A stretch of DNA of 64,000 nucleotides from Deltaproteobacteria bacterium. GTDB taxonomy: Bacteria; Myxococcota_A; Polyangia; Fen-1088. The stretch is taken from contig JAFGPX010000084.1 of NCBI GenBank assembly GCA_016935975.1, positions 1 to 64,000 on the forward strand. Reading direction: 5' to 3'. Below, piece after piece: positions 1-64,000 of the stretch. Positions within the stretch are counted from its first letter, which is position 1. Every line of letters starts with the position of its first letter. The translations under genes and the position numbers were made by a program. The notes beneath the pieces are model-generated. The model was not told where the DNA came from and did no database searches. It was given only the letters and a program-made list of their open reading frames with translations.

Positions 1-15
1 CGGGGCGCGGGAGGT

Positions 16-38
16 GTGGAACCCTCCCAGGGTTCCAC
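16..38. terminator. Perfect hairpin downstream of the GH54 gene
   Basis: Two 10-base arms (GTGGAACCCT and AGGGTTCCAC) flank a three-base loop. The structure lies about 80 bases past the stop of the leftward arabinofuranosidase gene. There is no T-run on the leftward strand, so it could be a weak terminator, an mRNA-stabilising stem-loop or a protein-binding palindrome. Confidence 0.45.
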
Positions 39-115
39 GTTCGGCAGACGGGCCGGAATCCGCCCGAACGGCGACGCGGAGACTTTCACCACGGGCTGCT
101 AGCCCTCGGTGGCCG

Positions 116-1303
116 TCACTGCCCATAGGCCGAGACGATGTTGGCTTGTACAGCGTCGTCGGCCGCATTCGACGAGAAGTGGGTGGTCATGAGCCCTTCG
201 TACCAGTTCCCTTGAGCGCTGTTGCTGTTGTCGCCACCGGTACCGAGGATGATGGCGCCCTCCTTCCTCATGGGATTGTATCTATCGCTGGGGCGCTTTC
301 CCTCGAACGGAGTGTCTAGGGCGCCGGACTGGGCATTGCCGACCTTGATGGCCCAGTGGCCGTCGGGCCACGTCGTGCTCTTCGAGTCGCCCTTGACCAT
401 GGCCGTGATCCATTTGTGGGTGACCGGCTTGTTCTTCTCGTAGGGGCTGTAGTCCCCGGCCCAGAGGCCGTTCTCAAGATCCCCCATGACCCACGGACCG
501 TCGCCGTCCCCCTTGTTCCAGAAGGTGCAATCCCCGAAGTAGACCGCCTCCATCGTGCCTTCGCCGTTGTCCATGCTGTTGGTTTCGGCGTTCCCGTAGT
601 CGAAGCAGCACCCGCTATTGTAGAAGTCGCCGTTGACGATCATGTAGGCCGTCTGAGGGCCATCGCCGGTCGCGGTGCCGTTGGGCGTGTTGTCTCGATA
701 GCCGATACCCGGCGTGATCTTGACGCCGTAGAGGCTATGACCACCGATCGTGACCGGGAGGGCTTTCGCGTTGGCTTCGTTGTCGGGTGTCTTCTTGGCC
801 CCGCCCGCGGGCGCCACCGTGAGATGGTTGCCCTTGCCGGACTGGTCGTAGATGATTGATATGGTGCATGCGTCGTCCCCGCAGGCTGCGTCCTGGGCAG
901 CTGCGTCGGCGAAGCCATCCGCGTCGAACCCGATCTCCGCCGTCGCGCCGCCCGTGCCGCTCTTGCTACCCCCGATTCTGACCTGGTAGAGGTCGCCGTC
1001 GTATGCACTCCGTAGACGCCGAATCGTGCTGTGGGCCGCCACGCATGGGCCGCCGTCTTCTTCGTAGATGTCGCAAGGCAGCTTCGCGGGGTCGAACGTC
1101 TTGCCGCCCGCGCCCGTAGCGCCACCCGAACCCATGGCGCCCCCCGAATCCTGTTGACCGCCCGTGTCGCTCACGCCGCCGCTGCCCGTAGCGCCGCCAC
1201 TAGAAGTCCCCGCGTCTTGGTCCGAGGTCATCGTACATCCCCAAGAGAAGATGCCGAAGACCGCGACCAGCAGGAGTTCATTGGAAAGGCTTCTTGTTCT
1301 CAT
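116..1303 (-). CDS. Secreted GH54 alpha-L-arabinofuranosidase (lipoprotein)
   Basis: Hydrolyses terminal alpha-L-arabinofuranosyl residues from arabinan or arabinoxylan at the cell surface. The start at 1303 has AAGGAGG nine bases upstream and gives a 395-residue protein whose signal peptide ends at Cys23 (lipobox-like FSWGC). A short Gly/Ser/Thr-rich linker follows (about 30-67). From about residue 75 the sequence closely resembles the catalytic domain of fungal AbfB: CDIYE near its start, IIYDQSGKGNHLT, CCFDYGNAET, and a C-terminal GGDNSN. Glu252 (in GTMEAVY) and Asp358 (in GGDNSN) match the known nucleophile and acid/base. The adjacent Cys232-Cys233 matches the rare vicinal disulfide of the fungal enzyme. 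The fungal C-terminal CBM42 is absent; the gene ends right after the catalytic domain. It is divergent from araA, so its product probably feeds that pathway. Confidence 0.93.
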   Translation of the reverse strand: MRTRSLSNELLLVAVFGIFSWGCTMTSDQDAGTSSGGATGSGGVSDTGGQQDSGGAMGSGGATGAGGKTFDPAKLPCDIYEEDGGPCVAAHSTIRRLRSAYDGDLYQVRIGGSKSGTGGATAEIGFDADGFADAAAQDAACGDDACTISIIYDQSGKGNHLTVAPAGGAKKTPDNEANAKALPVTIGGHSLYGVKITPGIGYRDNTPNGTATGDGPQTAYMIVNGDFYNSGCCFDYGNAETNSMDNGEGTMEAVYFGDCTFWNKGDGDGPWVMGDLENGLWAGDYSPYEKNKPVTHKWITAMVKGDSKSTTWPDGHWAIKVGNAQSGALDTPFEGKRPSDRYNPMRKEGAIILGTGGDNSNSAQGNWYEGLMTTHFSSNAADDAVQANIVSAYGQ

Positions 1304-2057
1304 CGAGGCATGCCTCCTTGCATGCGGATAGACAGACTTCGCGGAAGTGAGATTGCCCGAACAGCTGAATCTTGTCACGGCAATCCCTCCGACGAAACGT
1401 GAATCTTTCGCCCGGCAGGCTTGACATCGGGGGCGCTTGTCTGCATCGTCCTACCGCCTGACGGCTAGCGGTCGGGCAATCAGGGCAAGGGCCAGCCCCA
1501 GTTGCGCGAACGCCGTTGGGCGAGGAGAAAAGGATCTCATGGCGTCCCCAGGCGACCCGAACAGCATCGCGAGTGGTGCCGCCCGTGGAGTGGGGGGCGA
1601 TTTCGGTACCGACTTGGCGCGAAGCATCGTCGCTCACACGACCACTGGCAGCGTGCTTGACACATCACTCGTGTACCACCCCAGGTTGGCCAGGGGGCCG
1701 TATTGTGACCCTGTCGAGAACGGGTTCCGGCAACACCCGCTCAACCACCTTGGAAGCACAAGATCCTCCATGCTTGATGCGCTCGGGCAGGCCGGTTCGA
1801 CGGTACCCGCCAAGGTGCGCGGCATCGGCGCGGACACGAAGCGATGTCGTCTGGCGCCAAGTCCGTCTGCCGGCCCGGTCCAGACCGGGCAGAGTGCCAA
1901 GATTGGAAGCATGAGAGCTGTTCGCCGCTCGGCTCGTTCGTGGACACCGAGTTGACGCGCGAGTCCTGAGCCACCAGAATAGTCGCGGTCGTCTTCCTGA
2001 GAAGGCGACCACGTGTTGCCCCAAAACAAAACGAGCAAGGTGTCAAAAGGTGTGAAC
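1304..2057. other. Divergent intergenic region between GH54 and araA
   Basis: About 750 bases with no reading frame I can defend. Open frames exist on both strands but lack recognisable domains, plausible Shine-Dalgarno sites and typical residue composition. The region must contain the promoters of both the arabinofuranosidase gene and the ara operon, and probably an arabinose-responsive operator. I could not identify a specific regulator site beyond the promoter candidate at 1952-1980. Confidence 0.5.
1952..1980 (+). promoter_or_regulatory. Candidate sigma70-type promoter for the ara operon
   Basis: TTGACG (1952-1957) and CAGAAT (1975-1980) are separated by 17 bases and lie 77 bases before the araA start. 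They match the -35 and -10 consensus in five of six and four of six positions. This is inference by eye; in GC-rich DNA such matches can occur by chance. Confidence 0.35.
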
Positions 2058-3560
2058 ATGAACGCTACAAAGCCCCAGGAAGTCTGGTTCTTGACCGGTA
2101 GTCAGGAGTTGTACGGTCAGGAGACGTTGAACAAGGTCGCAGAGCACTCCCGCGAGATCGTGGCGTATCTCGGCGCACCCGGGAGGCTCCCAGTTCAAGT
2201 GGTTTGGAAGCCCACCCTCACGGGGCCAGATGCCATTACACAGATGTGCCTCGAAGCCAATGCGGCATCCGCCTGTGTTGGCGTGATCACCTGGATGCAC
2301 ACGTTTTCACCAGCGAAGATGTGGATTCGTGGGCTCGCGCAGCTCGCGAAGCCGCTGGTGCACCTGCATACGCAATTCAACCGCGAGCTGCCGTGGTCGC
2401 AGATCGACATGGATTTCATGAATCTGAACCAGTCGGCCCACGGCGACCGCGAGTTCGGCTTCATCGCTTCGCGGCTCCGGCTCGAGCACAAGATCGTGGT
2501 AGGCCATTGGCAGGACAGCGATGTCCTCGCGGATCTCGAGAGTTGGTCACGTGTTGCCTGCGCGATCGCCGAATCGCGGAGACTGAACATCGTGCGCTTC
2601 GGCGGCATGAACATGCGCGAAGTCGCAGTGACTGGCGGTGACCGCGTCGAGGCCCAGATTCAGCTCGGCTGGGCCGTCAACGGTTATGCTGTCGGCGACC
2701 TGGTCAAGCGGATTTCCGACGTGAAAGACGCCGACGTCGACCATCTCGTCGAGGAGTATGAGGCAAAGTATGTCGTCGCCCCGGCGCTGCGCAAGGGCGG
2801 CAGCCACCGCGAGAGCCTGCGCGACGCCGCCCGGCAAGAGATCGGAATGCGCGCCTTCCTCACCAGCGGAGGCCACGGGGCGTTCACCACCACCTTCGAG
2901 GACTTGCATGGCCTCAACCAACTCCCTGGCCTTGCCTGCCAGCGTCTGATGGCCGACGGCTACGGATTTGGCGCCGAGGGGGACTGGAAGACGGCAGCGC
3001 TCGTGCGACTAATGAAGGTCATCTCGGCGGGGCGCAAAGGCGGTGTGTCTTTCATGGAGGACTACACCTACCATCTCGTCAAAGGCGAGGAGAGAGTCCT
3101 CGGGGCCCATATGCTCGAAGTCTGCCCCTCGATCACCGACGCGAAGCCTTCGCTGGAGGTTCATCCCCTCGGCATCGGCGGCAAAGCAGATCCCTGCCGT
3201 CTGGTTTTCGATGCGGGGCCTGGGCCGGCAGTCGCCGTCGGTCTCGTCGACATGGGCGGGCGGATGCGGCTGATCGTTCAGGAGGTGGACGTCGTCAAGG
3301 TCGAGCACGCCATGCCGAAGCTGCCCGTGTCGCGGGCGCTTTGGGTGCCACGGCCAGATTTCAGGCGTGGCTGCCAGGCCTGGCTCCTTGCGGGCGGCGG
3401 ACATCACACGTCGTTCAGCCGAGCAGTGACGGCCGAGCAGCTCGAGGATTTGGCTTCCATGCTGGGCGTAGAATGCGTGCGTATCGGACACGGGACAGAT
3501 CTCGGAACACTCAAGAAGGAACTTCGCTGGAGCGACGCCGCTTTCCGGGGCTCTCGGTAG
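2058..3560 (+). CDS. araA: L-arabinose isomerase
   Basis: Cytoplasmic Mn-dependent enzyme converting L-arabinose to L-ribulose, the first step of the bacterial isomerase pathway. The start at 2058 has AAGG seven bases upstream and gives 500 residues, the length of E. coli AraA. Family signatures are clear: EVWFLTGSQELYG at the N terminus, Glu307 (GAEGDW), Glu334 (FMEDYTYH), His351 (GAHMLE) and His450 (GGGHHTSFS). These correspond to the metal-binding and catalytic residues Glu306, Glu333, His350 and His450 of E. coli. It is first gene of a rightward cluster with araD 16 bases downstream. No L-ribulokinase gene follows, although the next pathway step needs one. Confidence 0.97.
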   Translation: MNATKPQEVWFLTGSQELYGQETLNKVAEHSREIVAYLGAPGRLPVQVVWKPTLTGPDAITQMCLEANAASACVGVITWMHTFSPAKMWIRGLAQLAKPLVHLHTQFNRELPWSQIDMDFMNLNQSAHGDREFGFIASRLRLEHKIVVGHWQDSDVLADLESWSRVACAIAESRRLNIVRFGGMNMREVAVTGGDRVEAQIQLGWAVNGYAVGDLVKRISDVKDADVDHLVEEYEAKYVVAPALRKGGSHRESLRDAARQEIGMRAFLTSGGHGAFTTTFEDLHGLNQLPGLACQRLMADGYGFGAEGDWKTAALVRLMKVISAGRKGGVSFMEDYTYHLVKGEERVLGAHMLEVCPSITDAKPSLEVHPLGIGGKADPCRLVFDAGPGPAVAVGLVDMGGRMRLIVQEVDVVKVEHAMPKLPVSRALWVPRPDFRRGCQAWLLAGGGHHTSFSRAVTAEQLEDLASMLGVECVRIGHGTDLGTLKKELRWSDAAFRGSR

Positions 3561-3576
3561 GCATCGCCAACGACAG

Positions 3577-4290
3577 ATGAAGTCGAGCTACGACGAGCTG
3601 AAGGAGACGGCGTGGCGGGCCAACATGGAGATCCCGCGCCGGGGCCTGGCCATCTACACCTTCGGGAACGTCTCGGCGTTCGATGCCCAGCGAGCCGTCT
3701 TCGCGATCAAGCCGAGCGGCGTCGCCTATGAGAGTCTCGCAGCCGCTGACATGGTCATCGTCGACCTCGACGCCAAGGTGGTAGAGGGTAGCCTGCGGCC
3801 CTCTTCCGACACGAAGACCCACGCCGCATTGTACAAAGCCTTTCAAGAGATCGGAGGGATCGTTCACACCCATTCCACCTACGCCACGGCCTGGGCGCAG
3901 GCGCGCATGCCGATCCCCATCTACGGCACGACCCATGCGGATCACCTCGCGGAGGACGTTCCTTGTACGGCGCTCATGACTGCCGATGCGGTCCGTGGAG
4001 ACTACGAAGCCGAGACGGGAACACAAATCATCGAGTGCTTCCGCGCGCGTGATCCGACCCAGACTCCGATGGTCCTGGTTGCGGGGCATGGCCCGTTTGC
4101 GTGGGGCAAGACGGCGGACAAGGCGGTGTACCATGCTGTCGTCCTCGAAGAGCTTGCCAAGATGGCGTCCATCACGCGGGGCCTCGATCCCAATGCAGGA
4201 AGGCTGCCAGAGTACCTCGTCCGCAAGCACTTCGAGCGTAAACACGGGAAAGACGCGTACTATGGACAGACGACCGATACGAAGTTCTAG
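3577..4290 (+). CDS. araD: L-ribulose-5-phosphate 4-epimerase
   Basis: Zn-dependent class II aldolase-family enzyme that interconverts L-ribulose 5-phosphate and D-xylulose 5-phosphate, linking arabinose to the pentose phosphate pathway. The 237 residues compare with 231 in E. coli AraD. Zn ligands are visible as His97 and His99 (IVHTHST) and His171 (AGHGPFAWG). Asp78 (SSDTKTH), Asp122 (HADHLAED) and Tyr229 (DAYYG) match the catalytic Asp76, Asp120 and Tyr229. The gene begins 16 bases after araA without a strong Shine-Dalgarno of its own, so it is probably translated from the same transcript. Confidence 0.96.
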   Translation: MKSSYDELKETAWRANMEIPRRGLAIYTFGNVSAFDAQRAVFAIKPSGVAYESLAAADMVIVDLDAKVVEGSLRPSSDTKTHAALYKAFQEIGGIVHTHSTYATAWAQARMPIPIYGTTHADHLAEDVPCTALMTADAVRGDYEAETGTQIIECFRARDPTQTPMVLVAGHGPFAWGKTADKAVYHAVVLEELAKMASITRGLDPNAGRLPEYLVRKHFERKHGKDAYYGQTTDTKF

Positions 4291-4321
4291 CCACTGGAAC
4301 ACACGAGAGGAAGGGGCAACC

Positions 4322-5866
4322 ATGCGACGAGTATCACAGCTATCGGGACTATCGGGACTGCTAGTGACGGTTTTCGTGTCGACTCGCGCCTTCGCCGAGG
4401 AGCCCACAGACGCTGACGCCCAACAACCTGCTGAAGAACCCCAAGAAGCCACCAAGGCAGAGCAGCCGCTGCCGGTCGCGCCAGCTCCCACAGGAGCTGC
4501 GCCAGCCGCCGCTGTTCCAGCCATCGCAGCCCTCCCGCCGGCCACCAAGCCGAAGGTCGGCGACCTCTCCGTGCACGGATACTTCCGTGGCGGTTGGGGC
4601 GCGAGCAACCAGAAGGGCCGCATGACCTGCTTCGGACTCAGCATCAGTGGGGGATTGAAGTCCAAGTACCGGCTCGGCAACGAATGCGAGCAGTGGGGCG
4701 AGTTGCACATCACGACCGTCGCGTACGTGGGCGAGGATGGCACGGTCGCGAGCCTTCACTTCATGCCGACCGCCTACATACCGACGACCGAAATGGGCTA
4801 TTCTCCGACCGCGGTCACAAACTCCCCGGCCGAATACACAACCGCAACCGGAGCGACTGTGGCCTTCCCCAACCTCTACGCCGACATCCAGGGGATTCCC
4901 TGGCTTTTCGGAGGGACCGCCTGGGTTGGCACACGGTACTACAAGCGTGAGTCTTTCTACATCAGCGACTTCTTCTATTGGAATCCCTCGGGTGTGGGTG
5001 GGGGTATCGAGGACTTCAGCCTCGGTCAGGTCTGGGAGTCGGCCCCGGCCATGTTGAGCGATCTGCGGTTCAGCTATGGCCTCTTCGCGGTCGATGGCCA
5101 GCCAAAGCCGAACGATGCCAGCTCACCGCCGTTCCCGATGAAGTTCGACCTTGGCATTCGCAACGATCTCCAAGTTCGAGGGTTCCGCCCCTACGAGGGC
5201 GGTGAGCTCCAGATCGGATTTCAGTACATCCACAATTGGACCCACAAGGACGATGCCAGTGGCAACACCAACACCCATAGTGGTTGGGGCGTAACTGTCC
5301 AGCATGTACAGGATCTTCTTGGCGGCAACAACAAGCTGGCTTTTCAATATGGCAAAGGTGGAGGAACTGGGTTTGGAACGCTTGCGCGGTTCTACTACCC
5401 CGACTTCTCGCTCTATTGGGGTGAGAGTGAATCGAGGATGCGACTCGTCGATGTGCTCACCATCCAGCCGACCGGCTGGCTTGGTGCGCAGGCCGGCGTC
5501 GTCTGGCAGCGCGACGACATGGGGACCGGAGTGAGCGGGGCCAAGACCGATTGGTACTCTGCCGGCGCACGCCTGAGCTTCGCCGCCACCGAGCACTTGA
5601 AGCTTCTCGCTGAAGCCGGCTATGATCGCATCAAGAAGGACAACGGTTCGGACCCGAGCTATCTTGCCAAGTTCACCATCGCCCCCGCAATTGCCGCAGC
5701 CAGGGGATTCTGGGCTCGCCCGGAGCTGCGCCTCTTTCTCACGATGGCGATGTGGAACGATAATGCTGCAATATCCGGTGTCGATTCGGGCAACATCTAC
5801 AGGGACACCTACCCCAACTATAGGAATGGCTACATTGCCGGCCTCCAAGCCGAGGCGATGTGGTAG
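4322..5866 (+). CDS. LamB-type maltoporin family sugar porin
   Basis: Outer-membrane carbohydrate porin, predicted to pass arabinose or arabino-oligosaccharides to the periplasm. The 514-residue protein starts at 4322 behind GAGGAAGGGG. A signal peptide probably ends near AFA (residue 25). A Pro/Ala/Glu-rich extension (about 26-75) precedes the barrel. Barrel motifs are distinctly maltoporin-like: VHGYFRGGWG, SKYRLGNECE, WVGTRYYKRESF and DFFYWNPSGVGGGIED; E. coli LamB has SKYRLGNECE and a closely matching FYYWDISGPGAG region. The substrate is inferred from the operon (araA, araD, galM), not from the sequence. Sucrose porin ScrY also carries an N-terminal extension, but that one is coiled coil rather than proline-rich. 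Confidence 0.88.
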   Translation: MRRVSQLSGLSGLLVTVFVSTRAFAEEPTDADAQQPAEEPQEATKAEQPLPVAPAPTGAAPAAAVPAIAALPPATKPKVGDLSVHGYFRGGWGASNQKGRMTCFGLSISGGLKSKYRLGNECEQWGELHITTVAYVGEDGTVASLHFMPTAYIPTTEMGYSPTAVTNSPAEYTTATGATVAFPNLYADIQGIPWLFGGTAWVGTRYYKRESFYISDFFYWNPSGVGGGIEDFSLGQVWESAPAMLSDLRFSYGLFAVDGQPKPNDASSPPFPMKFDLGIRNDLQVRGFRPYEGGELQIGFQYIHNWTHKDDASGNTNTHSGWGVTVQHVQDLLGGNNKLAFQYGKGGGTGFGTLARFYYPDFSLYWGESESRMRLVDVLTIQPTGWLGAQAGVVWQRDDMGTGVSGAKTDWYSAGARLSFAATEHLKLLAEAGYDRIKKDNGSDPSYLAKFTIAPAIAAARGFWARPELRLFLTMAMWNDNAAISGVDSGNIYRDTYPNYRNGYIAGLQAEAMW

Positions 5867-5889
5867 CCAGGAGCGCGAGGAGCACAACC

Positions 5890-7056
5890 ATGTTCATGAA
5901 ATTCGTTCTCTCCGTCCTTGCTCTAGCGTTTGCGCCAACGACGATGGCGATGGCCGCCGGACCCACCAAGAAGCCGGATCCCCTGAAGAAGACTACCCCC
6001 TCGGTTACAGAGGCTGTCTTTGGCAGTCTTGCGGACGGCAGAAAGGTCACGCTCTACACGCTGACCAACGCCTCCGGTGCCGAGGCGAGGATCATCAACT
6101 ATGGTGCGATCGTCGTATCGCTGAGAGTTCCGGATCGGCACGGCAAGCTCCGCGACGTGGTCCTCGGCTACGACGATCTTGCGGGGTACCTGAAAGACAA
6201 GGATTTCTTCGGAGCCACCGTCGGCCGCTACGGCAACCGCATCGGTGCCGGCAAGTTCACGCTCGACGGCAAGACCTACCAGCTGGATCTGAACAACGGG
6301 CCCAACCACCTGCACGGGGGTGCACAAGGCTTCTACAAGAAGCTGTGGAAGGCCGAGCCAGTCAAGGGCAAGGCGGAGCCCGGCGTGAAGCTCACGTACG
6401 TGAGCCCGGACGGTGAGCAGGGATATCCCGGCACGCTCACGCTGGCCCTCACCTACACGCTGACCCGCAAGAACGGCCTGCGCATGGACTATGTGGGAAC
6501 GACCGACAAGCCGACCATCCTCAATCCAACCCACCACTCGTACTTCAATCTCAGCGGCGATCCGACGCACAAGATCCTGGACGAGGAGCTCACCATCATT
6601 GCGGACAAGACGACCCCGGTGGATGCGGGCCTGATTCCCACGGGAAAGCTGGCGGATGTCGCTGGCACGCCGATGGATTTCCGCAAGCCCACCGCGATCG
6701 GCGCCCGCATCGACGCCAAGGACGAACAGCTCGGCTTCGGCAAGGGCTACGACCACAACTGGGTCCTACGCAACCCCGGCAAGAAGGTGCGCAAGGTGGC
6801 CGAGCTCCGCGATCCGACCAGCGGCATCGTGATGCAGATCCTCACCGACCAGCCTGGGCTGCAGTTCTATTCTGGCAACTTCCTGAATGGCACCATCCGT
6901 GGGAAAAACGGCGCGGCCTATCAATACCGAACCGCGGTGGTACTAGAAGCGCAGGTCTTCCCGGATGCGCCCAACCACCCCAAATTCCCGAGTGCGGTCC
7001 TCCGGCCCGGTCAGCGCTATCGCCAGACCACGGTCTATCAGTTCTCCACCCGGTAG
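5890..7056 (+). CDS. galM: Secreted aldose 1-epimerase (mutarotase)
   Basis: Interconverts alpha and beta anomers of aldoses such as galactose or arabinose. The start at 5890 has GAGGAG seven to eight bases upstream and gives 388 residues with an N-terminal signal peptide (about 24 residues), so it probably acts in the periplasm. Family motifs are NNGPNHLHGG (His142), NPTHHSYFNLSG (His216, the likely catalytic acid), GKGYDHNWVLR, GLQFYSGNF and VVLEAQ (Glu353, the likely catalytic base). It sits 23 bases after the porin gene. A periplasmic mutarotase would act on sugars as they cross the envelope, before AraA, which prefers a particular anomer. Confidence 0.93.
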   Translation: MFMKFVLSVLALAFAPTTMAMAAGPTKKPDPLKKTTPSVTEAVFGSLADGRKVTLYTLTNASGAEARIINYGAIVVSLRVPDRHGKLRDVVLGYDDLAGYLKDKDFFGATVGRYGNRIGAGKFTLDGKTYQLDLNNGPNHLHGGAQGFYKKLWKAEPVKGKAEPGVKLTYVSPDGEQGYPGTLTLALTYTLTRKNGLRMDYVGTTDKPTILNPTHHSYFNLSGDPTHKILDEELTIIADKTTPVDAGLIPTGKLADVAGTPMDFRKPTAIGARIDAKDEQLGFGKGYDHNWVLRNPGKKVRKVAELRDPTSGIVMQILTDQPGLQFYSGNFLNGTIRGKNGAAYQYRTAVVLEAQVFPDAPNHPKFPSAVLRPGQRYRQTTVYQFSTR

Positions 7057-7140
7057 ACGCAAACACGCGACAGGCACGCCGCAGACGCCGAACTGGAAGT
7101 GACGCCTGGTCTGCCATCGTGCTTTCTCGACCATGATGTC

Positions 7141-9183
7141 CTATTGCGTGTCTGCTTCTGCACGCGCGGATTTGATGGCTTCGGAGAGCCTTGTCAGCAT
7201 TTCTGAGATCCTGTTTGCCCGTGTCTGATCGCCCGCGGATCTCGCCAAGGCAAGCGCATGCTGAAGAGCCCCATTTGCCTCGATCCAGTGCCCCTTCTTC
7301 AGAAGGGCGGAGACCAAATTGTCGAGGTGCTCAACGGCACCGGGGTTCGTCTTCAGCGCCCGACGGTAGTGGAGAATTGCTGCGTCGATCTCTCCCACTC
7401 CCGCAAGCATGACACCAAGGTTGTTGTGCGCGTTCGCGTGTTCGGCGTCAAGTTGCAGCGCTTTCCGGAAATGCCCCATGGCCTCGTCGTGTCGATTCCT
7501 CTTCGCGAGCAGGAGACCAAGGTTGTTGTATGCGTCGGCATATTCTGGGTGAAGCTCCAGTGCTATCCGATAGTGAACCATAGCCTCTTCTATCCGTCCC
7601 GTGCTTGCGAGAAGGTCAGCGACGTTGTAGTGGACCTCCGCGTGATCGGGATGAAGCTCCAATGCTTGCAACAAGTGAGCCATCCCCTCCTCCGGGCGTC
7701 CATTGCGCGCGAGCAGTGCGCCGATGTTGTTGTGCGCGTCGGCTTGACGGGGATTGATCTCCAACGCCCTCCGTAGATGTGTCGCAGCCTCCTCTGCTCG
7801 CCCCATGTCCATGAAAAGAAGGCCGAGGTTGGCGTGGGCATCGGCCTTCTGTGGGTGATGCACAAGTGCCTTCAGCAGATGATCCATGGCCTCGTCGTGT
7901 CGCCCCGTCTCCATGAGCAGAAGACCGAGATGGGTGTACGCCATCCAGCAGCTCGCGTTCCTGGACATCGTGGTGCGATACAGGGTCTCGGCGTCGGAAT
8001 ACATGTGGCTCTGTTTCCAGCTCAGCATGGAGAGGACGAGAAGCAGGGTGCCCGGGACCGCGGGGCGGAGCCAGCGCAACGACGTGCCCTTCAGCTGATC
8101 CGTTGCCTTTGCGAGACAGGCGGCTGCGACCGTTATCGGCGCTATGGTGGCCAGGTACTGGAAGTGGTCAGCCACATATGAATACGCGAACGGGTAGACG
8201 TTGAAGAACCCCAACGCGGGGAAAAGCGTGATCACGAACAGGAGCAGCACCGCAAGGGGCGTCCTTGAGCGGTGCCGCAGTACCCAGAACGGGCCCGCGA
8301 AGAGGACAAGCGCGGCCGGGAACAAGTACTGCCTCACGTCGATGGAGTCCATGGACCAACGGGGGTAGATGAAGATCAGGTTGGCAGGCCAGACGAGTTT
8401 GTAGATGTAGAACCAGACTGCGCGGCCGGCGACAAGGCAGCGTTCAGCGAAGGTGAGGTCGAACCCGCCGCCTGCTGCACCGATGAATGCTCGTTCCACC
8501 CAGGCCGTGAACAAGCCCGAGATTGCCCCTATGACAAAGAATGGGGTCAACGGCATGACGTCCCGCCTCAACGACACAGTCCCCCGCTTCCACCAAAAAA
8601 CCACGAGGAGCGCAGCGGGCAGGGTGGCGATCGCGCTCTTGGCAAGCAACCCGAGGGCAAACAGCAGCAGAGCCGTGGCATAGTGTCTTGTCTCCCGGTT
8701 GTCGTCAAAGCTCAGGTACGCCAGGGCAGCGGCGATGTAGAGAACACCGGAGAGTGTGTTCTTCAGTTCGGTTATCCATGCTACCGATTCGACCATCACA
8801 GGGTGAAGCGCGAATATCCCCGCCGCGAGCCACGCTCCACGGATTCGCAGTCTTCCTAGGACTGCAACCAGGAGTAGTGCAGAGGTCGAGTGAAGCAGGA
8901 TGTTGAGCAAATGGTAGCCGACTGTGGATTCGCCCCAGAGACGGTATTCCAGCCAGAAGACCGTATGCACCAGCGGGTAGTACTGCTGCGTGGCCCCAAG
9001 CTGCGTCCAGATACTCGCGAGACCTGCGACCGAGCGGAGAGTAGGCTTCGTCATGTGCGCAGCGTCGTCCCAGACCGGCTGGCCATTCCACGCCGGTTGG
9101 TAGGCGAGGAACGTTGCTGCGACCAGTAGCAACGCAAACGCCCAATCACGGTTTTTCCAGAAGTGCTGGGCGGCTTTCGGCAT
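7141..9183 (-). CDS. TMTC-like polytopic membrane protein with TPR repeats
   Basis: The 680-residue protein starts at 9183, where CAGGAG lies nine bases upstream; the frame stays open much further upstream but without protein-like sequence. The N-terminal half has around ten hydrophobic segments and the motifs WNGQPVWDDAAH, YYPLVHTVFWLEYRLWG, FALHPVMVESVAWITELKN and LAKSAIATLPAALL. These mark the GT-C-like family related to eukaryotic TMTC proteins and bacterial dolichyl-phosphate-mannose-type transferases. The C-terminal half has about eight consecutive 34-residue TPR units (for example HYRIALELHPEYADAYNNLG). The first-loop Asp residues of DDAAH resemble the acidic pair of GT-C enzymes. Lipid-linked sugar transferase activity is an inference. 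It converges on galM and looks independent of the ara operon. Confidence 0.82.
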   Translation of the reverse strand: MPKAAQHFWKNRDWAFALLLVAATFLAYQPAWNGQPVWDDAAHMTKPTLRSVAGLASIWTQLGATQQYYPLVHTVFWLEYRLWGESTVGYHLLNILLHSTSALLLVAVLGRLRIRGAWLAAGIFALHPVMVESVAWITELKNTLSGVLYIAAALAYLSFDDNRETRHYATALLLFALGLLAKSAIATLPAALLVVFWWKRGTVSLRRDVMPLTPFFVIGAISGLFTAWVERAFIGAAGGGFDLTFAERCLVAGRAVWFYIYKLVWPANLIFIYPRWSMDSIDVRQYLFPAALVLFAGPFWVLRHRSRTPLAVLLLFVITLFPALGFFNVYPFAYSYVADHFQYLATIAPITVAAACLAKATDQLKGTSLRWLRPAVPGTLLLVLSMLSWKQSHMYSDAETLYRTTMSRNASCWMAYTHLGLLLMETGRHDEAMDHLLKALVHHPQKADAHANLGLLFMDMGRAEEAATHLRRALEINPRQADAHNNIGALLARNGRPEEGMAHLLQALELHPDHAEVHYNVADLLASTGRIEEAMVHYRIALELHPEYADAYNNLGLLLAKRNRHDEAMGHFRKALQLDAEHANAHNNLGVMLAGVGEIDAAILHYRRALKTNPGAVEHLDNLVSALLKKGHWIEANGALQHALALARSAGDQTRANRISEMLTRLSEAIKSARAEADTQ

Positions 9184-9862
9184 GCGCTCCCGCTCCTGAC
9201 ACATGATGTTGAATGTACCACGGCACGGTGAGTCCCGTCCGGCGCCACCTCGAGCAGCGGGCCCGTCGCCGCCGCTTGCTTGGCCATCCGGGACAGCAGG
9301 TCGGGGTGATAGATGGAGACACAACCGAAGGTCCCGCCTGGAGAATTCTCGGGCAGATAGTAGCGATGCCGCGAGAGCATAATCGCGGCGAAGGCAGTGC
9401 CCGGTGGGACACCTCGCGGCGGCTACCCAAGAACCTGGAAATGCCCGCGGCCCGCCAAGGTGGGCTGGAAGGCGAACAAAGGCGCATCCTTGCGCCCGAG
9501 ACGTTCGTTCCGTCCCGGTGATAGCTCGACCGGAGTAGCAGCACGAGTGGGTGCTAGTTCCGACGCTGCCAAGGTACGCCGTCATCGGCGTCCACCGTGG
9601 CGGCAGCGACAATAGCGCGCTCGACAGCTTCACAAGCTGCCGTAGGGCTGGCGCGGGTCCGGGATTTCGGCCGGCCTCACGTCCGAGGTGAGGATCTCGA
9701 ATGAGCCGCGCCGCCACAGCGCCAGTTTCGACCGGGGCAAGCCATGATTCTTCACAAAATCACCTCCCTTCGGACAACCTTACTATGGCAGGGGGGCTTC
9801 CCCGAGCGTAGGAGCTACTCCCAGCCATCTTGGCCATGCACAAATCAATACCGGAGCGCGAT
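9184..9862. other. Intergenic region between divergent TPR and GH27 genes
   Basis: About 680 bases with no intact gene. On the leftward strand, 9205-9425 encodes a stretch with a protein-like composition (it contains RYYLPENSPGGTFG and YHPDLLSRMAKQ), bounded upstream by a stop. I could not assign it to a family; it may be the remains of a gene. The rest holds nothing I recognise. Confidence 0.35.
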
Positions 9863-11554
9863 ATGGCACCCAACCTTCGTAGTCTGGCGCTTGCCGTGGC
9901 CCTCCTCGGGGTGGGCTGCACGGGGGCAAGCTCCGTCCCCCAGAACACATCGACGGGAGGCATGGCTGGCGGCGGCCCGGGGAGCGGTGGGGCGACAAGC
10001 TCGGGCGGGACCAAAGCGACCGGCGGCACCACAAGCGCTGGCGGTAGCACTGCGACCGGAGGCGCGAGCGGAAGCGGCGGCAACTCGGCGGCCGGTGGCG
10101 CGGGCGGGACGGGCGGGAGCAGCGCGAATGGCGGGACCGGTGGAAGTGGCGGCAGGGGCGGAACGGGTGGCAGCTCGGACAGCGGCGGCAGGAGCGGGAC
10201 CGGCGGCAGGACGGCGGCGGCCGGTGGCACAGAGGCGACCGGCGGCAGAGCCGGCAGCGGCGGTGCGGGAAGGACGGGCACTGCAGGCGCTCGCACCGGC
10301 GGCGCAACCGGTTTCGGCGGTACCACGGGCGGTGCTGGCGGCGGTTCCGCCAGCGGTGGAACCCGATCGGGCGGCACCACAGGCGCAGGCGGCACGACAG
10401 CGGCCGGCGGCACGACGGGCACCGGGGGCTCGACCTCGACCATCATCGCGGCGACGCCGCCCATGGGCTGGAATTCGTGGAACAAGTTCGCCTGCAACGG
10501 CCTCAACGAATCTGTCGTCAAGGCCCAAGCGGATGCCTTCATCACCAGCGGCATGAAGGACGCCGGCTACCAGTACGTCAATCTCGACGACTGCTGGATG
10601 GACGGGCGCGATTCCAACGGCAAGTTCAAATGGAGCACGAGCAAGTTCCCCTCCGGGATTCCCGCGCTCGCCGACTACATTCACAACAAGGGCCTGAAGA
10701 TCGGTATCTACTCGACCCCCAACACCAAGACTTGCGCGGCGCTCTACGGCGGCTACACCCCCGGAGTTGGCAGCCTCGGTCACGAAACCCAGGACGCACA
10801 GACGTTCGCCGAGTGGGGTATCGACTACCTCAAGTACGACAAATGCCAAGGCCAACTCAGCGCCTTCGCGGTCATGCGCGACGCGCTCAGGAAGACCGGG
10901 CGCCCCATCGTCTACAGCATCAATCCAGCCGACCAAGGTCCCTATTGCACCCCGACGAACTGCTCGATCGACCTGGTCAACATCGCGAACCTATGGCGCA
11001 TCGAGTTCGATATCTCCGCCAAGTGGAGCGAGGTGATTCGGCTCATCGACAAGAACAAGCCCGAATACGTCGGGGCGGGACCGGGACATTGGAACGATCC
11101 CGACATGCTGGAGGTCGGCAACGGCCTCAACGACACGGAAGGGCGGTCCCACTTCAGCATGTGGTGCATCATGGCGGCGCCGCTCATCACCGGGAACGAC
11201 CTCTCCACCATGAGCACCGCGACGAAGGCGATTCTCACGAACAAAGAGGTCATCGCCGTCGACCAAGACCCGCTCGGCAAGCAAGGTCGGGTAGTGGCCG
11301 GGAACGGAACGAACCAAGAGGTGTGGTCGAAGGAGATGTCGGGGACCAACACGCGAGCGGTGGCGCTGTTCAACCGCGGCACGGGAAGCGCCAACATCAC
11401 CGTGCAGTGGAGCCAGATCGGCATTCCCACCGGCGCCGCCACCGTCCGCGATCTTTGGGCGGCCAAGGACCTCGGGGAGTTCACCGGGTCCTACACGGCG
11501 AGCAACGTGGCCAGTCACGACGTTGTCATGCTCAAGATCGTGAGCACGCCCTGA
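9863..11554 (+). CDS. GH27 alpha-galactosidase family lipoprotein
   Basis: Retaining glycosidase, predicted to remove alpha-D-galactose (or, in some members, beta-L-arabinopyranose) from plant polysaccharides at the cell surface. The start at 9863 has GGAG seven bases upstream. The 563-residue protein has a lipobox LLGVGC (Cys19), then about 150 residues of Gly/Ser/Thr/Ala repeats (about 40-189), then the catalytic domain from PPMGWNSWN. The nucleophile is Asp326 in DYLKYDKC and the acid/base is probably Asp383 in LWRIEFDIS. NLDDCWM and HWNDPDMLEVGN are further family motifs. DDCW is the usual alpha-galactosidase form of the substrate-binding pair, which favours galactosidase over arabinopyranosidase. 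A C-terminal beta-sandwich ends at 11554. Confidence 0.93.
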   Translation: MAPNLRSLALAVALLGVGCTGASSVPQNTSTGGMAGGGPGSGGATSSGGTKATGGTTSAGGSTATGGASGSGGNSAAGGAGGTGGSSANGGTGGSGGRGGTGGSSDSGGRSGTGGRTAAAGGTEATGGRAGSGGAGRTGTAGARTGGATGFGGTTGGAGGGSASGGTRSGGTTGAGGTTAAGGTTGTGGSTSTIIAATPPMGWNSWNKFACNGLNESVVKAQADAFITSGMKDAGYQYVNLDDCWMDGRDSNGKFKWSTSKFPSGIPALADYIHNKGLKIGIYSTPNTKTCAALYGGYTPGVGSLGHETQDAQTFAEWGIDYLKYDKCQGQLSAFAVMRDALRKTGRPIVYSINPADQGPYCTPTNCSIDLVNIANLWRIEFDISAKWSEVIRLIDKNKPEYVGAGPGHWNDPDMLEVGNGLNDTEGRSHFSMWCIMAAPLITGNDLSTMSTATKAILTNKEVIAVDQDPLGKQGRVVAGNGTNQEVWSKEMSGTNTRAVALFNRGTGSANITVQWSQIGIPTGAATVRDLWAAKDLGEFTGSYTASNVASHDVVMLKIVSTP

Positions 11555-11578
11555 GCTGGGCGCTCCGCAAGCCCCCGG

Positions 11579-12760
11579 TCAATCGCCGGCGAATGTCTTC
11601 GGATCTTGCAGCATCCGCCACAAGTGAGTCCTGATGCTCGCTGTGTCGACCTGGGTGACCACCAAGGCATTTCCAGCGGCATTGGGCACGAGCGGCGGGC
11701 CCTGCCCTTGCGGCGAACCGAATACGGCCGTCGGATCAGGTGCGCTGGGTTCCGCCGTGATCACGAAGGTAGACACGCCCGCCGCGAGGACCGCCACTTG
11801 GTCGGCCGCGGTGTTGAGCTTGGACAGGTTCGGCTGCTTTCCCGCCATCCAGTCTCCGAATGGATTCCTGGGCAGATTCGCGAGATCGTCTGCCGTCACG
11901 TCGCCGCTCTGGTCGTAGCGGACGGGTACCTGGGTGTAGTGGAACTTGTGAGCGACAATCCAGTCCGCCCAGGGATCGAGATCACCGTTCGGACCGGTCA
12001 TGAGGGTCTTCCCGGACGAGGACGAGCCAAGCGCCGCCACCACGGTCACACGATCGACCACGGTAGGGTCCATGAGATAGGCATCCGCGAGATTGGTGAG
12101 CTGAGCGCCGGTCACGACGACGAGAGGGTGCCCGGGCAGATACAGCTGCCTAGAGAGATCCACGATCAACTGGGCACCCGCTGAGCGTAGCGGGACCGTG
12201 GACTCGATTCTCTGGTCGGCAGGCACCGTCAACTGCGTGCTGGCGCCCTCGGTGACATCGGGAATGTGCTCAAGGCCGCTCGCGCGCGCGGCTGTCACGA
12301 GATTGGTCCAGCCGGTCACGTTCGCGTTCTGGTCGGTCCAGTAGTTGCTCGCATCGACAACGATGCCGGCAAGGCTCAAGCTTCCGGCGTTCGCGAGTAG
12401 CACCGCGCACTCGCCGGCCCAGTTGTCGCTCCAGCCATCGTTGTCGATGATGACTGGGTTGCGATGGTCGACGGGCAACTGCCCGTACAAGTTGCGACCT
12501 GCGTCCAGGGTTTCCCCACATCCCGCCGCCGCAAGCGCCAGCCCCAGGTACAAGGCGCATCGTCGCCCGCCAGGTGGCACGGCACGAAGGCGAGTACCCG
12601 GCTTCGCACCGGGAACAGAACACCGCAGGAAAACGGTGCCTCGGAGGCAGCCGCGGCGCCGCACACGTCGAGCGTTCGCCCAAGTCCCGTCAGCGTCTTG
12701 GCCTGCACGGCCTCCAAGCTTCCGTGCCCGTGCGGTTGCGTCGTCCTCGATTCGTTTCAT
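11579..12760 (-). CDS. Nucleoside-hydrolase-like lipoprotein
   Basis: Resembles inosine/uridine-type nucleoside hydrolases, which cleave N-glycosidic bonds using a Ca-binding Asp cluster. The sequence VIIDNDGWSDNWAGECAVLL matches the N-terminal strand and Asp motif, although the usual DTDxxxDD is here DNDGWSDN. LSLAGIVVDASNYW and the later HPLVVVTGAQLTNLADAY fit the same fold. A lipobox ALAAAGC implies surface anchoring. The start is uncertain. ATG at 12760 has AGGAAGG five bases upstream but places about 80 Arg-rich residues before the lipobox; GTG at 12580 gives an ideal 20-residue signal peptide but no Shine-Dalgarno. True nucleosidase activity is not certain, since many secreted members are of unknown function. 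Confidence 0.62.
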   Translation of the reverse strand: MKRIEDDATARARKLGGRAGQDADGTWANARRVRRRGCLRGTVFLRCSVPGAKPGTRLRAVPPGGRRCALYLGLALAAAGCGETLDAGRNLYGQLPVDHRNPVIIDNDGWSDNWAGECAVLLANAGSLSLAGIVVDASNYWTDQNANVTGWTNLVTAARASGLEHIPDVTEGASTQLTVPADQRIESTVPLRSAGAQLIVDLSRQLYLPGHPLVVVTGAQLTNLADAYLMDPTVVDRVTVVAALGSSSSGKTLMTGPNGDLDPWADWIVAHKFHYTQVPVRYDQSGDVTADDLANLPRNPFGDWMAGKQPNLSKLNTAADQVAVLAAGVSTFVITAEPSAPDPTAVFGSPQGQGPPLVPNAAGNALVVTQVDTASIRTHLWRMLQDPKTFAGD

Positions 12761-13008
12761 CGTGGCCTTCCTGCCTTGAGGAAGCGACACATCTTTCTAT
12801 ACTCGGCCTTGAAACGAAGGCAAGGAGCACTGCGCGCCCATGGCCGGCGGCGCCTGTGCTGTCGGCTATGGTGGGACGGCTCTGTCCGTCTCGGCTGCGG
12901 GAGCCGCGCTGCTTCACGGATGCGCAGGACGTCCGGCACTTCGGCTCGCGGCGAGGATCCGCCCTTCTGGAGAGCCGCGCCGGAAAGAAGAGTCGGACCA
13001 TTCGGTCA

Positions 13009-13518
13009 TCAGTATTCCTCCATGAATATCCCGCGCAAGGCCCAGCCGATCTGCTTGCGGACGTCTTCGACATCAATGCCTTGCTGTTTCTTGTCCACCC
13101 AGACGTCGTAGAGCCCTTCCACCAAGGCGCCCTTTTCGGCTGACCAGTATTTGTGGCTGTTGAGCATCCTGATCGTCTCCGGGCCGAACGCTGCGATCGC
13201 GGCGTCGGAGACGTCTAGTGGCGCCAGGGCCGTCTTGGCCAAGCCCGGAGCGCCGATGGGCGGCGTCGTTGTCCCCTGATTGGCGAGCGGCGGTGACGAG
13301 GAAGGCCTCTCCGGCAGCGCCAACCGCGGCGGCGGTAGGGACCGCTTCTTGGCCACTTTCGGTTGGGAGCCTAACGTCGCAGCTCTTTCGGCAGACGGGT
13401 CCTCCAGCGACGGCTCGCCAGCCACCTTTGGCTCGCGGTTTCCCAACCAGAACCAACCGAGCGGAAGCAGCAACAGCAACAACCAGAACCACCGGCCCTT
13501 TTTCCTGCGGTTGGTCAT
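13009..13518 (-). CDS. Single-pass membrane protein of unknown function
   Basis: I do not recognise a family. The 169-residue frame starts at 13518 with AAAGGAG four bases upstream, the best ribosome site in this stretch. A basic N terminus (TNRRKKGR) precedes a Leu/Trp-rich membrane segment (about 9-25). A Pro/Ser-rich region runs to about residue 95, then comes a soluble helical tail ending in EEY. The tail has conserved-looking features (GPETIRMLNSHKYWSAEKGALVEGL would be a helix-turn-helix-sized unit read in parts), but no catalytic motif is visible. The topology suggests an inner-membrane anchor with a periplasmic tail. The genes on either side are not obviously related in function. Confidence 0.7.
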   Translation of the reverse strand: MTNRRKKGRWFWLLLLLLPLGWFWLGNREPKVAGEPSLEDPSAERAATLGSQPKVAKKRSLPPPRLALPERPSSSPPLANQGTTTPPIGAPGLAKTALAPLDVSDAAIAAFGPETIRMLNSHKYWSAEKGALVEGLYDVWVDKKQQGIDVEDVRKQIGWALRGIFMEEY

Positions 13519-13779
13519 GGCACTCCTTTGGGTGGGGAAGACGCGTACGAGGATTCTACGCGCGGCTCCCAGACTGGTGCAATGCAACTCCGGAGGCGTT
13601 TCGATCACAGGATTTCCTGGGCTCGGGCAGCATGCGCGACGGGACTGAAGTGATGAACATGGGGGGCTCGTTGACAGGGGATCCGTTGTCGCGCACCATG
13701 GCCCACGATGCGCCGATACGAGAGAAGGCAGTCCAGCTTTCCATGGGCATGCAACCCACGAGGGCTCGATCCGGCAACG

Positions 13780-14835
13780 ATGGAGGTGAGGGTCCGGGAT
13801 GAATGCCCCGTGATTTCGATTGCCTTCTTCGGTCTTGCCGTGGGCATGCTGCTTTCGGTGCTAGTGCTGTCCGCAGGCTGCAGGTGCGGACGGACCAGCT
13901 CCCATGGAACTGCAGCGCCGGTCGAGACGAGGGCGAATCTCGCAGACGACGGTCCTGGGCGCGCTTGGGGGGGCACGGCGCGAAGCTGCAAAGGACTCGC
14001 GCCGACCTGCGGGCCATCGGGCAACGATGACTGCTGCAAGAGCCTGCGGGTTCCGGGCGGGACCTTCGCGCGGAGCTACGATGGCGTGGACTTCCTGGAC
14101 AAGAGCTTCCCGGCGACGGTGAGCGACTTCTACCTCGACAAATACGAGGTCACGGTGGGCCGGTTCCGGGCCTTCGTGAACGCGGGCATGGGCACGCAGA
14201 AGAACCCGCCGCGGGAGGACACGGGCGCACATCCGAAGATCGCGGGCTCTGGCTGGGACTCCGCATGGAACGCCAAGCTGCCGGCAAAAATGGACGCGCT
14301 GAAGGCCGCCCTCAAGTGCCACACGTCCTTCCAGACCTGGACGGACGCGCCGGGGAGCAACGAGAGCAAGCCGGTAAACTGCCTGGACTGGTACGCGGCA
14401 TTCGCCTTCTGCGCGTGGGACGGCGGGCGTCTGGCGACCGAGGCGGAGTGGAACTACGCGGCCGCAGGAGGCAGCGAACAACGGTACTATCCCTGGTCGA
14501 TCCCTCCAAGCTCCACGGCAATCGATGACAGCTACGCGGTGTACTGCGGTGGCACATGCAAGCTGCTGGACGTGGGCGCGAAGTCGCCGAAGGGCGACGG
14601 GAGGTGGGGGCAGTCCGACCTGGGCGGAAATGCTTGGGAGTGGACGCTCGACTGGGATCCCGTCCAGTACCCAATGCCGTGCCACGACTGTGCCCATGTG
14701 AAAGCAGGCACCTACAGGGCTTTCCGGAGCGGCAGCAACGACGACATCGCCGCGACTCTCCGGTCGTCCGTTCGGCACGTCTACTACCCCGACTACCGCG
14801 GCGTCAACGGAGCCCGTTGCGCCAGGACCCCATGA
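13780..14835 (+). CDS. FGE/sulfatase-modifying-factor fold lipoprotein lacking catalytic cysteines
   Basis: The 351-residue protein has a long hydrophobic signal ending in the lipobox VLSAGC. A Cys-rich spacer follows, then a formylglycine-generating-enzyme (SUMF1) domain: VPGGTFARSYD, FYLDKYEVTVGRFRAFV, PVNCLDWYAAFAFCAWDGGRLATEAEWNYAA cited in parts, SDLGGNAWEWTLDW and a final GVNGARCA. The family either generates formylglycine in sulfatases or serves as a binding fold. In active enzymes two cysteines sit in the strand before the last GFRCA-like motif. Here that strand reads SSVRHVYYPD with no cysteine, so formylglycine synthesis is unlikely and a ligand-binding or structural role is more probable. 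ATG at 13780 was chosen because it supplies the basic n-region; GTG at 13810 is the alternative. Confidence 0.8.
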   Translation: MEVRVRDECPVISIAFFGLAVGMLLSVLVLSAGCRCGRTSSHGTAAPVETRANLADDGPGRAWGGTARSCKGLAPTCGPSGNDDCCKSLRVPGGTFARSYDGVDFLDKSFPATVSDFYLDKYEVTVGRFRAFVNAGMGTQKNPPREDTGAHPKIAGSGWDSAWNAKLPAKMDALKAALKCHTSFQTWTDAPGSNESKPVNCLDWYAAFAFCAWDGGRLATEAEWNYAAAGGSEQRYYPWSIPPSSTAIDDSYAVYCGGTCKLLDVGAKSPKGDGRWGQSDLGGNAWEWTLDWDPVQYPMPCHDCAHVKAGTYRAFRSGSNDDIAATLRSSVRHVYYPDYRGVNGARCARTP

Positions 14836-14844
14836 CTCCGCCCG

Positions 14845-15195
14845 CTACGATCCAGGGCAGATGTCCGTCTGCTTCCCCGCGAAAGGCTTCGCGACCTCGC
14901 TCACCTGCTTGCCGACCACGGTGATCGTCGCGGTGTCGTTGCTGCCCAAATGCTCCGCGGCCAACGCCGTCAGGTAGGGGACCTTCTTCGGGTCGCACTT
15001 CATGACCAGGGCTTGGACGGTATCGACGGCGAGAACGTTGCTGCCGGCCAGGATGAGGCGCATGTTCTTCGTCGAGGATTCGTAGTCGTACGTGCCGCTG
15101 TCGTCCCACACGGGCAGAGGACCGTGCTCGAGTCCCTGCAAGCCGTCCATGACCACGAAGTCGGCGGGGCGGATGCCGTAGTAGTCGCGGATGAA
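14845..15195 (-). pseudogene. C-terminal fragment of a DUF362-domain protein
   Basis: About 117 residues read like the end of a DUF362 protein (a family often associated with iron-sulfur clusters): FVVMDGLQGLEHGPLP, MRLILAGSNVLAVDTVQAL, CDPKKVPYLTALAAEHLG, then VVGKQVSEVAKPF. Full members are about 300 or more residues and carry the N-terminal half of the domain. Upstream of FIRDYYGIRP the frame continues only into GC-rich, hairpin-forming DNA (to about 15369) without protein-like sequence or a start. This looks like a gene whose 5' two thirds were lost by deletion, with a junction near 15195. Confidence 0.7.
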
Positions 15196-15316
15196 CGTGG
15201 ATCTCGCGTCTCCCGGGGATCTCGATTCACCAGCAGGGTGCGTGGCGAGATCCACGGCGACCGCGCAGCGGGCGCACCGAGAGGGGTGGGGGGCCCGACG
15301 GGCTTTGCCCGCTCGG

Positions 15317-15359
15317 GGCGGGGAGGCTGGCCTCCCCGCCGTTTCGCGGAACGCGAAAC
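15317..15359. repeat. Two back-to-back perfect hairpins
   Basis: The first has 11-base arms (15317-15327 GGCGGGGAGGC and 15330-15340) around a TG loop. The second has eight-base arms (15341-15348 GTTTCGCG and 15352-15359) around GAA. A third, weaker inverted repeat (CGGGC-TTT-GCCCG) lies just before them near 15298-15311. They sit between the truncated DUF362 fragment and the stop of the SGNH-type gene at 15384. They could terminate leftward transcription or be a mobile palindromic element that accompanied the deletion. Confidence 0.6.
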
Positions 15360-15383
15360 CCAGGTTCAATCGTCGCCGCTTGG

Positions 15384-16496
15384 CTAGTCTGCCAGTGGGA
15401 AGTACGCGTTCGCCTGCCGTGCCATCGAGTCCTCACCCGACGAGGTGGCATGGCAGCTGTCGGACATGACCTCGCCCTTGGTGCTGTCGAGCTTCCACTG
15501 ACCGAGGTAGACCACATCCGTGATGCCCTCCGCGGCGATCTTCTTGGCCTCGTCGTCCGTCCATTTGGCGCCGCCCGTGCCAGCCAGGGTACACTCGTGT
15601 CCGGCCTCGTACACCGGCTGCCCCGACAGGTAGATCTTCGTGCCCGGGTTGACGTGAGCCTTCGCCGCCGTGATCATCCTCCTCACCTCGTCATCGGTCG
15701 CCCTGCTGCTGAAGATGCAGATCATGACCTGGACCCCTTTGACCACGTCCTTCCCTCCGATCGACTGCATCTTGCGGTCGAAGAGCTGCCAAGAACTGCT
15801 ATTCGAGTCTGTCCAGTTCTGGACGACCATGGCACCCGTACCATAGCTATCCGAGTTCCACATCACCCCGTTGCCAACCCGCTTGTTTCCATTGCCGATG
15901 TTGTTGGCCATCGAGCATCCGGTATAGGCAATCGCGTTCTTGCCAAAGCCGGTCGTCGGGGGCGTGGTGCCCCCCGTGCTGGTCGTGCCACCTGTGGCCG
16001 CGCCGCCGGTGCCGGTGGTGCGACCACCTGTCCCGGCACGGCCCGTCCCCGTCGTACGACCGCCCGTGCCGCTCGCTCCAGCGCCTCCAGTTTCACCGCC
16101 CGAGCCCTCCACTCCGCCACTGCCCGAGTCTCCGCCGGAGCCAGTCCTGCCTCCAACCATCGTACGACCGCCCGTACCAGACCGGCCGCCTCTGCCGGTG
16201 GTGCCGCCCGACTCCGTGGCGCCGCCGCTGCTGGTCGTGCCGCCCGAGCTGGTCGTGCCGCCCGAGCTGGTCGTGCCGCCCGTGCTCGTCGTGCCGCCCG
16301 TGCTCGTCGTGCCGCCGCTGCTCGTCGTGCCGCCGCTGCTGGTCGTGCCACCTGTATTCTCGTTGCCGCCGCTGCCGCCGGACTGACCACCCGTGCCAAT
16401 CACGCTTCCGCCCGTCGATTGCTCACACCCGACGAGCATGAAGGCGGCCAAGCCGATCGGCAGACAGACCCGGCTGATGATGCGCGCATGGTTCAT
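15384..16496 (-). CDS. SGNH-hydrolase-like lipoprotein with repeat linker
   Basis: The start at 16496 has GGAGGAG seven bases upstream and gives 370 residues. The lipobox FMLVGC places the lipidated Cys at 24. Residues about 30-195 are Gly/Ser/Thr/Arg repeats, including seven perfect-length TTSSGG units. The catalytic-type domain begins at about 200: IAYTGCSMANNIGNG, MVVQNWTDSNSSSW, VQVMICIFSS, TKIYLSGQPVYEAGHECTL and, near the end, DSCHATSSGEDSMA. The order of a nucleophile-like loop, a central strand and a late Asp-x-x-His-like motif (DSCH) suggests an SGNH/GDSL-type esterase, but the family match is weak. Its position beside a clear esterase and an SGNH lipoprotein supports a role in deacetylating plant polysaccharide. 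Confidence 0.6.
   Translation of the reverse strand: MNHARIISRVCLPIGLAAFMLVGCEQSTGGSVIGTGGQSGGSGGNENTGGTTSSGGTTSSGGTTSTGGTTSTGGTTSSGGTTSSGGTTSSGGATESGGTTGRGGRSGTGGRTMVGGRTGSGGDSGSGGVEGSGGETGGAGASGTGGRTTGTGRAGTGGRTTGTGGAATGGTTSTGGTTPPTTGFGKNAIAYTGCSMANNIGNGNKRVGNGVMWNSDSYGTGAMVVQNWTDSNSSSWQLFDRKMQSIGGKDVVKGVQVMICIFSSRATDDEVRRMITAAKAHVNPGTKIYLSGQPVYEAGHECTLAGTGGAKWTDDEAKKIAAEGITDVVYLGQWKLDSTKGEVMSDSCHATSSGEDSMARQANAYFPLAD
16221..16346 (-). repeat. Seven tandem 18-bp units encoding TTSSGG
   Basis: Seven consecutive 18-base units inside the linker of the SGNH-like gene encode TTSSGG or TTSTGG. The units are nearly identical at DNA level, which favours slippage or unequal recombination. Because 18 is a multiple of three, copy-number changes would alter linker length without breaking the frame. 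Confidence 0.85.
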
Positions 16497-16689
16497 TGGA
16501 AATCTCCTCCTGTTGGACTGACGCCCGCGCGGACGCCCATATCCCATTCATGCGGGCACAGGGCCAAATCGATCACACGGTCGTCCTGTGTGAGACGAAC
16601 CGAGCCCCTTGACAGACTGCTCTTCCTGGGGACCGCAGCACGTCCGCCGCAACTAGGCGACAACGGGCCCGCGCCCGGCCCCGGCCATG

Positions 16690-17976
16690 CTACGGGAGCG
16701 TATAACGCTTCAAGACTTCCCACGCCACGTCGGGAATGGCGAAGGATGCGTAGTTGGCGCAATGCGTGCCGTCCTGCACCGTGCAGAGGATCGTCTCCAC
16801 ACCCTCCGCGCACTCTGGATACGCCTTGCACGATGCGTTCTCCGGCATCGGTGCCGGAGTACCCGTGCATTGGTTGATCTGCCCCCATTTCGTGAAGTTC
16901 GGTTCCGCCCCGCTGTAGTTCACCATCTGGTCTTTGGTAGCGCGGAACTGTATCTCCGTGATGGGTCGCGAAGGGTTGCAGGGGGTGGCGACAGTATCGA
17001 AATCGACCGGGGCCACCGCCGCGATCACGTCGGCCGCATCGCACGCCAGCTTGTAGGACATCGCGCCGCCGTTCGAGCAGCCCGTGGCGTAAACGCGTTT
17101 GCCGTCGATGCAGGCATCGGTCTTGAGCGCTGCGATGACCGCCTTCACGAAAGCCACATCGTCGACCTTGTCGGTCGTTGCCGGCGGGCAGCAGCCGCCG
17201 CCGTTCCACGACTTCCCGACCCCATCCCCGTAGATTACGAGGATTCCCTCCTTGTCCGCGAGCTTGTCGAAGCGGGACATCGACTTCTCCATGGCGCCGT
17301 CGCCACCCATCCCGTGGAAATCGAAAACGACAGGGAAGGGTGTCTTGCCGGTATAGCTGGTAGGCGCATAGACGGTGTAGGTGCGGTCGAGGGTACCCAC
17401 CGTGATCGTCTTTTTCGTGGATCCGGCCTTGAGCGTGGCGCCTGCCGGGCACTCCCCGCTGCTGCCGCCGCTGCCGCCGGAAGCTCCGCCCGTGCCCACG
17501 CCACCCATCCCCGTCTGTCCGCCGTCGCTCCCGGTCTGCCCGCCCTCGCCCGCGGCCCCGCTGGAACCGCCGCGACCGGTCGCGCCGCCGCGTCCGCTCG
17601 CACCGCCGCGTCCGGTCATGCCACCGCGTCCGGTCACGCCGCCGCGTCCGCTCGCACCACCAGCGGCCATGCCGCCGCTTCCAATGCGCCCGCCCGTAGA
17701 CACGCCCCCAGCGCTTTCACCACCACTGCCCACGCCGCCGCTGCCGAGGTCTCCGCCCGAGCCACTCGTGCCTCCGGAGTCGATTCGCGTGCTGCTCGTC
17801 CCTCCCGTGCTGGTTGTGCCCCCGCTGCTCGTGGTTCCGCCCGAGCTGGTTGCGCCACCCGACCCAGATTCCGCTCCCCCGGATCCACTGGGAGTCCCTG
17901 CGGGGTTGGAGGTACACGCGCTCGCCAGAAAGGCAAGCGCCACGAAGAGCAATCTCCTCTGCGGGGCAAAATGCAT
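16690..17976 (-). CDS. Feruloyl esterase / PHB-depolymerase-like (CE1-type) lipoprotein
   Basis: Predicted serine esterase that removes feruloyl or acetyl groups from hemicellulose. The start at 17976 has AAGGAG about seven bases upstream. The 428-residue protein has lipobox LASAC (Cys21), a Gly/Ser/Arg-rich linker of about 140 residues, and an alpha/beta-hydrolase domain. Motifs are RTYTVYAPTSYTGKTPFPVV, DFHGMGGDG (oxyanion region), KSWNGGGCCPP, VDDVAFVKAVI and the nucleophile elbow GCSNGGAMSYKLAC. QDGTHCAN near the C terminus supplies the likely catalytic His. The GGGCCPP and VDDVAF pair is characteristic of the LpqC/PHB-depolymerase esterase family. It lies in a leftward series of three esterase-like lipoprotein genes (15384-19037) that may be co-regulated. 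Confidence 0.87.
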   Translation of the reverse strand: MHFAPQRRLLFVALAFLASACTSNPAGTPSGSGGAESGSGGATSSGGTTSSGGTTSTGGTSSTRIDSGGTSGSGGDLGSGGVGSGGESAGGVSTGGRIGSGGMAAGGASGRGGVTGRGGMTGRGGASGRGGATGRGGSSGAAGEGGQTGSDGGQTGMGGVGTGGASGGSGGSSGECPAGATLKAGSTKKTITVGTLDRTYTVYAPTSYTGKTPFPVVFDFHGMGGDGAMEKSMSRFDKLADKEGILVIYGDGVGKSWNGGGCCPPATTDKVDDVAFVKAVIAALKTDACIDGKRVYATGCSNGGAMSYKLACDAADVIAAVAPVDFDTVATPCNPSRPITEIQFRATKDQMVNYSGAEPNFTKWGQINQCTGTPAPMPENASCKAYPECAEGVETILCTVQDGTHCANYASFAIPDVAWEVLKRYTLP

Positions 17977-18167
17977 GGTTGTCTCCTTGGTTGCGAGCCG
18001 TCACAGCGCGACCCGGGTCCGACGCCTAGGCGCTGGCCGCCAAACAGCGCCATCAGCGCCGACGCGAACGTCGCCTTCTCGTGCGCAACGGGTCACTTGG
18101 ACGCGCTCTCTGCGGGTAGAATCCTGCCCTGAGATGCGCGCAGAAACCTGGTTCGATCACACGATCT

Positions 18168-19037
18168 TCACTGCGCGATGCAGTTGTCCTGCATGATCTT
18201 CCAGATCGCGTCGGCGATGGCCCGTCCCCCGGCATCCGACGCCTGGATCTTGCTCACTGGGTCGGTGTATTCCGGGTGCCCCGCCCAGATCGGCTGCAGA
18301 TCGAGGAAGTGACACGCCACTTTGTTCCTATTCGTGAGATCCGTGCATGCCTGTTGCACGAGTGGCCGCAGAGCGGGAACCCCGTAGATCGTGGGCAGCT
18401 CGGGATTGAGGAAGTAGACGATGTGCTCGACCGTTCCGTCTCTCTCCACCTGGTCCAGGAACAGCTCGAAATCGCTCGCCTCCTTGGCTACCGCGGCGTT
18501 CACGTCTCCGCCGTTGATGCCGGCCCAGGTGGTTTCCCAGGTCCCCCCATTCATGATCACCACCTTGAGCTTGGTGGCACCTGACTGCAGTGACCGGTAT
18601 TGCTCGGTGATCGCCGCCATGCTGGCGGCTGCGGCGGCGGCCACCCGGTACTCCTCGTTCGGTCCGATGGCCCGCGCCGCACGTGCGTAGTCCTGGACCG
18701 TCGTGTACTGGGAGCCAGGAATGGTCACCCACGAATCGCCTATCCAACCGACCTCGTTCGCCTTCACCTGACCCTTCACGCAAACGCTGCCACTCTCCGA
18801 GTCGATGGCGCCCTCGTCCACTCCCAGAATCGCGTCCTTCCCATCCGCACCGAGAGCCACGTCAGCCGCGTCCGCGCCAGCCGGCACGTCCTCTCCGTCC
18901 GCAGCGACGGCCGCGTCCCCTGCATCCGCCAACGCACGCGCTCTGCCCAGGCGGATCACCTTGCCGTCGCAGGCAGCGATGGCGACCAAGACCGCCATCG
19001 ACCAAGCGGTATGCGCGACAAGTGCCGACCTAGCCAT
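18168..19037 (-). CDS. SGNH/GDSL hydrolase family lipoprotein
   Basis: The 289-residue protein has a signal peptide ending in VAIAAC (Cys23), a spacer rich in Ala and Asp, then a flavodoxin-like SGNH domain. Block I is GWIGDSWVTIPG, with Ser in GDSW as the predicted nucleophile. A central VVIMNGGTWETTW corresponds to block III. The C-terminal KIQASDAGGRAIADAIW is in the place of block V, but the canonical Asp-x-x-His is here Asp-Ala-Gly-Gly, so the catalytic His is missing or displaced. Related myxobacterial proteins are annotated only as SGNH hydrolases. It is likely a secreted esterase or a binding relative. The start at 19037 has only a weak ribosome site; ATG at 18998 would shorten the signal peptide too far. 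Confidence 0.75.
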   Translation of the reverse strand: MARSALVAHTAWSMAVLVAIAACDGKVIRLGRARALADAGDAAVAADGEDVPAGADAADVALGADGKDAILGVDEGAIDSESGSVCVKGQVKANEVGWIGDSWVTIPGSQYTTVQDYARAARAIGPNEEYRVAAAAAASMAAITEQYRSLQSGATKLKVVIMNGGTWETTWAGINGGDVNAAVAKEASDFELFLDQVERDGTVEHIVYFLNPELPTIYGVPALRPLVQQACTDLTNRNKVACHFLDLQPIWAGHPEYTDPVSKIQASDAGGRAIADAIWKIMQDNCIAQ

Positions 19038-19060
19038 CGCCTAATGGTACCATCCTCGCG

Positions 19061-20233
19061 ATGCTCCCGGGCAGTGCCCTCTTGGTTGCGTTCCTGTCGC
19101 CCCTCGTCTTGGGCGCGGCCGCAAGCTCGTCTCCCGCGCCGATCACGAGCGTCCGTCTCGATGTGCGGGCCGCGCCCGGCTGCACCTCGCGCGGCGATCT
19201 GGTGACACGCGTCACCTCGCGCTCCTCGCGTATCCGGTTCGTCGACGACGGCGCGTTCGTGGCGCAGGCGACATTTGCAGCACCACGGCCCGGAAGCGTC
19301 ACCGCGGAGATCACGCTGACCGCCGCCAACCGCAAGCCGTCGCGGCGCAGAGTCGTCGCCCGTTCCTGCGCCGAAGCGGCCGACGCCATCGCCCTCATCA
19401 TCGCCGTCACCCTGGATCCGACGTTGCCACGGAACGCCGTGGCCAGGCCCAGCGACGACCAGGACACCGCTGCGGAGAGCGAAGCGGCTTGGCAAACGCC
19501 ATCGCAGTCCGCAGAAGACATGGCGAGCCCCTTCGATTCCGCTCCCGCGCCCGGCCCGAAGCCGGCAGTCAAGCCAGTCAGGCAAGCGGTCGCCACGCCG
19601 GCAAAGGCCGCGACGGCTCTCGCCAAGCCCAGCGCGATAGCTCCTGCAAAGGCCGCCACGCCGGCTCCCCTGGAAACCGCGGCGCCGGAATCGCCCGCCA
19701 CCTCCGCCCCGCCGCGACATGTCTTGAGCGCGCACGTGGCAGGGCAACTGCTGTTCGGCCCCGCTCCGAGCGTCATGCCCGGCGTCGCAGTCCAGATAAT
19801 GGCCGGAATGGATCGCGAAGGCCTGTGGTCACCGGCAATCTTCCTCGGCGCGACACACGTGTGGCGAGCGGGCCTGCGCGAGACGGGCGGGACTGCGTCC
19901 TTCACGCTCGATGCGGGAAGTCTCGACGCATGTCCGCTGCGCGCGCGTCTGTCTTTCCTCGAGGCGCGCCCGTGCGCGTCCGTGGTGGTTGGCCGGCTCG
20001 TCGCGGGCGGCGATGACACCGACGATCCCGCAACCGTGTCGCGCCCCTTCGCGTCCGCCGGCGGCGCTGCCATCCTGACCGCCGGCCTGGGCGCCATCGT
20101 CGAACTGCACCTGCGCCTCGCCGCGGGCGTGACGCTGGTACGCGACTCGTTCGAATTCAGCCCGATCGTCTTCCACCGCGCCGGGCTCTTCACGACCTCG
20201 GCCAGCCTGGGCGCGGGCGCACGTTGGCCTTGA
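19061..20233 (+). CDS. Secreted, probably outer-membrane, protein of unknown function
   Basis: The 390 residues begin with a signal peptide (cleavage near LGAAA). A first domain (about 30-125) holds a Cys pair: PGCTSRGDLVTRVTSRS, SSRIRFVDDGAF and ARSCAEAADAIALIIAVTLD. An Ala/Pro/Lys-rich linker (about 130-220) follows, then a C-terminal domain with alternating hydrophobic strands (HVAGQLLFG, AIFLGATHVWRAG, VELHLRLAAGVTLVRDSF) ending in an aromatic-poor GARWP. This suggests a small beta-barrel or periplasmic-facing outer-membrane protein. I recognise the layout as common in myxobacteria, next to sigma factor and regulator genes, but no function is established. It starts 23 bases from the divergent SGNH gene. 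Confidence 0.72.
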   Translation: MLPGSALLVAFLSPLVLGAAASSSPAPITSVRLDVRAAPGCTSRGDLVTRVTSRSSRIRFVDDGAFVAQATFAAPRPGSVTAEITLTAANRKPSRRRVVARSCAEAADAIALIIAVTLDPTLPRNAVARPSDDQDTAAESEAAWQTPSQSAEDMASPFDSAPAPGPKPAVKPVRQAVATPAKAATALAKPSAIAPAKAATPAPLETAAPESPATSAPPRHVLSAHVAGQLLFGPAPSVMPGVAVQIMAGMDREGLWSPAIFLGATHVWRAGLRETGGTASFTLDAGSLDACPLRARLSFLEARPCASVVVGRLVAGGDDTDDPATVSRPFASAGGAAILTAGLGAIVELHLRLAAGVTLVRDSFEFSPIVFHRAGLFTTSASLGAGARWP

Positions 20234-20270
20234 CCGACCGGGCCCTGGCCGCGGCACCACAGAGCGACGG

Positions 20271-21014
20271 CTACGGCCGCACGAGACCGGCGATCCGCGA
20301 CACCCTATCGGCCAACACGGTTCCGCGGTGATCCGCCACGAATCGCTCGGCCAGCCTCCGCGCCTCGGCATTTCGCCCGAGCTTGACCAGTGCCTCGACC
20401 TTGAGCGCCGCCGCTTCGGGAAGGAAGCTGCCGGCGGGGTACCTTTCCTGATAGCGGCGCAGGAGATCCAACGCGCGCCCGCTGCTGCCATCTGCAATCG
20501 CCACACGCGCGGCATCCAGTAGCGCGATCTGTTCTCGCAAGACGCCGACGGCCGGGGCAACGCGGCCTCGCGGGGCCGGGACGGACGCGCCCGCGGACGG
20601 CTCGGCCGCCCGGACATTCCCCTGCGCCGGCGAGCCGGGCAGCGGTGGTGCCACGGCTGGCGCCATCGTCTGGGAAGCGGCCGGACGTGGCTCCGTGGGC
20701 GAATCCTTCCAGGACTGGACGCCGATGATCGTCCCGGCGACGGCCAAGCCGAGCACGCCGGCAGCAATCCACGGCCACACGGCCGTCGCGCCCACGCCCG
20801 CGGTCGCCTTGGACGCCACCGCCTCGGCGGCCAGCTCTTTCGCGACGGCCGCGACTCCGAGCGCGGCAGCAGACGCGCCGATGGCCTGGGCCATACGCGC
20901 GGACATCTCGGGTGACGGCCGTTCATTCGCTGCAGCCCCGAGCAGCCGCCGTTCGAAGTCGGTCGCGCCTTCTGCGAGCAACGGTTCTGGCAGATCGTCA
21001 AGTGGGCGGTTCAT
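20271..21014 (-). CDS. Membrane-anchored putative anti-sigma/regulator with TPR-like tail
   Basis: The 247-residue protein has an N-terminal cytoplasmic segment (LLAEGATDFERRLLGAA), a membrane segment around residues 78-97 (WPWIAAGVLGLAVAGTIIGV), a Pro/Ala-rich spacer, and a helical tail reading as TPR-like repeats (GRALDLLRRYQERYPAGS, EALVKLGRNAEARRLAERF). Its start codon overlaps the stop of the sigma factor gene by four bases (ATGA), so the two are translationally coupled. The coupling and topology suggest control of that sigma factor, although the Cys/His motif of zinc-binding anti-sigma domains is absent. The periplasmic tail could sense envelope signals. Function is inferred from context. 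Confidence 0.7.
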   Translation of the reverse strand: MNRPLDDLPEPLLAEGATDFERRLLGAAANERPSPEMSARMAQAIGASAAALGVAAVAKELAAEAVASKATAGVGATAVWPWIAAGVLGLAVAGTIIGVQSWKDSPTEPRPAASQTMAPAVAPPLPGSPAQGNVRAAEPSAGASVPAPRGRVAPAVGVLREQIALLDAARVAIADGSSGRALDLLRRYQERYPAGSFLPEAAALKVEALVKLGRNAEARRLAERFVADHRGTVLADRVSRIAGLVRP

Positions 21015-21577
21015 GCCTCCCCTTCCTTCCGCAGACTTCTTTCGATGCGTGCCGCTGCGGCACGGAATTGCTCGCGCGCGCGGCGCAGTCGAGACGCCAC
21101 ACTGCCAAGTGGGATCTCGAGCAGCGCCGCGATCTCCGGCGAAGACAGGCCCTCTAGCTCATAGAGGACGAATACCTCTGCCAACTCGGGGTTCACCCGG
21201 GCCAGCGCCAGGTCGCAAAGCTGGATGTCGGCCCGCCGTTCATCCGCGTCACGGAGGCCGGACAGGCGTTTGTCCATGTCTTCGTCCAGCTCCCAGCGCA
21301 CGACCTTGCGGCTGAGCGTGTGCGCCATGCGCAGCGCGGTTTGGATCAGAAAGGCGCGTTCGCTTTCCGGGCGAATGTCGGGCAATCGACCGGCGGCGAG
21401 TAGAAACGTCTCCTGCGTCGCATCCGCGGCGGCATCGGGAGCCAAGCCGCGGCGACGCAACGCGCGCCAAACGATCGCGTGGTGGTCATTGAACATCCGC
21501 TCCAAACGGGTTCGGTCCACCAACCTTGGATCGAGTGGTGGCTCCTCAGGGGATGCCGTTTTCAGGCTATGAACCAT
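21011..21577 (-). CDS. ECF-type RNA polymerase sigma factor
   Basis: Directs RNA polymerase to a specific regulon. The 188-residue frame from ATG 21577 has region 2 (MFNDHHAIVWRALRRRGLAP, AADATQETFLLAAGRL) and region 4 (VFVLYELEGLSSPEIAALLE, IPLGSVASRLRRAREQFRA). ATG at 21604 would add nine residues; neither start has a clear ribosome site. The stop overlaps the start of the downstream membrane regulator, the standard sigma/anti-sigma arrangement. The target promoters are unknown. The divergent CE15 gene starts about 300 bases away, so the sigma factor might control that cell-wall operon or its own cluster. Confidence 0.9.
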   Translation of the reverse strand: MVHSLKTASPEEPPLDPRLVDRTRLERMFNDHHAIVWRALRRRGLAPDAAADATQETFLLAAGRLPDIRPESERAFLIQTALRMAHTLSRKVVRWELDEDMDKRLSGLRDADERRADIQLCDLALARVNPELAEVFVLYELEGLSSPEIAALLEIPLGSVASRLRRAREQFRAAAARIERSLRKEGEA

Positions 21578-21716
21578 CCGCCTGTCCCGAGAATGACTCT
21601 GCATAACGATATGCGTGCAGTTCGCTCGTTCGATCACCAAAAGCATAGCACTGCTAGAGCTGCTCGCGCCAAGTGCGGCTAGGCGTTGCAGGTTTGGGTC
21701 GTCCGAACCTCGTCTC

Positions 21717-21747
21717 GTAACGGTTACGTCACGGTTCGAGAACCGTG
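21717..21747. promoter_or_regulatory. Adjacent palindromes, candidate operator of the CE15 operon
   Basis: GTAAC-G-GTTAC (21717-21727) is followed two bases later by CACGGTT-CGAG-AACCGTG (21730-21747), both perfect inverted repeats. A looser GGTT/AACC inverted repeat lies at about 21691-21709. The GTAAC/GTTAC half-sites resemble LacI-family operators. They lie in the 298-base gap between the divergent sigma factor and CE15 genes, 129 bases before the CE15 start. No LacI-type gene is in the window. Confidence 0.5.
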
Positions 21748-21875
21748 GCGGGCTGGACTCCCAAGGCAGTCGCGAGCATTGCTCGACAGTATGGGTAGTT
21801 CGCAGTTCGCGGGAAGTTCGTGGCCTGGCTCGGGCGGCCGGCTCTTCCGTGATCGCTCGTGAATCGGGAGTCAGC

Positions 21876-23576
21876 ATGGCAAATACACTGCTTCGTTCAT
21901 TGATGGTCATTGGTCTAGGCGCCCTCCTTGTCTCATCGTGTTCAAATGGCGCGTCCACCCAAGAGATCACAGGGGGCGCGACGGGCGCGGGCGGTATCTC
22001 GGGCGGAGCGGGCGCCGATTCTGGTGGCACCAGCGGCTCGGCCGGGTCTGGCGGCTCGGCCACCACCGGTGGTGCGTCGGGGAGCGGCGGAACCAGCGCG
22101 AGCGGCGGCGCGTCCAGCAGCGGCGGGTCGGCCGGGAGCGGCGGTGCCGGTGTAGCCGGCGGCTCCTCGGGCCAGGGCGGCGCGTCCGGCACTGGCGGCG
22201 TTCGCCCAAGCGGCGGCGCGTCCGCAAGAGGCGGCGCGTCCGACGCAGGTGGCGCTCGGCCTAGTGGCGGCGCGTCCGGCAGAGGCGGCGCAACCGGCAC
22301 CGGCGGCGGCCAGCCGGCAGGTGGCTCGGTCGGCGCAGGCGGCACCAATGTGGGAGACGCCGGAACGGGAGGGGGCACCGGTGACGGCGGCGCCGACGGC
22401 GGCTCGATCGGCAGAGGTGGCTCGACCGGCGCGGGCGGGGACATGCCCCTGGTCTATGACGTGGAGAACACCGGCGCCGACTGCCAAGTACCGACAAGCT
22501 TTCCGGCGTTCAGCGCGCTCAAGGCCGTCGCGAACCTGCCCGATCCATTCTTGATGGAAAGCGGCACACGCATCTCCAGCCGCAGCGAATGGGCCTGTCG
22601 GCGCGCCGAGATCAGCGCCCAAATCCAACACTGGGAGCTCGGGACGAAGCCAGCCCCTCCGGCTGACAGCGACGTTACGGCCACCTACTCGGGTGGCAAG
22701 CTCACGGTAGTCGTCAAGGTGGGCTCGCAGTCGGTCACGCTGACCAGCACCATCACCACGCCCAGCGGCACCGGCCCCTTCCCGGTCATGATCAAGATGG
22801 ACGGGGCCGGGGTTCCGGTTTCCGGAATCGCGACCATGAGCTTCACCAGCTCCGCGCTGGCGGCCCAGATGCCCACCCGGGGCACGGGAACGTTCTGGAA
22901 CCTCTTCCCGGACAAGACCGCGGGCGCGTACGCCGGCTGGTCGTGGGGCGTCAGCCGCCTCATCGACGGCCTTTTCGAGACAGCCGACCAGAACAAGATC
23001 GACGTGAAGCGTATCGGGGTGACCGGATGCTCGTACGCGGGCAAGATGGCGCTCTACGCCGGGGCCTTCGACGAGCGCATTGCGCTTACCATCCCCGAAG
23101 AGTCCGGCGGCGGCGGGGAGGCGGCCTGGCGCGTGTCATCGACGCTGAAGGATGCGGAAGACCTGGATCACGCTCAGGGCACGGGCTGGTATTCCGCGAA
23201 TCTGAACCAATTCAAGAACGCGGATGCTCCGAAGCTGCCCTTCGACCAGCACGAGCTTGCGGCCATGGTGGCGCCCAGGGCACTCCTGACGATTGGCAAC
23301 AACGGCATTTCCTATCTGGCAAGCGAGGCTGGCTACGTTTCGATGAAGGCTGCCACCGAGGTCTACAAGGCGCTCGGGGTCCCAGACAGGATCGGCTACT
23401 CCATAAACGGCAACAACGGCCACTGTGCATTCCCGTCCTCCCAGGCGCCGGACGTACAGGCTTTCGTAGACAAGTTCCTCCTTGGAAAGACCGCAAATAC
23501 GGCCGTCGCAAAGAGCCCCACGTACAGCAGTGACCTGAAGAAATGGATTAGCTGGGACACGCCGACTCTCAAGTAG
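21876..23576 (+). CDS. CE15-like glucuronoyl esterase lipoprotein
   Basis: Predicted to cleave ester bonds between lignin alcohols and (4-O-methyl)glucuronic acid side chains of xylan. The start at 21876 has GGGAG five bases upstream. The 566-residue protein has lipobox LLVSSC (Cys22), about 165 residues of Gly/Ser/Ala repeats, then the catalytic domain from about 190. The Ser-Glu-His triad is visible as Ser386 (TGCSYAGKMAL), Glu409 (TIPEESGGGG) and His516 (NNGHCAFPSS). The PE(Q)ESGxGG motif is diagnostic of the family. The usual Arg after the nucleophile (GCSRxGK) is Tyr here, so this is a divergent subgroup. It is the first gene of a four-gene rightward cell-wall cluster. Confidence 0.82.
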   Translation: MANTLLRSLMVIGLGALLVSSCSNGASTQEITGGATGAGGISGGAGADSGGTSGSAGSGGSATTGGASGSGGTSASGGASSSGGSAGSGGAGVAGGSSGQGGASGTGGVRPSGGASARGGASDAGGARPSGGASGRGGATGTGGGQPAGGSVGAGGTNVGDAGTGGGTGDGGADGGSIGRGGSTGAGGDMPLVYDVENTGADCQVPTSFPAFSALKAVANLPDPFLMESGTRISSRSEWACRRAEISAQIQHWELGTKPAPPADSDVTATYSGGKLTVVVKVGSQSVTLTSTITTPSGTGPFPVMIKMDGAGVPVSGIATMSFTSSALAAQMPTRGTGTFWNLFPDKTAGAYAGWSWGVSRLIDGLFETADQNKIDVKRIGVTGCSYAGKMALYAGAFDERIALTIPEESGGGGEAAWRVSSTLKDAEDLDHAQGTGWYSANLNQFKNADAPKLPFDQHELAAMVAPRALLTIGNNGISYLASEAGYVSMKAATEVYKALGVPDRIGYSINGNNGHCAFPSSQAPDVQAFVDKFLLGKTANTAVAKSPTYSSDLKKWISWDTPTLK

Positions 23577-23643
23577 CTCGCCGCCCGCGAGATGCGCGCG
23601 CGAGCTGAACGATGACAACAGAACGACCTAAGGACGAATGCCA

Positions 23644-26523
23644 ATGAAGAAGCAAGTCATTCGAGCGGGGCTTCGCTTGTCGCTTTCAATCGCGGTGCTA
23701 CTGGCGGGCTGCGGCCAGGAGAGTCCGGCAGGTAGTAGCACCGGCGTCGGTGGAGGCCGGGGCGGCAGCGGCGGGGCAGCGGGTTCGGGCGGTGGCGGTC
23801 CGAGCGCCGGTGGAAGTGCGGGTAGCGGCAGCACGAGCAACTCCGGCGGCGCGGGCCAAGGAGGAGCCACGACCAGCAGTGGCTCTGGCGGCACGGGGCA
23901 AGGCGGCGGTACGACGAGCGCCGGTGGGGGGCCAGACTCGGGCGGCGCGAGTGCGCGTGGAGGGGCCACGGCTCGGGGTGGGGCTGGCGGTGGCGGTGCG
24001 TCGGGACGGGGAGGCAGCGGCGGCGCGGGCGGCCGAAGCGGTAGTGGCGGAAGCGGTAGCGGCGGGAGCGGCGCCGGTGGTGCGCAGGGCGGTGCCGGCG
24101 GCGCCAGCAGCGCCGGCGGCACGAGCGGGCGCGACGCCTCGCCCGACGGGGCCACCCCGCCGCCGAGCGCGCTCGGGGCGCGGGCCTACAACGGCCGGCG
24201 CGGCGAGGAATTCAACGCCGGCTGGAAGTTCAACCGGGGCGACGTCTCGGGTGCCGAGGCGACATCCTTCAACGACTCCTCGTGGAAGTCGCTCGACGTG
24301 CCCCACGACTGGAGCATCGAGCTGGCCTTCAACTCGAGCTCGCCCGCGGGCTCGGGCGGCGGCTTCCTGGATGGCGGCGTCGGCTGGTATCGAAAGAGGT
24401 TCACCCTCGATTCGGGGGCCGCGGGCCAGCGCATCTTCTTGGCCTTCGACGGCGTGTACATGAACAGCCAGGTTTGGCTCAACGGCTCGCCGCTGGGCAC
24501 CCGCCCGTACGGCTATTCCACCTTCGAGTACGAAATCACCGACAAGGTGAAGACCGACGGCAGCGAGAACGTCGTCGCGGTCAAGGTCAACAACAACCAA
24601 CCCAATACCCGCTGGTACTCGGGCAGCGGCATCTACCGCAACGTCTGGCTGACCAAGCTCAATCCCGTTCACATCCCGCAGAGCGGCGTGTTCGTGACCA
24701 CGCCCACGGTCAGCGGATCGTCGGCAACGGTTGCGGTCGCCACCGAGGTCCAGAACCAGTCGAGCGCCGGCGCTTCGGTGACCGCGACCACGACCATCTT
24801 GGCCGACGACGGCAGCCCGGTGACCTCCAACGACAGCTCGGCCAGCAGCGTCGCGGCCGGGGGCAAGGCCACGATTCAACAGAGCCTGACCGTCAGCTCG
24901 CCGCAGCGCTGGTCGCCAAGCTCGCCCTATCTGTATCAGGTCAAGGTCGAGCTGAAGGTGGATGGCGCCACGGTCGATACCTACCTCGCGCCGCTCGGGA
25001 TTCGCAACTTCGCGTTCAGCGGCAGCAGCGGGTTCTCCCTCAACGGCCAGAACATGAAGCTGCGCGGAGTGTGCCTGCACCACGACCTCGGCGCCCTGGG
25101 CGCCGCCATCAACTACCGGGCCATCGAGCGCCAGGTGGACATCATGAAGAAGATGGGTGTGAATGCCATTCGCACGTCGCATAACCCGCCCGCTCCCGAG
25201 TTCCTCGAGATCGCCGACCGGATCGGCATCATGGTGATGGACGAGGCCTTCGACACCTGGACGCAGACCAAGAACGCGAACGACTACGGGAAGTACTTCA
25301 ACACGTGGGCGCAGCAGGACATCCAGGACATGGTCAAGCGGGATCGCAACCATCCCAGCATCATCATGTACAGCATCGGCAACGAGGTCGGCGGCGCCAC
25401 CACGGCCACCGCGCAGAAGCTCAAGGATTGGGTCCTGGCCCTGGACAAGACACGCGCGATAACCTGGGCCTCGAACAAGATGGGCGGCCCGCACGTCTCG
25501 GAGGGCGACGACCGCAACGTCGCCAAGCTGCTGGACGTGGTGGGCTACAACTACGCGCCCTACGCCGGCGACTACGACGCAGACCATTCCGCCAACCCGA
25601 ACTGGGTCATCCTCGGTAGCGAGACCGTCTCGGCCTTCAGCAGTCGCGGCATCTACCACACGCCGGCCAACCAGATCAGGTACTCGAACGACGGCACTTC
25701 CGACAAACAGTGCTCGTCCTACGACAACGAGACGGCCAGGTACGGACAGACGGCCCACGAGTCGTATACCTACGACAACAGCCGCTCGTACGTCGCCGGA
25801 TCCTTCGTTTGGACGGGCTTCGACTACATCGGCGAGCCGACGCCCAACGGCTGGCCGGCCAAGAGCTCGTACTACGGCATCGTGGACACGGCGGGATTCC
25901 CCAAGGACATCTACTACTTCTACCAGAGCCGCTGGACCAGCACGCCGACGATGGTGCACCTTCTGCCGCACTGGAACTGGTCGAGCGGCACCAACGTCAC
26001 GGTCTTCGCCTATGGCAACTGCGACAGCGTCGAGCTGTTCCTCAACGACAAGTCGCAGGGGTCGAAGACCCTGAGCGGCGGGGCGTTGCACTTCGAATGG
26101 AGCGTGCCCTGGGCGTCGGGGACGCTGCGGGCCGAATGCAAGAAGGGCGGTACCATCGCCGCCACCGACGAGGTCAAGACCGCCGGCAGCGCGGCCAGGG
26201 TGGCCCTAACCCCGGATCGAAGCACCATTCGCGCCGACGGCAAGGACATGGTCTTCATCACCGCCGATATCCTGGACGGCAGCGGGGTCCTCGTGCCCAA
26301 CGGCAACAACTCGATCACGTTCTCGGTCACCGGCTCCGGCCAATTGGTGGGCGTCGACAACGGAGACGCCACCGACACCTCGTCGTACAAGGGCGGAAGC
26401 CGCAAGGCCTTCAGCGGCAAGGCCCTGGCCATGGTGCGCTCGACCAAGACCGCGGGCGCCATCACCATCAAGGCGACCTCCAGCGGGCTGTCCTCCGACC
26501 CCATCACGGTGACGGCCCAGTAG
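23644..26523 (+). CDS. GH2 beta-galactosidase-type lipoprotein
   Basis: Retaining glycosidase of family 2. The start at 23644 has AAGGA nine bases upstream (23638 is possible). The 959-residue protein has lipobox VLLAGC, about 150 residues of Gly-rich repeats, then the GH2 sugar-binding domain (WKSLDVPHDWSIE, GGVGWYRKRF, NTRWYSGSGIYRNVWLT), the immunoglobulin-like domain, and the TIM barrel (GVCLHHDLGALG, AIRTSHNPPAPE). The acid/base is Glu581 (YSIGNEVGG) and the nucleophile probably Glu660 (ILGSETVS). The C terminus carries a DUF4982-like and a GH2 C-terminal domain, the latter like an invasin-type Ig fold. Beta-galactosidase acting on galactan or xyloglucan fits the plant-wall context, but GH2 specificity cannot be read from sequence alone. 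Confidence 0.9.
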   Translation: MKKQVIRAGLRLSLSIAVLLAGCGQESPAGSSTGVGGGRGGSGGAAGSGGGGPSAGGSAGSGSTSNSGGAGQGGATTSSGSGGTGQGGGTTSAGGGPDSGGASARGGATARGGAGGGGASGRGGSGGAGGRSGSGGSGSGGSGAGGAQGGAGGASSAGGTSGRDASPDGATPPPSALGARAYNGRRGEEFNAGWKFNRGDVSGAEATSFNDSSWKSLDVPHDWSIELAFNSSSPAGSGGGFLDGGVGWYRKRFTLDSGAAGQRIFLAFDGVYMNSQVWLNGSPLGTRPYGYSTFEYEITDKVKTDGSENVVAVKVNNNQPNTRWYSGSGIYRNVWLTKLNPVHIPQSGVFVTTPTVSGSSATVAVATEVQNQSSAGASVTATTTILADDGSPVTSNDSSASSVAAGGKATIQQSLTVSSPQRWSPSSPYLYQVKVELKVDGATVDTYLAPLGIRNFAFSGSSGFSLNGQNMKLRGVCLHHDLGALGAAINYRAIERQVDIMKKMGVNAIRTSHNPPAPEFLEIADRIGIMVMDEAFDTWTQTKNANDYGKYFNTWAQQDIQDMVKRDRNHPSIIMYSIGNEVGGATTATAQKLKDWVLALDKTRAITWASNKMGGPHVSEGDDRNVAKLLDVVGYNYAPYAGDYDADHSANPNWVILGSETVSAFSSRGIYHTPANQIRYSNDGTSDKQCSSYDNETARYGQTAHESYTYDNSRSYVAGSFVWTGFDYIGEPTPNGWPAKSSYYGIVDTAGFPKDIYYFYQSRWTSTPTMVHLLPHWNWSSGTNVTVFAYGNCDSVELFLNDKSQGSKTLSGGALHFEWSVPWASGTLRAECKKGGTIAATDEVKTAGSAARVALTPDRSTIRADGKDMVFITADILDGSGVLVPNGNNSITFSVTGSGQLVGVDNGDATDTSSYKGGSRKAFSGKALAMVRSTKTAGAITIKATSSGLSSDPITVTAQ

Positions 26524-26532
26524 GAGGCGGCC

Positions 26533-28233
26533 ATGCCACGTTGGCTCGCTTTCCTAGCCCTGGCATTGCTCGGGTCGGTCAGGGTGGCGTCGGCCAAGAG
26601 CCTGATCGACTACTTCCAGCCCACACCCATCGTGAGCCCGCTCAGCTCGAGCACGTGGGGCGGCTCGGGCGTGCTCCCGCGCGACACGAGCAATGGCCTC
26701 GAGACGCCGGACAAGAAGTACTTCTACTGGGACGGGAAGATCCTCAAGGTCGACGGCAAGTACCACCTCCATTGCAGCCGCTGGCCCAAGAGCGCCGGCT
26801 TCAACCAATGGTCCACGTCCATCGCGGTCCACGCCACGAGCGACAACGTCTTGGGGCCTTACCTCGACCAGGGCCAGATCTACGATCGCAACGGCGGCAA
26901 GGGCCACAACGTGGCGACCCTGGCGCTGCCGGACGGCAGCTTCACGCTCTACACCAGCGACATCACGCCCGGCGACTTCTACACTGCCCCCGCCATCACC
27001 GGACCCTGGACCTTCAAGGGCTCGATCGAGATCAACAAGAACGGCTACGACATCCCCTGGCCGACCTCCAACATCACGGTCATGGTTCGCCCGAACAACG
27101 GCGATTTCCTGGCCACGGAACGGAGCGGGTTCATCTATGTCGGCGGTAGCGAGCTGCTCGGCCCGTACGAGGTCAAAGGCCCTAGCGTCTGGCCGAACGT
27201 CTCCGGCCTGGACAACTCCAGGGCCGAAGACCCGGTCCTCTGGTACAGCGGAGGCTGCTACCACATCACGGTGAACTGGTGGGATTCCCGCGTTGCGCAC
27301 CACCTCATGTCGAAGGATGGCGTGAGCGACTGGAAGGACATGGGCGTGGCCTACGATCCCCGGACGAGCTTCATCCGCTACACCGACGGCACGGTCAACA
27401 AGTGGAACAACCTCGAGCGCCCCAACGTCGTCATCGAAAACGGCCACGTCACGCACTTCACCTTCGCGGCCACGGACATCGACAAGAGCTCGATCACGGG
27501 AACCGACAACCACGGCAGCAAGATCCTCGTGGTCCCCTTCGACGGCGTGGCGTTCGATGCCGACAACGGTTGCGAAAGCGGCACGGGTGGGGCCGGCGGC
27601 GGTGGAGCGAGCGGTCGCGGCGGCTCGAGCGGCGCGGCTTCGTCCGGCGGCAGTGGCGGCTCGCCGCGAAGCGACGCGGGTGCCACCGGCGGCACCGCAG
27701 GATCTCGCGACGGGGGACGAGGTGATGTCGGAAACGGATCGGGTGGCTCCTCTGCGACCGGGGGCAAAGCGGCGACGGGCGGGAAATCAGGCACCGGCGA
27801 CACGCCCGCAACCGGTGGGGCAACGGCGACCGGCGGTCCGGCAGGAGCAGGTGGCGCATCGGGATCGGGCGGCGTGTCGCCCAGTGGCGGCAAGCTCGCA
27901 AGCGGAGGCGCGGCCGGCGCAGGCGGCGAGCCGGTCACTGGAGGTGCGACTTCCTCGGCCGGCGGAGTCCGCGGCGCCTCGAGCAGCGCGGGGCTGGGCA
28001 GTGGTGGCGCAACGACCTCGAGCGGCGCGAGCAGCTCGTCATCGAACGGTTGCTCGTGTGGGATGACGGCCGCGACCGGCAGCCGAGGCGCATGGCCGTG
28101 GCTGCTCCTCGGCTGGTTGCTCGGCCTTGGCGCGCGCCGCCCGCTGACCGGGGCTCGCTTGCTCCGAGGCCTGGCGAAAGCGGCAGGCAGCTCCGCGGCG
28201 GATGCACGACAGTCAGAGACTCATCGGCAGTAG
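26533..28233 (+). CDS. GH43-like secreted glycosidase with MYXO-CTERM-like tail
   Basis: Starts nine bases after the GH2 stop behind AGGAGG. The 566-residue protein has a cleavable signal peptide (near ASA, residue 21) and no lipobox. Residues about 25-340 form a five-bladed propeller of GH43 type (KYFYWDGKILKVDGKYHLH, FTLYTSDITPG, SRAEDPVLWYSGGCYH, ERPNVVIENGHVTHF). RAEDP and ERPNV supply acidic residues in the positions expected for the base and acid, but the substrate is unknown. A Gly/Ser/Thr/Ala-rich stalk of about 140 residues leads to SNGCSCGM, a Trp/Leu-rich membrane segment and a basic end, the layout of the MYXO-CTERM sorting tail. So this enzyme is anchored differently from its lipoprotein neighbours. 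Confidence 0.8.
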   Translation: MPRWLAFLALALLGSVRVASAKSLIDYFQPTPIVSPLSSSTWGGSGVLPRDTSNGLETPDKKYFYWDGKILKVDGKYHLHCSRWPKSAGFNQWSTSIAVHATSDNVLGPYLDQGQIYDRNGGKGHNVATLALPDGSFTLYTSDITPGDFYTAPAITGPWTFKGSIEINKNGYDIPWPTSNITVMVRPNNGDFLATERSGFIYVGGSELLGPYEVKGPSVWPNVSGLDNSRAEDPVLWYSGGCYHITVNWWDSRVAHHLMSKDGVSDWKDMGVAYDPRTSFIRYTDGTVNKWNNLERPNVVIENGHVTHFTFAATDIDKSSITGTDNHGSKILVVPFDGVAFDADNGCESGTGGAGGGGASGRGGSSGAASSGGSGGSPRSDAGATGGTAGSRDGGRGDVGNGSGGSSATGGKAATGGKSGTGDTPATGGATATGGPAGAGGASGSGGVSPSGGKLASGGAAGAGGEPVTGGATSSAGGVRGASSSAGLGSGGATTSSGASSSSSNGCSCGMTAATGSRGAWPWLLLGWLLGLGARRPLTGARLLRGLAKAAGSSAADARQSETHRQ

Positions 28234-28307
28234 TCTGGCGCCGCCCCGCGTAGCGCGAAGCCCCAGAGTGAGCCGCCGCGACGGCCAGTCACCACTTGAC
28301 TTGCATC

Positions 28308-29882
28308 ATGCGTCGATGCCTGTTCGCGTGTTTCCCCGCGCTCGCGCTGGCGGCCTGCAGCGGCGGAGGCAGCATCTCGTCCGGCGGCGCTCTTGATGCT
28401 GCCGGCGGGACGAGCGGCGGCGGCACGGGAGCCGTCGCCAGCGGGGACGCCAGCGCCGTCTCCGGCACGGGAGGAGCCATTGCCACGGGCGGGGACAATG
28501 GAGCGGGCGGCGTTGTCGCAACGGGCGGTGTGGCGGGCGCGGGCGGTGTCATCGCGACCACCGGCAGAGCGGGCCTAGGCGGCTCGACCGCAAGTGGCGG
28601 CACCACGGGCGGCGGCGGAGCGATGGGCGGCAGCCGCGCCACCGGTGGCGCCCCGGGGACCGGCGGCACGGTGTCGTCGGGCGGCAGCCGGGCGGCCGGC
28701 GGTGCCGCCGGGACGGGCGGCGCGGGCGGGACGCGCGATGCGGGCCGCTTGACCGACGCGAGCGCCGCTGGGGGCCGAACGGGCACCGGAGGCACCAGCA
28801 GTCCGCCGGACGCCGCCGGCTCGGGAGGCAGCACGATGCCGCCCTCGACGGGAGCGCCGCAATCCAAGCCGCTCGGCTACGGCGAGGCCACGACGGGCGG
28901 CGGAGCGGCGGCGGTGGTCGAGGTCGGCAGCATGTCGGCCATGCAGGCGGCCATCGACGCGTATGCCGGCAGCGGCGGCCTTTCCCTGCGCTATGCCGGC
29001 AGGTTCGATTTCGGGACGATCAGCGACCCGTGCACGCAGTGGAAACTGCCGGCGCAAATCGTGGAGATCAAACGCAAGAACGACATCACCATCGTGGGCG
29101 CCGACGGATCGGCGGCCAACTTCGGCTTCCACATCGCGTCCTCGGCGAGCAACATCATTCTGCGCAACCTGACCATCGCGCTTCTGCCCGGCGGGGATGC
29201 CTCGGACGCCATCACCATCGAGGGCATGAGCGGCGGAGTGCCCACCAACATCTGGATCGATCACAACACGCTCTACTCGGCGCTGGTGGACTGCGCCGGC
29301 GCGGGCGACACATCCTTCGACGGCCTCATCGACATCAAGAAGGGCGCCGACAACATCACGGTTTCGTACAACTACCTGCACGACCACGGCAAGGTCAGCC
29401 TGAACGGCTTTTCCGACAGCGACACGGAGATCCGCCACGTCACCTTCCACCACAACGTCTTCGCCAAGGTCGGCTCGCGCACCCCCCTGCAACGTGGCGG
29501 CTACAGCCACATCCTCAACAACCTCATCTCGCAAGTCTCCACCTCGGGCATCAACGTGCGCATGAACGGCCATGCGTTGGTCGAGGGCAACTACTTCGAG
29601 AACGCGAAGAATCCCGTCACCTCACGCGACAGCGATGCCATCGGCTACTGGGAGCTGCGCGGAAACAACATCACGAGCCCGGCCGATTTCACCAAGTTCG
29701 GCATCACCTGGTCTGCCAGTAGCTCGACGCCGACCGTGGACGCCACCGACTGGAAGACCACCGCCACCTTCCCCGTGGCGCTTGGCTATTCGTACTCGGT
29801 GGATCCCCCGCAGTGCCTCAAGGACGGGTTGCTGGCCGCGGCCGGCGCCGGCAAGGGCCTGGCCACGCTCAAGTGCAAATAG
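28308..29882 (+). CDS. PL1 pectate lyase lipoprotein
   Basis: Ca-dependent lyase that cleaves polygalacturonate by beta-elimination. ATG at 28308 gives 524 residues with lipobox LALAAC, about 170 residues of Gly-rich repeats, and a parallel beta-helix from about 190 (LGYGEATTGGGA). Family motifs are TNIWIDHNTLYS, DGLIDIKKGADNITVSYN and SRTPLQRGGYSHILNN. Arg391 and Arg396 flank the R-x-P-x-x-R motif; Arg391 or Arg396 corresponds to the catalytic Arg of PL1. VSYNYLHDHGKVSLNG and YFENAKNPVTS are typical rungs. It follows the GH43-like gene by 74 bases with no strong ribosome site, so it may belong to the same transcript. Confidence 0.92.
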   Translation: MRRCLFACFPALALAACSGGGSISSGGALDAAGGTSGGGTGAVASGDASAVSGTGGAIATGGDNGAGGVVATGGVAGAGGVIATTGRAGLGGSTASGGTTGGGGAMGGSRATGGAPGTGGTVSSGGSRAAGGAAGTGGAGGTRDAGRLTDASAAGGRTGTGGTSSPPDAAGSGGSTMPPSTGAPQSKPLGYGEATTGGGAAAVVEVGSMSAMQAAIDAYAGSGGLSLRYAGRFDFGTISDPCTQWKLPAQIVEIKRKNDITIVGADGSAANFGFHIASSASNIILRNLTIALLPGGDASDAITIEGMSGGVPTNIWIDHNTLYSALVDCAGAGDTSFDGLIDIKKGADNITVSYNYLHDHGKVSLNGFSDSDTEIRHVTFHHNVFAKVGSRTPLQRGGYSHILNNLISQVSTSGINVRMNGHALVEGNYFENAKNPVTSRDSDAIGYWELRGNNITSPADFTKFGITWSASSSTPTVDATDWKTTATFPVALGYSYSVDPPQCLKDGLLAAAGAGKGLATLKCK

Positions 29883-30083
29883 GCAGTCGCGGTCGGACGC
29901 ATCGAGCGAGCCAGCGTCGTGGGGGCATGGGACACGCCCAGGCCGCGCTATCCGGCGCGGGTCGGCAGGCGCCCGGAAATCCCGCCCCGCCGCATGGGAT
30001 TCGGCAAGACGAAGTCGGGCACAAGAGCGCGGCAACGAACGCATGCGCAAGACGCTGGCGCCGTTTGGCCCTATCATGCGGCC

Positions 30084-30578
30084 ATGAGCCTCGTGGAAAT
30101 CTGCCTCTTGGCTTCCCTCCTGGTCGTCGTCGTGGTCGTCGCAAAGATGCTGCGGGCCGTGCGTTTGCTCGACGGACGCATGACCCTGCTCCAGGAACAA
30201 CTGAAGCTCGGCCGCGTCGCCGCGCCCAAGGCACGCAATAGCCAGCCGGCTCCCACGAGATCCTCGCCCGTCAGGACGCCGGTGTTCGGAGTGCCGGTTG
30301 CGCCACCTTCCCCGCGCGCACCGACCCCGGCCCCCGAGGCCGAAAGCGCAGCCGAGGAAGGGCACCACCCGGGCGAGCAAACGGCCCATGTCATCGGTCA
30401 AGCCGAGGCGGATGCGGTGTGGGCACACATGGAGGCGGAGCAGGAGCGGCTGAAGAAGGCCATGGGCCGCGACTTCCAGGTGCGCACGCGCAAGCGCTCC
30501 GCCAGCGACATACGCGGCAAGCCCGTGGTGCGCGCCTTGTCCGCGCAGGATCTGGCCAAGAAGATCGAGCGCAAGTAG
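30084..30578 (+). CDS. Small membrane-anchored protein of unknown function
   Basis: I do not recognise a family. The 164 residues start with a membrane helix (about 3-21, LVEICLLASLLVVVVVVAK) followed by a short helix (VRLLDGRMTLLQEQLKLG) that could form a coiled coil. A Pro/Ala-rich spacer leads to a charged C-terminal helix (ADAVWAHMEAEQERLKKAMG) and a basic end. The ribosome site is weak. It converges on a glycosyltransferase gene and ends at a strong hairpin. The topology suggests an inner-membrane protein with its tail in the cytoplasm. Confidence 0.6.
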   Translation: MSLVEICLLASLLVVVVVVAKMLRAVRLLDGRMTLLQEQLKLGRVAAPKARNSQPAPTRSSPVRTPVFGVPVAPPSPRAPTPAPEAESAAEEGHHPGEQTAHVIGQAEADAVWAHMEAEQERLKKAMGRDFQVRTRKRSASDIRGKPVVRALSAQDLAKKIERK

Positions 30579-30598
30579 GGGCGCGATTCGTCGCGCCC
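30579..30598. terminator. UUCG-loop hairpin between convergent genes
   Basis: An eight-base perfect stem (GGGCGCGA / TCGCGCCC) closes a TTCG tetraloop directly after a stop codon, between two convergent genes. It likely terminates transcription from both sides, though there is no long T-run. Its flanks resemble the palindrome at 55308-55333. Confidence 0.6.
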
Positions 30599-30622
30599 TT
30601 CGCCATTCATCGCGCGCTCTCT

Positions 30623-31726
30623 CTACCAGCGCACGACCACGCGCAGGATTGCCAACAGGAGCTTCCACACCGGCTCCACCACATGGGTGACAATCGGGCC
30701 GCGGAAACCAGGGTAGTCGATGACCGCGGCGAAGTGGCGGAGGATCTCGCGGTCGGGCACCCGGCGGATCGCGGCGACGGCGCGCCGGCCGCGCCACAGA
30801 TAGCGCCAGGCCGTCGGGCGCACGAACCACAGAAGCGAGCGCAGCTTGGCGCCCAGCCAGCCGCCGCGCGCCGCCATGAAGAGCAAACCGAGATCCGCAA
30901 GCAGGAGGGCCGGGAGCAACAGCAAGACCGTCGGCAAACGGTAGTTCTTGAGCACCACGATCCAGCGGTTGCGCTCCATCCAGTACCACTTGGACGTGGC
31001 CCGCGAGAATTCGTAGTAGTGCCGGCATACGCTGGCCGGAGCCACCACGTTGCGCAGGCCCGCCACGCGGATCCGCCAGCCCAGATCCAGATCCTCGTGG
31101 TAGAGCCAAAGGGTTTCGTCAAAGAGGCCCACCCGTTGCAGCACCGGCACCGGCAGGAGCACGCAGGCCCCGGACGAAAACGCGATGTCGCGCGGCCCCG
31201 GCGGCACGGCCGCGCGCGCCCCCAGGTAGCCGCCGACGTAGCCGAAGCCCAGGAAGTGAATGAGGTTGCCGCTGGAATTGACCTTCTCGGGCTCGCTGCC
31301 CAGCACGAGCAGCGACTGCACCGAGCCCACGTCCGCGCTGCCCTCCGCCGCGTCGACCGCCTCACGCAGAGCCGCGCGCTCGCAGGTGGCGTCCGGGTTG
31401 AGCAAGAAAACGTAGTCGACGCCGCGAGCCGTGGCTGCCCGCAAAGCGAGGTTGTTGGCAGCCGCGAAACCCAGGTTGCCGCCCGGCTCATGCACCACCA
31501 CGGACGGCAGGCGATCCCCGAGGCGTTCGATCTCCCGCCGCGCCGCCGCCAAGCTGCCGTCGCCGGCGCCGTTGTCCACGAGATGGAGTTCCAGCCGCTC
31601 ACGGGGGTACTCGACCTCCGCAATGCTGGCAAGCAGGCCGGGCACGAACCTCTCGCAGCGGTAGAGGACCGTCACCACGGCCACGCGCGGGAGCGATGCA
31701 TCCGTCTCGGTGCTCAACGCCCGCAC
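30623..31726 (-). CDS. GT2 glycosyltransferase (rhamnosyltransferase-like)
   Basis: Predicted inverting sugar transferase acting on a cell-surface glycan. The 367-residue protein has the GT-A fold: VAVVTVLYRCERFVPGLL, LHLVDNGAGDGS, GGNLGFAAANNLAL, the DxD-type FLLNPDATC, and FDETLWLYHEDLDLGWR with the acidic catalytic region. A hydrophobic helix (about 265-285, VLLLLPALLLADLGLLF) anchors the C-terminal half to the membrane. The GTG start at 31726 directly follows the TAG stop of the kinase gene, so translation is probably coupled to it. This puts a glycosyltransferase downstream of two Ser/Thr kinase genes. Confidence 0.87.
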   Translation of the reverse strand: MRALSTETDASLPRVAVVTVLYRCERFVPGLLASIAEVEYPRERLELHLVDNGAGDGSLAAARREIERLGDRLPSVVVHEPGGNLGFAAANNLALRAATARGVDYVFLLNPDATCERAALREAVDAAEGSADVGSVQSLLVLGSEPEKVNSSGNLIHFLGFGYVGGYLGARAAVPPGPRDIAFSSGACVLLPVPVLQRVGLFDETLWLYHEDLDLGWRIRVAGLRNVVAPASVCRHYYEFSRATSKWYWMERNRWIVVLKNYRLPTVLLLLPALLLADLGLLFMAARGGWLGAKLRSLLWFVRPTAWRYLWRGRRAVAAIRRVPDREILRHFAAVIDYPGFRGPIVTHVVEPVWKLLLAILRVVVRW

Positions 31727-32926
31727 CTACTTGCGCGAAGGCGCTTGCGCATCCTCGGCGGCCAATTCCGCCAACACCTTGAGCGCAGCCGCCCGCTTGG
31801 CCGCCCTGCCGGCTGGCCGTTCCGAGCCACCCGGCGAGGACGCGGGAGCAGGGCTCGCAGATGCCGCCCCGGCGCCCCCGTTTCCGGGTTTGGCGCTCTT
31901 GGCGGGCGGCGGCGCCGGCAGCGGCTCGGGTTTGGGAGTCGTCGCGGCCCGGAAGGCGGGCAGCACCTCCTTGAGAAAGCGCCCGCGTTCGGCCGCCTCC
32001 TCGGCGATGGCCTTCTTGTAGATGGCGTGCATCAACTCCGACACCCTGGCCGAGTCCGTGCGCGGCGCCGCCTCCGCGATGGCGTCCGACAGCGCCAGCC
32101 GGAACTCCTCGGCGCTGGCGAAGCGCTTGCCGCGATCGGGGGCCAGCGCGCGCATCACCACCGCGTCCAGGGCCGGCGTCACCCACGGGGCCCGCGACGA
32201 CGGCGGCATGGGTTTGGGATGGCGCACGACGGCCAACGCGGCCACGGGATCGAGTCCGGCGATCTGCAAGTACTGATGCCCGGTCAGAAGCTCCCACAGC
32301 ACCACGGCGAGCGAGTACACGTCGGTACAGGGATCGGCGACCTCGCCGCGCGCCTGCTCGGGCGCCAGGTAGGCCGCCCGTCCGAACACCACGCCGGGCT
32401 GCGTGTGTTCTTCCTTGAGGGCGCTTCTCGCCAGACCGAAGTCCGTCAGTTTCACGTCGCCGTTGTAGGCGAGCATGATGTTGGGCGGCGCCACGTCGCG
32501 GTGGACCAGATTGAGCTCGCCGTACGTGTGCACGAAGGACAGCGTGCGCGCGACCTCGCGTGCCACCTGCAGCGCGACCTCGAGCGGGATACGATGACGT
32601 ACGCGCACGCAGCGGTTCCACACCTCGCGCAGATCCTTGCCCTCGACGAGCTCCATGGCGATGTAGAACTCCCGGTCGACCTGGCCGGCGTCAAAGGTGT
32701 TGACCAAGCCAGAGTGGGAAAGCCGCAACACCACCTTGGCCTCGTCCAGAAACCGCTTGGCCTTGCCCTCGTCCGCCTTCTCGGGAATGACCTTCTTGAT
32801 CACGCACAGCTTGTCGAAGCCGTCGAGCTGGCCCAAAGCCGCCACGTAGATCTCCCCCATCCCTCCCTTGGCGAGGGGCTTGAGCAAGACATACTTGCCG
32901 AACTGTCGCGGGTAGGCGGCGGCCAT
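31727..32926 (-). CDS. Soluble Hanks-type serine/threonine protein kinase
   Basis: The 399-residue protein has one kinase domain and no membrane segment. Residues 10-30 carry the glycine loop (LAKGGMGEIYVA), Lys44 or Lys45 the ATP-binding lysine (CVIKKV), Asp144 the catalytic base (VHRDVAPPN), and Asp162 the DFG motif. The usual HRDLKPEN is HRDVAPPN, a variant common in myxobacterial kinases. APEQARGE and DVYSLAVVLWELLTG are typical C-lobe motifs. The last 80 residues are Pro/Ala-rich with no known domain. It closely resembles the N-terminal kinase of the next gene (shared FDAGQV, EGKDLR and VWNRC), so the two arose by duplication. Confidence 0.92.
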   Translation of the reverse strand: MAAAYPRQFGKYVLLKPLAKGGMGEIYVAALGQLDGFDKLCVIKKVIPEKADEGKAKRFLDEAKVVLRLSHSGLVNTFDAGQVDREFYIAMELVEGKDLREVWNRCVRVRHRIPLEVALQVAREVARTLSFVHTYGELNLVHRDVAPPNIMLAYNGDVKLTDFGLARSALKEEHTQPGVVFGRAAYLAPEQARGEVADPCTDVYSLAVVLWELLTGHQYLQIAGLDPVAALAVVRHPKPMPPSSRAPWVTPALDAVVMRALAPDRGKRFASAEEFRLALSDAIAEAAPRTDSARVSELMHAIYKKAIAEEAAERGRFLKEVLPAFRAATTPKPEPLPAPPPAKSAKPGNGGAGAASASPAPASSPGGSERPAGRAAKRAAALKVLAELAAEDAQAPSRK

Positions 32927-32976
32927 GACTGCGGACCCCGTAGCTTATCAGCGGGCCGGGCCGTACGTCGCCTATT

Positions 32977-35820
32977 TCAGGGCAAGAGCCGACTTTCCAC
33001 CAGGCGCAAGCCCTGCCCCGCCACGCGGTTGTTGGGGTCGAGCCTGAGCGCCTCCTCGTAGGCCTTCTTTGCCTCCTCGAACTTCTCCAGCTTGAAGTAG
33101 GCATCGCCAAGCAACACCCGCGCCTCGACGCCGCCGCCCGCGCGGGCGCTCTGCCGGGCCCGCAGGGCGGCCTGCTTGTAGTTCTTCTCCTGGAAGGCGA
33201 TCTTGGCCAGCCCCGCGGCCGCAGCGCCTCGGGCCTGCCTCCTGGCGAGTAGCTTGCCGAAGGCAACTCGGGCCTCATCGTAGCGCTGGGCGTGCAAGAG
33301 CTGTCGAGCCTTCTGCAACGACTCCTCGATCTCCTTGGCCAAGGCCACGGCCGGGCGAGCGGGGCGCCCGCTCGGCTCACGCCGGACGGTCTCGCTGGGC
33401 TCGGGCTCGGCGACGGCCGGCTCCACCCCGGAGGCGCCTGCCTCGGCCGCGGCATCAAACGAAGCCGCGGCCACGGGCGGAGGCGGAACGGGGGCGGGCA
33501 CGGGCGGCTGGACGCTGCGGACGGCAACGGGTGGCGCCGATGCCGCTGCGCCCTCCTGCTGGTTCTGCCGGGCACGGCCCAGGGCATACAGCGCCGCGCC
33601 GGCCAGCACGAAGGCAACGAGCCCGCCAACGAGGTAGAGCCGCCGGCGAAAAGCAAACGGCAAGACGACGCGCGTCTCCGAAACGTCGCCCGAGAAAGGC
33701 TGGTAGTCGGCTTGCAGCCCCTCGCCCGCCGGCGGGCTGACGTGCGGGAGCAGCGCCGGCGGCGGCGTCACGATGAGGACGCTCTCGAGGGCTCGGATCT
33801 CGGCGGCGAGCTCGGCCATGCTCTTCGGGCGATCCTCCGGCAGCCGAGCCATGGCGCGTTCGACCAGCGCCACGATCTCCGGAGAAAGCCCGGGCCGCAC
33901 TTCGACGAGCGGCGGCGGCGGCTCGTTGGCCTTCTTGTGCAGGACCTCCATCACGTTGTCGCCCTCGTAGGGCGCCTTGCCCGAGAGCATCTCGTACATG
34001 ATCGAGCCCACGGCGTAGATGTCGGAGCGTGGGTCGGCGGGGAAACCGGCCGCCTGCTCGGGCGCCATGTATTCGGGCGTGCCCATCGCGACACCGGGCC
34101 GTGTCAAGCGTTTGCCGCGCCGCGGGTGCTCCTCGATCTCCGCGCTCTTGGCGATGCCGAAATCCAACACTTTGACGAACTCGCTGCCCTCGCGCACGTC
34201 GATGCCGGGATTCGACTGCCCGTTCGACGGGGAGCGGCCGCCGCCCAGACCGAGCAGCAAGATGTTCTCGGGTTTGAGATCGCGGTGGATGACGCCGACG
34301 TCGTGCGCCGCCTGCAGCGCCTCGCACATCTGCTCGGCGATATGCAGGGTGCGCAGCGTGGCGAGCGGCCCCTCGCGGTGGATGAGCAGGCCGAGCTCGA
34401 TGCCCTCGATGTATTCCATCACGAAGAAGAGCGAACCGTCGAGGGTCGTGCCGAAGTCGGTGACGTTGACGACGTTCGGATGCTCGATGCGCGAGGCGGC
34501 GCGCGCCTCGCGCCTGAATCGTTCGACCAGATCCGGGGTGCGCGAGTACGCCGGATGCAGAACCTTGATGGCCACGCGCTTGCCGATCTCGACATGCTCG
34601 GCTTCGTACACGCGTCCCATGCCGCCCTCGCCGCACAGGCGCTTGATCTGGTAGCGCCCCGAAAGGAGCGCCCCGACCATGCGCGAGCCCTCTTCGAGCG
34701 GCTTGGGCGTGATCACCGGCTCCGGACCGCCGGGGCGACCCAGCGGCGCCGTGGCGACACGTTCGGCCGCGACCTCCACCAGCGCCTGAGGCGGCGGCGA
34801 GAACGGCTCCCGGTGCATGCTCGAGAAGCCTTCGAGCAGATAGGCGCCATCGCGCACCAGCTCCTGGCGCTCGCTGCGTTCCTTGGCCATGACCTCGCTC
34901 CACAGATCGCGCAGAAAACGCGCGACCTGATGCCCGTCCATGGCCGGGGCGTTCTTGGCGAGAAAGGCCGCTAGCTCCGAGCGTAGCTCCTCGCCGCTCT
35001 GGAAACGATCCTCCGGCCGCGGGGCCAGCGCCCTGAGCACCAAGAGATCGAGCTCGCGCGGTACGCGGCTAGCCCGCTGCGAAGGCGGCACGACCTGCGG
35101 GTGGCGCACGCGTTCGAGCAGATCGTCCTGGGGAGCCTCCTCGCCGGCCACGCGCGGCGCTGGGGCGAAGAGCTGCCGGCCGGTGAGCAGCTCCCACAGG
35201 ATGACACCTGCGGCATACAGGTCGGTGCGCCCATCGAGTGTCTCGCCACGCGCCTGCTCGGGCGACATGTAGCTGACCTTGCCGTAGACCACCCCGGGCG
35301 CGGTCTTTTCCAGCTTCAGGGTCGAGGTGGCCAGACCGAAGTCGGTCAGCTTGATCTCGCCGGAATAGGACAGAAGCACGTTGGGCGGGGAGACGTCGCG
35401 GTGGACGAGCTTGAGACCTTCGAAGGAATGCGCGTAGCCCAGACCGCGCACCAGCTCCTTGACGATGTGAACGGCGACGGGCAGAGGGAAGGCCACGCCC
35501 TTCTGCGCACAGCGGTTCCACACCGCGCGCAGATCCTTGCCCTCGATGAAATCCATGGCGAGGTAGATCTCGCCTTTGACTTGGCCAGCGTCGAATACGC
35601 CCACCAGGTTGCCGTGCGACAATCGCACCACGACTTTGGCCTCGTCCTTGAAGCGCTGCAGGTAGCCTTTCTCGACCAGATGTGGCAGCGCCGTCTTGAC
35701 CACGCACAGTTTTTCCATGCCGCGATGGCCGTGCAGCGCCAGGTAGAGCGCTCCCATGCCCCCACGCGCCAGGGGCTTGACCAGGACATACCCACCGAAG
35801 CGTCGCGGAAAGCCTTCCAT
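32977..35820 (-). CDS. Tandem double serine/threonine kinase with TPR-like tail
   Basis: The 947-residue protein carries two complete kinase domains. The first (about 8-275) has [12 protein letters not shown], Lys42 (CVVKTA), Asp142 in VHRDVSPPN and Asp160 in TDFGLA. The second (about 386-690) has [31 protein letters not shown] and VLDFGIA, the canonical form. A membrane segment (about 725-745, [20 protein letters not shown]) is followed by a Pro/Ala-rich stretch and a TPR-like C terminus (about 820-945, [38 protein letters not shown]). So both kinases are cytoplasmic and the TPR region is outside. The two domains belong to different subtypes, suggesting fusion rather than simple duplication. 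It lies upstream of a related single kinase on the same strand. Confidence 0.92.
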
Positions 35821-35889
35821 TTCTGAGCGTGCTGCTGGTCGATCTTAGGGTAACAAGTGCAAGATTCCTAGGGGTCTGGCTTACGCCGA

Positions 35890-35915
35890 CGCAAAAAGAT
35901 ACCCCGATCCGGGGT
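35890..35915 (-). terminator. Rho-independent terminator of the Cys-rich lipoprotein gene
   Basis: Read leftward, ACCCCG-GAT-CGGGGT is followed by ATCTTTTTGC, a GC-rich stem with a T-run. It lies 75 bases past the leftward stop at 35990 and before the tandem kinase gene, so it should end that transcript and insulate the kinase gene. Confidence 0.65.
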
Positions 35916-35989
35916 CCGGAGCAGAGAGAAGCCGGACGTCCCCGCCGGCGACTTCCAAGCTGGGACAGCGCGATGGCCTGGCTCCGATG

Positions 35990-36967
35990 CTAGGGGCAAG
36001 TCCCGCCGCCCGCGTTGCAGTCCACGCCGCCCGCGCAGGTTTCGGCTCCCTGTCCGCTGCACGTGACGTCGCAAGTCGACCCGTTGCAGGTCACGCGCGC
36101 CCGGCACGAGTTCCTACCGGAACACGTGACGACGTTGGCGCTGGCGTTGGTGGTGATGCCGCCCGCACACGAGCGATTGCCGCTGCAGGTAAGGTTGCAC
36201 TCGTCGCCCGAGCAGCTCACGGTCGAGCCGCAGCTCGTTTCGCCGCCGCAGACGAGCCGCGTGTGGGCCGCGTTGCTGGAAACAGCCCCCTTGCAGGCGT
36301 TGGCTCCGGCGCAAGCGATGGTGCACTGGGTACCGCCGCACTTGACCGGGCCAGCGCAGGCATCCGCAGCGCCATTTTCGCCGCAGACGACATCGCACGC
36401 CGTCGCCTGCGAGCAGTCGACGCCTTCGGCGCAGCTGGAAGCGCCACAGCGAACCTGGCAGGCCTGCTGGGAGGGGCAGGTTACGACCGTGCTGCATGCG
36501 TCCTGCGCGGTGCAGTCGAAAACACACTTGTCTGCCTGATACACCCCGCCCTTGTCGGCGCATTTCGTGCTGGGGGTGACCTCGGGACCCATCTCCGGGG
36601 GGCCGGTGTCAACGGGATTGTGGCTGGCGTCCGCGCCCGCCTCCCGCCGCACGACGCCGCCGTCGCCACGCCCGCCGCCAAAGGCCTGCGCCCCGCCCGC
36701 CGCCCTGGCGCCGCCCGTGCCGAACACTCCCCCCGTGTCCCCGACGCCACCGGCGCCAGGCGCGCCCGCAGCGCGCGTGGTTGCGCCGTTCCCCGCAGCA
36801 CCACCGCTGGCCGCATTGCCCCCGAGACCCGTGCTGCCGCTGGCGCCGGAGACATCGGCCCGGGCACCGCCTTGACCATCAACCGGAAGGCCGGACCTGT
36901 CGATCGTGCATGCGAGTGGGGCAAGCAGCACGGCCAGCAGAGAGGGCCACCTTGGTTTCGTGCGCAT
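35990..36967 (-). CDS. Cysteine-rich repeat lipoprotein
   Basis: The start at 36967 gives 325 residues with lipobox LLAPLAC, a Gly/Ala/Arg-rich linker (about 25-130), and a C-terminal domain with more than 25 cysteines spaced regularly. The repeat reads roughly CxxxxxC, VxC, CxxxC, as in VTCPSQQACQVRC, VSCSGDECNLTCSGNRSC and VTCNGSTCDVTCSGQGAETC. Such spacing suggests a disulfide-rich solenoid on the cell surface, with adjacent rungs cross-linked. No enzymatic motif is visible. It is probably structural or adhesive. I do not know a named family for it. Confidence 0.75.
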   Translation of the reverse strand: MRTKPRWPSLLAVLLAPLACTIDRSGLPVDGQGGARADVSGASGSTGLGGNAASGGAAGNGATTRAAGAPGAGGVGDTGGVFGTGGARAAGGAQAFGGGRGDGGVVRREAGADASHNPVDTGPPEMGPEVTPSTKCADKGGVYQADKCVFDCTAQDACSTVVTCPSQQACQVRCGASSCAEGVDCSQATACDVVCGENGAADACAGPVKCGGTQCTIACAGANACKGAVSSNAAHTRLVCGGETSCGSTVSCSGDECNLTCSGNRSCAGGITTNASANVVTCSGRNSCRARVTCNGSTCDVTCSGQGAETCAGGVDCNAGGGTCP

Positions 36968-37126
36968 CGAAAGCGTCCTGCCACCTGCGGCCGCTGCCAC
37001 ACGGGCCGAGCCCGCTCGCGCCCCGGACCGCGCGGAGGCGCGAGAACACGGAGGTATTCTGAGGGCGCGAACCGATGGGCACAAGCACAAACAAGTCGTG
37101 AGAGCCTTGACGTGCGCAACGGTGGG

Positions 37127-37867
37127 CTACTTGGCAAACAGCCTGGCGCGGTAGATGCCCATCTTGGCCAGACGGAAGAGCACGGCGGTCCAGAGGCAGC
37201 CAAGGCCATAGCGCAGACTGCGGCCGAAGTTGATGGAGGATGCCTCCTTGAAGTACTTGGCCGGGCAAGTCACCTCGGCGATGGAGAATCCGAGGAAATG
37301 GATCTGCGAGAGCATCTGGTTGTCGAAAACGAAATCGTCGGAGTTGCGCTCGATGGGCACGGTTTCCAGCACCTTGCGGGTGAAAGCACGGTAGCCCGTG
37401 TGGTACTCGGACAGCTTGGCGCCCATCAGGACGTTCTGCACCATGGTCAGGAAGCGGTTGCTGACGTATTTGTAGAGCGGCATACCGCCCTTGAGCGCCT
37501 GGCCGCCCAAGATGCGCGAGCCCAGCACGACGTCGTAGAGGCCAGATTCGAGAATGTAGGCCATGGCCGAAACCAGCTTGGGCGTGTACTGGTAGTCGGG
37601 GTGGAGCATGATGACGATGTCGGCCCCGGCCGCGAGCGCGGTCTTGTAGCAGGACTTCTGGTTGCCGCCATAGCCCCGATTGCGTGGGTGCACGACCGTC
37701 CGAAGCCCCAGCTCCTTGGCTACGGAGACGGTTTCGTCGCGGCTGGCGTCGTCGACGACAATGATCTCGTCAACGATGTCCAGGGGCACCTCGGCGCAGG
37801 TATTGCGCAGCGTCTTGCCCGCGTTGTACGCAGGCATGACGACGACCACTTTCTTTCCACGAATCAC
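37127..37867 (-). CDS. GT2 glycosyltransferase (dolichol-phosphate mannosyltransferase-like)
   Basis: Inverting GT-A enzyme of the DPM1/polyprenol-phosphate glycosyltransferase type, expected to move a sugar from a nucleotide donor to a lipid carrier. GTG at 37867 gives 246 residues starting IRGKKVVVVMPAYNAGKTL; an upstream TTG at 37906 is the alternative. Motifs are EIIVVDDASRDET, HPRNRGYGGNQKSCY, IVIMLHPDYQYTP (DxD position), LGSRILGG and SEYHTGYRAFTR. The C terminus has only a short hydrophobic stretch. It could feed a TMTC-like or GT-C enzyme such as the one at 7141, but that link is speculative. Confidence 0.88.
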   Translation of the reverse strand: MIRGKKVVVVMPAYNAGKTLRNTCAEVPLDIVDEIIVVDDASRDETVSVAKELGLRTVVHPRNRGYGGNQKSCYKTALAAGADIVIMLHPDYQYTPKLVSAMAYILESGLYDVVLGSRILGGQALKGGMPLYKYVSNRFLTMVQNVLMGAKLSEYHTGYRAFTRKVLETVPIERNSDDFVFDNQMLSQIHFLGFSIAEVTCPAKYFKEASSINFGRSLRYGLGCLWTAVLFRLAKMGIYRARLFAK

Positions 37868-37953
37868 GGCCGGGAGGTTCCTTGGGACTGGTCTTATATT
37901 CCACAAGCCCTACCGAGGGTAGATTGGCGCGAACGCATGCCGCTCCGCGCTAA

Positions 37954-38604
37954 CTACTTCTCGAAGTGCTGGTAGTCCTTCATCGAAACCCAGGCCCCCC
38001 CCCACGTCCAGCCGCGGCGAGTGAATTCGCGGACGGCCCGGTCCCCCTGGCGCAGCAAGCCAGGAACCCTGCGCGCCCGGTTGGCGTACTTGGCACCTGC
38101 GGGAGGAGAAACCGTCCCCGCAAGAACCATGGGGTTCAGCAGCGGATTGATGTCGATGGCGCGGCCATGGCTGTGCCTCGAAAACACGAGAGGCTTGCCA
38201 GCCACGCGCCGGCAGTTGAAGCCCGAGGTGTTGTTGTCGGCCATCGAGCGGTCGTCGTCGCCCTGGTAGTCGTCGATGAGGCGCATCCTCTCGATGGGGA
38301 ACTTCTGCTCGAAGAGCGCCCGGAAGATCTGGAGCACCTCGACGGCCAACTCGCGATGCACGATCAGCTCTCCCTCATGCACGGCCCCATCGCTGCCGTA
38401 GTGGGACAGCCGCAGATACGCCAGTTGCGCGATGGGAACCGGGCATCCCTCGCGCCACGAATGCACCCGCATGCGCGCGGCCACAGTCTGGGGAACCGTG
38501 CCTTGCGTGCCACGAAAAGCCGGCGGCGCGGGCCGAGCGTCGGCGGCAGGCAGCAGCAGGACGAAGAGCCACAGAAGCTTCAGCATCGCGGCCCATCCAG
38601 CCAT
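37954..38604 (-). CDS. M15-family D-Ala-D-Ala carboxypeptidase-like protein
   Basis: Predicted zinc peptidase acting on peptidoglycan stem peptides. From ATG 38604 it has 216 residues with a hydrophobic signal peptide (about 8-23). The VanY/extensin-type core shows RLIDDYQGDDDRSMADNNTS, FSRHSHGRAIDINPLLNP with the His-x6-Asp zinc ligands, and the final KDYQHFE with the third ligand. The GRAIDIN motif is diagnostic of the M15 fold. The start is uncertain because neither 38604 nor 38586 has a good ribosome site. The neighbouring glycosyltransferase gene suggests an envelope role. Confidence 0.85.
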   Translation of the reverse strand: MAGWAAMLKLLWLFVLLLPAADARPAPPAFRGTQGTVPQTVAARMRVHSWREGCPVPIAQLAYLRLSHYGSDGAVHEGELIVHRELAVEVLQIFRALFEQKFPIERMRLIDDYQGDDDRSMADNNTSGFNCRRVAGKPLVFSRHSHGRAIDINPLLNPMVLAGTVSPPAGAKYANRARRVPGLLRQGDRAVREFTRRGWTWGGAWVSMKDYQHFEK

Positions 38605-38784
38605 GACGAGGATCGAATGTACGGCATTCCCGCGCGGGCTCGCCTCAGAAAACTGAACCCGCAAGACGTGCCCTGGCCGGAAAACATGGACCATTCGGGC
38701 GCCAAGCGCCAGTGGGACGATGGCACGCGAAATGCTGGCAACAGATGCCTAGGAGCATCAATCTGAAGGCAAAAGGACAACACC

Positions 38785-39963
38785 ATGGCGTCTGCAAAGC
38801 TCGTTTTCGGACTCTCGGCTATTGCCACCACCCTCATGGCGCCCGGCCTGGCCATCGCCCAGACCTGCACGAGCGACGCGGACTGTGCCAAGGGCTTGAG
38901 CTGTCAGGAGGACCCGACCATTGCCACGGCGGCGGTCGTCTGTTCCATCGTTGACGGCGGCACTGTCTGCACCGAGGTGGTTGGACCGCAGCTTCCAGCC
39001 ACGAAGAGCTGCCAAGCCGCGCCCTGCGCGAGCGACGCGGATTGCGGGCCCGACATGGTGTGCTTCAGCCAGACCTACACAACGTGCACTGGCGGCACTC
39101 CGGAGACTGTCAGGTGCGAACCGGGCACCGAATGCCCCGACCCGCCCGTGCCCGATCCCGTGACCTGCGCGGACACCACCGTCTCCTACTGCGCGTATCG
39201 CTGGGAGATGCCGTGCAACACCGACGCGGATTGCGGCGCTGGCTTCACCTGCAAGCCCAACGTGATTGGTGTGTGCTCGGGTTCGAGCGGAAGCGCCAGC
39301 GGCGGCACGGCCGAGGACTCGGTCGGCACGGGTGGCGCCAGTGGTTCGAGTGAGCCGCCGGCACCGCCTTCCGAGGGCATCGACGCCGGCGAAGCCCCGG
39401 TCATCACGTGTACGACCGTCGAGTCCTATCCCGGCTACTGCCAAGCCAATGCCGTCGCCTGCGCTGCGGATAGCGACTGCCCCTCGGGCTGGACCTGCGT
39501 CACGGTTCACAGCGGAACCGAGGTTTCCAGCACGCCTCCCGACGTGGAGACCGCGCCGTCTGGAGCAGGCGAAGCCACAAGCAAGCCAGAGCCCGTGCCC
39601 GTGCCGCCGCCCGTGGTGCTTGACGCTGGTGCGCTCTTCCCACCCGAGGAAACGACCCGGACTTGCCAGCCCCCTTCAAGCCACGGCCCGCTCTACGTCG
39701 GCACGGATCTCGGCGGCAGCGAAGGCGGTGGCACCACCGCAGTGAGGGCGGCCGACGCTGGGACTTCCCAAGGCAACGCCGTCCCGCCCACACCGACGCC
39801 CACGACCGCCGACATGCCCGGGAACACCCCCCAGACCACCGCCGCGACCACCTCGGGCGGCGGCGGCTGCACCGTGGCCGCGGGCGAGCTGTCGAGCGGG
39901 CCGGCCTGGCTGCTCTTCGCCGCCCTGGGCCTGCTTTTCGCACGCCGCAGGCGCAAGGGCTGA
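38785..39963 (+). CDS. Cysteine-rich secreted protein with MYXO-CTERM-like tail
   Basis: The start at 38785 has AAAGGA eight bases upstream. The 392-residue protein has a signal peptide ending near IAQ (25). Four similar Cys motifs follow (TCTSDADCAKGLSC, PCASDADCGPDMVC, PCNTDADCGAGFTC, ACAADSDCPSGWTC), each about 50-80 residues apart. They are Dickkopf-like or EGF-like in spacing. A Pro/Ser/Thr-rich region precedes GGGGCTVAAG, a hydrophobic helix (AWLLFAALGLLF) and ARRRRKG, the MYXO-CTERM pattern of Cys, membrane helix and Arg cluster. It is probably a surface-displayed protein processed by a sorting peptidase. No enzyme activity is indicated. Confidence 0.82.
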   Translation: MASAKLVFGLSAIATTLMAPGLAIAQTCTSDADCAKGLSCQEDPTIATAAVVCSIVDGGTVCTEVVGPQLPATKSCQAAPCASDADCGPDMVCFSQTYTTCTGGTPETVRCEPGTECPDPPVPDPVTCADTTVSYCAYRWEMPCNTDADCGAGFTCKPNVIGVCSGSSGSASGGTAEDSVGTGGASGSSEPPAPPSEGIDAGEAPVITCTTVESYPGYCQANAVACAADSDCPSGWTCVTVHSGTEVSSTPPDVETAPSGAGEATSKPEPVPVPPPVVLDAGALFPPEETTRTCQPPSSHGPLYVGTDLGGSEGGGTTAVRAADAGTSQGNAVPPTPTPTTADMPGNTPQTTAATTSGGGGCTVAAGELSSGPAWLLFAALGLLFARRRRKG

Positions 39964-40142
39964 TTCGAGGCCCCGAAGGTCCAGCCGTCGGCCGAGACGT
40001 CGAGACCGCCTGGCCGGACGAGCTGCTTGTCCACATGGACCCAGACCTGGGTATCGTCGGGCGGCGGCATCGGGGTCTCGAGGGCGCACGAGGCCGTCCC
40101 GGCGATGCGCTCCGCGCGCCAGCCACGCGGCCAAGATAGACC

Positions 40143-42137
40143 TCAGAACTCGATCTGCATGCCGATCTCGACCACTCGGTTGGGCGGAATGGCGAAGAAG
40201 TCGGTGGCCGGGCGCGCGTTGCGGGACAGGAAGCGGAAGAGCTGCTTGCGCCAGGCGGCCATGCCGAGGCGGCCGGGCTTGGGGATAATGGTCTCGCGGC
40301 CGAGGTAGAAGCTGGTGTCTGCGGCTTTCGTTTCGAGGCCGTTGGCCCGGCAGCGCCGTAGGATATCGGTCACGTCCGGGCTCTCCATGAACCCGTAGTG
40401 CGCGGTGACCCCCCAGAAGCCGAGGCCGAAGTCGCGCAGGCGGATCTTCTGCTCCTCGCGCACCGCGGGGACGGCGTCGGTGGTGATCGACAGGATCACG
40501 ACCTTTTCGTGCAGAACCTTGTTGTGCTTGAAGTGGTGCAGAAGGACGGTGGGCGTCCCGCGCGGGGTCGACGCGAGAAAGACCGCAGTGCCCGCCACGC
40601 GATGGGGCTTGTTTGCCCCCACGTCGGCCACAAACGTGGTCAGCGGCAGCGTGCCGGCCGCCACCTTCTCGCCGAGGATCGTCCGGCCGCGATTCCACGT
40701 CACCATCACGCTGAACACACCCGCGGCCAGGGCCAGCGGCACCCAGCCGCCGGTGCTGATCTTCGCCACGCACGAAACGAAAAAGGAGAGGTCGATGCAC
40801 AGAAGCACCAGCAGCAAGGCCCCCGCGCGCAGCCAGCTCCAGCCCCAGCGCTGCCGGGCCACGAAGAAGAACAGGATCGAGGTGATGGTCATCGTGCCGG
40901 TCACGGCGACGCCGTAGGCTGCGGCCAGGTTGCTCGAGGCGCGAAAGCCGAGCACCAGGGCCACGCAGGCCACCATGAGCAGACGGTTCACCTCGGGGAT
41001 GTAGATCTGTCCCTCGGTGGTGCCCGAGGTGTGCACCACGGTCATGCGAGGCAAGTACCCCAGTTGGATGGCCTGGCGGGCGATCGAGAAGGCACCCGAA
41101 ATGAGGGCCTGGGACGCGATGACGGTCGCCACGGTCGCCAGCGCCACCATGGGGTAGAGCCATCCCGAGGGTACCAGGGCATAGAAGGTATTGCTGACCG
41201 CGGTCGGTCGTTCGAGCAGAAGCGCCCCCTGGCCGAAGTAGTTGAGCAGCAGGGCGGGCAAGACGCAGGCATACCAGGCCAGACGGATGGCGCGGCGGCC
41301 GAAGTGACCCATGTCGGCGTAGAGCGCCTCGCAGCCGGTGATGCACAGGACGACGGATCCCAGCACGAAAAACCCGTGCATACCGTGGTCGGCGAAGAAA
41401 CGAACCGCGTGCACCGGGTTCACCGCGAAAAGGATCTCGGGATGCCGGACGATCCACGGCACGCCACAGGCGGCGATGGCCAGGAACCAGAGCAGCGTGA
41501 CCGGGCCAAACACGGAGCCGATGCGGCCGGTGCCACGCTTCTGCACCCAGAAGAGACCGATCAAGATCGCACAAGTGAGCGGCACCACGATGGGTTGGAA
41601 AGCTCGCGTCGCCACGCCCAGCCCCTCGACCGCCGAGAGTACGGAGATGGCCGGAGTGATCACCCCCTCGCCCGTGAGCAGCGCCGCACCGAAGAGCCCC
41701 AGCATGACCAGGACGAAGCTCGTGCGCTTGACGTCGTGCCAGTTGTGGCGCCTGGGCTTGGCCTTCTCTTGCCGTTGCGCGCTTCTGGCCCGCCCCACGC
41801 GCGCGGCCAGGGCCATGAGCGCGAGCACCCCGCCCTCGCCGCGGTTGTCGGCGCGCATGACGAACAAGATGTACTTGGCCGAGACGACGAGAACGATGGC
41901 CCAGAAGAACAGGGACAGAAGCCCGAGGATGTTCTGCACCTGGGGCACGACGCCATGAGGCAGTGTCACGCATTCCTTGAGCGCGTAGAGCGGCGAGGTG
42001 CCGATGTCGCCGTAGACCACGCCCACCGCACCCAGGGCCAGCCTGCGAATGTCCGCGCCTTGCTGCGGGCTCGCCTTGGCGCTGTCCTGCCGCGCACTGG
42101 CCGCGCTGACGGTGGTGCTCGCCTTGCCTTCGCTCAT
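40143..42137 (-). CDS. kup: Kup/Trk-type low-affinity potassium transporter
   Basis: Inner-membrane K+ uptake carrier of the KUP/HAK/KT family, driven by proton symport. The 664 residues match the usual 620-680. Motifs are LGAVGVVYGDIGTSPLYAL near the N terminus, RADNRGEGGVLALMALA, LLTGEGVITPAISVLSAVEGL, GTGRIGSVFGPVTLLWF, and about 12 hydrophobic segments. The C-terminal cytoplasmic domain (about 480-664) includes GTAVFLASTPRGTPTVLLHH. It stands alone between convergent and divergent neighbours, with no regulatory sequence I could identify. Confidence 0.95.
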   Translation of the reverse strand: MSEGKASTTVSAASARQDSAKASPQQGADIRRLALGAVGVVYGDIGTSPLYALKECVTLPHGVVPQVQNILGLLSLFFWAIVLVVSAKYILFVMRADNRGEGGVLALMALAARVGRARSAQRQEKAKPRRHNWHDVKRTSFVLVMLGLFGAALLTGEGVITPAISVLSAVEGLGVATRAFQPIVVPLTCAILIGLFWVQKRGTGRIGSVFGPVTLLWFLAIAACGVPWIVRHPEILFAVNPVHAVRFFADHGMHGFFVLGSVVLCITGCEALYADMGHFGRRAIRLAWYACVLPALLLNYFGQGALLLERPTAVSNTFYALVPSGWLYPMVALATVATVIASQALISGAFSIARQAIQLGYLPRMTVVHTSGTTEGQIYIPEVNRLLMVACVALVLGFRASSNLAAAYGVAVTGTMTITSILFFFVARQRWGWSWLRAGALLLVLLCIDLSFFVSCVAKISTGGWVPLALAAGVFSVMVTWNRGRTILGEKVAAGTLPLTTFVADVGANKPHRVAGTAVFLASTPRGTPTVLLHHFKHNKVLHEKVVILSITTDAVPAVREEQKIRLRDFGLGFWGVTAHYGFMESPDVTDILRRCRANGLETKAADTSFYLGRETIIPKPGRLGMAAWRKQLFRFLSRNARPATDFFAIPPNRVVEIGMQIEF

Positions 42138-42228
42138 GCGTTGCTTGCCCGCCCGCGGGGCGGCTTCGCGGCATTATGCCAGAGGACGCGACTGCTGCTA
42201 GTCTTCCCGCGAAAAAGGAAGAAACACC

Positions 42229-42372
42229 GTGCCGCTCTACGAATACGTTTGTCGCAAGTGCTCCAGCCAGTTCGAGGAACTCGCCTTGGGAAAGGCCCGA
42301 CCCGCCCGCCTGTCCTGCCACGCGAAGGATCTCGGACACCGCGGGTGCAACGGACCCGGATCCACGCGATGA
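42229..42372 (+). CDS. Mini FmdB-type zinc-ribbon protein, degenerate second knuckle
   Basis: A 47-residue protein starts at GTG 42229 with AAGGAAG seven bases upstream, a strong ribosome site. It begins PLYEYVCRKCSSQFEELALG, which matches the start of FmdB-family zinc ribbons with the first CxxC at residues 8 and 11. The second half reads SCHAKDLGHRGC, where the usual second CPxC pair is broken, so zinc binding may be lost or rearranged. The stop overlaps the start of the UbiD-family gene by four bases (ATGA), so it is translationally coupled to it. It may act as a small partner or serve mainly to couple translation. The Kup gene diverges from it. Confidence 0.72.
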   Translation: MPLYEYVCRKCSSQFEELALGKARPARLSCHAKDLGHRGCNGPGSTR

Positions 42373-44183
42373 CCCACACTTCCACCCGCGAGTGCGTTCT
42401 CGATCTCGCGCGAGCCGGCCACCTTCTGCGCATCGAAACCGAGGTCGATCCCGATCTGGAGATGGCCGAGATCCACCGCCGCGTCTTCCGCGCCGGCGGC
42501 CCGGCCCTCTACTTCGTGCGCGTGCGCGGCTGCCGGTTTCCCATGGCGAGCAACCTCTACGGCACCATGGAGCGGGCGCGCTTCATCTTCCGCGACACGC
42601 TAGAAGGCGTTCGGCGCCTCGTCGAACTCCGCGCCGATCTGGCGGCGCTATGGCGGAACCCTGCGCGCTACGCCTCCGTGCCCTGGACCTTGCTGCGCAC
42701 CCGGCCACGCCGGGTGGCGGGGGGGCCCCTCTTCGCCAACCAGATCGCCGTCGGCGAGTTGCCCCAACTACGCTGCTGGCCCGAGGACGGCGGCGCGTTT
42801 GTCACCTTGCCCCAGGTCTACTCCGAGGATCCGCGGCGGCCCGGCCCCAGGTCTTCGAACCTCGGCATGTATCGCGTGCAACTGTCCGGGGGCGGCTACG
42901 AGAAGGATCGCGAGGTGGGGCTGCACTACCAGCTCCAGCGCGGCATCGGCGTGCACCACGAGGCCGCGCTGGCGCGCGGTGAGCCGCTCTTCGTCAATAT
43001 CTACGTCGGCGGGCCTCCGGCCATGACCGTCGCGGCCATGATGCCCTTGCCCGAGGGCATGCCCGAACTGGCGCTGGCCGGCGCCCTCGGCGGCCGGCGC
43101 GTGCGCCTCGCGCGGCAGAAGGGCTGGCCCCTGCCCATCTGCCCGGACGCCGACTTCTGCATCCTGGGGGAGATCCATCCCGGCGAGCTTCGACCCGAGG
43201 GCCCATTCGGGGATCACCTGGGCTACTACAGCCTGCGCCACGATTTTCCCTGCGTGCGCGTACGGCGCATCTACCACCGCGGCGACGCGGTCTGGCCCTT
43301 CACCGTGGTCGGCCGGCCGCCGCAAGAAGACGGCGTCTTCGGCCAGCTCGTGCACGAGCTGACCGGCCCGCTGCTTCCGACCGTGCTGCCCGGCGTGCGC
43401 GCCGTCAACGCCGTGGACGCCGCCGGCGTGCATCCGCTGCTGCTCGCCGTGGGCAGCGAGCGCTATCAAGCCTTCGCCGAGCGTGCAGAGCCGCAGGAGC
43501 TGCTCACCCAGGCCAATGCCTTGCTCGGTCAGGGGCAACTGTCGCTGGCCAAGTACCTGTTCATCGTGGCCGAGAACGACGACGCGAATCTGCGACCGAG
43601 CGACGTTCCCGCCTTCTTCCGCCACTTGCTCGAACGCGTGGATTGGCGACGCGATCTGCACTTCCAGACCCGGACCACGATCGACACGCTCGACTACTCG
43701 GGGCCGGAACTGAACCAGGGCTCCAAGCTGGTGGTGGCGGCCGTCGGGGCAAAGAAACGCGAGCTGCCGACCCTGTTGCCGGCCGACCTGCGCTTGCCCG
43801 TGGGTTTCTCCGATCCGCGCGTGGTCCTGCCCGGCATCCTCGCCGTTCGCGCGACCAAGGACGCGCCGGCATTCTGCGCGGGCTTCTGGGCCACGGATTC
43901 GCTTTGCGCCTTCCCGCTCGTGGTTCTGGTCGACGACAGCGAATTCGCCGCGCGCAGCCTCGACAATTTCCTGTGGGTGACGTTCACGCGCTCGAATCCC
44001 GCCGTGGACGTCGACGGCATTGCCGCGGCCACGCGGGACAAGCACTGGGGCTGCGCCGGCTCTCTCGTCATCGACGCGCGCACCAAGCCCCACCACGCCC
44101 CTCCCCTCGTCGAAGATCCGGCCATCACCGCCCGCGTGGACACGCTCTTTGCCCGAGGTGGGCCGCTGGCAGGACTGGAATGA
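42369..44183 (+). CDS. UbiD-family (de)carboxylase
   Basis: Prenylated-FMN-dependent decarboxylase family, acting on aromatic or alpha,beta-unsaturated acids. The 604 residues are in the upper size range of the family. Family motifs are SSNLGMYRVQ (prFMN and metal contacts), EVGLHYQLQRGIGVHH, GGPPAMTVAAMMPLPEGM, EIHPGELRPEGPFGDHLGYY (with the Glu/Asp of the E-R-E region), YTVVGRPP-like FTVVGRPPQEDG, and IVAENDDANL. It is longer than E. coli UbiD (497 residues), so the substrate is uncertain. Ubiquinone or menaquinone biosynthesis, or an accessory decarboxylase, are possible. UbiX (prFMN synthase) is not in the window. ATGA overlap couples it to the small zinc-ribbon gene. Confidence 0.9.
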   Translation: MTHTSTRECVLDLARAGHLLRIETEVDPDLEMAEIHRRVFRAGGPALYFVRVRGCRFPMASNLYGTMERARFIFRDTLEGVRRLVELRADLAALWRNPARYASVPWTLLRTRPRRVAGGPLFANQIAVGELPQLRCWPEDGGAFVTLPQVYSEDPRRPGPRSSNLGMYRVQLSGGGYEKDREVGLHYQLQRGIGVHHEAALARGEPLFVNIYVGGPPAMTVAAMMPLPEGMPELALAGALGGRRVRLARQKGWPLPICPDADFCILGEIHPGELRPEGPFGDHLGYYSLRHDFPCVRVRRIYHRGDAVWPFTVVGRPPQEDGVFGQLVHELTGPLLPTVLPGVRAVNAVDAAGVHPLLLAVGSERYQAFAERAEPQELLTQANALLGQGQLSLAKYLFIVAENDDANLRPSDVPAFFRHLLERVDWRRDLHFQTRTTIDTLDYSGPELNQGSKLVVAAVGAKKRELPTLLPADLRLPVGFSDPRVVLPGILAVRATKDAPAFCAGFWATDSLCAFPLVVLVDDSEFAARSLDNFLWVTFTRSNPAVDVDGIAAATRDKHWGCAGSLVIDARTKPHHAPPLVEDPAITARVDTLFARGGPLAGLE

Positions 44184-44271
44184 CGGGGAGAAACGGAGCG
44201 ACCGGGACCCAAGTGGCTTCGCTGCCTCCCCAACCTTGCCCTTGGTTTTCCGATCCGCCGTTCCTCCCCGT
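44183..44271. repeat. Inverted repeat after the UbiD gene
   Basis: Arms at 44183-44196 and 44258-44271 match in 13 of 14 positions and enclose 61 bases. The left arm begins at the UbiD stop codon. It could end UbiD transcription or regulate the downstream hydrolase, but chance is possible. Confidence 0.4.
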
Positions 44272-44319
44272 TTGGCATTCCGATTGCCCCGGCGAGCGCG
44301 TGTTGTCTATGCTGCTCGC

Positions 44320-45372
44320 ATGCGCTCCTTGAGCCGCCTTCTCGCGCTAGCCGTGCTCGGCGCAGTGGTGCTGCTCGCGTTGCTGGGAGTCGCCGCACCG
44401 TGGTCGCCCTCGGGGTGGTTCGCGCTGGGAACGCTGACGGTTGCTGCCGTGGCGCTGTTCATCAAGGAACGCCGGCCGCGGCGCGGGTTGGGCCTGGCTG
44501 CGCTTGTGCTGCTGGCCGTGCTGCTCGTGGTGCGCATCGTCGGCGCGGGCGATGGAATGATCGCGATGCGCACGTTGCCGGCCGGCGCTTCGGCGCGCTG
44601 GCTGGGGCGTCTGCTGGACGAACAGGATCTCGCCTTGGCGGGGGCGCGCCTCGTGGCGATGCGATGGCAGTTGCCTCCCGGCGAACGAGAGCGTCTTGTC
44701 CCCGCCATGCACGCGGCGTATGTGGCGATGCGACGGGACGACGTCTTCTTTCCCTCGCCGGTGCTCGACACCTTCCTAGGCCGCCAGACGGCGGGCGCCT
44801 TCGATGCCCTGGTCATCGAGCCGCGCGCCGAGCCCAAGCCCTCCGTGCCCATGAAGTTCGCCGTGATCTTTCTGCACGGCTACGCGGGCAACTTCACCCT
44901 CGAATGCTGGCTTCTGGCGCGGGCCGCGAGAGAGATCGGCGCGCTCACGGTCTGCCCGGCAACGGACTTTCGCGGACAGTGGCGGGGCGATGCCGGCGAG
45001 CGCATTCTGCGCGCTACTCTCGACTACTTGCACGGCCGCAACATCAAACGCGTGTTCCTCGCCGGCCTGTCGAACGGGGCCGTCGGCGCCGCTGCGCTCG
45101 CGCCACGCTTCGCCTCGCTGCTGCAGGGGTCGATTCTCATTTCCGGTGCGCCGGCCGCGGGCGCCAATGCGGGCCTGCCCACGCTGGTGGTGCATGGCGA
45201 GCATGACACCGTGGCGCCGGCCGCGGCAGCCCGCGCCTTCGCCGAACGCAATCGCGCCACCTACGCCGGCTTCCCCGGTGGCCACTTCGTGCTCCTGACC
45301 CAGCGCCGCGAAATCCAACGAACCATCGTGGATTGGCTGACGCGCCAGGCGGGCTACCGCGTGCGGCCTTGA
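44320..45372 (+). CDS. Membrane-anchored alpha/beta hydrolase
   Basis: ATG at 44320 gives 350 residues. Three hydrophobic segments lie in the first 80 residues, then a soluble serine-hydrolase domain: FAVIFLHGYAGNFTLECW (oxyanion strand), VFLAGLSNGAVGAAAL (nucleophile elbow GLSNG), LPTLVVHGEHDTVAP (acid) and FPGGHFVLL (catalytic His). The order and spacing fit the alpha/beta-hydrolase fold with an intact triad. The substrate is unknown. The gene follows the UbiD gene by 136 bases, perhaps in a separate transcript. Confidence 0.82.
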   Translation: MRSLSRLLALAVLGAVVLLALLGVAAPWSPSGWFALGTLTVAAVALFIKERRPRRGLGLAALVLLAVLLVVRIVGAGDGMIAMRTLPAGASARWLGRLLDEQDLALAGARLVAMRWQLPPGERERLVPAMHAAYVAMRRDDVFFPSPVLDTFLGRQTAGAFDALVIEPRAEPKPSVPMKFAVIFLHGYAGNFTLECWLLARAAREIGALTVCPATDFRGQWRGDAGERILRATLDYLHGRNIKRVFLAGLSNGAVGAAALAPRFASLLQGSILISGAPAAGANAGLPTLVVHGEHDTVAPAAAARAFAERNRATYAGFPGGHFVLLTQRREIQRTIVDWLTRQAGYRVRP

Positions 45373-45520
45373 TAGGCACCGTTGTCGCAGACGCTCGCTC
45401 GGGATGGCGAGCACGGCGTCGAGATCGAGACGTCGGTGTCGTCGTCGGCCATGGGACGATCGAACGACAGCGCGGACTCGGCGACGTCCTAGCGCGCATT
45501 CTTCACCACGATTGAGACCA

Positions 45521-45540
45521 GCGGCCGGGCGGCCGGCCGC
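45521..45540. terminator. Hairpin at the 3' end of the lipoprotein gene
   Basis: Seven-base arms GCGGCCG and CGGCCGC enclose a six-base loop immediately beyond the leftward stop at 45541. There is no T-run, so it is a weak candidate terminator between the convergent hydrolase and lipoprotein genes. Confidence 0.35.
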
Positions 45541-46107
45541 CTATGGGAAGGAACAGGCGAAGGGATCGCCGCACCCATACGTGGTCGAGCACGAGACCAG
45601 GCTGGCAAGGCACGTCGCACATGCGAAGTTGTTCGAGGCGTAGTTGAGCGCGCAATCGTTCTGGTAGTTGGTGCCGTTGGCATCGCACGGACTGGCGAGC
45701 ATGCAGTTGGCGTACGCCTGGCACACGCCGCCGGCCGCGGACGAGACGCCGTCCGAGTAGTAGCAGGCCACGAGCTTCGCGTTGCAGTTCGCTTGCAGGC
45801 AGCTCGCGAAGCCGGCCGGCGCCACGCAGGTGCCGCCCGTGGAGGAGATGCACATGGCGGTCGTCAGATCGCGCGCGCCGCCGGGCACGACGATGCTGCC
45901 GGCCCCCGAGGCGCCGCCGGCCCCACCGCCGGCGCCGCCCGCCGCTGGCACCGCGTTCCCGCCCTGGCCGCCGGCCGCGCCGCCAGGCCCAGGTGCCACG
46001 TCTCCCGGGCCGGCGTCGTTCCACACCGACATGAGGACGCTGGAATCGCCGTCGCAACTGGCCAACGACAGCAGCACGATCATCGAACCGATGGCTGGAA
46101 ACCGCAT
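45541..46107 (-). CDS. Small cysteine-rich lipoprotein
   Basis: The start at 46107 has GAGGAG four bases upstream. The 188 residues have lipobox LLSLASC (Cys18), a Gly/Ala-rich linker (about 35-72), and a C-terminal domain with about a dozen cysteines (CVAPAGFASCLQANCNAKL, VCQAYANCMLASPC, FACATCLASLVSC, TTYGCGDPFAC). The spacing resembles small disulfide-rich domains common in secreted myxobacterial proteins. I know no function. It is convergent with the alpha/beta hydrolase gene. Confidence 0.72.
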   Translation of the reverse strand: MRFPAIGSMIVLLSLASCDGDSSVLMSVWNDAGPGDVAPGPGGAAGGQGGNAVPAAGGAGGGAGGASGAGSIVVPGGARDLTTAMCISSTGGTCVAPAGFASCLQANCNAKLVACYYSDGVSSAAGGVCQAYANCMLASPCDANGTNYQNDCALNYASNNFACATCLASLVSCSTTYGCGDPFACSFP

Positions 46108-46221
46108 TTTGCTCCTCAGGCCGCAAGCGCCCTTCTTTCGAGTCTGCGCACCGTCGAGAATTCTGTCAAACCGCGTGCAGGCACGCCGGCCCGAAGTCGT
46201 GATGCCGATCCCATCGCCAAG

Positions 46222-48570
46222 TCAAGAGCCAGTGGTGACTTGCGCGCCCGGCCGCAGATCCGAGGTGGGTTCGAGCACCACGTTGTCGCCCGGATCCAAC
46301 CCCTGGATCACGATCGCCTCGGCCGCGTTGTGCTCGGCCGCGGTCACGGGACGCGCCTCGATGCGCCCGAGCGGCGAAACCACCAACACCTGCTGCCGGC
46401 GGCCCACGCTCTCGAGGGCGGAGGCCGGCAAGACCACGGCGCCATCGAACCGCGCCCGCGCCAGCCGCGCCGGGCGACCGAGCAGCGTCGAGGGCAAGGC
46501 GGCAATCTCCACGCTGACGTGGGTGTCGTCGTCGCGCCCTTGCCCCCGCGTGCAGGGGAACACATAGCCTTCTACCCCGACCTGGCAGAAACCGAGCCGG
46601 CGTGCCGCCGCGGCCTGGGCCCGCGGCAGCTCGAAGGTGGCCCGATGGCCGGCCGAGCGCAGACGCAGGGCCAGGCTGCCGGCCTCCACGGTGTCGCCGA
46701 CGCGCGCGAAGGTGTCTTCCACCTCGCCGGCCGTGCTCGCCACCACCGCGACCCGGCTCAGGGCGACCAGGGTCTTGGCGATCTTCGCCTTCCTGGACTC
46801 GACATTGGCTGCTTGTCGCTCTTCCTCGGCCGTGTTGCCGACCTGCCGCATGGCCTCCAGCATCTGCTGATAGAAGGCCAGACGTTCGCGCTGCTGGGCC
46901 AGCCGGTTCTGCAGAGGGCGCGCGGCCTCCACCGCCGCCAGAACGTCCCCGGCAACCACCGAGCTGCCGGCCGCTGCAACACGCGTGACCACTCCGGGCG
47001 CCGGGAACTTCATGACCGCGCCAGGCAACGCAGACACGACGGCAGCACCGGAGAAGTAGCGAAGCACGGTTCCAGGCGCGGCCGCCAGGGTGCGCACCTC
47101 GGGGCGAGACGCGGCACGAGTCTGGAAGAAGAAGGGCACGACGATGGCGAGCACCGCCGCGGCCGCCAGCACGCCGAGCGAGCCGAACACCAGCAGCGAG
47201 CGCCGCTGCCGCCTGCGCGCCGCCGCCTGCTGCGCGGCCGGTAGGGGCGGCAAGGGGGCCGGCGGCGGTGTCACGACCAGAGGGGCCAGCGGCCGAACGA
47301 CCGGGGTTGCCGACGGCGGCGGCGAAGGCTCGATGGGCCGTGGCGGAGGGGTGGGCAGCACCGGAAAGGCCGTGGAATCGAGGGGTCTTGGTGCGGCCGG
47401 TGCCGCTTGGGCTGGCGCGCCCACCTCCTCGGGGGCGACGCGCTCCTCTGGCAGCGCCTCCGGCGCGGATGCCGTTTCTACACGCGCGGACGCCGCAGGT
47501 GCGGGCGGCTCCGCGGGCGCTACCGCTGCGATCCCGGGCCCTTCGTCGCCCCGAGCCGTCGGCGCGGCGCCATTCTCGCCCCCTTCCTCCGGCGACCGAG
47601 CCGCTTCGCCCATGGGCCCTGGCGGCGACGGCGAGTCCTCGCGCGCCGCCACGGCCGGCCCAACCCCCTCGCCCGCCGCTGCCGGTGGCGAGGGGATCTC
47701 CTCGACGGATTGCGCCAAAGAGGCTGCTGCCTCGCCACGTTCGGCTGGCGACGAGGCGATCGCTTCGGGCTCTTGCGCGGTCGGCGTGAGCGGTTGCTCG
47801 GGCTCGGCCTCGGGCAATGCGGCGTCTTCCTCGACGGCCACCGGCGCCGGAGCCGCTTCTTCGGCAACCGTCGGCACAGAAGCCCATTCCTCGGCAACTG
47901 CCGCCCCGGGATCGGATTCCTCGACGCCGGCCGCCGCGGGAGCCGCTTCTTCGACAGCCGGCTCCTGCGGTGCCGGGACGCCGCCGGGCACCTCGACGAC
48001 CGCGGGCGCCGCCGTCTCGGCAACTGCCGGTTGCGGCGCCGGAGACTTGTCGCGCGCCGGTGCCGGCGCGGGCGCGGATTCCTCGGGCACGGCCGCTGCC
48101 TCGGGCATGTCTTCCCGAGGGATCTCCTCAAATGGCGGAACCACCTCCGCGAGCGCTCGGGCGGGCCCCGGCCCGGGCTTCGCCGTGACCGCCGGCGCAG
48201 CGGGAGCGGCCGGCCGACTCGCTTCGAGAATCTCCGCGCCTGCCTCGCGTTGCAAAGCCGCGCCCTCGACGGCCCCACCCTCGACGCGTGCACCGGCCAC
48301 TGCGGGTTCGAGAAACCCCAGCTCGTGCAGGCGGGCCGCGAATCCCCGCAACTCGTCTTCCTTCGGTTCCACTCCGCCGGCGAGCTTGAGCCACGCGGCG
48401 ACCTGCCCGTAGTCCAGACCATCGAAGGCGAGGGCAACGCGGTATTCGAAGTCGTAGAAACGGAAACTTGCGCCCGTGGCCGGATCGCGAACATCGACAC
48501 ACCTTTGCCCATCGGCCTCAAGCGGCACGGCCTCGAGGTCGCGACGAAAGCGCGGTCGCTGAAGCGGCAT
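46222..48570 (-). CDS. PqqD-like / HlyD-like adaptor fusion with long acidic linker
   Basis: The start at 48570 has AAGGA seven bases upstream and gives 782 residues. The N-terminal 95 residues resemble a PqqD-type peptide-binding domain (RCVDVRDPATGASFRFYD, YRVALAFDGLDYGQVAAW, RLHELGFLEP). Then about 340 residues of Ala/Pro/Glu repeats (about 115-455), a membrane segment (458-481, SLLVFGSLGVLAAAAVLAIV) and a HlyD-type periplasmic adaptor (about 490-782) with a lipoyl-like region (GVVTRVAAAGSSVVAGDVLA), a coiled-coil hairpin and a second half-motif (TAGEVEDTFARVGDTVEAG). Such proteins usually work with an M50 peptidase or ABC exporter, neither adjacent here. A role in peptide export is inferred. 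The long linker is unusual. Confidence 0.72.
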   Translation of the reverse strand: MPLQRPRFRRDLEAVPLEADGQRCVDVRDPATGASFRFYDFEYRVALAFDGLDYGQVAAWLKLAGGVEPKEDELRGFAARLHELGFLEPAVAGARVEGGAVEGAALQREAGAEILEASRPAAPAAPAVTAKPGPGPARALAEVVPPFEEIPREDMPEAAAVPEESAPAPAPARDKSPAPQPAVAETAAPAVVEVPGGVPAPQEPAVEEAAPAAAGVEESDPGAAVAEEWASVPTVAEEAAPAPVAVEEDAALPEAEPEQPLTPTAQEPEAIASSPAERGEAAASLAQSVEEIPSPPAAAGEGVGPAVAAREDSPSPPGPMGEAARSPEEGGENGAAPTARGDEGPGIAAVAPAEPPAPAASARVETASAPEALPEERVAPEEVGAPAQAAPAAPRPLDSTAFPVLPTPPPRPIEPSPPPSATPVVRPLAPLVVTPPPAPLPPLPAAQQAAARRRQRRSLLVFGSLGVLAAAAVLAIVVPFFFQTRAASRPEVRTLAAAPGTVLRYFSGAAVVSALPGAVMKFPAPGVVTRVAAAGSSVVAGDVLAAVEAARPLQNRLAQQRERLAFYQQMLEAMRQVGNTAEEERQAANVESRKAKIAKTLVALSRVAVVASTAGEVEDTFARVGDTVEAGSLALRLRSAGHRATFELPRAQAAAARRLGFCQVGVEGYVFPCTRGQGRDDDTHVSVEIAALPSTLLGRPARLARARFDGAVVLPASALESVGRRQQVLVVSPLGRIEARPVTAAEHNAAEAIVIQGLDPGDNVVLEPTSDLRPGAQVTTGS

Positions 48571-48843
48571 GGATCGATCCTTACAGCGCGGCCCGCCCGC
48601 CAACAAGGCCAAGCTGCGACGCGTCGGCGCCATCCTTGCGTCTGGATTGTCGAAGCCCGCGCTGTGGTGAGCCGTCCGGCAGTCGCTCGTCGTGCAGACG
48701 GTTCGTGGCGCTGGCCCCAACGCCACTCGTTCAGGAAACATCCAGAGGAGAAACAGAGCCGCAAGGCCTGGGTATTCCGGTACCCCTAGCCATCTCCGTT
48801 CTCCGTTCCTGCTTGTCTTTCCCTTGCGCGACCGGCATTGGGG

Positions 48844-50436
48844 CTAGCTACATGCACCGCAGCGCCGGGATTCGCTCGCCAGACGCAGCAGGCGCTCGCT
48901 CGTGGGGCGGTCGGCCGAAAGGGCGTCCACGCTCACGGGCATGCGATAGGTCCAGTTGTGCTCGTTGACCGAGCCCGGCACGTTGACTCGTTCGCGCGCC
49001 CCCAGCAGATCCTGGAACGGCAGCAGGCACAGATCCGAGGCCGAGTGGTAGAGCACGGACAGCAACGTGTCCCGGACCCCGTCGTCGAAGCCGCGCTGGC
49101 AATCGAGATGGGCAAGCCCGGAAATGCGCGCGAGGTAGCCGCGCTGCTCGGGGGAAAGCCCGTCGTACCAAACCGCCTGCGTCTCCGTGTCGTGCGTGCC
49201 CGAGGTGGCCACGGAGATCTCGGGCCATTTGGCCGGATCGCGATAGAACTGCCGCATGCGTCCGTCGCGCCACAAGTCGTCCTTCTCCCAGCGCAAGACC
49301 CGGTAGCCGGGAACGCGCAGGCGGACGAGCGAGGGCCGCAGAAATTCCGGCACCATGCCCAGATCCTCGGCGATGACCTCGCCGTATTCGCCCATGATGG
49401 ACAGCAGGGTTTCCCCAAGGCGGATCTGCGCCTCCTCGTCGGTCGGCGAGAAACCTGATCTGCGTCGGTCGGCCGAGCGATAGTAGGTGCGGTACATGCC
49501 GATCACGTGGTCCACGCGGTAGAGGCCGAAGAGGCGTCCGTTGCGCTCGGCCCGCCGCCGCATCCACTGGAAGTCGGTCTTCTCCATGGCGCGCCAGTCG
49601 TAAAGCGGCAGGCCCCAATCCTGCCCCTCGGGGCACAGATTGTCGGGCGGGGTGCCCACGCGCAGCCCCAAGCGAAACAGGTGGCGCTCCTTCCATACGT
49701 CGGCGGAATCCTCGGCCACCATGAAGGGCAAATCGCCCATGAGGTCCACGCCCAGCGCCGCCGCCTCCTGCCGGGCAGCCCGCCACTGCTCGTCGAGCTG
49801 CCACTGCTGCCAGCACACGAAAAGAATCTCCTCTGCGTGCTCCTGCGCGGCGGCGGCCAGCGCGGCCGGCTGGTGCGCGGCCAGCGCCTTCGGCCACTCC
49901 TTCCAATGCTTGGCGAATGCCTGGTGAAGGACCGTGAACAGCGCGTAGTCCTTCAACCAGTCGCGATTCTCCTCGCGGAACTGTTCGAGTTGGCGAGCGC
50001 GCCGGCTGCGCTTCGGCCACTCGCGGGCGTGGAAGCTGGCAAACGCGAGTCGCGTGCCGCGCTCCTTGAGCGGCCGCAACCGGGCCCAGGGCACGGCCCC
50101 GGCGGCAGCCACTTCGTCGAGCAGACGCCTGTCTTGGTCGGTGAGAGCCGCTCGCCCGCCGGCGGCGGCGAAGTCCGGGCATGCGTCCAGGCCCAGGTAC
50201 GCCGGATCGAGGGCGAAAGCCGTGGCCGCGGCATAGGGGCTGTTCTCCCCGCCGCTGACCGCGCACACCGGCAGCATCTGCACGACGCGGATGCCGGCCC
50301 GCGCGGCCCATCGGGCCATGGCCACGACGTCCGGGATCTCGCCTAGCCCCCACCCGGTCGGGGTGCGAACCGAGAAAAGGGGAATGAGCACGCCGGCGCG
50401 CCGCTGTCTCGGTCTTGGCCCGTTGCTACCAGGCAT
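48844..50436 (-). CDS. malQ: GH77 4-alpha-glucanotransferase (amylomaltase)
   Basis: Transfers alpha-1,4-glucan segments between maltodextrins in the cytoplasm. The 530 residues match bacterial MalQ (about 500-690). Motifs are GVLIPLFSVRTPTGWGLGEI, MLPVCAVSGGENSPYAAATA, LYRVDHVIGMYRTYY (nucleophile Asp), GEVIAEDLGMVPE (acid/base Glu), SGTHDTETQ (third Asp) and VNEHNWTYRMP. The catalytic loop is complete. It is divergent from the nucleotide-sugar epimerase gene, with 40 bases between the starts. Glycogen metabolism is its likely role. Confidence 0.95.
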   Translation of the reverse strand: MPGSNGPRPRQRRAGVLIPLFSVRTPTGWGLGEIPDVVAMARWAARAGIRVVQMLPVCAVSGGENSPYAAATAFALDPAYLGLDACPDFAAAGGRAALTDQDRRLLDEVAAAGAVPWARLRPLKERGTRLAFASFHAREWPKRSRRARQLEQFREENRDWLKDYALFTVLHQAFAKHWKEWPKALAAHQPAALAAAAQEHAEEILFVCWQQWQLDEQWRAARQEAAALGVDLMGDLPFMVAEDSADVWKERHLFRLGLRVGTPPDNLCPEGQDWGLPLYDWRAMEKTDFQWMRRRAERNGRLFGLYRVDHVIGMYRTYYRSADRRRSGFSPTDEEAQIRLGETLLSIMGEYGEVIAEDLGMVPEFLRPSLVRLRVPGYRVLRWEKDDLWRDGRMRQFYRDPAKWPEISVATSGTHDTETQAVWYDGLSPEQRGYLARISGLAHLDCQRGFDDGVRDTLLSVLYHSASDLCLLPFQDLLGARERVNVPGSVNEHNWTYRMPVSVDALSADRPTSERLLRLASESRRCGACS

Positions 50437-50475
50437 CGATTTCCAGTTCGGCTATGATACGGCTTCCCCTCCCTC

Positions 50476-51462
<987 letters not shown>

Positions 51463-51470
51463 GACCGGAG

Positions 51471-51634
51471 CGCGACACGCGGATCGCACGAGCGTGGGCG
51501 AGAGCGTGCTCGTGGGGGGTACGCGAACCGCGCGAGGCGTGAGCGGCCGTACGCGGACCGTCCCACGCCTCCCGCCGCACGCATCACCCACACGGACACG
51601 CTCACGCTCGCCCACGCGCGTGCCGCGTCCCGCG
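51471..51634. repeat. About 164-bp imperfect palindrome between epimerase and ABC genes
   Basis: The left part (51471-51550) and the reverse complement of the right part (51560-51634) align over most of their length, with shared blocks CGCG..ACGCGG, GCGTGGGCGAG, AGCGTG..CGTG.GGGT and GAGGCGTG. The loop is only about ten bases. The structure would form a long imperfect hairpin in RNA or a cruciform in DNA. The ABC ATPase ribosome site lies about 20 bases downstream, so it could be a regulatory leader, an attenuator or a small palindromic mobile element. Confidence 0.7.
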
Positions 51635-51663
51635 CCCCGGCTTTCCACTGCGGCGGAGTCACC

Positions 51664-52596
51664 ATGAGCGAGATCGTCCTGCGTGCCGACGGGCTGGCCA
51701 AGACCTTTCGCCTCGGGTTCTTGCGCAAGCGCATCGAAGCGGTCCGGGAAGCAACCTTCGACGTCCAGCGCGGCGAGATCTTCGGGTACCTCGGCCCCAA
51801 CGGCTCGGGCAAAACCACCACGCTCAAGATGCTCATGGGCCTGGTCTTCCCCACCCGCGGCCGCGCCGAGGTCCTGGGCCGGCCGGTACCGAACCGCGAA
51901 GCCAAGCGCCGGCTCGGCTACCTGCCGGAGAGCCCCTATTTCTATGAATACCTCGCCCCCGAGGAATTCCTCGACCTGGTCGGCGCCCTGTGCGACGTGC
52001 CGCGGGCAATTCGGCGGGAGCGCGCGGCCAAGCTCATCGCCCGCGTCGGCCTCGAGCAGGCGCGCGGCCGGCCCCTGCGCAAGTTCTCGAAAGGCATGCT
52101 CCAACGTATCGGCATCGCGCAGGCCTTGATGGGCGATCCCGAGCTGGTCGTGCTCGACGAGCCCATGACCGGCCTCGATCCCCTGGGCCGCAAGGAGATC
52201 CGCGACCTCATGCTCGAACTTCGGCGCGAGGGCCGCACCGTGGTGTATTCCACCCATATCCTGCCCGACGTGGAGATGACCTGCGACCGCGTGGCCATGA
52301 TCTTCGCGGGACGCATCCGCAGCGTGGGCCCGCTGGCGGAGCTTCTGACCGCGCGCCTGCTCTCCACCGAGGTGTGCCTGAGCCCGGGTGCGGGGACGCT
52401 CCCGCCGCTGCCCGCGGGCGCCACCACCAGACAGAGCCCCGACGGCTTGCTCGTCGATCTGCCCGAGGGCACGGACGTGGACGCTTGCCTGCGGGCAGTG
52501 CTGGCCGGCGGCTGCCACGTCCTCTCGGTGACCCCCCGCCGGGAATCGCTCGAGGATCTCTTCCTCCGCCAGGCCGCGGAAAAGGGGGCGGCATGA
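51664..52596 (+). CDS. ABC transporter ATP-binding protein
   Basis: Provides ATP-driven power for a membrane exporter. The 310 residues show Walker A GPNGSGKTT, the Q-loop region LGYLPESPYF, the signature KFSKGMLQR, Walker B LVVLDEP, the D-loop GLDP and the switch His in YSTHI. The last 80 residues form the accessory domain of the ABC-2 exporter class. GCGGAG lies five bases upstream of the ATG. The stop overlaps the permease start by four bases. The substrate is unknown; the CcmA/NatA-like class often exports lipids, drugs or polysaccharides. Confidence 0.95.
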   Translation: MSEIVLRADGLAKTFRLGFLRKRIEAVREATFDVQRGEIFGYLGPNGSGKTTTLKMLMGLVFPTRGRAEVLGRPVPNREAKRRLGYLPESPYFYEYLAPEEFLDLVGALCDVPRAIRRERAAKLIARVGLEQARGRPLRKFSKGMLQRIGIAQALMGDPELVVLDEPMTGLDPLGRKEIRDLMLELRREGRTVVYSTHILPDVEMTCDRVAMIFAGRIRSVGPLAELLTARLLSTEVCLSPGAGTLPPLPAGATTRQSPDGLLVDLPEGTDVDACLRAVLAGGCHVLSVTPRRESLEDLFLRQAAEKGAA

Positions 52597-53378
52597 ATCG
52601 CGTCATCGCCATCGCCTGGAACACCTTCCGGGAAGCCGTACGCAACAAGATCCTCTACAGCCTGCTCTTCTTCGCGGTGCTGATCATCCTGTCCGCGCTC
52701 GCCATCGGCAATCTGACCCTGCACGAAGAGGTGCGCACCATCCGCGATATCGGTCTCTTCGGCATCGACCTCTTCGGGGTCATCATCGCGATTTTCGTGG
52801 GCGTCAACCTCCTGTACAAGGAGCTCGACCTCAAGACCGTCTACACCATCCTGCCCAAACCCCTGCACCGCTGGGAGTTCGTCTTCGGCAAGTGGCTGGG
52901 CATGCTGCTCACCCTCGCCGTACAGATATCGGTCATGGGAATCGTCTTGGCCGCGGTCCTCGCGGCGCAGGGCGCCCGGTTCGACCTGCCCACGGCCAAG
53001 GCGGTGTGGCTGCTCTTCGTCAACGTGATGCTCGTCACCTCCATCGCCGTCTTCTTTTCGGCCTTCTCCAGCCCGTTTCTCTCCGGGTTCTTCGCCCTGG
53101 GCTGCTTCGTGGTCGGCCGCTCCGTGCCCGACATCCGCGCACTGGGCGAAAAGCTGGGGCCCGCCGCCAACGCGGTGCTGAACATGCTGTGCGACCTGAT
53201 CCCGAACCTTCACCTCTTCTACCCCTCGGGCGCCATCGTCGGGGCCGAGGAGGTTTCCGTACACCGCCAGTTCGTGGGCAGCGACTACATCCTGTCGGCC
53301 ACCGGCTACGGCGTCGCGTATTCGTTCATCGTGCTGCTCCTGGCCATGCTGATCTTCCGCAAGCGGGATTTCGTCTGA
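52593..53378 (+). CDS. ABC-2 type transporter permease
   Basis: The 261-residue protein has about six membrane segments, starting with IAWNTFREAVRNKILYSLLF and including GVIIAIFVGVNLLYKELDLKT and SFIVLLLAMLIFRKRDF. The KELDLKTVYTILPKPLHRWEF motif is typical of the family, where the first cytoplasmic loop contacts the ATPase. ATGA overlap with the ATPase and a one-base overlap (TGATG) with the next gene indicate a coupled operon. The protein is the likely pore of the exporter. Confidence 0.92.
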   Translation: MNRVIAIAWNTFREAVRNKILYSLLFFAVLIILSALAIGNLTLHEEVRTIRDIGLFGIDLFGVIIAIFVGVNLLYKELDLKTVYTILPKPLHRWEFVFGKWLGMLLTLAVQISVMGIVLAAVLAAQGARFDLPTAKAVWLLFVNVMLVTSIAVFFSAFSSPFLSGFFALGCFVVGRSVPDIRALGEKLGPAANAVLNMLCDLIPNLHLFYPSGAIVGAEEVSVHRQFVGSDYILSATGYGVAYSFIVLLLAMLIFRKRDFV

Positions 53379-54022
53379 TGCACGGTTGGCGGCGGCAACT
53401 CATCATCGTGGCTGCCGGTGTGGTTTCCGCCCTAGCCATTGTCGTGGTGCGCTTGCTGCTGGACGCGCACACGGCCCTTGCCAACGGCGCGGAGGCCGAG
53501 CTGCGAGGGGACACGGCCGCCGCCATCCGGCACTATATGGATGCGGGGCGTCTGTACGTGCCGGGCAGTCCCTTCACCCGTGACGCGCTTGACCACTTGG
53601 ATAGCATGGCCGTGGCCGCGGTCACGCGCGGCGACTACCAGACGGCGCGCGCCGCGTTCGAGGCAGAACGCGCGGCAATACTCAGCACGCGCTCCTTCTA
53701 CTCCCCCTACCAAAGCCGCTTGCCAAGCCTCGAACTCCGGCTCGCGCGCCTGCTGGCTGCCAGCGAAGGGCGCGCTGCGCTATCCGCTTTCGACAAGCGG
53801 GCCTCTTGGCACCAGGCCAGGCTCGCGCAGCGGCCGGGCCCCCACACGGGGTGGGTCCTGCTGGCGCTTCTCGGCCTGGCAACCTGGGTGTCGAGCGGCG
53901 TGTTGTTCTTCCGTCACGGGCTTGACTCCCGCTTCGGACTCCGCCGTGTCCCGGCAGTTCTAGCGGCCTCGGGCTTCGTGCTGGGACTCGGCCTTTTTCT
54001 TATCGGCCTGCGCCTAGCCTAG
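53378..54022 (+). CDS. Membrane protein coupled to the ABC exporter
   Basis: The ATG at 53378 overlaps the permease stop by one base (TGATG). The 214 residues have an N-terminal hydrophobic segment (LIIVAAGVVSALAIVVVRLLL), a soluble helical middle with TPR-like features (AEAELRGDTAAAIRHYMDAG, AAVTRGDYQTARAAFEAERA), and two C-terminal membrane segments (WVLLALLGLATWVSSGVLFF and VLAASGFVLGLGLFLIGLRL). The middle probably lies outside the cytoplasm. No family is known to me. Its coupling suggests a subunit or accessory factor of the exporter. Confidence 0.75.
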   Translation: MHGWRRQLIIVAAGVVSALAIVVVRLLLDAHTALANGAEAELRGDTAAAIRHYMDAGRLYVPGSPFTRDALDHLDSMAVAAVTRGDYQTARAAFEAERAAILSTRSFYSPYQSRLPSLELRLARLLAASEGRAALSAFDKRASWHQARLAQRPGPHTGWVLLALLGLATWVSSGVLFFRHGLDSRFGLRRVPAVLAASGFVLGLGLFLIGLRLA

Positions 54023-54096
54023 CCTGCCGTTTTTCCGCAGGATCATGGAGTCTGACCGCGATTTCGATGCTAGAAACTGGGTTCCGGCTCAAGCTT

Positions 54097-55284
54097 ATGG
54101 GTATCCGTTGCGATCGTTGTCAAACCGAATGCAAAGTGGACGACTCCTCTGCAGGCCAGTCCAGCAGGGAGATCCAGTGTAGCGCCTGCGGCCACGTGAT
54201 GATAATCGGCCCCAAGACGCCAGCTCCGCTTCCATCGAGCCCCGGGCCCGGCACACCGAAGCCCGAAGCCAACGAGTGGGTGGTCGAAACCGTCCACGGC
54301 CGTCGTCTGCAAACAGGTGAGATCGCGGCCCTGCACAGATGGATCATCGAGCGCCGGGTCACGCGCGACGACCGGATCTCCTGCAATGGCCAGCCGTTCC
54401 AGCCCATGGCCGAGGTGGCCGAGCTCCTGCCCTTCTTCGACATCACCGACAGCGCAGAACGCGCCCGCCGGGCCGATACGCCCAGCCCCAAGGTCTTGCC
54501 CGCTCCGCCACCCGCGACCGCGCAGCCGCCCACGACAGGCGAAACGACGGCAGGGGGCCCAACGCCGGCGCGTGCCGATGTGCTTCCGGCCGACGACGAC
54601 CGCACCGAAACCAAGGTCGTTCCCTCCCCGACCTTGCGGCTGGCCCTTCCCTTCAAGCTCGCACTCATGACGTTGACCGCTGCGGCGGTCGCCTACGCCG
54701 GTATCGCCCTTTACAATCTGCGTTGGCGCCGGCCGGCCCAAGCGCCATTCCAGACCCGTTCCGTCACGAGCGAGCGCATCGTGGCTCCGGCCCCGGCCCC
54801 GGCCCCCGCCGCGCCGGAGGTCGTGACCATACCCGCAAGCCCGGATCCGCAGGAGCCCGCAATCGAGCCGAGCGCAGAAGAGGAGGACGAAAGCGCAGCC
54901 GAGCCCACGCCACGCCGCAAGGCGCGAGCCGCTGGCCGCTCTGCTGGCGCCCGGGGGAGCAGGTCTCGGGCAGCCGCGGTGGCTCGCCGCTCTGCCGCCG
55001 GCAACGACAAGGCTGGCCCTGCCTCCCCGCAGGCGATGGCCGCCCAAGGCTACGCGGCGCTAAACCGCCGGCAGTTCCCGCAAGCCATCCGGCTCTTCAA
55101 GCAAGCCTTGGCCGGCAACCCGGCCAACGGCACCGCGCAGTTCGGCCTTGCCGAAGCCTACCGCGAGACCGGCCAGAGGACGTCGGCGCTCAAGGCGTAC
55201 CGCCGTTACATCCAAATCTTGCCGAGCGGCCCCGACGCCGGCTCCGCTAGGCTGCAAATCCGTTTGTTGGAGAGGAAGCAGTAG
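54097..55284 (+). CDS. Zinc-ribbon / GYF-like / TPR membrane protein
   Basis: The 395-residue frame from ATG 54097 begins GIRCDRCQTEC, so a zinc ribbon of MJ0042 type forms at Cys5, Cys8, Cys28 and Cys31. The upstream ATG at 54067 would add ten residues; starts near the first CxxC are usual in the family. A GYF_2-like region (about 60-115, WVVETVHGRRLQTGEIAAL, RVTRDDRISCNGQPFQPM) is followed by a Pro-rich spacer, a membrane helix (about 200-220), an acidic and basic linker, and a TPR tail (about 325-390, YAALNRRQFPQAIRLFKQAL, AYRETGQRTSALKAYRRY). Myxobacteria carry many such proteins with unknown roles in envelope sensing or motility. Confidence 0.78.
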   Translation: MGIRCDRCQTECKVDDSSAGQSSREIQCSACGHVMIIGPKTPAPLPSSPGPGTPKPEANEWVVETVHGRRLQTGEIAALHRWIIERRVTRDDRISCNGQPFQPMAEVAELLPFFDITDSAERARRADTPSPKVLPAPPPATAQPPTTGETTAGGPTPARADVLPADDDRTETKVVPSPTLRLALPFKLALMTLTAAAVAYAGIALYNLRWRRPAQAPFQTRSVTSERIVAPAPAPAPAAPEVVTIPASPDPQEPAIEPSAEEEDESAAEPTPRRKARAAGRSAGARGSRSRAAAVARRSAAGNDKAGPASPQAMAAQGYAALNRRQFPQAIRLFKQALAGNPANGTAQFGLAEAYRETGQRTSALKAYRRYIQILPSGPDAGSARLQIRLLERKQ

Positions 55285-55307
55285 CGAATCCGCGGCGTCC
55301 GGCTCGT

Positions 55308-55333
55308 GTAGGCGCGATGAATCGCGGCCCTAC
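55308..55333. repeat. REP-like palindrome between convergent genes
   Basis: GTAGG-CGCGA, TGAA, TCGCG, a two-base bulge and CCTAC make a near-perfect hairpin between two convergent genes. The core resembles the hairpin at 30575-30598 (GTAGGGGCGCGATTCGTCGCGCCC), suggesting members of one short palindromic repeat family. It could also help end transcription from both sides. Confidence 0.5.
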
Positions 55334-57915
55334 TACCGCAGGCACACGGCCAGGATCTGCTTGAGATCGGTCTGGCCGGCGATGGCCTTGTCGATGCCGT
55401 CTTGAAGCAAGGTGGTCATGCCCCCCGCCACGGCCAGCCTGCGGATTTCCTCGACGGGTGCCTTGGCCACGATGGCGCGCTTGATGGCGTCATCGGCCAC
55501 GAGCAGCTCGTGCACGGCAAGGCGGCCCTTGAGGCCGGTCTTGGCGCACTGGTCGCAACCCGCTCCGCGCCACAACTTGAAATCGGGTTTTCCGACCCCG
55601 CGGGCCGCGGCCCCTTCCTCACCGAAGGCTTGCACGATTTCCTCGATCTCGTCGGTAGCGGGCTTGTACTGTTCGCGGCATTTCTTGCACAGCCCGCGCG
55701 CCAGACGCTGCGCCAGCACGCCGAGCAAGGCGTCGGCGAAACTGAAGGGATCGAGGCCCATGTCCACGAGACGGGTGATGGTTTCGGGAGCGCTGTTGGT
55801 GTGCAGGGTGGAGAACACCAAGTGGCCGGTGAGCGACGCCTCGACGCCCGTGTTGGCGGTTTCCTTGTCGCGCATCTCGCCGACCATGATGACATCGGGA
55901 TCGGCGCGCAAGAACGAGCGCATGGCCGCGGCGAAGTCCAGGCCTATCCTGGGTTGCACCTGCACCTGCCGCAATCCCGGCTGGGTGATCTCGACGGGAT
56001 CCTCGGCCGTCCAGATCTTCATGTCCGACGTGTTGATGGTCCCCAAGGCCGAGTGCAAAGTCGTGGTCTTGCCCGACCCGGTTGGCCCCACGCACAGGAT
56101 GAGGCCGTACGGCTTGGTGATGAGGTTCCTCATCTCGCGCAGGTTGCGCTCGCTCATGCCCATCTCGTCGAGGGGAATCGGCTTCGAGGCGGCCAAGATA
56201 CGCATGACCATGTCCTCGTTGCCATTCACGGTCGGCATCGTGGCGACACGCAACTCGATGGTACGGTCGCGCATGCGGAACCTGATCTTGCCGTCCTGGG
56301 GCTTGCGCCTCTCCGAGATGTCGAGCCGAGCCATGATCTTGAAGCGCGCCACGAGCGGGTTGCGGAAGATGGCCGGAATCTCCTGATAGTTCACGCAATC
56401 GCCGTCGATGCGGAAGCGGATGCGCGTGTTCTCCTCCTTGCCGTAGGGCTCGATGTGGATGTCGGAGGCGCCGCGCTGAAAGGCGTCGATGATGACCTGG
56501 TTGGCCAGCTTGATGATGGTGCTGTCGGATTCCTCGCCGTCCTGAGTGTCGTCGGCGACATCCTCGACCGCTCCCGTGGTTTCGTCGGTGGACAGCTCGC
56601 GAATCAGGGAATTGACGTCGGGCCGCATGCCGTACGACGTCTCGATGCAAGCCATGATCTCGTCGCGGAAACCGACGTGCAGGGCGATCTCGCGATCGGT
56701 CTCGACCGAGCGCAGGGAATCGGTGCGCGCGATGTCGTGCGGGTTGTCGATGACCACGACGAGCCGCGGGCCGCGGCGCTCGATCGGCACCGCACAGATC
56801 TTGCGCAAGAACTCCACGCGCAGGCGCTGACGGAGATCCTCCGGGATGGTCTGCGACCCGGTGAAGCGATAGAACGGCACGCCGTAGTACTGCGAGATCG
56901 ATTTCTCCACGTCGGCGCGCGCGATGCCGACCTTCTCGATGAGATAGCGGCCGACGTCGGACCCAGCAGCCTCCGCCGCGCTCGCCGCCTTGGCCAGAGC
57001 CTCGGCCTGCATGATGCCGGCCTCGACCAGGTAGTCCCACTTGCCGGCGGGCTTTGCCGACGGGCGTTCCTTGCCGCCGTCGCGGGCGGGACTTCTGCCG
57101 GCGCCGGGCCGGCCGGCCGCGGACACGGAGGAGGCGGCGGTCTGGGACGGGGGCGTCACGACGGTCTTGCCGCTCGCCGGGGCTCTGGCTGCCGGCGGCG
57201 CGGGCGTGACCTTCGCGGCCGCGGGCGTGGGCGTGGATTTGGCCGCCGGAGGCGTGGGCGTGGCTCTCGTGGCCGGCGGAGTAGGTGTGGACTTGGTCGC
57301 CGGGGGCGTGGGCGTGGACTTCGTAACCATCGGCGAGGGCGTGGCCGACGAGCGATGACCGAGGTTCAGGGCCAAGGCCGAAGCCACCGCCTCGGCCACC
57401 TCGCCCGCGTCGACCAGATCGCGGGAAGAGAAGCTCCCGGTCTCGTCCGCGCGGTTGGCGACAAGCAGCACCCCCAGAAGCTGCGTGTCGTCGCGCAGGG
57501 GTGCCAGCATCACCCCGCGCAGACGCACGTCCAGCCACTTGTCCAGACGCTCGTCGGGGCGCAAGCGCGAGTGCAGGCGCACCAACTCGCCCAGATCCCA
57601 GACGTTGCGAATGCTGGCGGGTGCCGGCGTGGTCGCGGCCCAGCCCACGAGGTTGTCCGGCTCGCTCGGCAGGCGCAGCTCGCGCATGGAATCGACGACC
57701 CAGGCCACGGCGTGCAGCTGGTTCTTCCGGTCCGGAACGAAGATCGCAGCCCGCTCGGCGCCGAAAAACCCCGCGACACGCTCCATGCCATCGAACAGCA
57801 GGCTGTCGAGCGAAGGCAGGCCCGCGAGGTAGGTGCAGAGCTCGGTCAGTTGCGCGCGCTTGTCTTGCTGGGCGGATTCGCCAGCCATCTGGCGCAGCCA
57901 AGTCGCAGCATCCAT
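55333..57915 (-). CDS. GAF-domain PilB/GspE-type assembly ATPase
   Basis: ATPase that drives pilus or secretion-filament assembly. The start at 57915 has AAAGGAG eight bases upstream. The 860 residues comprise a GAF domain (about 25-185, ERVAGFFGAERAAIFVPDRK), a repeat linker (about 200-290, units like STPTPPATK), the N-terminal T2SSE domain (about 310-450, LIEKVGIARADVEKSISQYYG) and the ATPase domain. The latter has Walker A GPTGSGKTTTLHSAL, the Asp box, Walker B RADPDVIMVGEMRDKET and the His box STLHTNSAPETI. A zinc tetracysteine motif (CKKC and CDQC) near the C terminus is typical of PilB. GAF fusion is unusual. It diverges from a chemosensory operon, suggesting joint control of motility. 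Confidence 0.93.
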   Translation of the reverse strand: MDAATWLRQMAGESAQQDKRAQLTELCTYLAGLPSLDSLLFDGMERVAGFFGAERAAIFVPDRKNQLHAVAWVVDSMRELRLPSEPDNLVGWAATTPAPASIRNVWDLGELVRLHSRLRPDERLDKWLDVRLRGVMLAPLRDDTQLLGVLLVANRADETGSFSSRDLVDAGEVAEAVASALALNLGHRSSATPSPMVTKSTPTPPATKSTPTPPATRATPTPPAAKSTPTPAAAKVTPAPPAARAPASGKTVVTPPSQTAASSVSAAGRPGAGRSPARDGGKERPSAKPAGKWDYLVEAGIMQAEALAKAASAAEAAGSDVGRYLIEKVGIARADVEKSISQYYGVPFYRFTGSQTIPEDLRQRLRVEFLRKICAVPIERRGPRLVVVIDNPHDIARTDSLRSVETDREIALHVGFRDEIMACIETSYGMRPDVNSLIRELSTDETTGAVEDVADDTQDGEESDSTIIKLANQVIIDAFQRGASDIHIEPYGKEENTRIRFRIDGDCVNYQEIPAIFRNPLVARFKIMARLDISERRKPQDGKIRFRMRDRTIELRVATMPTVNGNEDMVMRILAASKPIPLDEMGMSERNLREMRNLITKPYGLILCVGPTGSGKTTTLHSALGTINTSDMKIWTAEDPVEITQPGLRQVQVQPRIGLDFAAAMRSFLRADPDVIMVGEMRDKETANTGVEASLTGHLVFSTLHTNSAPETITRLVDMGLDPFSFADALLGVLAQRLARGLCKKCREQYKPATDEIEEIVQAFGEEGAAARGVGKPDFKLWRGAGCDQCAKTGLKGRLAVHELLVADDAIKRAIVAKAPVEEIRRLAVAGGMTTLLQDGIDKAIAGQTDLKQILAVCLR

Positions 57916-58223
57916 GTGAGAAACTCCTTTGGTTTTCAATCGGTAGTCCGGACGCGAAAATGAAGCCGCGGCACAAGCACGGCTCGAAGTCGAACAACTG
58001 GTGCCAGTCATGCAGCGCCCGAAGCGCCACCGCCTCCTGGGCCGGCGACTTCGACGACGGCTTCACCGGGCAGAACATCGGCGCCAACCGCTCGAAGCGG
58101 AGCCGCCTCACCGCCGCGTGCGTCGAGTGTGTAAGGCAGGGTAGGACATCCGACTTTGGCCTCGGACGTGCGGCGAATCGTTGTAGACTGATCGGCCACT
58201 CCGGGCGAAAGGATCAACGGCTG
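57916..58223. other. Divergent control region of the PilB and chemosensory genes
   Basis: About 308 bases between the divergent starts. It should hold promoters for both transcripts, but I could not identify a convincing -35/-10 pair. A reading frame in phase with the response regulator begins at ATG 57961 and includes two CxxC pairs (WCQSC and CVEC); it lacks a ribosome site and is more likely spurious than an N-terminal extension. Confidence 0.4.
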
Positions 58224-59456
58224 ATGTCAGGAGAAACCATACTTGTCGTCGATGACAGCCCGACCATCTGCAAGCTCGTCGAGTTGACGCTGACCAAGGC
58301 GGGCTACCGGGTCGAAACCGCGCGCACCGGAGAAGGTGGCGTGGACGCGGCGCAAACCTGCCAGCCGAACCTCATCCTGCTCGACTACCTGCTGCCGGAT
58401 CTCAAGGGGGACGATGTGTGCCGCGCCATCTCGGGCAATGTCCGCCTCGCCGCCGTGCCCGTGGTCGTGATGAGCGCCAAGGGGGAAGACATCAGCGAGT
58501 GCTTCGCCGTCATGCCCAACGTGGTGAACATCATCGCCAAGCCGTTCTCCCCGGAGGCCCTGCTGGCCGTGGTCAACCACACCTTGGAGAAGGCGGGCAG
58601 CGAGCCTGCCGGACCCATGGCCAGCTCGGGATCGGACGGTCGCATCGACCTCGTGGCGCTCATCAGCGATGAGGCCAAGGACGAAAGCCCGCCGCGGCCG
58701 GCCCTGGATCCATCCGCTTCCTTGGCCGGCGACCTGGCGGTCGTCTCGATCGCCGACGTGCTCCTGCTGCTGCAGGACCGCGGCTACACGGGCACGGTCA
58801 ACCTCACGCACGCTCGCGCGCAAATGGACATCTACCTCGGCCAGGGCCGCGTCGATTTCGCGGGCGCGCACGGCGTGGCCGAGGAATTCCTGCTCGGCGG
58901 CTTCCTGGTGCGCGGCGGGCACATCACGCAGGAGGCGCTGACGCAAGCCCTCGAGGAGCGGCGCAGCGGCGGCGGCGGCGAGTTGCTCGGGGCCTACCTG
59001 TGCGGCCGTGGCTTGCTGCCACCCGCGAGCCTGCGCAAGGCCATGGCGAAGCAGACCGCAGCCCTGGTCTACGAGAGCCTGCGCTGGGGCAACGGCCGCT
59101 TCGCCTTCCGGCGTTTGAACGAGCTGCCCGAGATGGCGCGCGAGGCATCCCTCGGGCTAGCGGTCGACGGTCTCATCCTCGAGGGCCTGCGGCGAGTCGA
59201 GGAATGGCGCTTGATCGAGCAGGAGATCGGCGATTTCGACATGACCTTCGTGCGCAACGAGGACAAGCTGTCGAGCTTCGGCCGCGGGCAGCTTCTGCGC
59301 GAAGAAGCCGCCATCGCCGAGTTGGTCAACGGCAAGAACACCGTGCGCGACCTCATCCAGATCTCCAACATGGGATCCTACGACGTGACCCAGGTGCTCT
59401 TCCGCTTGCTGCGCAGCAAGCTGATCCGGCGGCGGGTCGCGCCGGTGATCGTGTAG
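58224..59456 (+). CDS. Response regulator with DUF4388-type output domain
   Basis: The 410-residue protein has an N-terminal receiver domain (1-120) with Asp10-Asp11 (ILVVDDSPT), the phosphoacceptor Asp54 (LILLDYLLP) and Lys in IIAKPFSPE. The C-terminal region (about 165-400) resembles the PATAN/DUF4388 module (LAGDLAVVSIADVLLLLQDR, MDIYLGQGRVDFAG, LLREEAAIAELVNGKNTVRD). Proteins like PatA and Myxococcus motility regulators share this layout. It is the first gene of a four-gene chemosensory operon and is probably the output regulator phosphorylated by the CheA downstream. AAGGA lies 11 bases before the start, a rather long spacing. Confidence 0.87.
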   Translation: MSGETILVVDDSPTICKLVELTLTKAGYRVETARTGEGGVDAAQTCQPNLILLDYLLPDLKGDDVCRAISGNVRLAAVPVVVMSAKGEDISECFAVMPNVVNIIAKPFSPEALLAVVNHTLEKAGSEPAGPMASSGSDGRIDLVALISDEAKDESPPRPALDPSASLAGDLAVVSIADVLLLLQDRGYTGTVNLTHARAQMDIYLGQGRVDFAGAHGVAEEFLLGGFLVRGGHITQEALTQALEERRSGGGGELLGAYLCGRGLLPPASLRKAMAKQTAALVYESLRWGNGRFAFRRLNELPEMAREASLGLAVDGLILEGLRRVEEWRLIEQEIGDFDMTFVRNEDKLSSFGRGQLLREEAAIAELVNGKNTVRDLIQISNMGSYDVTQVLFRLLRSKLIRRRVAPVIV

Positions 59457-59458
59457 TC

Positions 59459-59947
59459 ATGCCGTCTCCCGCCCCACTCGATGTGGTTTTCTTCGAACTG
59501 CGCGGTCTGCGCTGCGCCCTGCCCCTGGCCGTCGTACGCAAAGTGCTGCCCATGCGGGGCGTGACGCCTGTGCCGCTCTCGCCCCCGGTGGTGCGCGGCA
59601 TCGCCCCCGTGCACGGGTTCATCCTTCCGATTCTCGATCTCGGCGTCTGTTTTTCGCCGGCAGGCGACGAAACGGCCGAAGCCGCGACCTATCGCTCGCA
59701 CACCGACAAGCTGCTGCTGGTCGAGACCGCTCGTGATGTGGCGGGCGAGGCGACACGCGCCGCGCTCGCCGTCGATCGCGTGATGGGCATCGGCACCGTA
59801 GACGAGCAGCACAGCCGCCTGCCGCCGTCGCGGCCTCCCTTTCTGTCGGCCACGGTGCTCGACGCCAGCGGCCCGGCGCTGCTTCTCGATATCGGACGCA
59901 CCCTCGACTACGTCAAAGACGCGATCGGCACGGTGATTGGATCATGA
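59459..59947 (+). CDS. CheW-like chemotaxis adaptor
   Basis: The 162 residues form a CheW-type beta-barrel that links receptors to CheA. Motifs are VVFFELRGLRCALPLAVVRK, VVRGIAPVHGFILPILDLG (the typical GxxxxRGxxxPVxDL-like region) and the C-terminal PALLLDIGRTLDYV. It starts two bases after the response regulator stop, and the MCP start overlaps its stop by four bases, so translation is coupled. The normal GxINLRG motif is degenerate (VVRGIAPVHG), so receptor specificity may differ from the canonical system. Confidence 0.88.
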   Translation: MPSPAPLDVVFFELRGLRCALPLAVVRKVLPMRGVTPVPLSPPVVRGIAPVHGFILPILDLGVCFSPAGDETAEAATYRSHTDKLLLVETARDVAGEATRAALAVDRVMGIGTVDEQHSRLPPSRPPFLSATVLDASGPALLLDIGRTLDYVKDAIGTVIGS

Positions 59948-60762
59948 GCGAAACAACCGAACTCGAAGATCTCCTTGCCACTTTGCAGGCGGCGGCGCAG
60001 GGCGATTTGACCGTGCGAGCCAAGCCGAGCAGCGGAGCGCTCGGGCAAGCGACAGCCGCAGCCAATGCGCTGCTGGCCGCGCTCGAGGAACGCGCCGCGC
60101 AGGTATCCTACGCCGCGACCTGCGTGGCCATCGCGGCCGAGGCGACCAGCGCCGCCTTGCCCGAAATCGCGGAAGGCATGGCCAGACAACAGGCGGCCGT
60201 GGCCGAAATCGCCCGGCGTCTCAAGGCGCTCGAGGCGCGTTCCGAGGAGATCGGCCAGATCGTCGAAATGCTCGACGACGTGACCTCGGAGACCAACATC
60301 CTGTCGCTCAACGCCGCCATCGAGGCCTCGCGCGCCGGCGCGCAGGGCAAGGGTTTCGGCCTGGTGGCCGAGGAGGTGCGCAAGATGGCCGAGCGCGCGG
60401 CCTCGGCCACCAAAGACATTGGCGCCTACATCGAGACCATCGCCAACGCCACCGGCGACGCCACGCGCGCCATCGAGAGCGTGCGCAACATCGCCGACCA
60501 ACTCGCCACGCTCACCACGCGCGCCGGCAGCGAGGCGGCCGTGCTGACCGAGGTGCGCAAGGCACTGCTGTCTGCCATCGCGCAATTCCGTTTCGCCGGG
60601 CAGGGCGAAACCGAGATCACGCGCGTCCTGCACGCGCGGCGCAGTGAGCTGGCACGCGTGCTGTCCCCGCTCGCGCCCCTGGTGGCCTCGGCGCGCACGC
60701 CGCTCGGCGAGGCCTTGCGCAACTTGCTCGCCGCCCTGGGCAAGAGCCCCGACGGCGGCTAG
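59944..60762 (+). CDS. Soluble methyl-accepting-type chemoreceptor
   Basis: The 272-residue protein has no membrane segment and no recognised sensor domain. Residues about 5-60 form a coiled coil of HAMP-like character (LLATLQAAAQGDLTVRAK). The rest is the MCP signalling hairpin with the tip ETNILSLNAAIEASRAGAQG and GFGLVAEEVRKMAERA. The shortness and lack of a sensor mean it probably detects a cytoplasmic signal or couples to another protein. It overlaps CheW by four bases and lies 11 bases before CheA. Methylation sites cannot be judged by eye; CheR and CheB are absent from the window. Confidence 0.9.
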   Translation: MSETTELEDLLATLQAAAQGDLTVRAKPSSGALGQATAAANALLAALEERAAQVSYAATCVAIAAEATSAALPEIAEGMARQQAAVAEIARRLKALEARSEEIGQIVEMLDDVTSETNILSLNAAIEASRAGAQGKGFGLVAEEVRKMAERAASATKDIGAYIETIANATGDATRAIESVRNIADQLATLTTRAGSEAAVLTEVRKALLSAIAQFRFAGQGETEITRVLHARRSELARVLSPLAPLVASARTPLGEALRNLLAALGKSPDGG

Positions 60763-60773
60763 GTCCATCCGCC

Positions 60774-63098
60774 ATGGCGGGAAAACCCGACAACAGCGAC
60801 GGCGCCGGCAGCCTACCCGCCCAAGAGTGGGGTGCCGGCGAAACCGACGTCCTGCGCAGCCTCTTCCTGGAGGAGGCCGAGAAGTACCTCGGCCATATCA
60901 TCGAGGCGCAGAAGCTGCTGTCGCACGCCTCGGAGACGACACTCGAGATCTCCCCAGACGTGGTCGACGTGCTCTTCCGCCACCTGCACACGCTCAAGGG
61001 CTCGGCCGGCTCGGTCGGCTTCGATGCGGTGTCGCGGGCTGCCCACGAGCTAGAGGAACTGTGCACCGAGATCCGCCGCGGCCAGCTCGCGCCGACCTAT
61101 GGAATTCTCGAGCGTATCGACGAGGGCGTGGCCGAGATCCGCGCCCTGCTCACCAGCGCACGCCTGGCGGCGCCACGCGCGCGCGGGCGCGAGCCGTCCG
61201 AGCCCGCGTCCGCGCCACGCGAGGCGCCCGAGCGGCGCCGCACCTCGGATCGCCGCACCGTCAGCGACCGGCGGGCCGGCGGCGAAGGTTTCTTGCGGGT
61301 CGAGGTCGAGCGCCTCGATGCCTTGCTCGAGAGCGTGGGTGACCTCGTGATCCTGCGCACCCGCCTCGAGCGCCGCGCGCACGACCTGGACAGCGTGCTG
61401 CGCGACCTGGCCGCCACCCGGCAGGACATGCGGACGGTGCAGAGCGCGCTGGCGACCGATCTCGCGGCGACCGCGAGGCACGGGGAAACCGGCCGGCTCC
61501 TCGATCGCCTGGGCGAAGTCGACGTCGAATTCACCGACTCGCTGTCCTTCCTCGAGCGCTCCGTGCGCCGCCTGGCCGACGACGCCGACGCCATGCGCCG
61601 GACGTCCGAGCACATCGAAGGACAACTGCGCCGCGCCCGCTTGGTGCCGCTCGAATGGGCCTTCTCCCGCCTGGGCTCGGCGCTGCGCGAGCTCGAACGC
61701 AGCTGCCACCGCCAGGCCGACCTCTCGGTTTCGGGCGGCGAGATCGAGCTGGACAAGGCCATCGTGGACCAGCTCGCGGAACCGCTGCTGCACCTTCTGC
61801 GCAACGCCATGGCCCATGGCATCGAATCCGCGCAAGTGCGCAGCGAGCGCGGCAAGCCCGCGCGCGGGCGCATCGGCATTCGGGCTTCGCTCGAATCCGA
61901 TTTTGTCTTCGTCGTCTTCGAGGACGACGGCGGCGGCATCGATCACGAGGCCATTCGTCGCGCCCTGCAAGCCTCGGGGCAAGCCCGCAACGAGACCGAC
62001 CTCAGCGAGGAAGCCCTCATGACCGCGATTTTCGAGCCGGGTTTCTCGACGCGCCCGCAGTCGGACTCCCTGGCCGGGCGGGGCATGGGCCTCAACATCG
62101 TCAAGCGCGCGGTCATGCGTCTAGGCGGCGAGGTCAAGGTTGAATCCAAACTGGGCGCGTTTTCGCGCTTCCGCCTCTCGCTGCCGCTGACCGGCGCCAT
62201 CACCCAGGGGCTGCTCTTCAAGCTGGGCGGCCAGGTCTACGCCGTGCCCGCGGCCCACGTCATCGAGGTGCTGCCCATCGGCCACAACGTGCTGGCCGGC
62301 AGCGTCGACAAGGCCAGCGACAGCGGCGAGCTGCCCGCGCTCAACGGCGTCAGCGTGCCCATTCTCAAGCTGCATGCCCTGCTCGGCATCGAGCTGCCGC
62401 CCGGCCGGCGCGCCGCCGCCATGCACGTGCGCTATGCCGGCCGCAACTTCCTGCTCACCTGCGACAAGGTGATTGGCCCGCGCACCGTGGTGGTGCGGCC
62501 ACCGGGCCCGCTCATTGGGCTCATTCCCATCTACGCGGGCGTGACCGCCTCGGGCGCCGGCAAAGCCCAGCTCGTGCTCGACCTCGGCCCCCTGGCCGAC
62601 ATCGCCTACGGCACCACCAAGTTCGTGCCCACGGCGGCGCGTCGCGGACAGCCGCGCGTCCTGGTGGTCGACGATTCGCGTCTGGCTCGCGAGGCGGCGG
62701 CCCGCCAGCTCGCCGCCTCGGGCTATCAGACCGTGCTCGCCGAGGACGGCTGGGAGGCCTGGGAGATCCTGGGCGAGCGCCGCTTCGACGCCGTGGTCAC
62801 CGCGCTGGAAATGCCTCGCCTCGACGGCTTCCAGCTCATCGCGCGCATCCGCCGCGAGCCCACCTTGCGCGCCCTGCCCGTGATCGTGCTGTCCTCGCGC
62901 ACCTCCCAGACCGCGCGCGACCGTGCCGTCGCGGCCGGCGCCAACGTCTTTCTGCCCAAGAGCCGCCACCGCCGCAGCATGGTGACCGCCGTGGACGCGT
63001 GCCTGCGCGAGCAAGCCGACGGCACGACGCCCGACGGCGGCCCGCGCGCTTCGGGCAGCGGCGAGTTCGCGATGCTCGAGACCAAGCAAGGGCAGTGA
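60774..63098 (+). CDS. Hybrid CheA histidine kinase with receiver lacking phosphoacceptor
   Basis: The 774-residue protein has an Hpt domain with His72 in RHLHTLKGSAG, a basic Arg-rich linker (no clear P2), a dimerisation domain, the ATPase (HLLRNAMAHGIESA, FEDDGGGIDHEAI, GRGMGLNIVKRAV), a CheW domain (GAITQGLLFKLGGQVYAVPA) and a C-terminal receiver (about 625-740). The receiver keeps VLVVDDSRLA and the Lys in FLPKSR, but the phosphoacceptor position reads VVTALEMPRLDG: Ala677 (codon GCG, 62802-62804) replaces the expected Asp. So that receiver cannot be phosphorylated in the normal way and may be a pseudo-receiver for protein contacts. The kinase itself appears intact and should phosphorylate the regulator upstream. 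Confidence 0.93.
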   Translation: MAGKPDNSDGAGSLPAQEWGAGETDVLRSLFLEEAEKYLGHIIEAQKLLSHASETTLEISPDVVDVLFRHLHTLKGSAGSVGFDAVSRAAHELEELCTEIRRGQLAPTYGILERIDEGVAEIRALLTSARLAAPRARGREPSEPASAPREAPERRRTSDRRTVSDRRAGGEGFLRVEVERLDALLESVGDLVILRTRLERRAHDLDSVLRDLAATRQDMRTVQSALATDLAATARHGETGRLLDRLGEVDVEFTDSLSFLERSVRRLADDADAMRRTSEHIEGQLRRARLVPLEWAFSRLGSALRELERSCHRQADLSVSGGEIELDKAIVDQLAEPLLHLLRNAMAHGIESAQVRSERGKPARGRIGIRASLESDFVFVVFEDDGGGIDHEAIRRALQASGQARNETDLSEEALMTAIFEPGFSTRPQSDSLAGRGMGLNIVKRAVMRLGGEVKVESKLGAFSRFRLSLPLTGAITQGLLFKLGGQVYAVPAAHVIEVLPIGHNVLAGSVDKASDSGELPALNGVSVPILKLHALLGIELPPGRRAAAMHVRYAGRNFLLTCDKVIGPRTVVVRPPGPLIGLIPIYAGVTASGAGKAQLVLDLGPLADIAYGTTKFVPTAARRGQPRVLVVDDSRLAREAAARQLAASGYQTVLAEDGWEAWEILGERRFDAVVTALEMPRLDGFQLIARIRREPTLRALPVIVLSSRTSQTARDRAVAAGANVFLPKSRHRRSMVTAVDACLREQADGTTPDGGPRASGSGEFAMLETKQGQ

Positions 63099-63195
63099 GG
63101 CCCTGCGGTGCTGCGCGCCGGCTGCGTGCGCGTCGCAGCCACCGGCCAGGCCACCGCAGGTGGCGGTTGCCGCGACTTCCTCGAAGCGGAGGCAG

Positions 63196-63233
63196 CCGGG
63201 GCGGCCGCGCCCTTCCTTGGCAGACCGCCCCGG
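63196..63233. terminator. Hairpin after the chemosensory operon
   Basis: Nine-base arms CCGGGGCGG and CCGCCCCGG enclose a 20-base loop about 100 bases past the CheA stop. It is a candidate terminator but has no T-run beyond TGTTTGC. Confidence 0.35.
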
Positions 63234-63265
63234 TGTTTGCGCCGTTGGGGGCGAAAGCCACCCCG

Positions 63266-63440
63266 CTACGGCTTGTGCACGACCGTCGCCCAGCCGTTGC
63301 CGGGCATGCTGAACTGCACCTTCTGGCCGCCGATCGAAACCACGTAGCTGTTGTTGGCCGACCCGCTGTTGAACATCACGGCCACGAGAGTGCCGTCCGG
63401 GTTCTTGAACGCCACCGCTGGTCGCGACCCGCTTGGCTCG
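63266..63440 (-). pseudogene. C-terminal remnant resembling a GH30 beta-sandwich
   Basis: About 50 residues ending at a TAG (63266-63268) resemble the last strands of GH30 glucosylceramidase-type enzymes: VAFKNPDGTLVAVMFNSGSA, NNSYVVSIGG, VQFSMPGNGWATVV. No catalytic domain lies upstream. The frame continues into DNA that aligns with no family before reaching the ThuA-like remnant, so it is a chimeric or decayed reading frame. Confidence 0.5.
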
Positions 63441-63504
63441 CACGGCGACGAACTGGGAGAAATGACGGAAGACGCATTAGGCGGACGTGGCCTTGAGCGA
63501 AGAT

Positions 63505-63770
63505 TGGGCAGGTGGCTCGTCGGCGCGGGTAGCGGGTCCTCCACCCGGAACGATGCCGTGACCGGAGTTGCGTGCGCAAGAAACCCCGCCCCGAGCAACT
63601 CGCCGTAGAACGGCCAACCCTATTCGCCGTCCGCCGCGGCGCGCGCGCCGACGAAGGCGCCGCCGGCACGGATGTACGCTCCGAAAGCCCCCCGGCCCGC
63701 GTCATCGAGTAGCGTGCTGCCGAGCGCTGTGGTCGTGTTGAGAAAGGCGAGGGGGGCCCATGCTCTACAG
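63505..63770 (-). pseudogene. ThuA-like domain remnant with internal stop
   Basis: Read leftward, about 85 residues resemble ThuA/trehalose-utilisation domains: LAFLNTTTALGSTLLDDAGR, FGAYIRAGGAFVGARAAADG, then a TAG (63620-63622), then GWPFYGELLGAGFLAHATP and VTASFRVEDPLPAPTSHLP. The segments on both sides of the stop continue the same domain in one frame, so a nonsense mutation is the simplest explanation. The N-terminal and C-terminal parts of the domain are missing, and the frame runs into the GH30-like tail. Confidence 0.55.
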
Positions 63771-63846
63771 ATTGGCGAAGTCCAGCCGCGCGCGCCGCAT
63801 ATCCCCGATCAGATCGCGACGACGTCGGGCTAGCGAGTAGCTCTGG

Positions 63847-64000
63847 CTATTGGCAGGTGGCTACGTCGGGGGCGCCGTAGTCGGCAAACGCAGCTCCCGT
63901 ACAGCTCGTACCGAAGTCATCGTCCGGGGTCGCGCCCATGCACTCAGAAGGTGAACCAGTGGGGTCGCACAGTTGTACTGCGCCATTCATTCCCCCCGCG
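63847..64000 (-). CDS. 3' end of a secreted cysteine-containing protein (partial)
   Basis: The leftward frame enters from the window edge and ends at TAG 63847-63849. The visible 51 residues read GGMNGAVQLCDPTGSPSEC, then MGATPDDDFGTSCTGAAFAD, then YGAPDVATCQ. The Gly pair at the edge and four cysteines suggest the tail of a lipoprotein or surface protein with a Gly-rich linker like others here. The family cannot be assigned. Confidence 0.55.
   Translation of the reverse strand, partial: AGGMNGAVQLCDPTGSPSECMGATPDDDFGTSCTGAAFADYGAPDVATCQ

Follow-up and report, generated by a model that had tools for sequence, protein, structure and literature searches.

A CheA-type hybrid kinase of Polyangia with a receiver lacking only the phosphoacceptor aspartate, a probable pseudo-receiver shared by two genera

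The CheA-type hybrid histidine kinase encoded in a 64,000-nucleotide stretch of contig JAFGPX010000084.1 (Deltaproteobacteria bacterium, an uncultured soil organism related to the Myxococcales; assembly GCA_016935975.1; hereafter the window) ends in a receiver domain in which alanine (Ala677, within VVTALEMPRLDG) occupies the position of the phosphoacceptor aspartate, all other catalytic residues being present. Based on orthologues, a tree of the kinases and the constraint on each domain, we consider it probable that this is an aspartate-less pseudo-receiver of single origin, kept for a job independent of phosphorylation, with phosphate left for the REC-PATAN response regulator encoded in the same gene block. 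According to the mechanism that we propose, the phosphoacceptor would have been replaced once, in the receiver of a CheA-receiver hybrid, before two genera split, and the resulting pseudo-receiver would most likely pack against or dock on the CheA dimer, array partners or the REC-PATAN regulator, thereby setting kinase activity or access to the Hpt domain. Loss of the acceptor would remove the phosphate-sink or back-transfer function given by the receivers of other CheA hybrids, so that the phosphate of His72 would be free for the intact REC-PATAN regulator, the presumed output of the locus, which in turn would likely act on the neighbouring PilB-like ATPase. The features concerned are collected in Table 1.

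Table 1. Positions of the kinase, its key residues and the neighbouring genes (window coordinates, except for the genes of class relatives, which are given by locus)
Feature	Position	Strand	Basis
GAF-MshEN-T2SSE (PilB/GspE-like) ATPase, divergent, adjoins the REC-PATAN gene	55333..58011	-	PF01590, PF05157, PF00437
REC-PATAN (Response_reg + DUF4388) response regulator; Asp54 codon 58383-58385	58224..59456	+	Pfam; residue check across relatives
CheW adaptor	59459..59944	+	PF01584; conserved order
Short MCP of 272 aa, its one recognised domain being the signalling domain	59944..60762	+	PF00015; conserved order
CheA-type hybrid histidine kinase, 774 aa	60774..63098	+	ORF and Pfam; Hpt, dimerisation, HATPase, CheW-like, receiver
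His72, phosphorylatable His of Hpt (P1)	60987..60989	+	In HTLKGSAG; His in every orthologue row covering P1
C-terminal pseudo-receiver, residues 629-740	62658..62993	+	PF00072; predicted fold confidently a receiver
Asp633-Asp634, acidic (Mg-binding) pair	62670..62675	+	Invariant in the 11 Ala/Gly orthologues
Thr676 (D-1), hydroxyl residue next to position 677, conceivably a substitute phosphoacceptor	62799..62801	+	Thr in all Ala/Gly rows and nearly all Asp rows
Ala677 at the phosphoacceptor Asp position, codon GCG	62802..62804	+	Sequence, orthologue alignment
Ser707, Thr/Ser switch position	62892..62894	+	Alignment
Lys729, active-site Lys, conserved	62958..62960	+	Alignment
Stand-alone CheY-like genes of class relatives	L074 8329-8751; L077 6812-7183; L078 8233-8739; L079 6041-6412		After REC-PATAN, Pix-like gene set

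All five Pfam domains of the kinase scored above their cut-offs (Hpt, residues 27-124; H-kinase_dim, 174-224; HATPase_c, 336-473; CheW, 478-608; Response_reg, 629-740), giving a complete P1-P3-P4-P5-receiver hybrid. The ATP-binding residues His340, Asn344, His348 and Asp384/Asp385 are present, as are those of the G1 box in the alignment, and by this domain set and its intact histidine and ATP-binding motifs the protein qualifies as a CheA hybrid. The N box itself reads NAMAHG (61803-61820, residues 344-349), with Ala where Asp usually precedes His-Gly; class relatives carry Ala, Thr, Val or Gly at this position and Asp in only two cases, and several of them have Gln in place of His340. The C-terminal domain matched PF00072 with an E-value of 3e-22, and its matches among solved structures were generic receivers only, PleD and CheY among them (E-values of about 1e-14 to 1e-13). 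Compared with a canonical receiver, it has the acidic pair, the Thr/Ser residue and the lysine but not the acceptor aspartate, and it fits the class of aspartate-less receivers or pseudo-receivers. The sequence-only reading had placed the exchange of Asp for Ala at a GCG codon at 62802-62804, which is correct to the base, and had described the acidic pair and the lysine as retained, as Asp633/Asp634 and Lys729 indeed are; the span that it gave to the domain, 62661-63050, locates the receiver but slightly overruns its end at 62993.

Orthologues were searched in 59 genomes (the source genome and relatives) and then in all 18 sampled genomes of the order, which make up one family. In the query's genus and a second genus of this family, position 677 was Ala in ten genes and Gly in one (11 genes from ten genomes: three genomes of the query's genus, one of them with two copies, and seven of the second), and Asp was kept in all 20 rows aligned outside the two genera, two from two further genera of the family (genomes G008 and G004) and 18 from the class; six other genomes of the family, from three genera, had no match at E 1e-100. 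Since the codons differ between genomes (GCG, GCC and GCA for Ala, GGG for Gly), what is shared is the residue and not a base. The source is a fragmented metagenome-type assembly (5.4 Mb in 341 contigs, about 94% complete), in which a sequencing or assembly error at codon 677 would be conceivable; however, ten other genes carry Ala or Gly by varied codons, and GCG lies two base changes away from any canonical Asp codon (GAY). We therefore rejected an error, the chance of which is practically nil. The earlier suggestion that close homologues might turn out to carry Asp, exposing an error here, is answered by the nearest homologues, which lack it too. One genome of the query's genus (G001) has two REC-PATAN/CheW/MCP/CheA blocks on different contigs (L063 and L064), both with Ala, reflecting either a duplication or a mixed bin.

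In a maximum-likelihood tree of 31 CheA proteins, the Ala/Gly rows formed one clade with support of 100/99, with the Asp-bearing G008 and then G004 outside it. Two changes suffice for this tree, read as a step from Asp to Ala in the common stem of the two genera and one from Ala to Gly within a single species, and the loss of the acceptor is, as the tree records it, a single event that predates the split of the two genera. When 318 genomes of the class were scanned for T-[A/G]-[L/F]-E-M-P-[R/S], a search that detects only receivers bearing T-x-L/F-EMP-R/S, receivers were matched in the Ala/Gly clade only (11 matches in ten genomes), and the Asp version of the same motif was present in 40 of the 318. 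The other 14 matches lay in non-receiver frames and were rejected as further Asp-less receivers.

Pseudo-receivers make up about 6% of bacterial receivers, and Asp-less receivers about 4% of those across all life (PMC12632262), so that some Asp-less receivers are expected in a genome. The query genome encodes 70 receiver domains, 65 of them with Asp, the five exceptions being Glu, Glu, Asn, Lys and Ala; the CheA receiver is the sole one of the five seen with all other catalytic residues. The remaining four (L136, L169, L170 and L172, with Glu, Glu, Asn and Lys) show further catalytic changes or have the matched stretch cut short. Among Asp-less receivers surveyed previously, Ala accounts for 9% of replacements, and the second acidic residue is retained in just 29% (PMC4395418). 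The CheA receiver, apparently intact in every other respect, is by its residues unusual among Asp-less receivers.

Constraint on the domain has been strong since the loss. The Asp-Asp pair, Ser, Lys, the Pro at D+4 and the Gly at D+8 are invariant in all 11 Ala/Gly orthologues, and overall 73 of 115 receiver positions (63%) are invariant in this clade, the highest share of the five domains (P1, 56%; P3, 43%; P4, 47%; P5, 56%). The median ratio of receiver to kinase-core protein distance was 0.57 in the Ala/Gly clade vs. 0.99 among the Asp rows; within the family, the pair of Asp rows gave 0.60. These ratios are descriptive, as the pairs are non-independent and the Asp rows cover greater distances. 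Receiver dN was lowest or near-lowest among the domains in most pairs, with plentiful synonymous differences; for example, in the G000-G002 pair it was 0.061, with 38% of synonymous sites differing. Around Lys729, the residues at K-1 (Pro), K+1 (Ser), K+2 (Arg) and K+6 (Ser) are specific to the family or the clade, and DD+4 is Ala or Ser in place of Ile/Val. Several of these changes preceded the loss of the acceptor, since G008 or G004, both with Asp, carry them too. In pseudo-receivers generally, DD+4 and K+2 are among the positions most altered in composition, and K+1 and K+2 affect conformation (PMC12632262). Such early family-wide changes near the site (Ser or Ala replacing Pro at K+1; loss of Ile/Val/Leu at K+2), together with the turn from Ala to Gly in one species, might be taken as signs of a relic that has lost its function and is drifting. 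Against this, the receiver is the most invariant domain of CheA in the clade, its dN is low and its pocket is intact in every orthologue; drift or decay was rejected on these domain-wise measures and is highly improbable. As the constraint since the loss exceeds that on the kinase core, we interpret the domain as a functional pseudo-receiver.

Removal of the acceptor from receivers abolishes canonical phosphotransfer, and a sink role for the CheA receiver is very unlikely, judging from its residues. Yet the domain is retained, and a phosphorylation-independent regulatory or docking role would thus be the simplest reading of it. The sequence-only reading had likewise called the domain a pseudo-receiver, in agreement with a domain that is conserved and has no canonical phosphoacceptor, and had proposed an allosteric or docking role; because the domain is conserved without its acceptor, one or the other is probable. 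An AlphaFold model of P5 with the receiver (pTM 0.51, linker under 50) folded the receiver well but did not place it confidently against P5, and packing of the receiver on P5 in this model was set aside as evidence owing to the low-confidence relative placement.

A ligand or metal pocket would also give the domain a use, if the emptied site (Asp633, Asp634, Glu679, Ser707 and Lys729) or the alpha4-beta5-alpha5 face served to bind an ion or small molecule by which the kinase is switched. All pocket residues except the acceptor are invariant, the beta5-alpha5 stretch FLPKSR..RS.V hardly varies and is specific to the clade or family, and there are precedents in ShkA, which binds c-di-GMP on its pseudo-receiver, CikA and KaiA (PMC12632262). 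However, the pocket residues are equally conserved in the Asp rows, so that their retention can be structural, and the Asp-less receiver of FrzS, also of the Ala type, bound no Mg2+ (PMC1974792), although it is without the second Asp and the Thr as well. We consider such a pocket unlikely. A moved phosphoacceptor, by which the receiver would still take phosphate, on Thr676 beside the lost Asp or else on Glu679 or Ser707, its catalytic Asp pair and Lys having been kept for this, deserves little credence. The catalytic residues besides the acceptor, which phosphorylation would call for, are invariant, Thr676 does not vary within the Ala/Gly clade, and CheY D57N is reportedly phosphorylated at a neighbouring Ser; but relatives that have the Asp conserve Thr676 and Glu679 almost as well, indicating that nothing was gained along with the loss of the acceptor, and one orthologue has Gly in place of Ala. 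A pseudo-receiver acting through contacts remains the reading that we prefer.

The genes around cheA form a conserved five-gene block, in which a divergent GAF-MshEN-PilB/GspE-like ATPase gene is followed on the opposite strand by those for REC-PATAN, CheW, the short MCP and CheA, and the Ala/Gly genomes share this order as far as their contigs reach. The ATPase gene adjoins eight of ten orthologous Ala/Gly loci as well as that of the Asp-bearing G004; the contigs of G001b, G013 and G008 are short and did not show it. The fusion that it encodes has its GAF domain at the N-terminus of a PilB/GspE-like ATPase, and its linkage to the chemosensory block recurs in several genera. The REC-PATAN receiver is intact (Asp54, acidic pair, Ser and Lys) wherever an Ala/Gly genome has a fully readable copy, that of G013 being partly unreadable and that of G015, the species with Gly in CheA, split over two frames (L070 6218-7302) by a frameshift or an assembly error. 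The earlier claim that this upstream regulator is the sole phosphate target holds within the block, where REC-PATAN is the only other receiver and keeps its Asp, but not genome-wide, given the 70 receiver domains, and a receiver encoded outside the locus could be a partner of CheA. Based on gene order and cyanobacterial precedent, REC-PATAN is most plausibly the substrate of CheA, and the PilB-like ATPase would be the likely target of REC-PATAN; work cited in PMC7690835 ties PATAN regulators to pilus motors in cyanobacteria, where one interacts with PilB1 in Synechocystis.

In four class relatives, a stand-alone receiver (frame of 124-169 aa) directly follows REC-PATAN. A profile search of all context ORFs found no stand-alone CheY or receiver gene at the locus in the query's family, and an overlooked CheY was rejected on this basis. 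In the Asp-bearing members of the family, the Thr/Ser position of the REC-PATAN receiver is Ala or Leu (L071 of G008, 4103-5323; L073 of G004, 6600-7772), and since the Ala clade keeps this residue the locus seems to hold two complementary receivers, in a comparison that covers two Asp species only. Conceivably, the receivers specialised after the loss of the stand-alone CheY, one of the two being fully canonical, that of CheA in the Asp lineages or that of REC-PATAN in the Ala clade, and in the Ala clade CheA's own would have become a dedicated phosphorylation-independent kinase control domain; we offer this tentatively, as a doubtful but real possibility.

CheA-receiver hybrids and Asp-less receivers are already known, and what is new is their combination with only the Asp missing; no described CheA pseudo-receiver was found in the literature searched, which comprised papers available without subscription. 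CheA-fused receivers have variously been assigned roles as phosphate sinks, aids to Hpt dephosphorylation or kinase inhibitors (PMC10782961; FrzE, PMC4546325), and the Ala/Gly clade bears on that question: as its receiver is kept without a canonical acceptor, its role there cannot be that of a sink alone. A lineage that has lost only the acceptor and preserved the rest amounts to a natural separation-of-function mutant for CheA-fused receivers, for which the Asp-bearing orthologues, 57% and 49% identical, serve as natural controls.

Considering known systems, Helicobacter pylori CheAY and other CheA-receiver hybrids resemble the query in having a receiver fused to CheA, but in them the acceptor Asp is presumed to be present. 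In the cyanobacterial Pix system (tax1: PixG (PATAN), PixH, PixI, PixJ, PixL), a PATAN regulator, CheW, a receptor and a CheA-receiver hybrid are encoded together, as at the query locus. A stand-alone CheY is common to Pix and the four class relatives, whereas the query's family is without a CheY gene at this locus, and two of its genera have lost the Asp of the CheA receiver. The kinases ShkA and CikA are not CheA but, like the query, carry a pseudo-receiver within a hybrid kinase. Theirs inhibits autophosphorylation (PMC12632262), and ShkA combines a c-di-GMP-binding pseudo-receiver with a true receiver, whereas the query CheA has no further receiver of its own. A receiver is fused in about 34% of CheA, and these have been described as phosphate-sink receivers (PMC10782961). 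FrzE of the Myxococcus xanthus Frz system is similar to the query in being a CheA with a C-terminal receiver accompanied by a CheW-like protein and, in that system, by the receptor FrzCD, in the control of surface motility; unlike the query, which has no acceptor, its receiver is phosphorylated, with a short-lived phosphate, and is thought to be a signal-damping sink (PMC4546325). The receiver of FrzS, a myxobacterial pilus-linked protein, has the same change from Asp to Ala (Ala53), and Asp phosphorylation is dispensable in vivo (PMC1974792); the FrzS receiver, however, is not part of a kinase and is also without the second acidic residue (Ser10) and the side chain of Thr87, whereas the query has lost the acceptor only.
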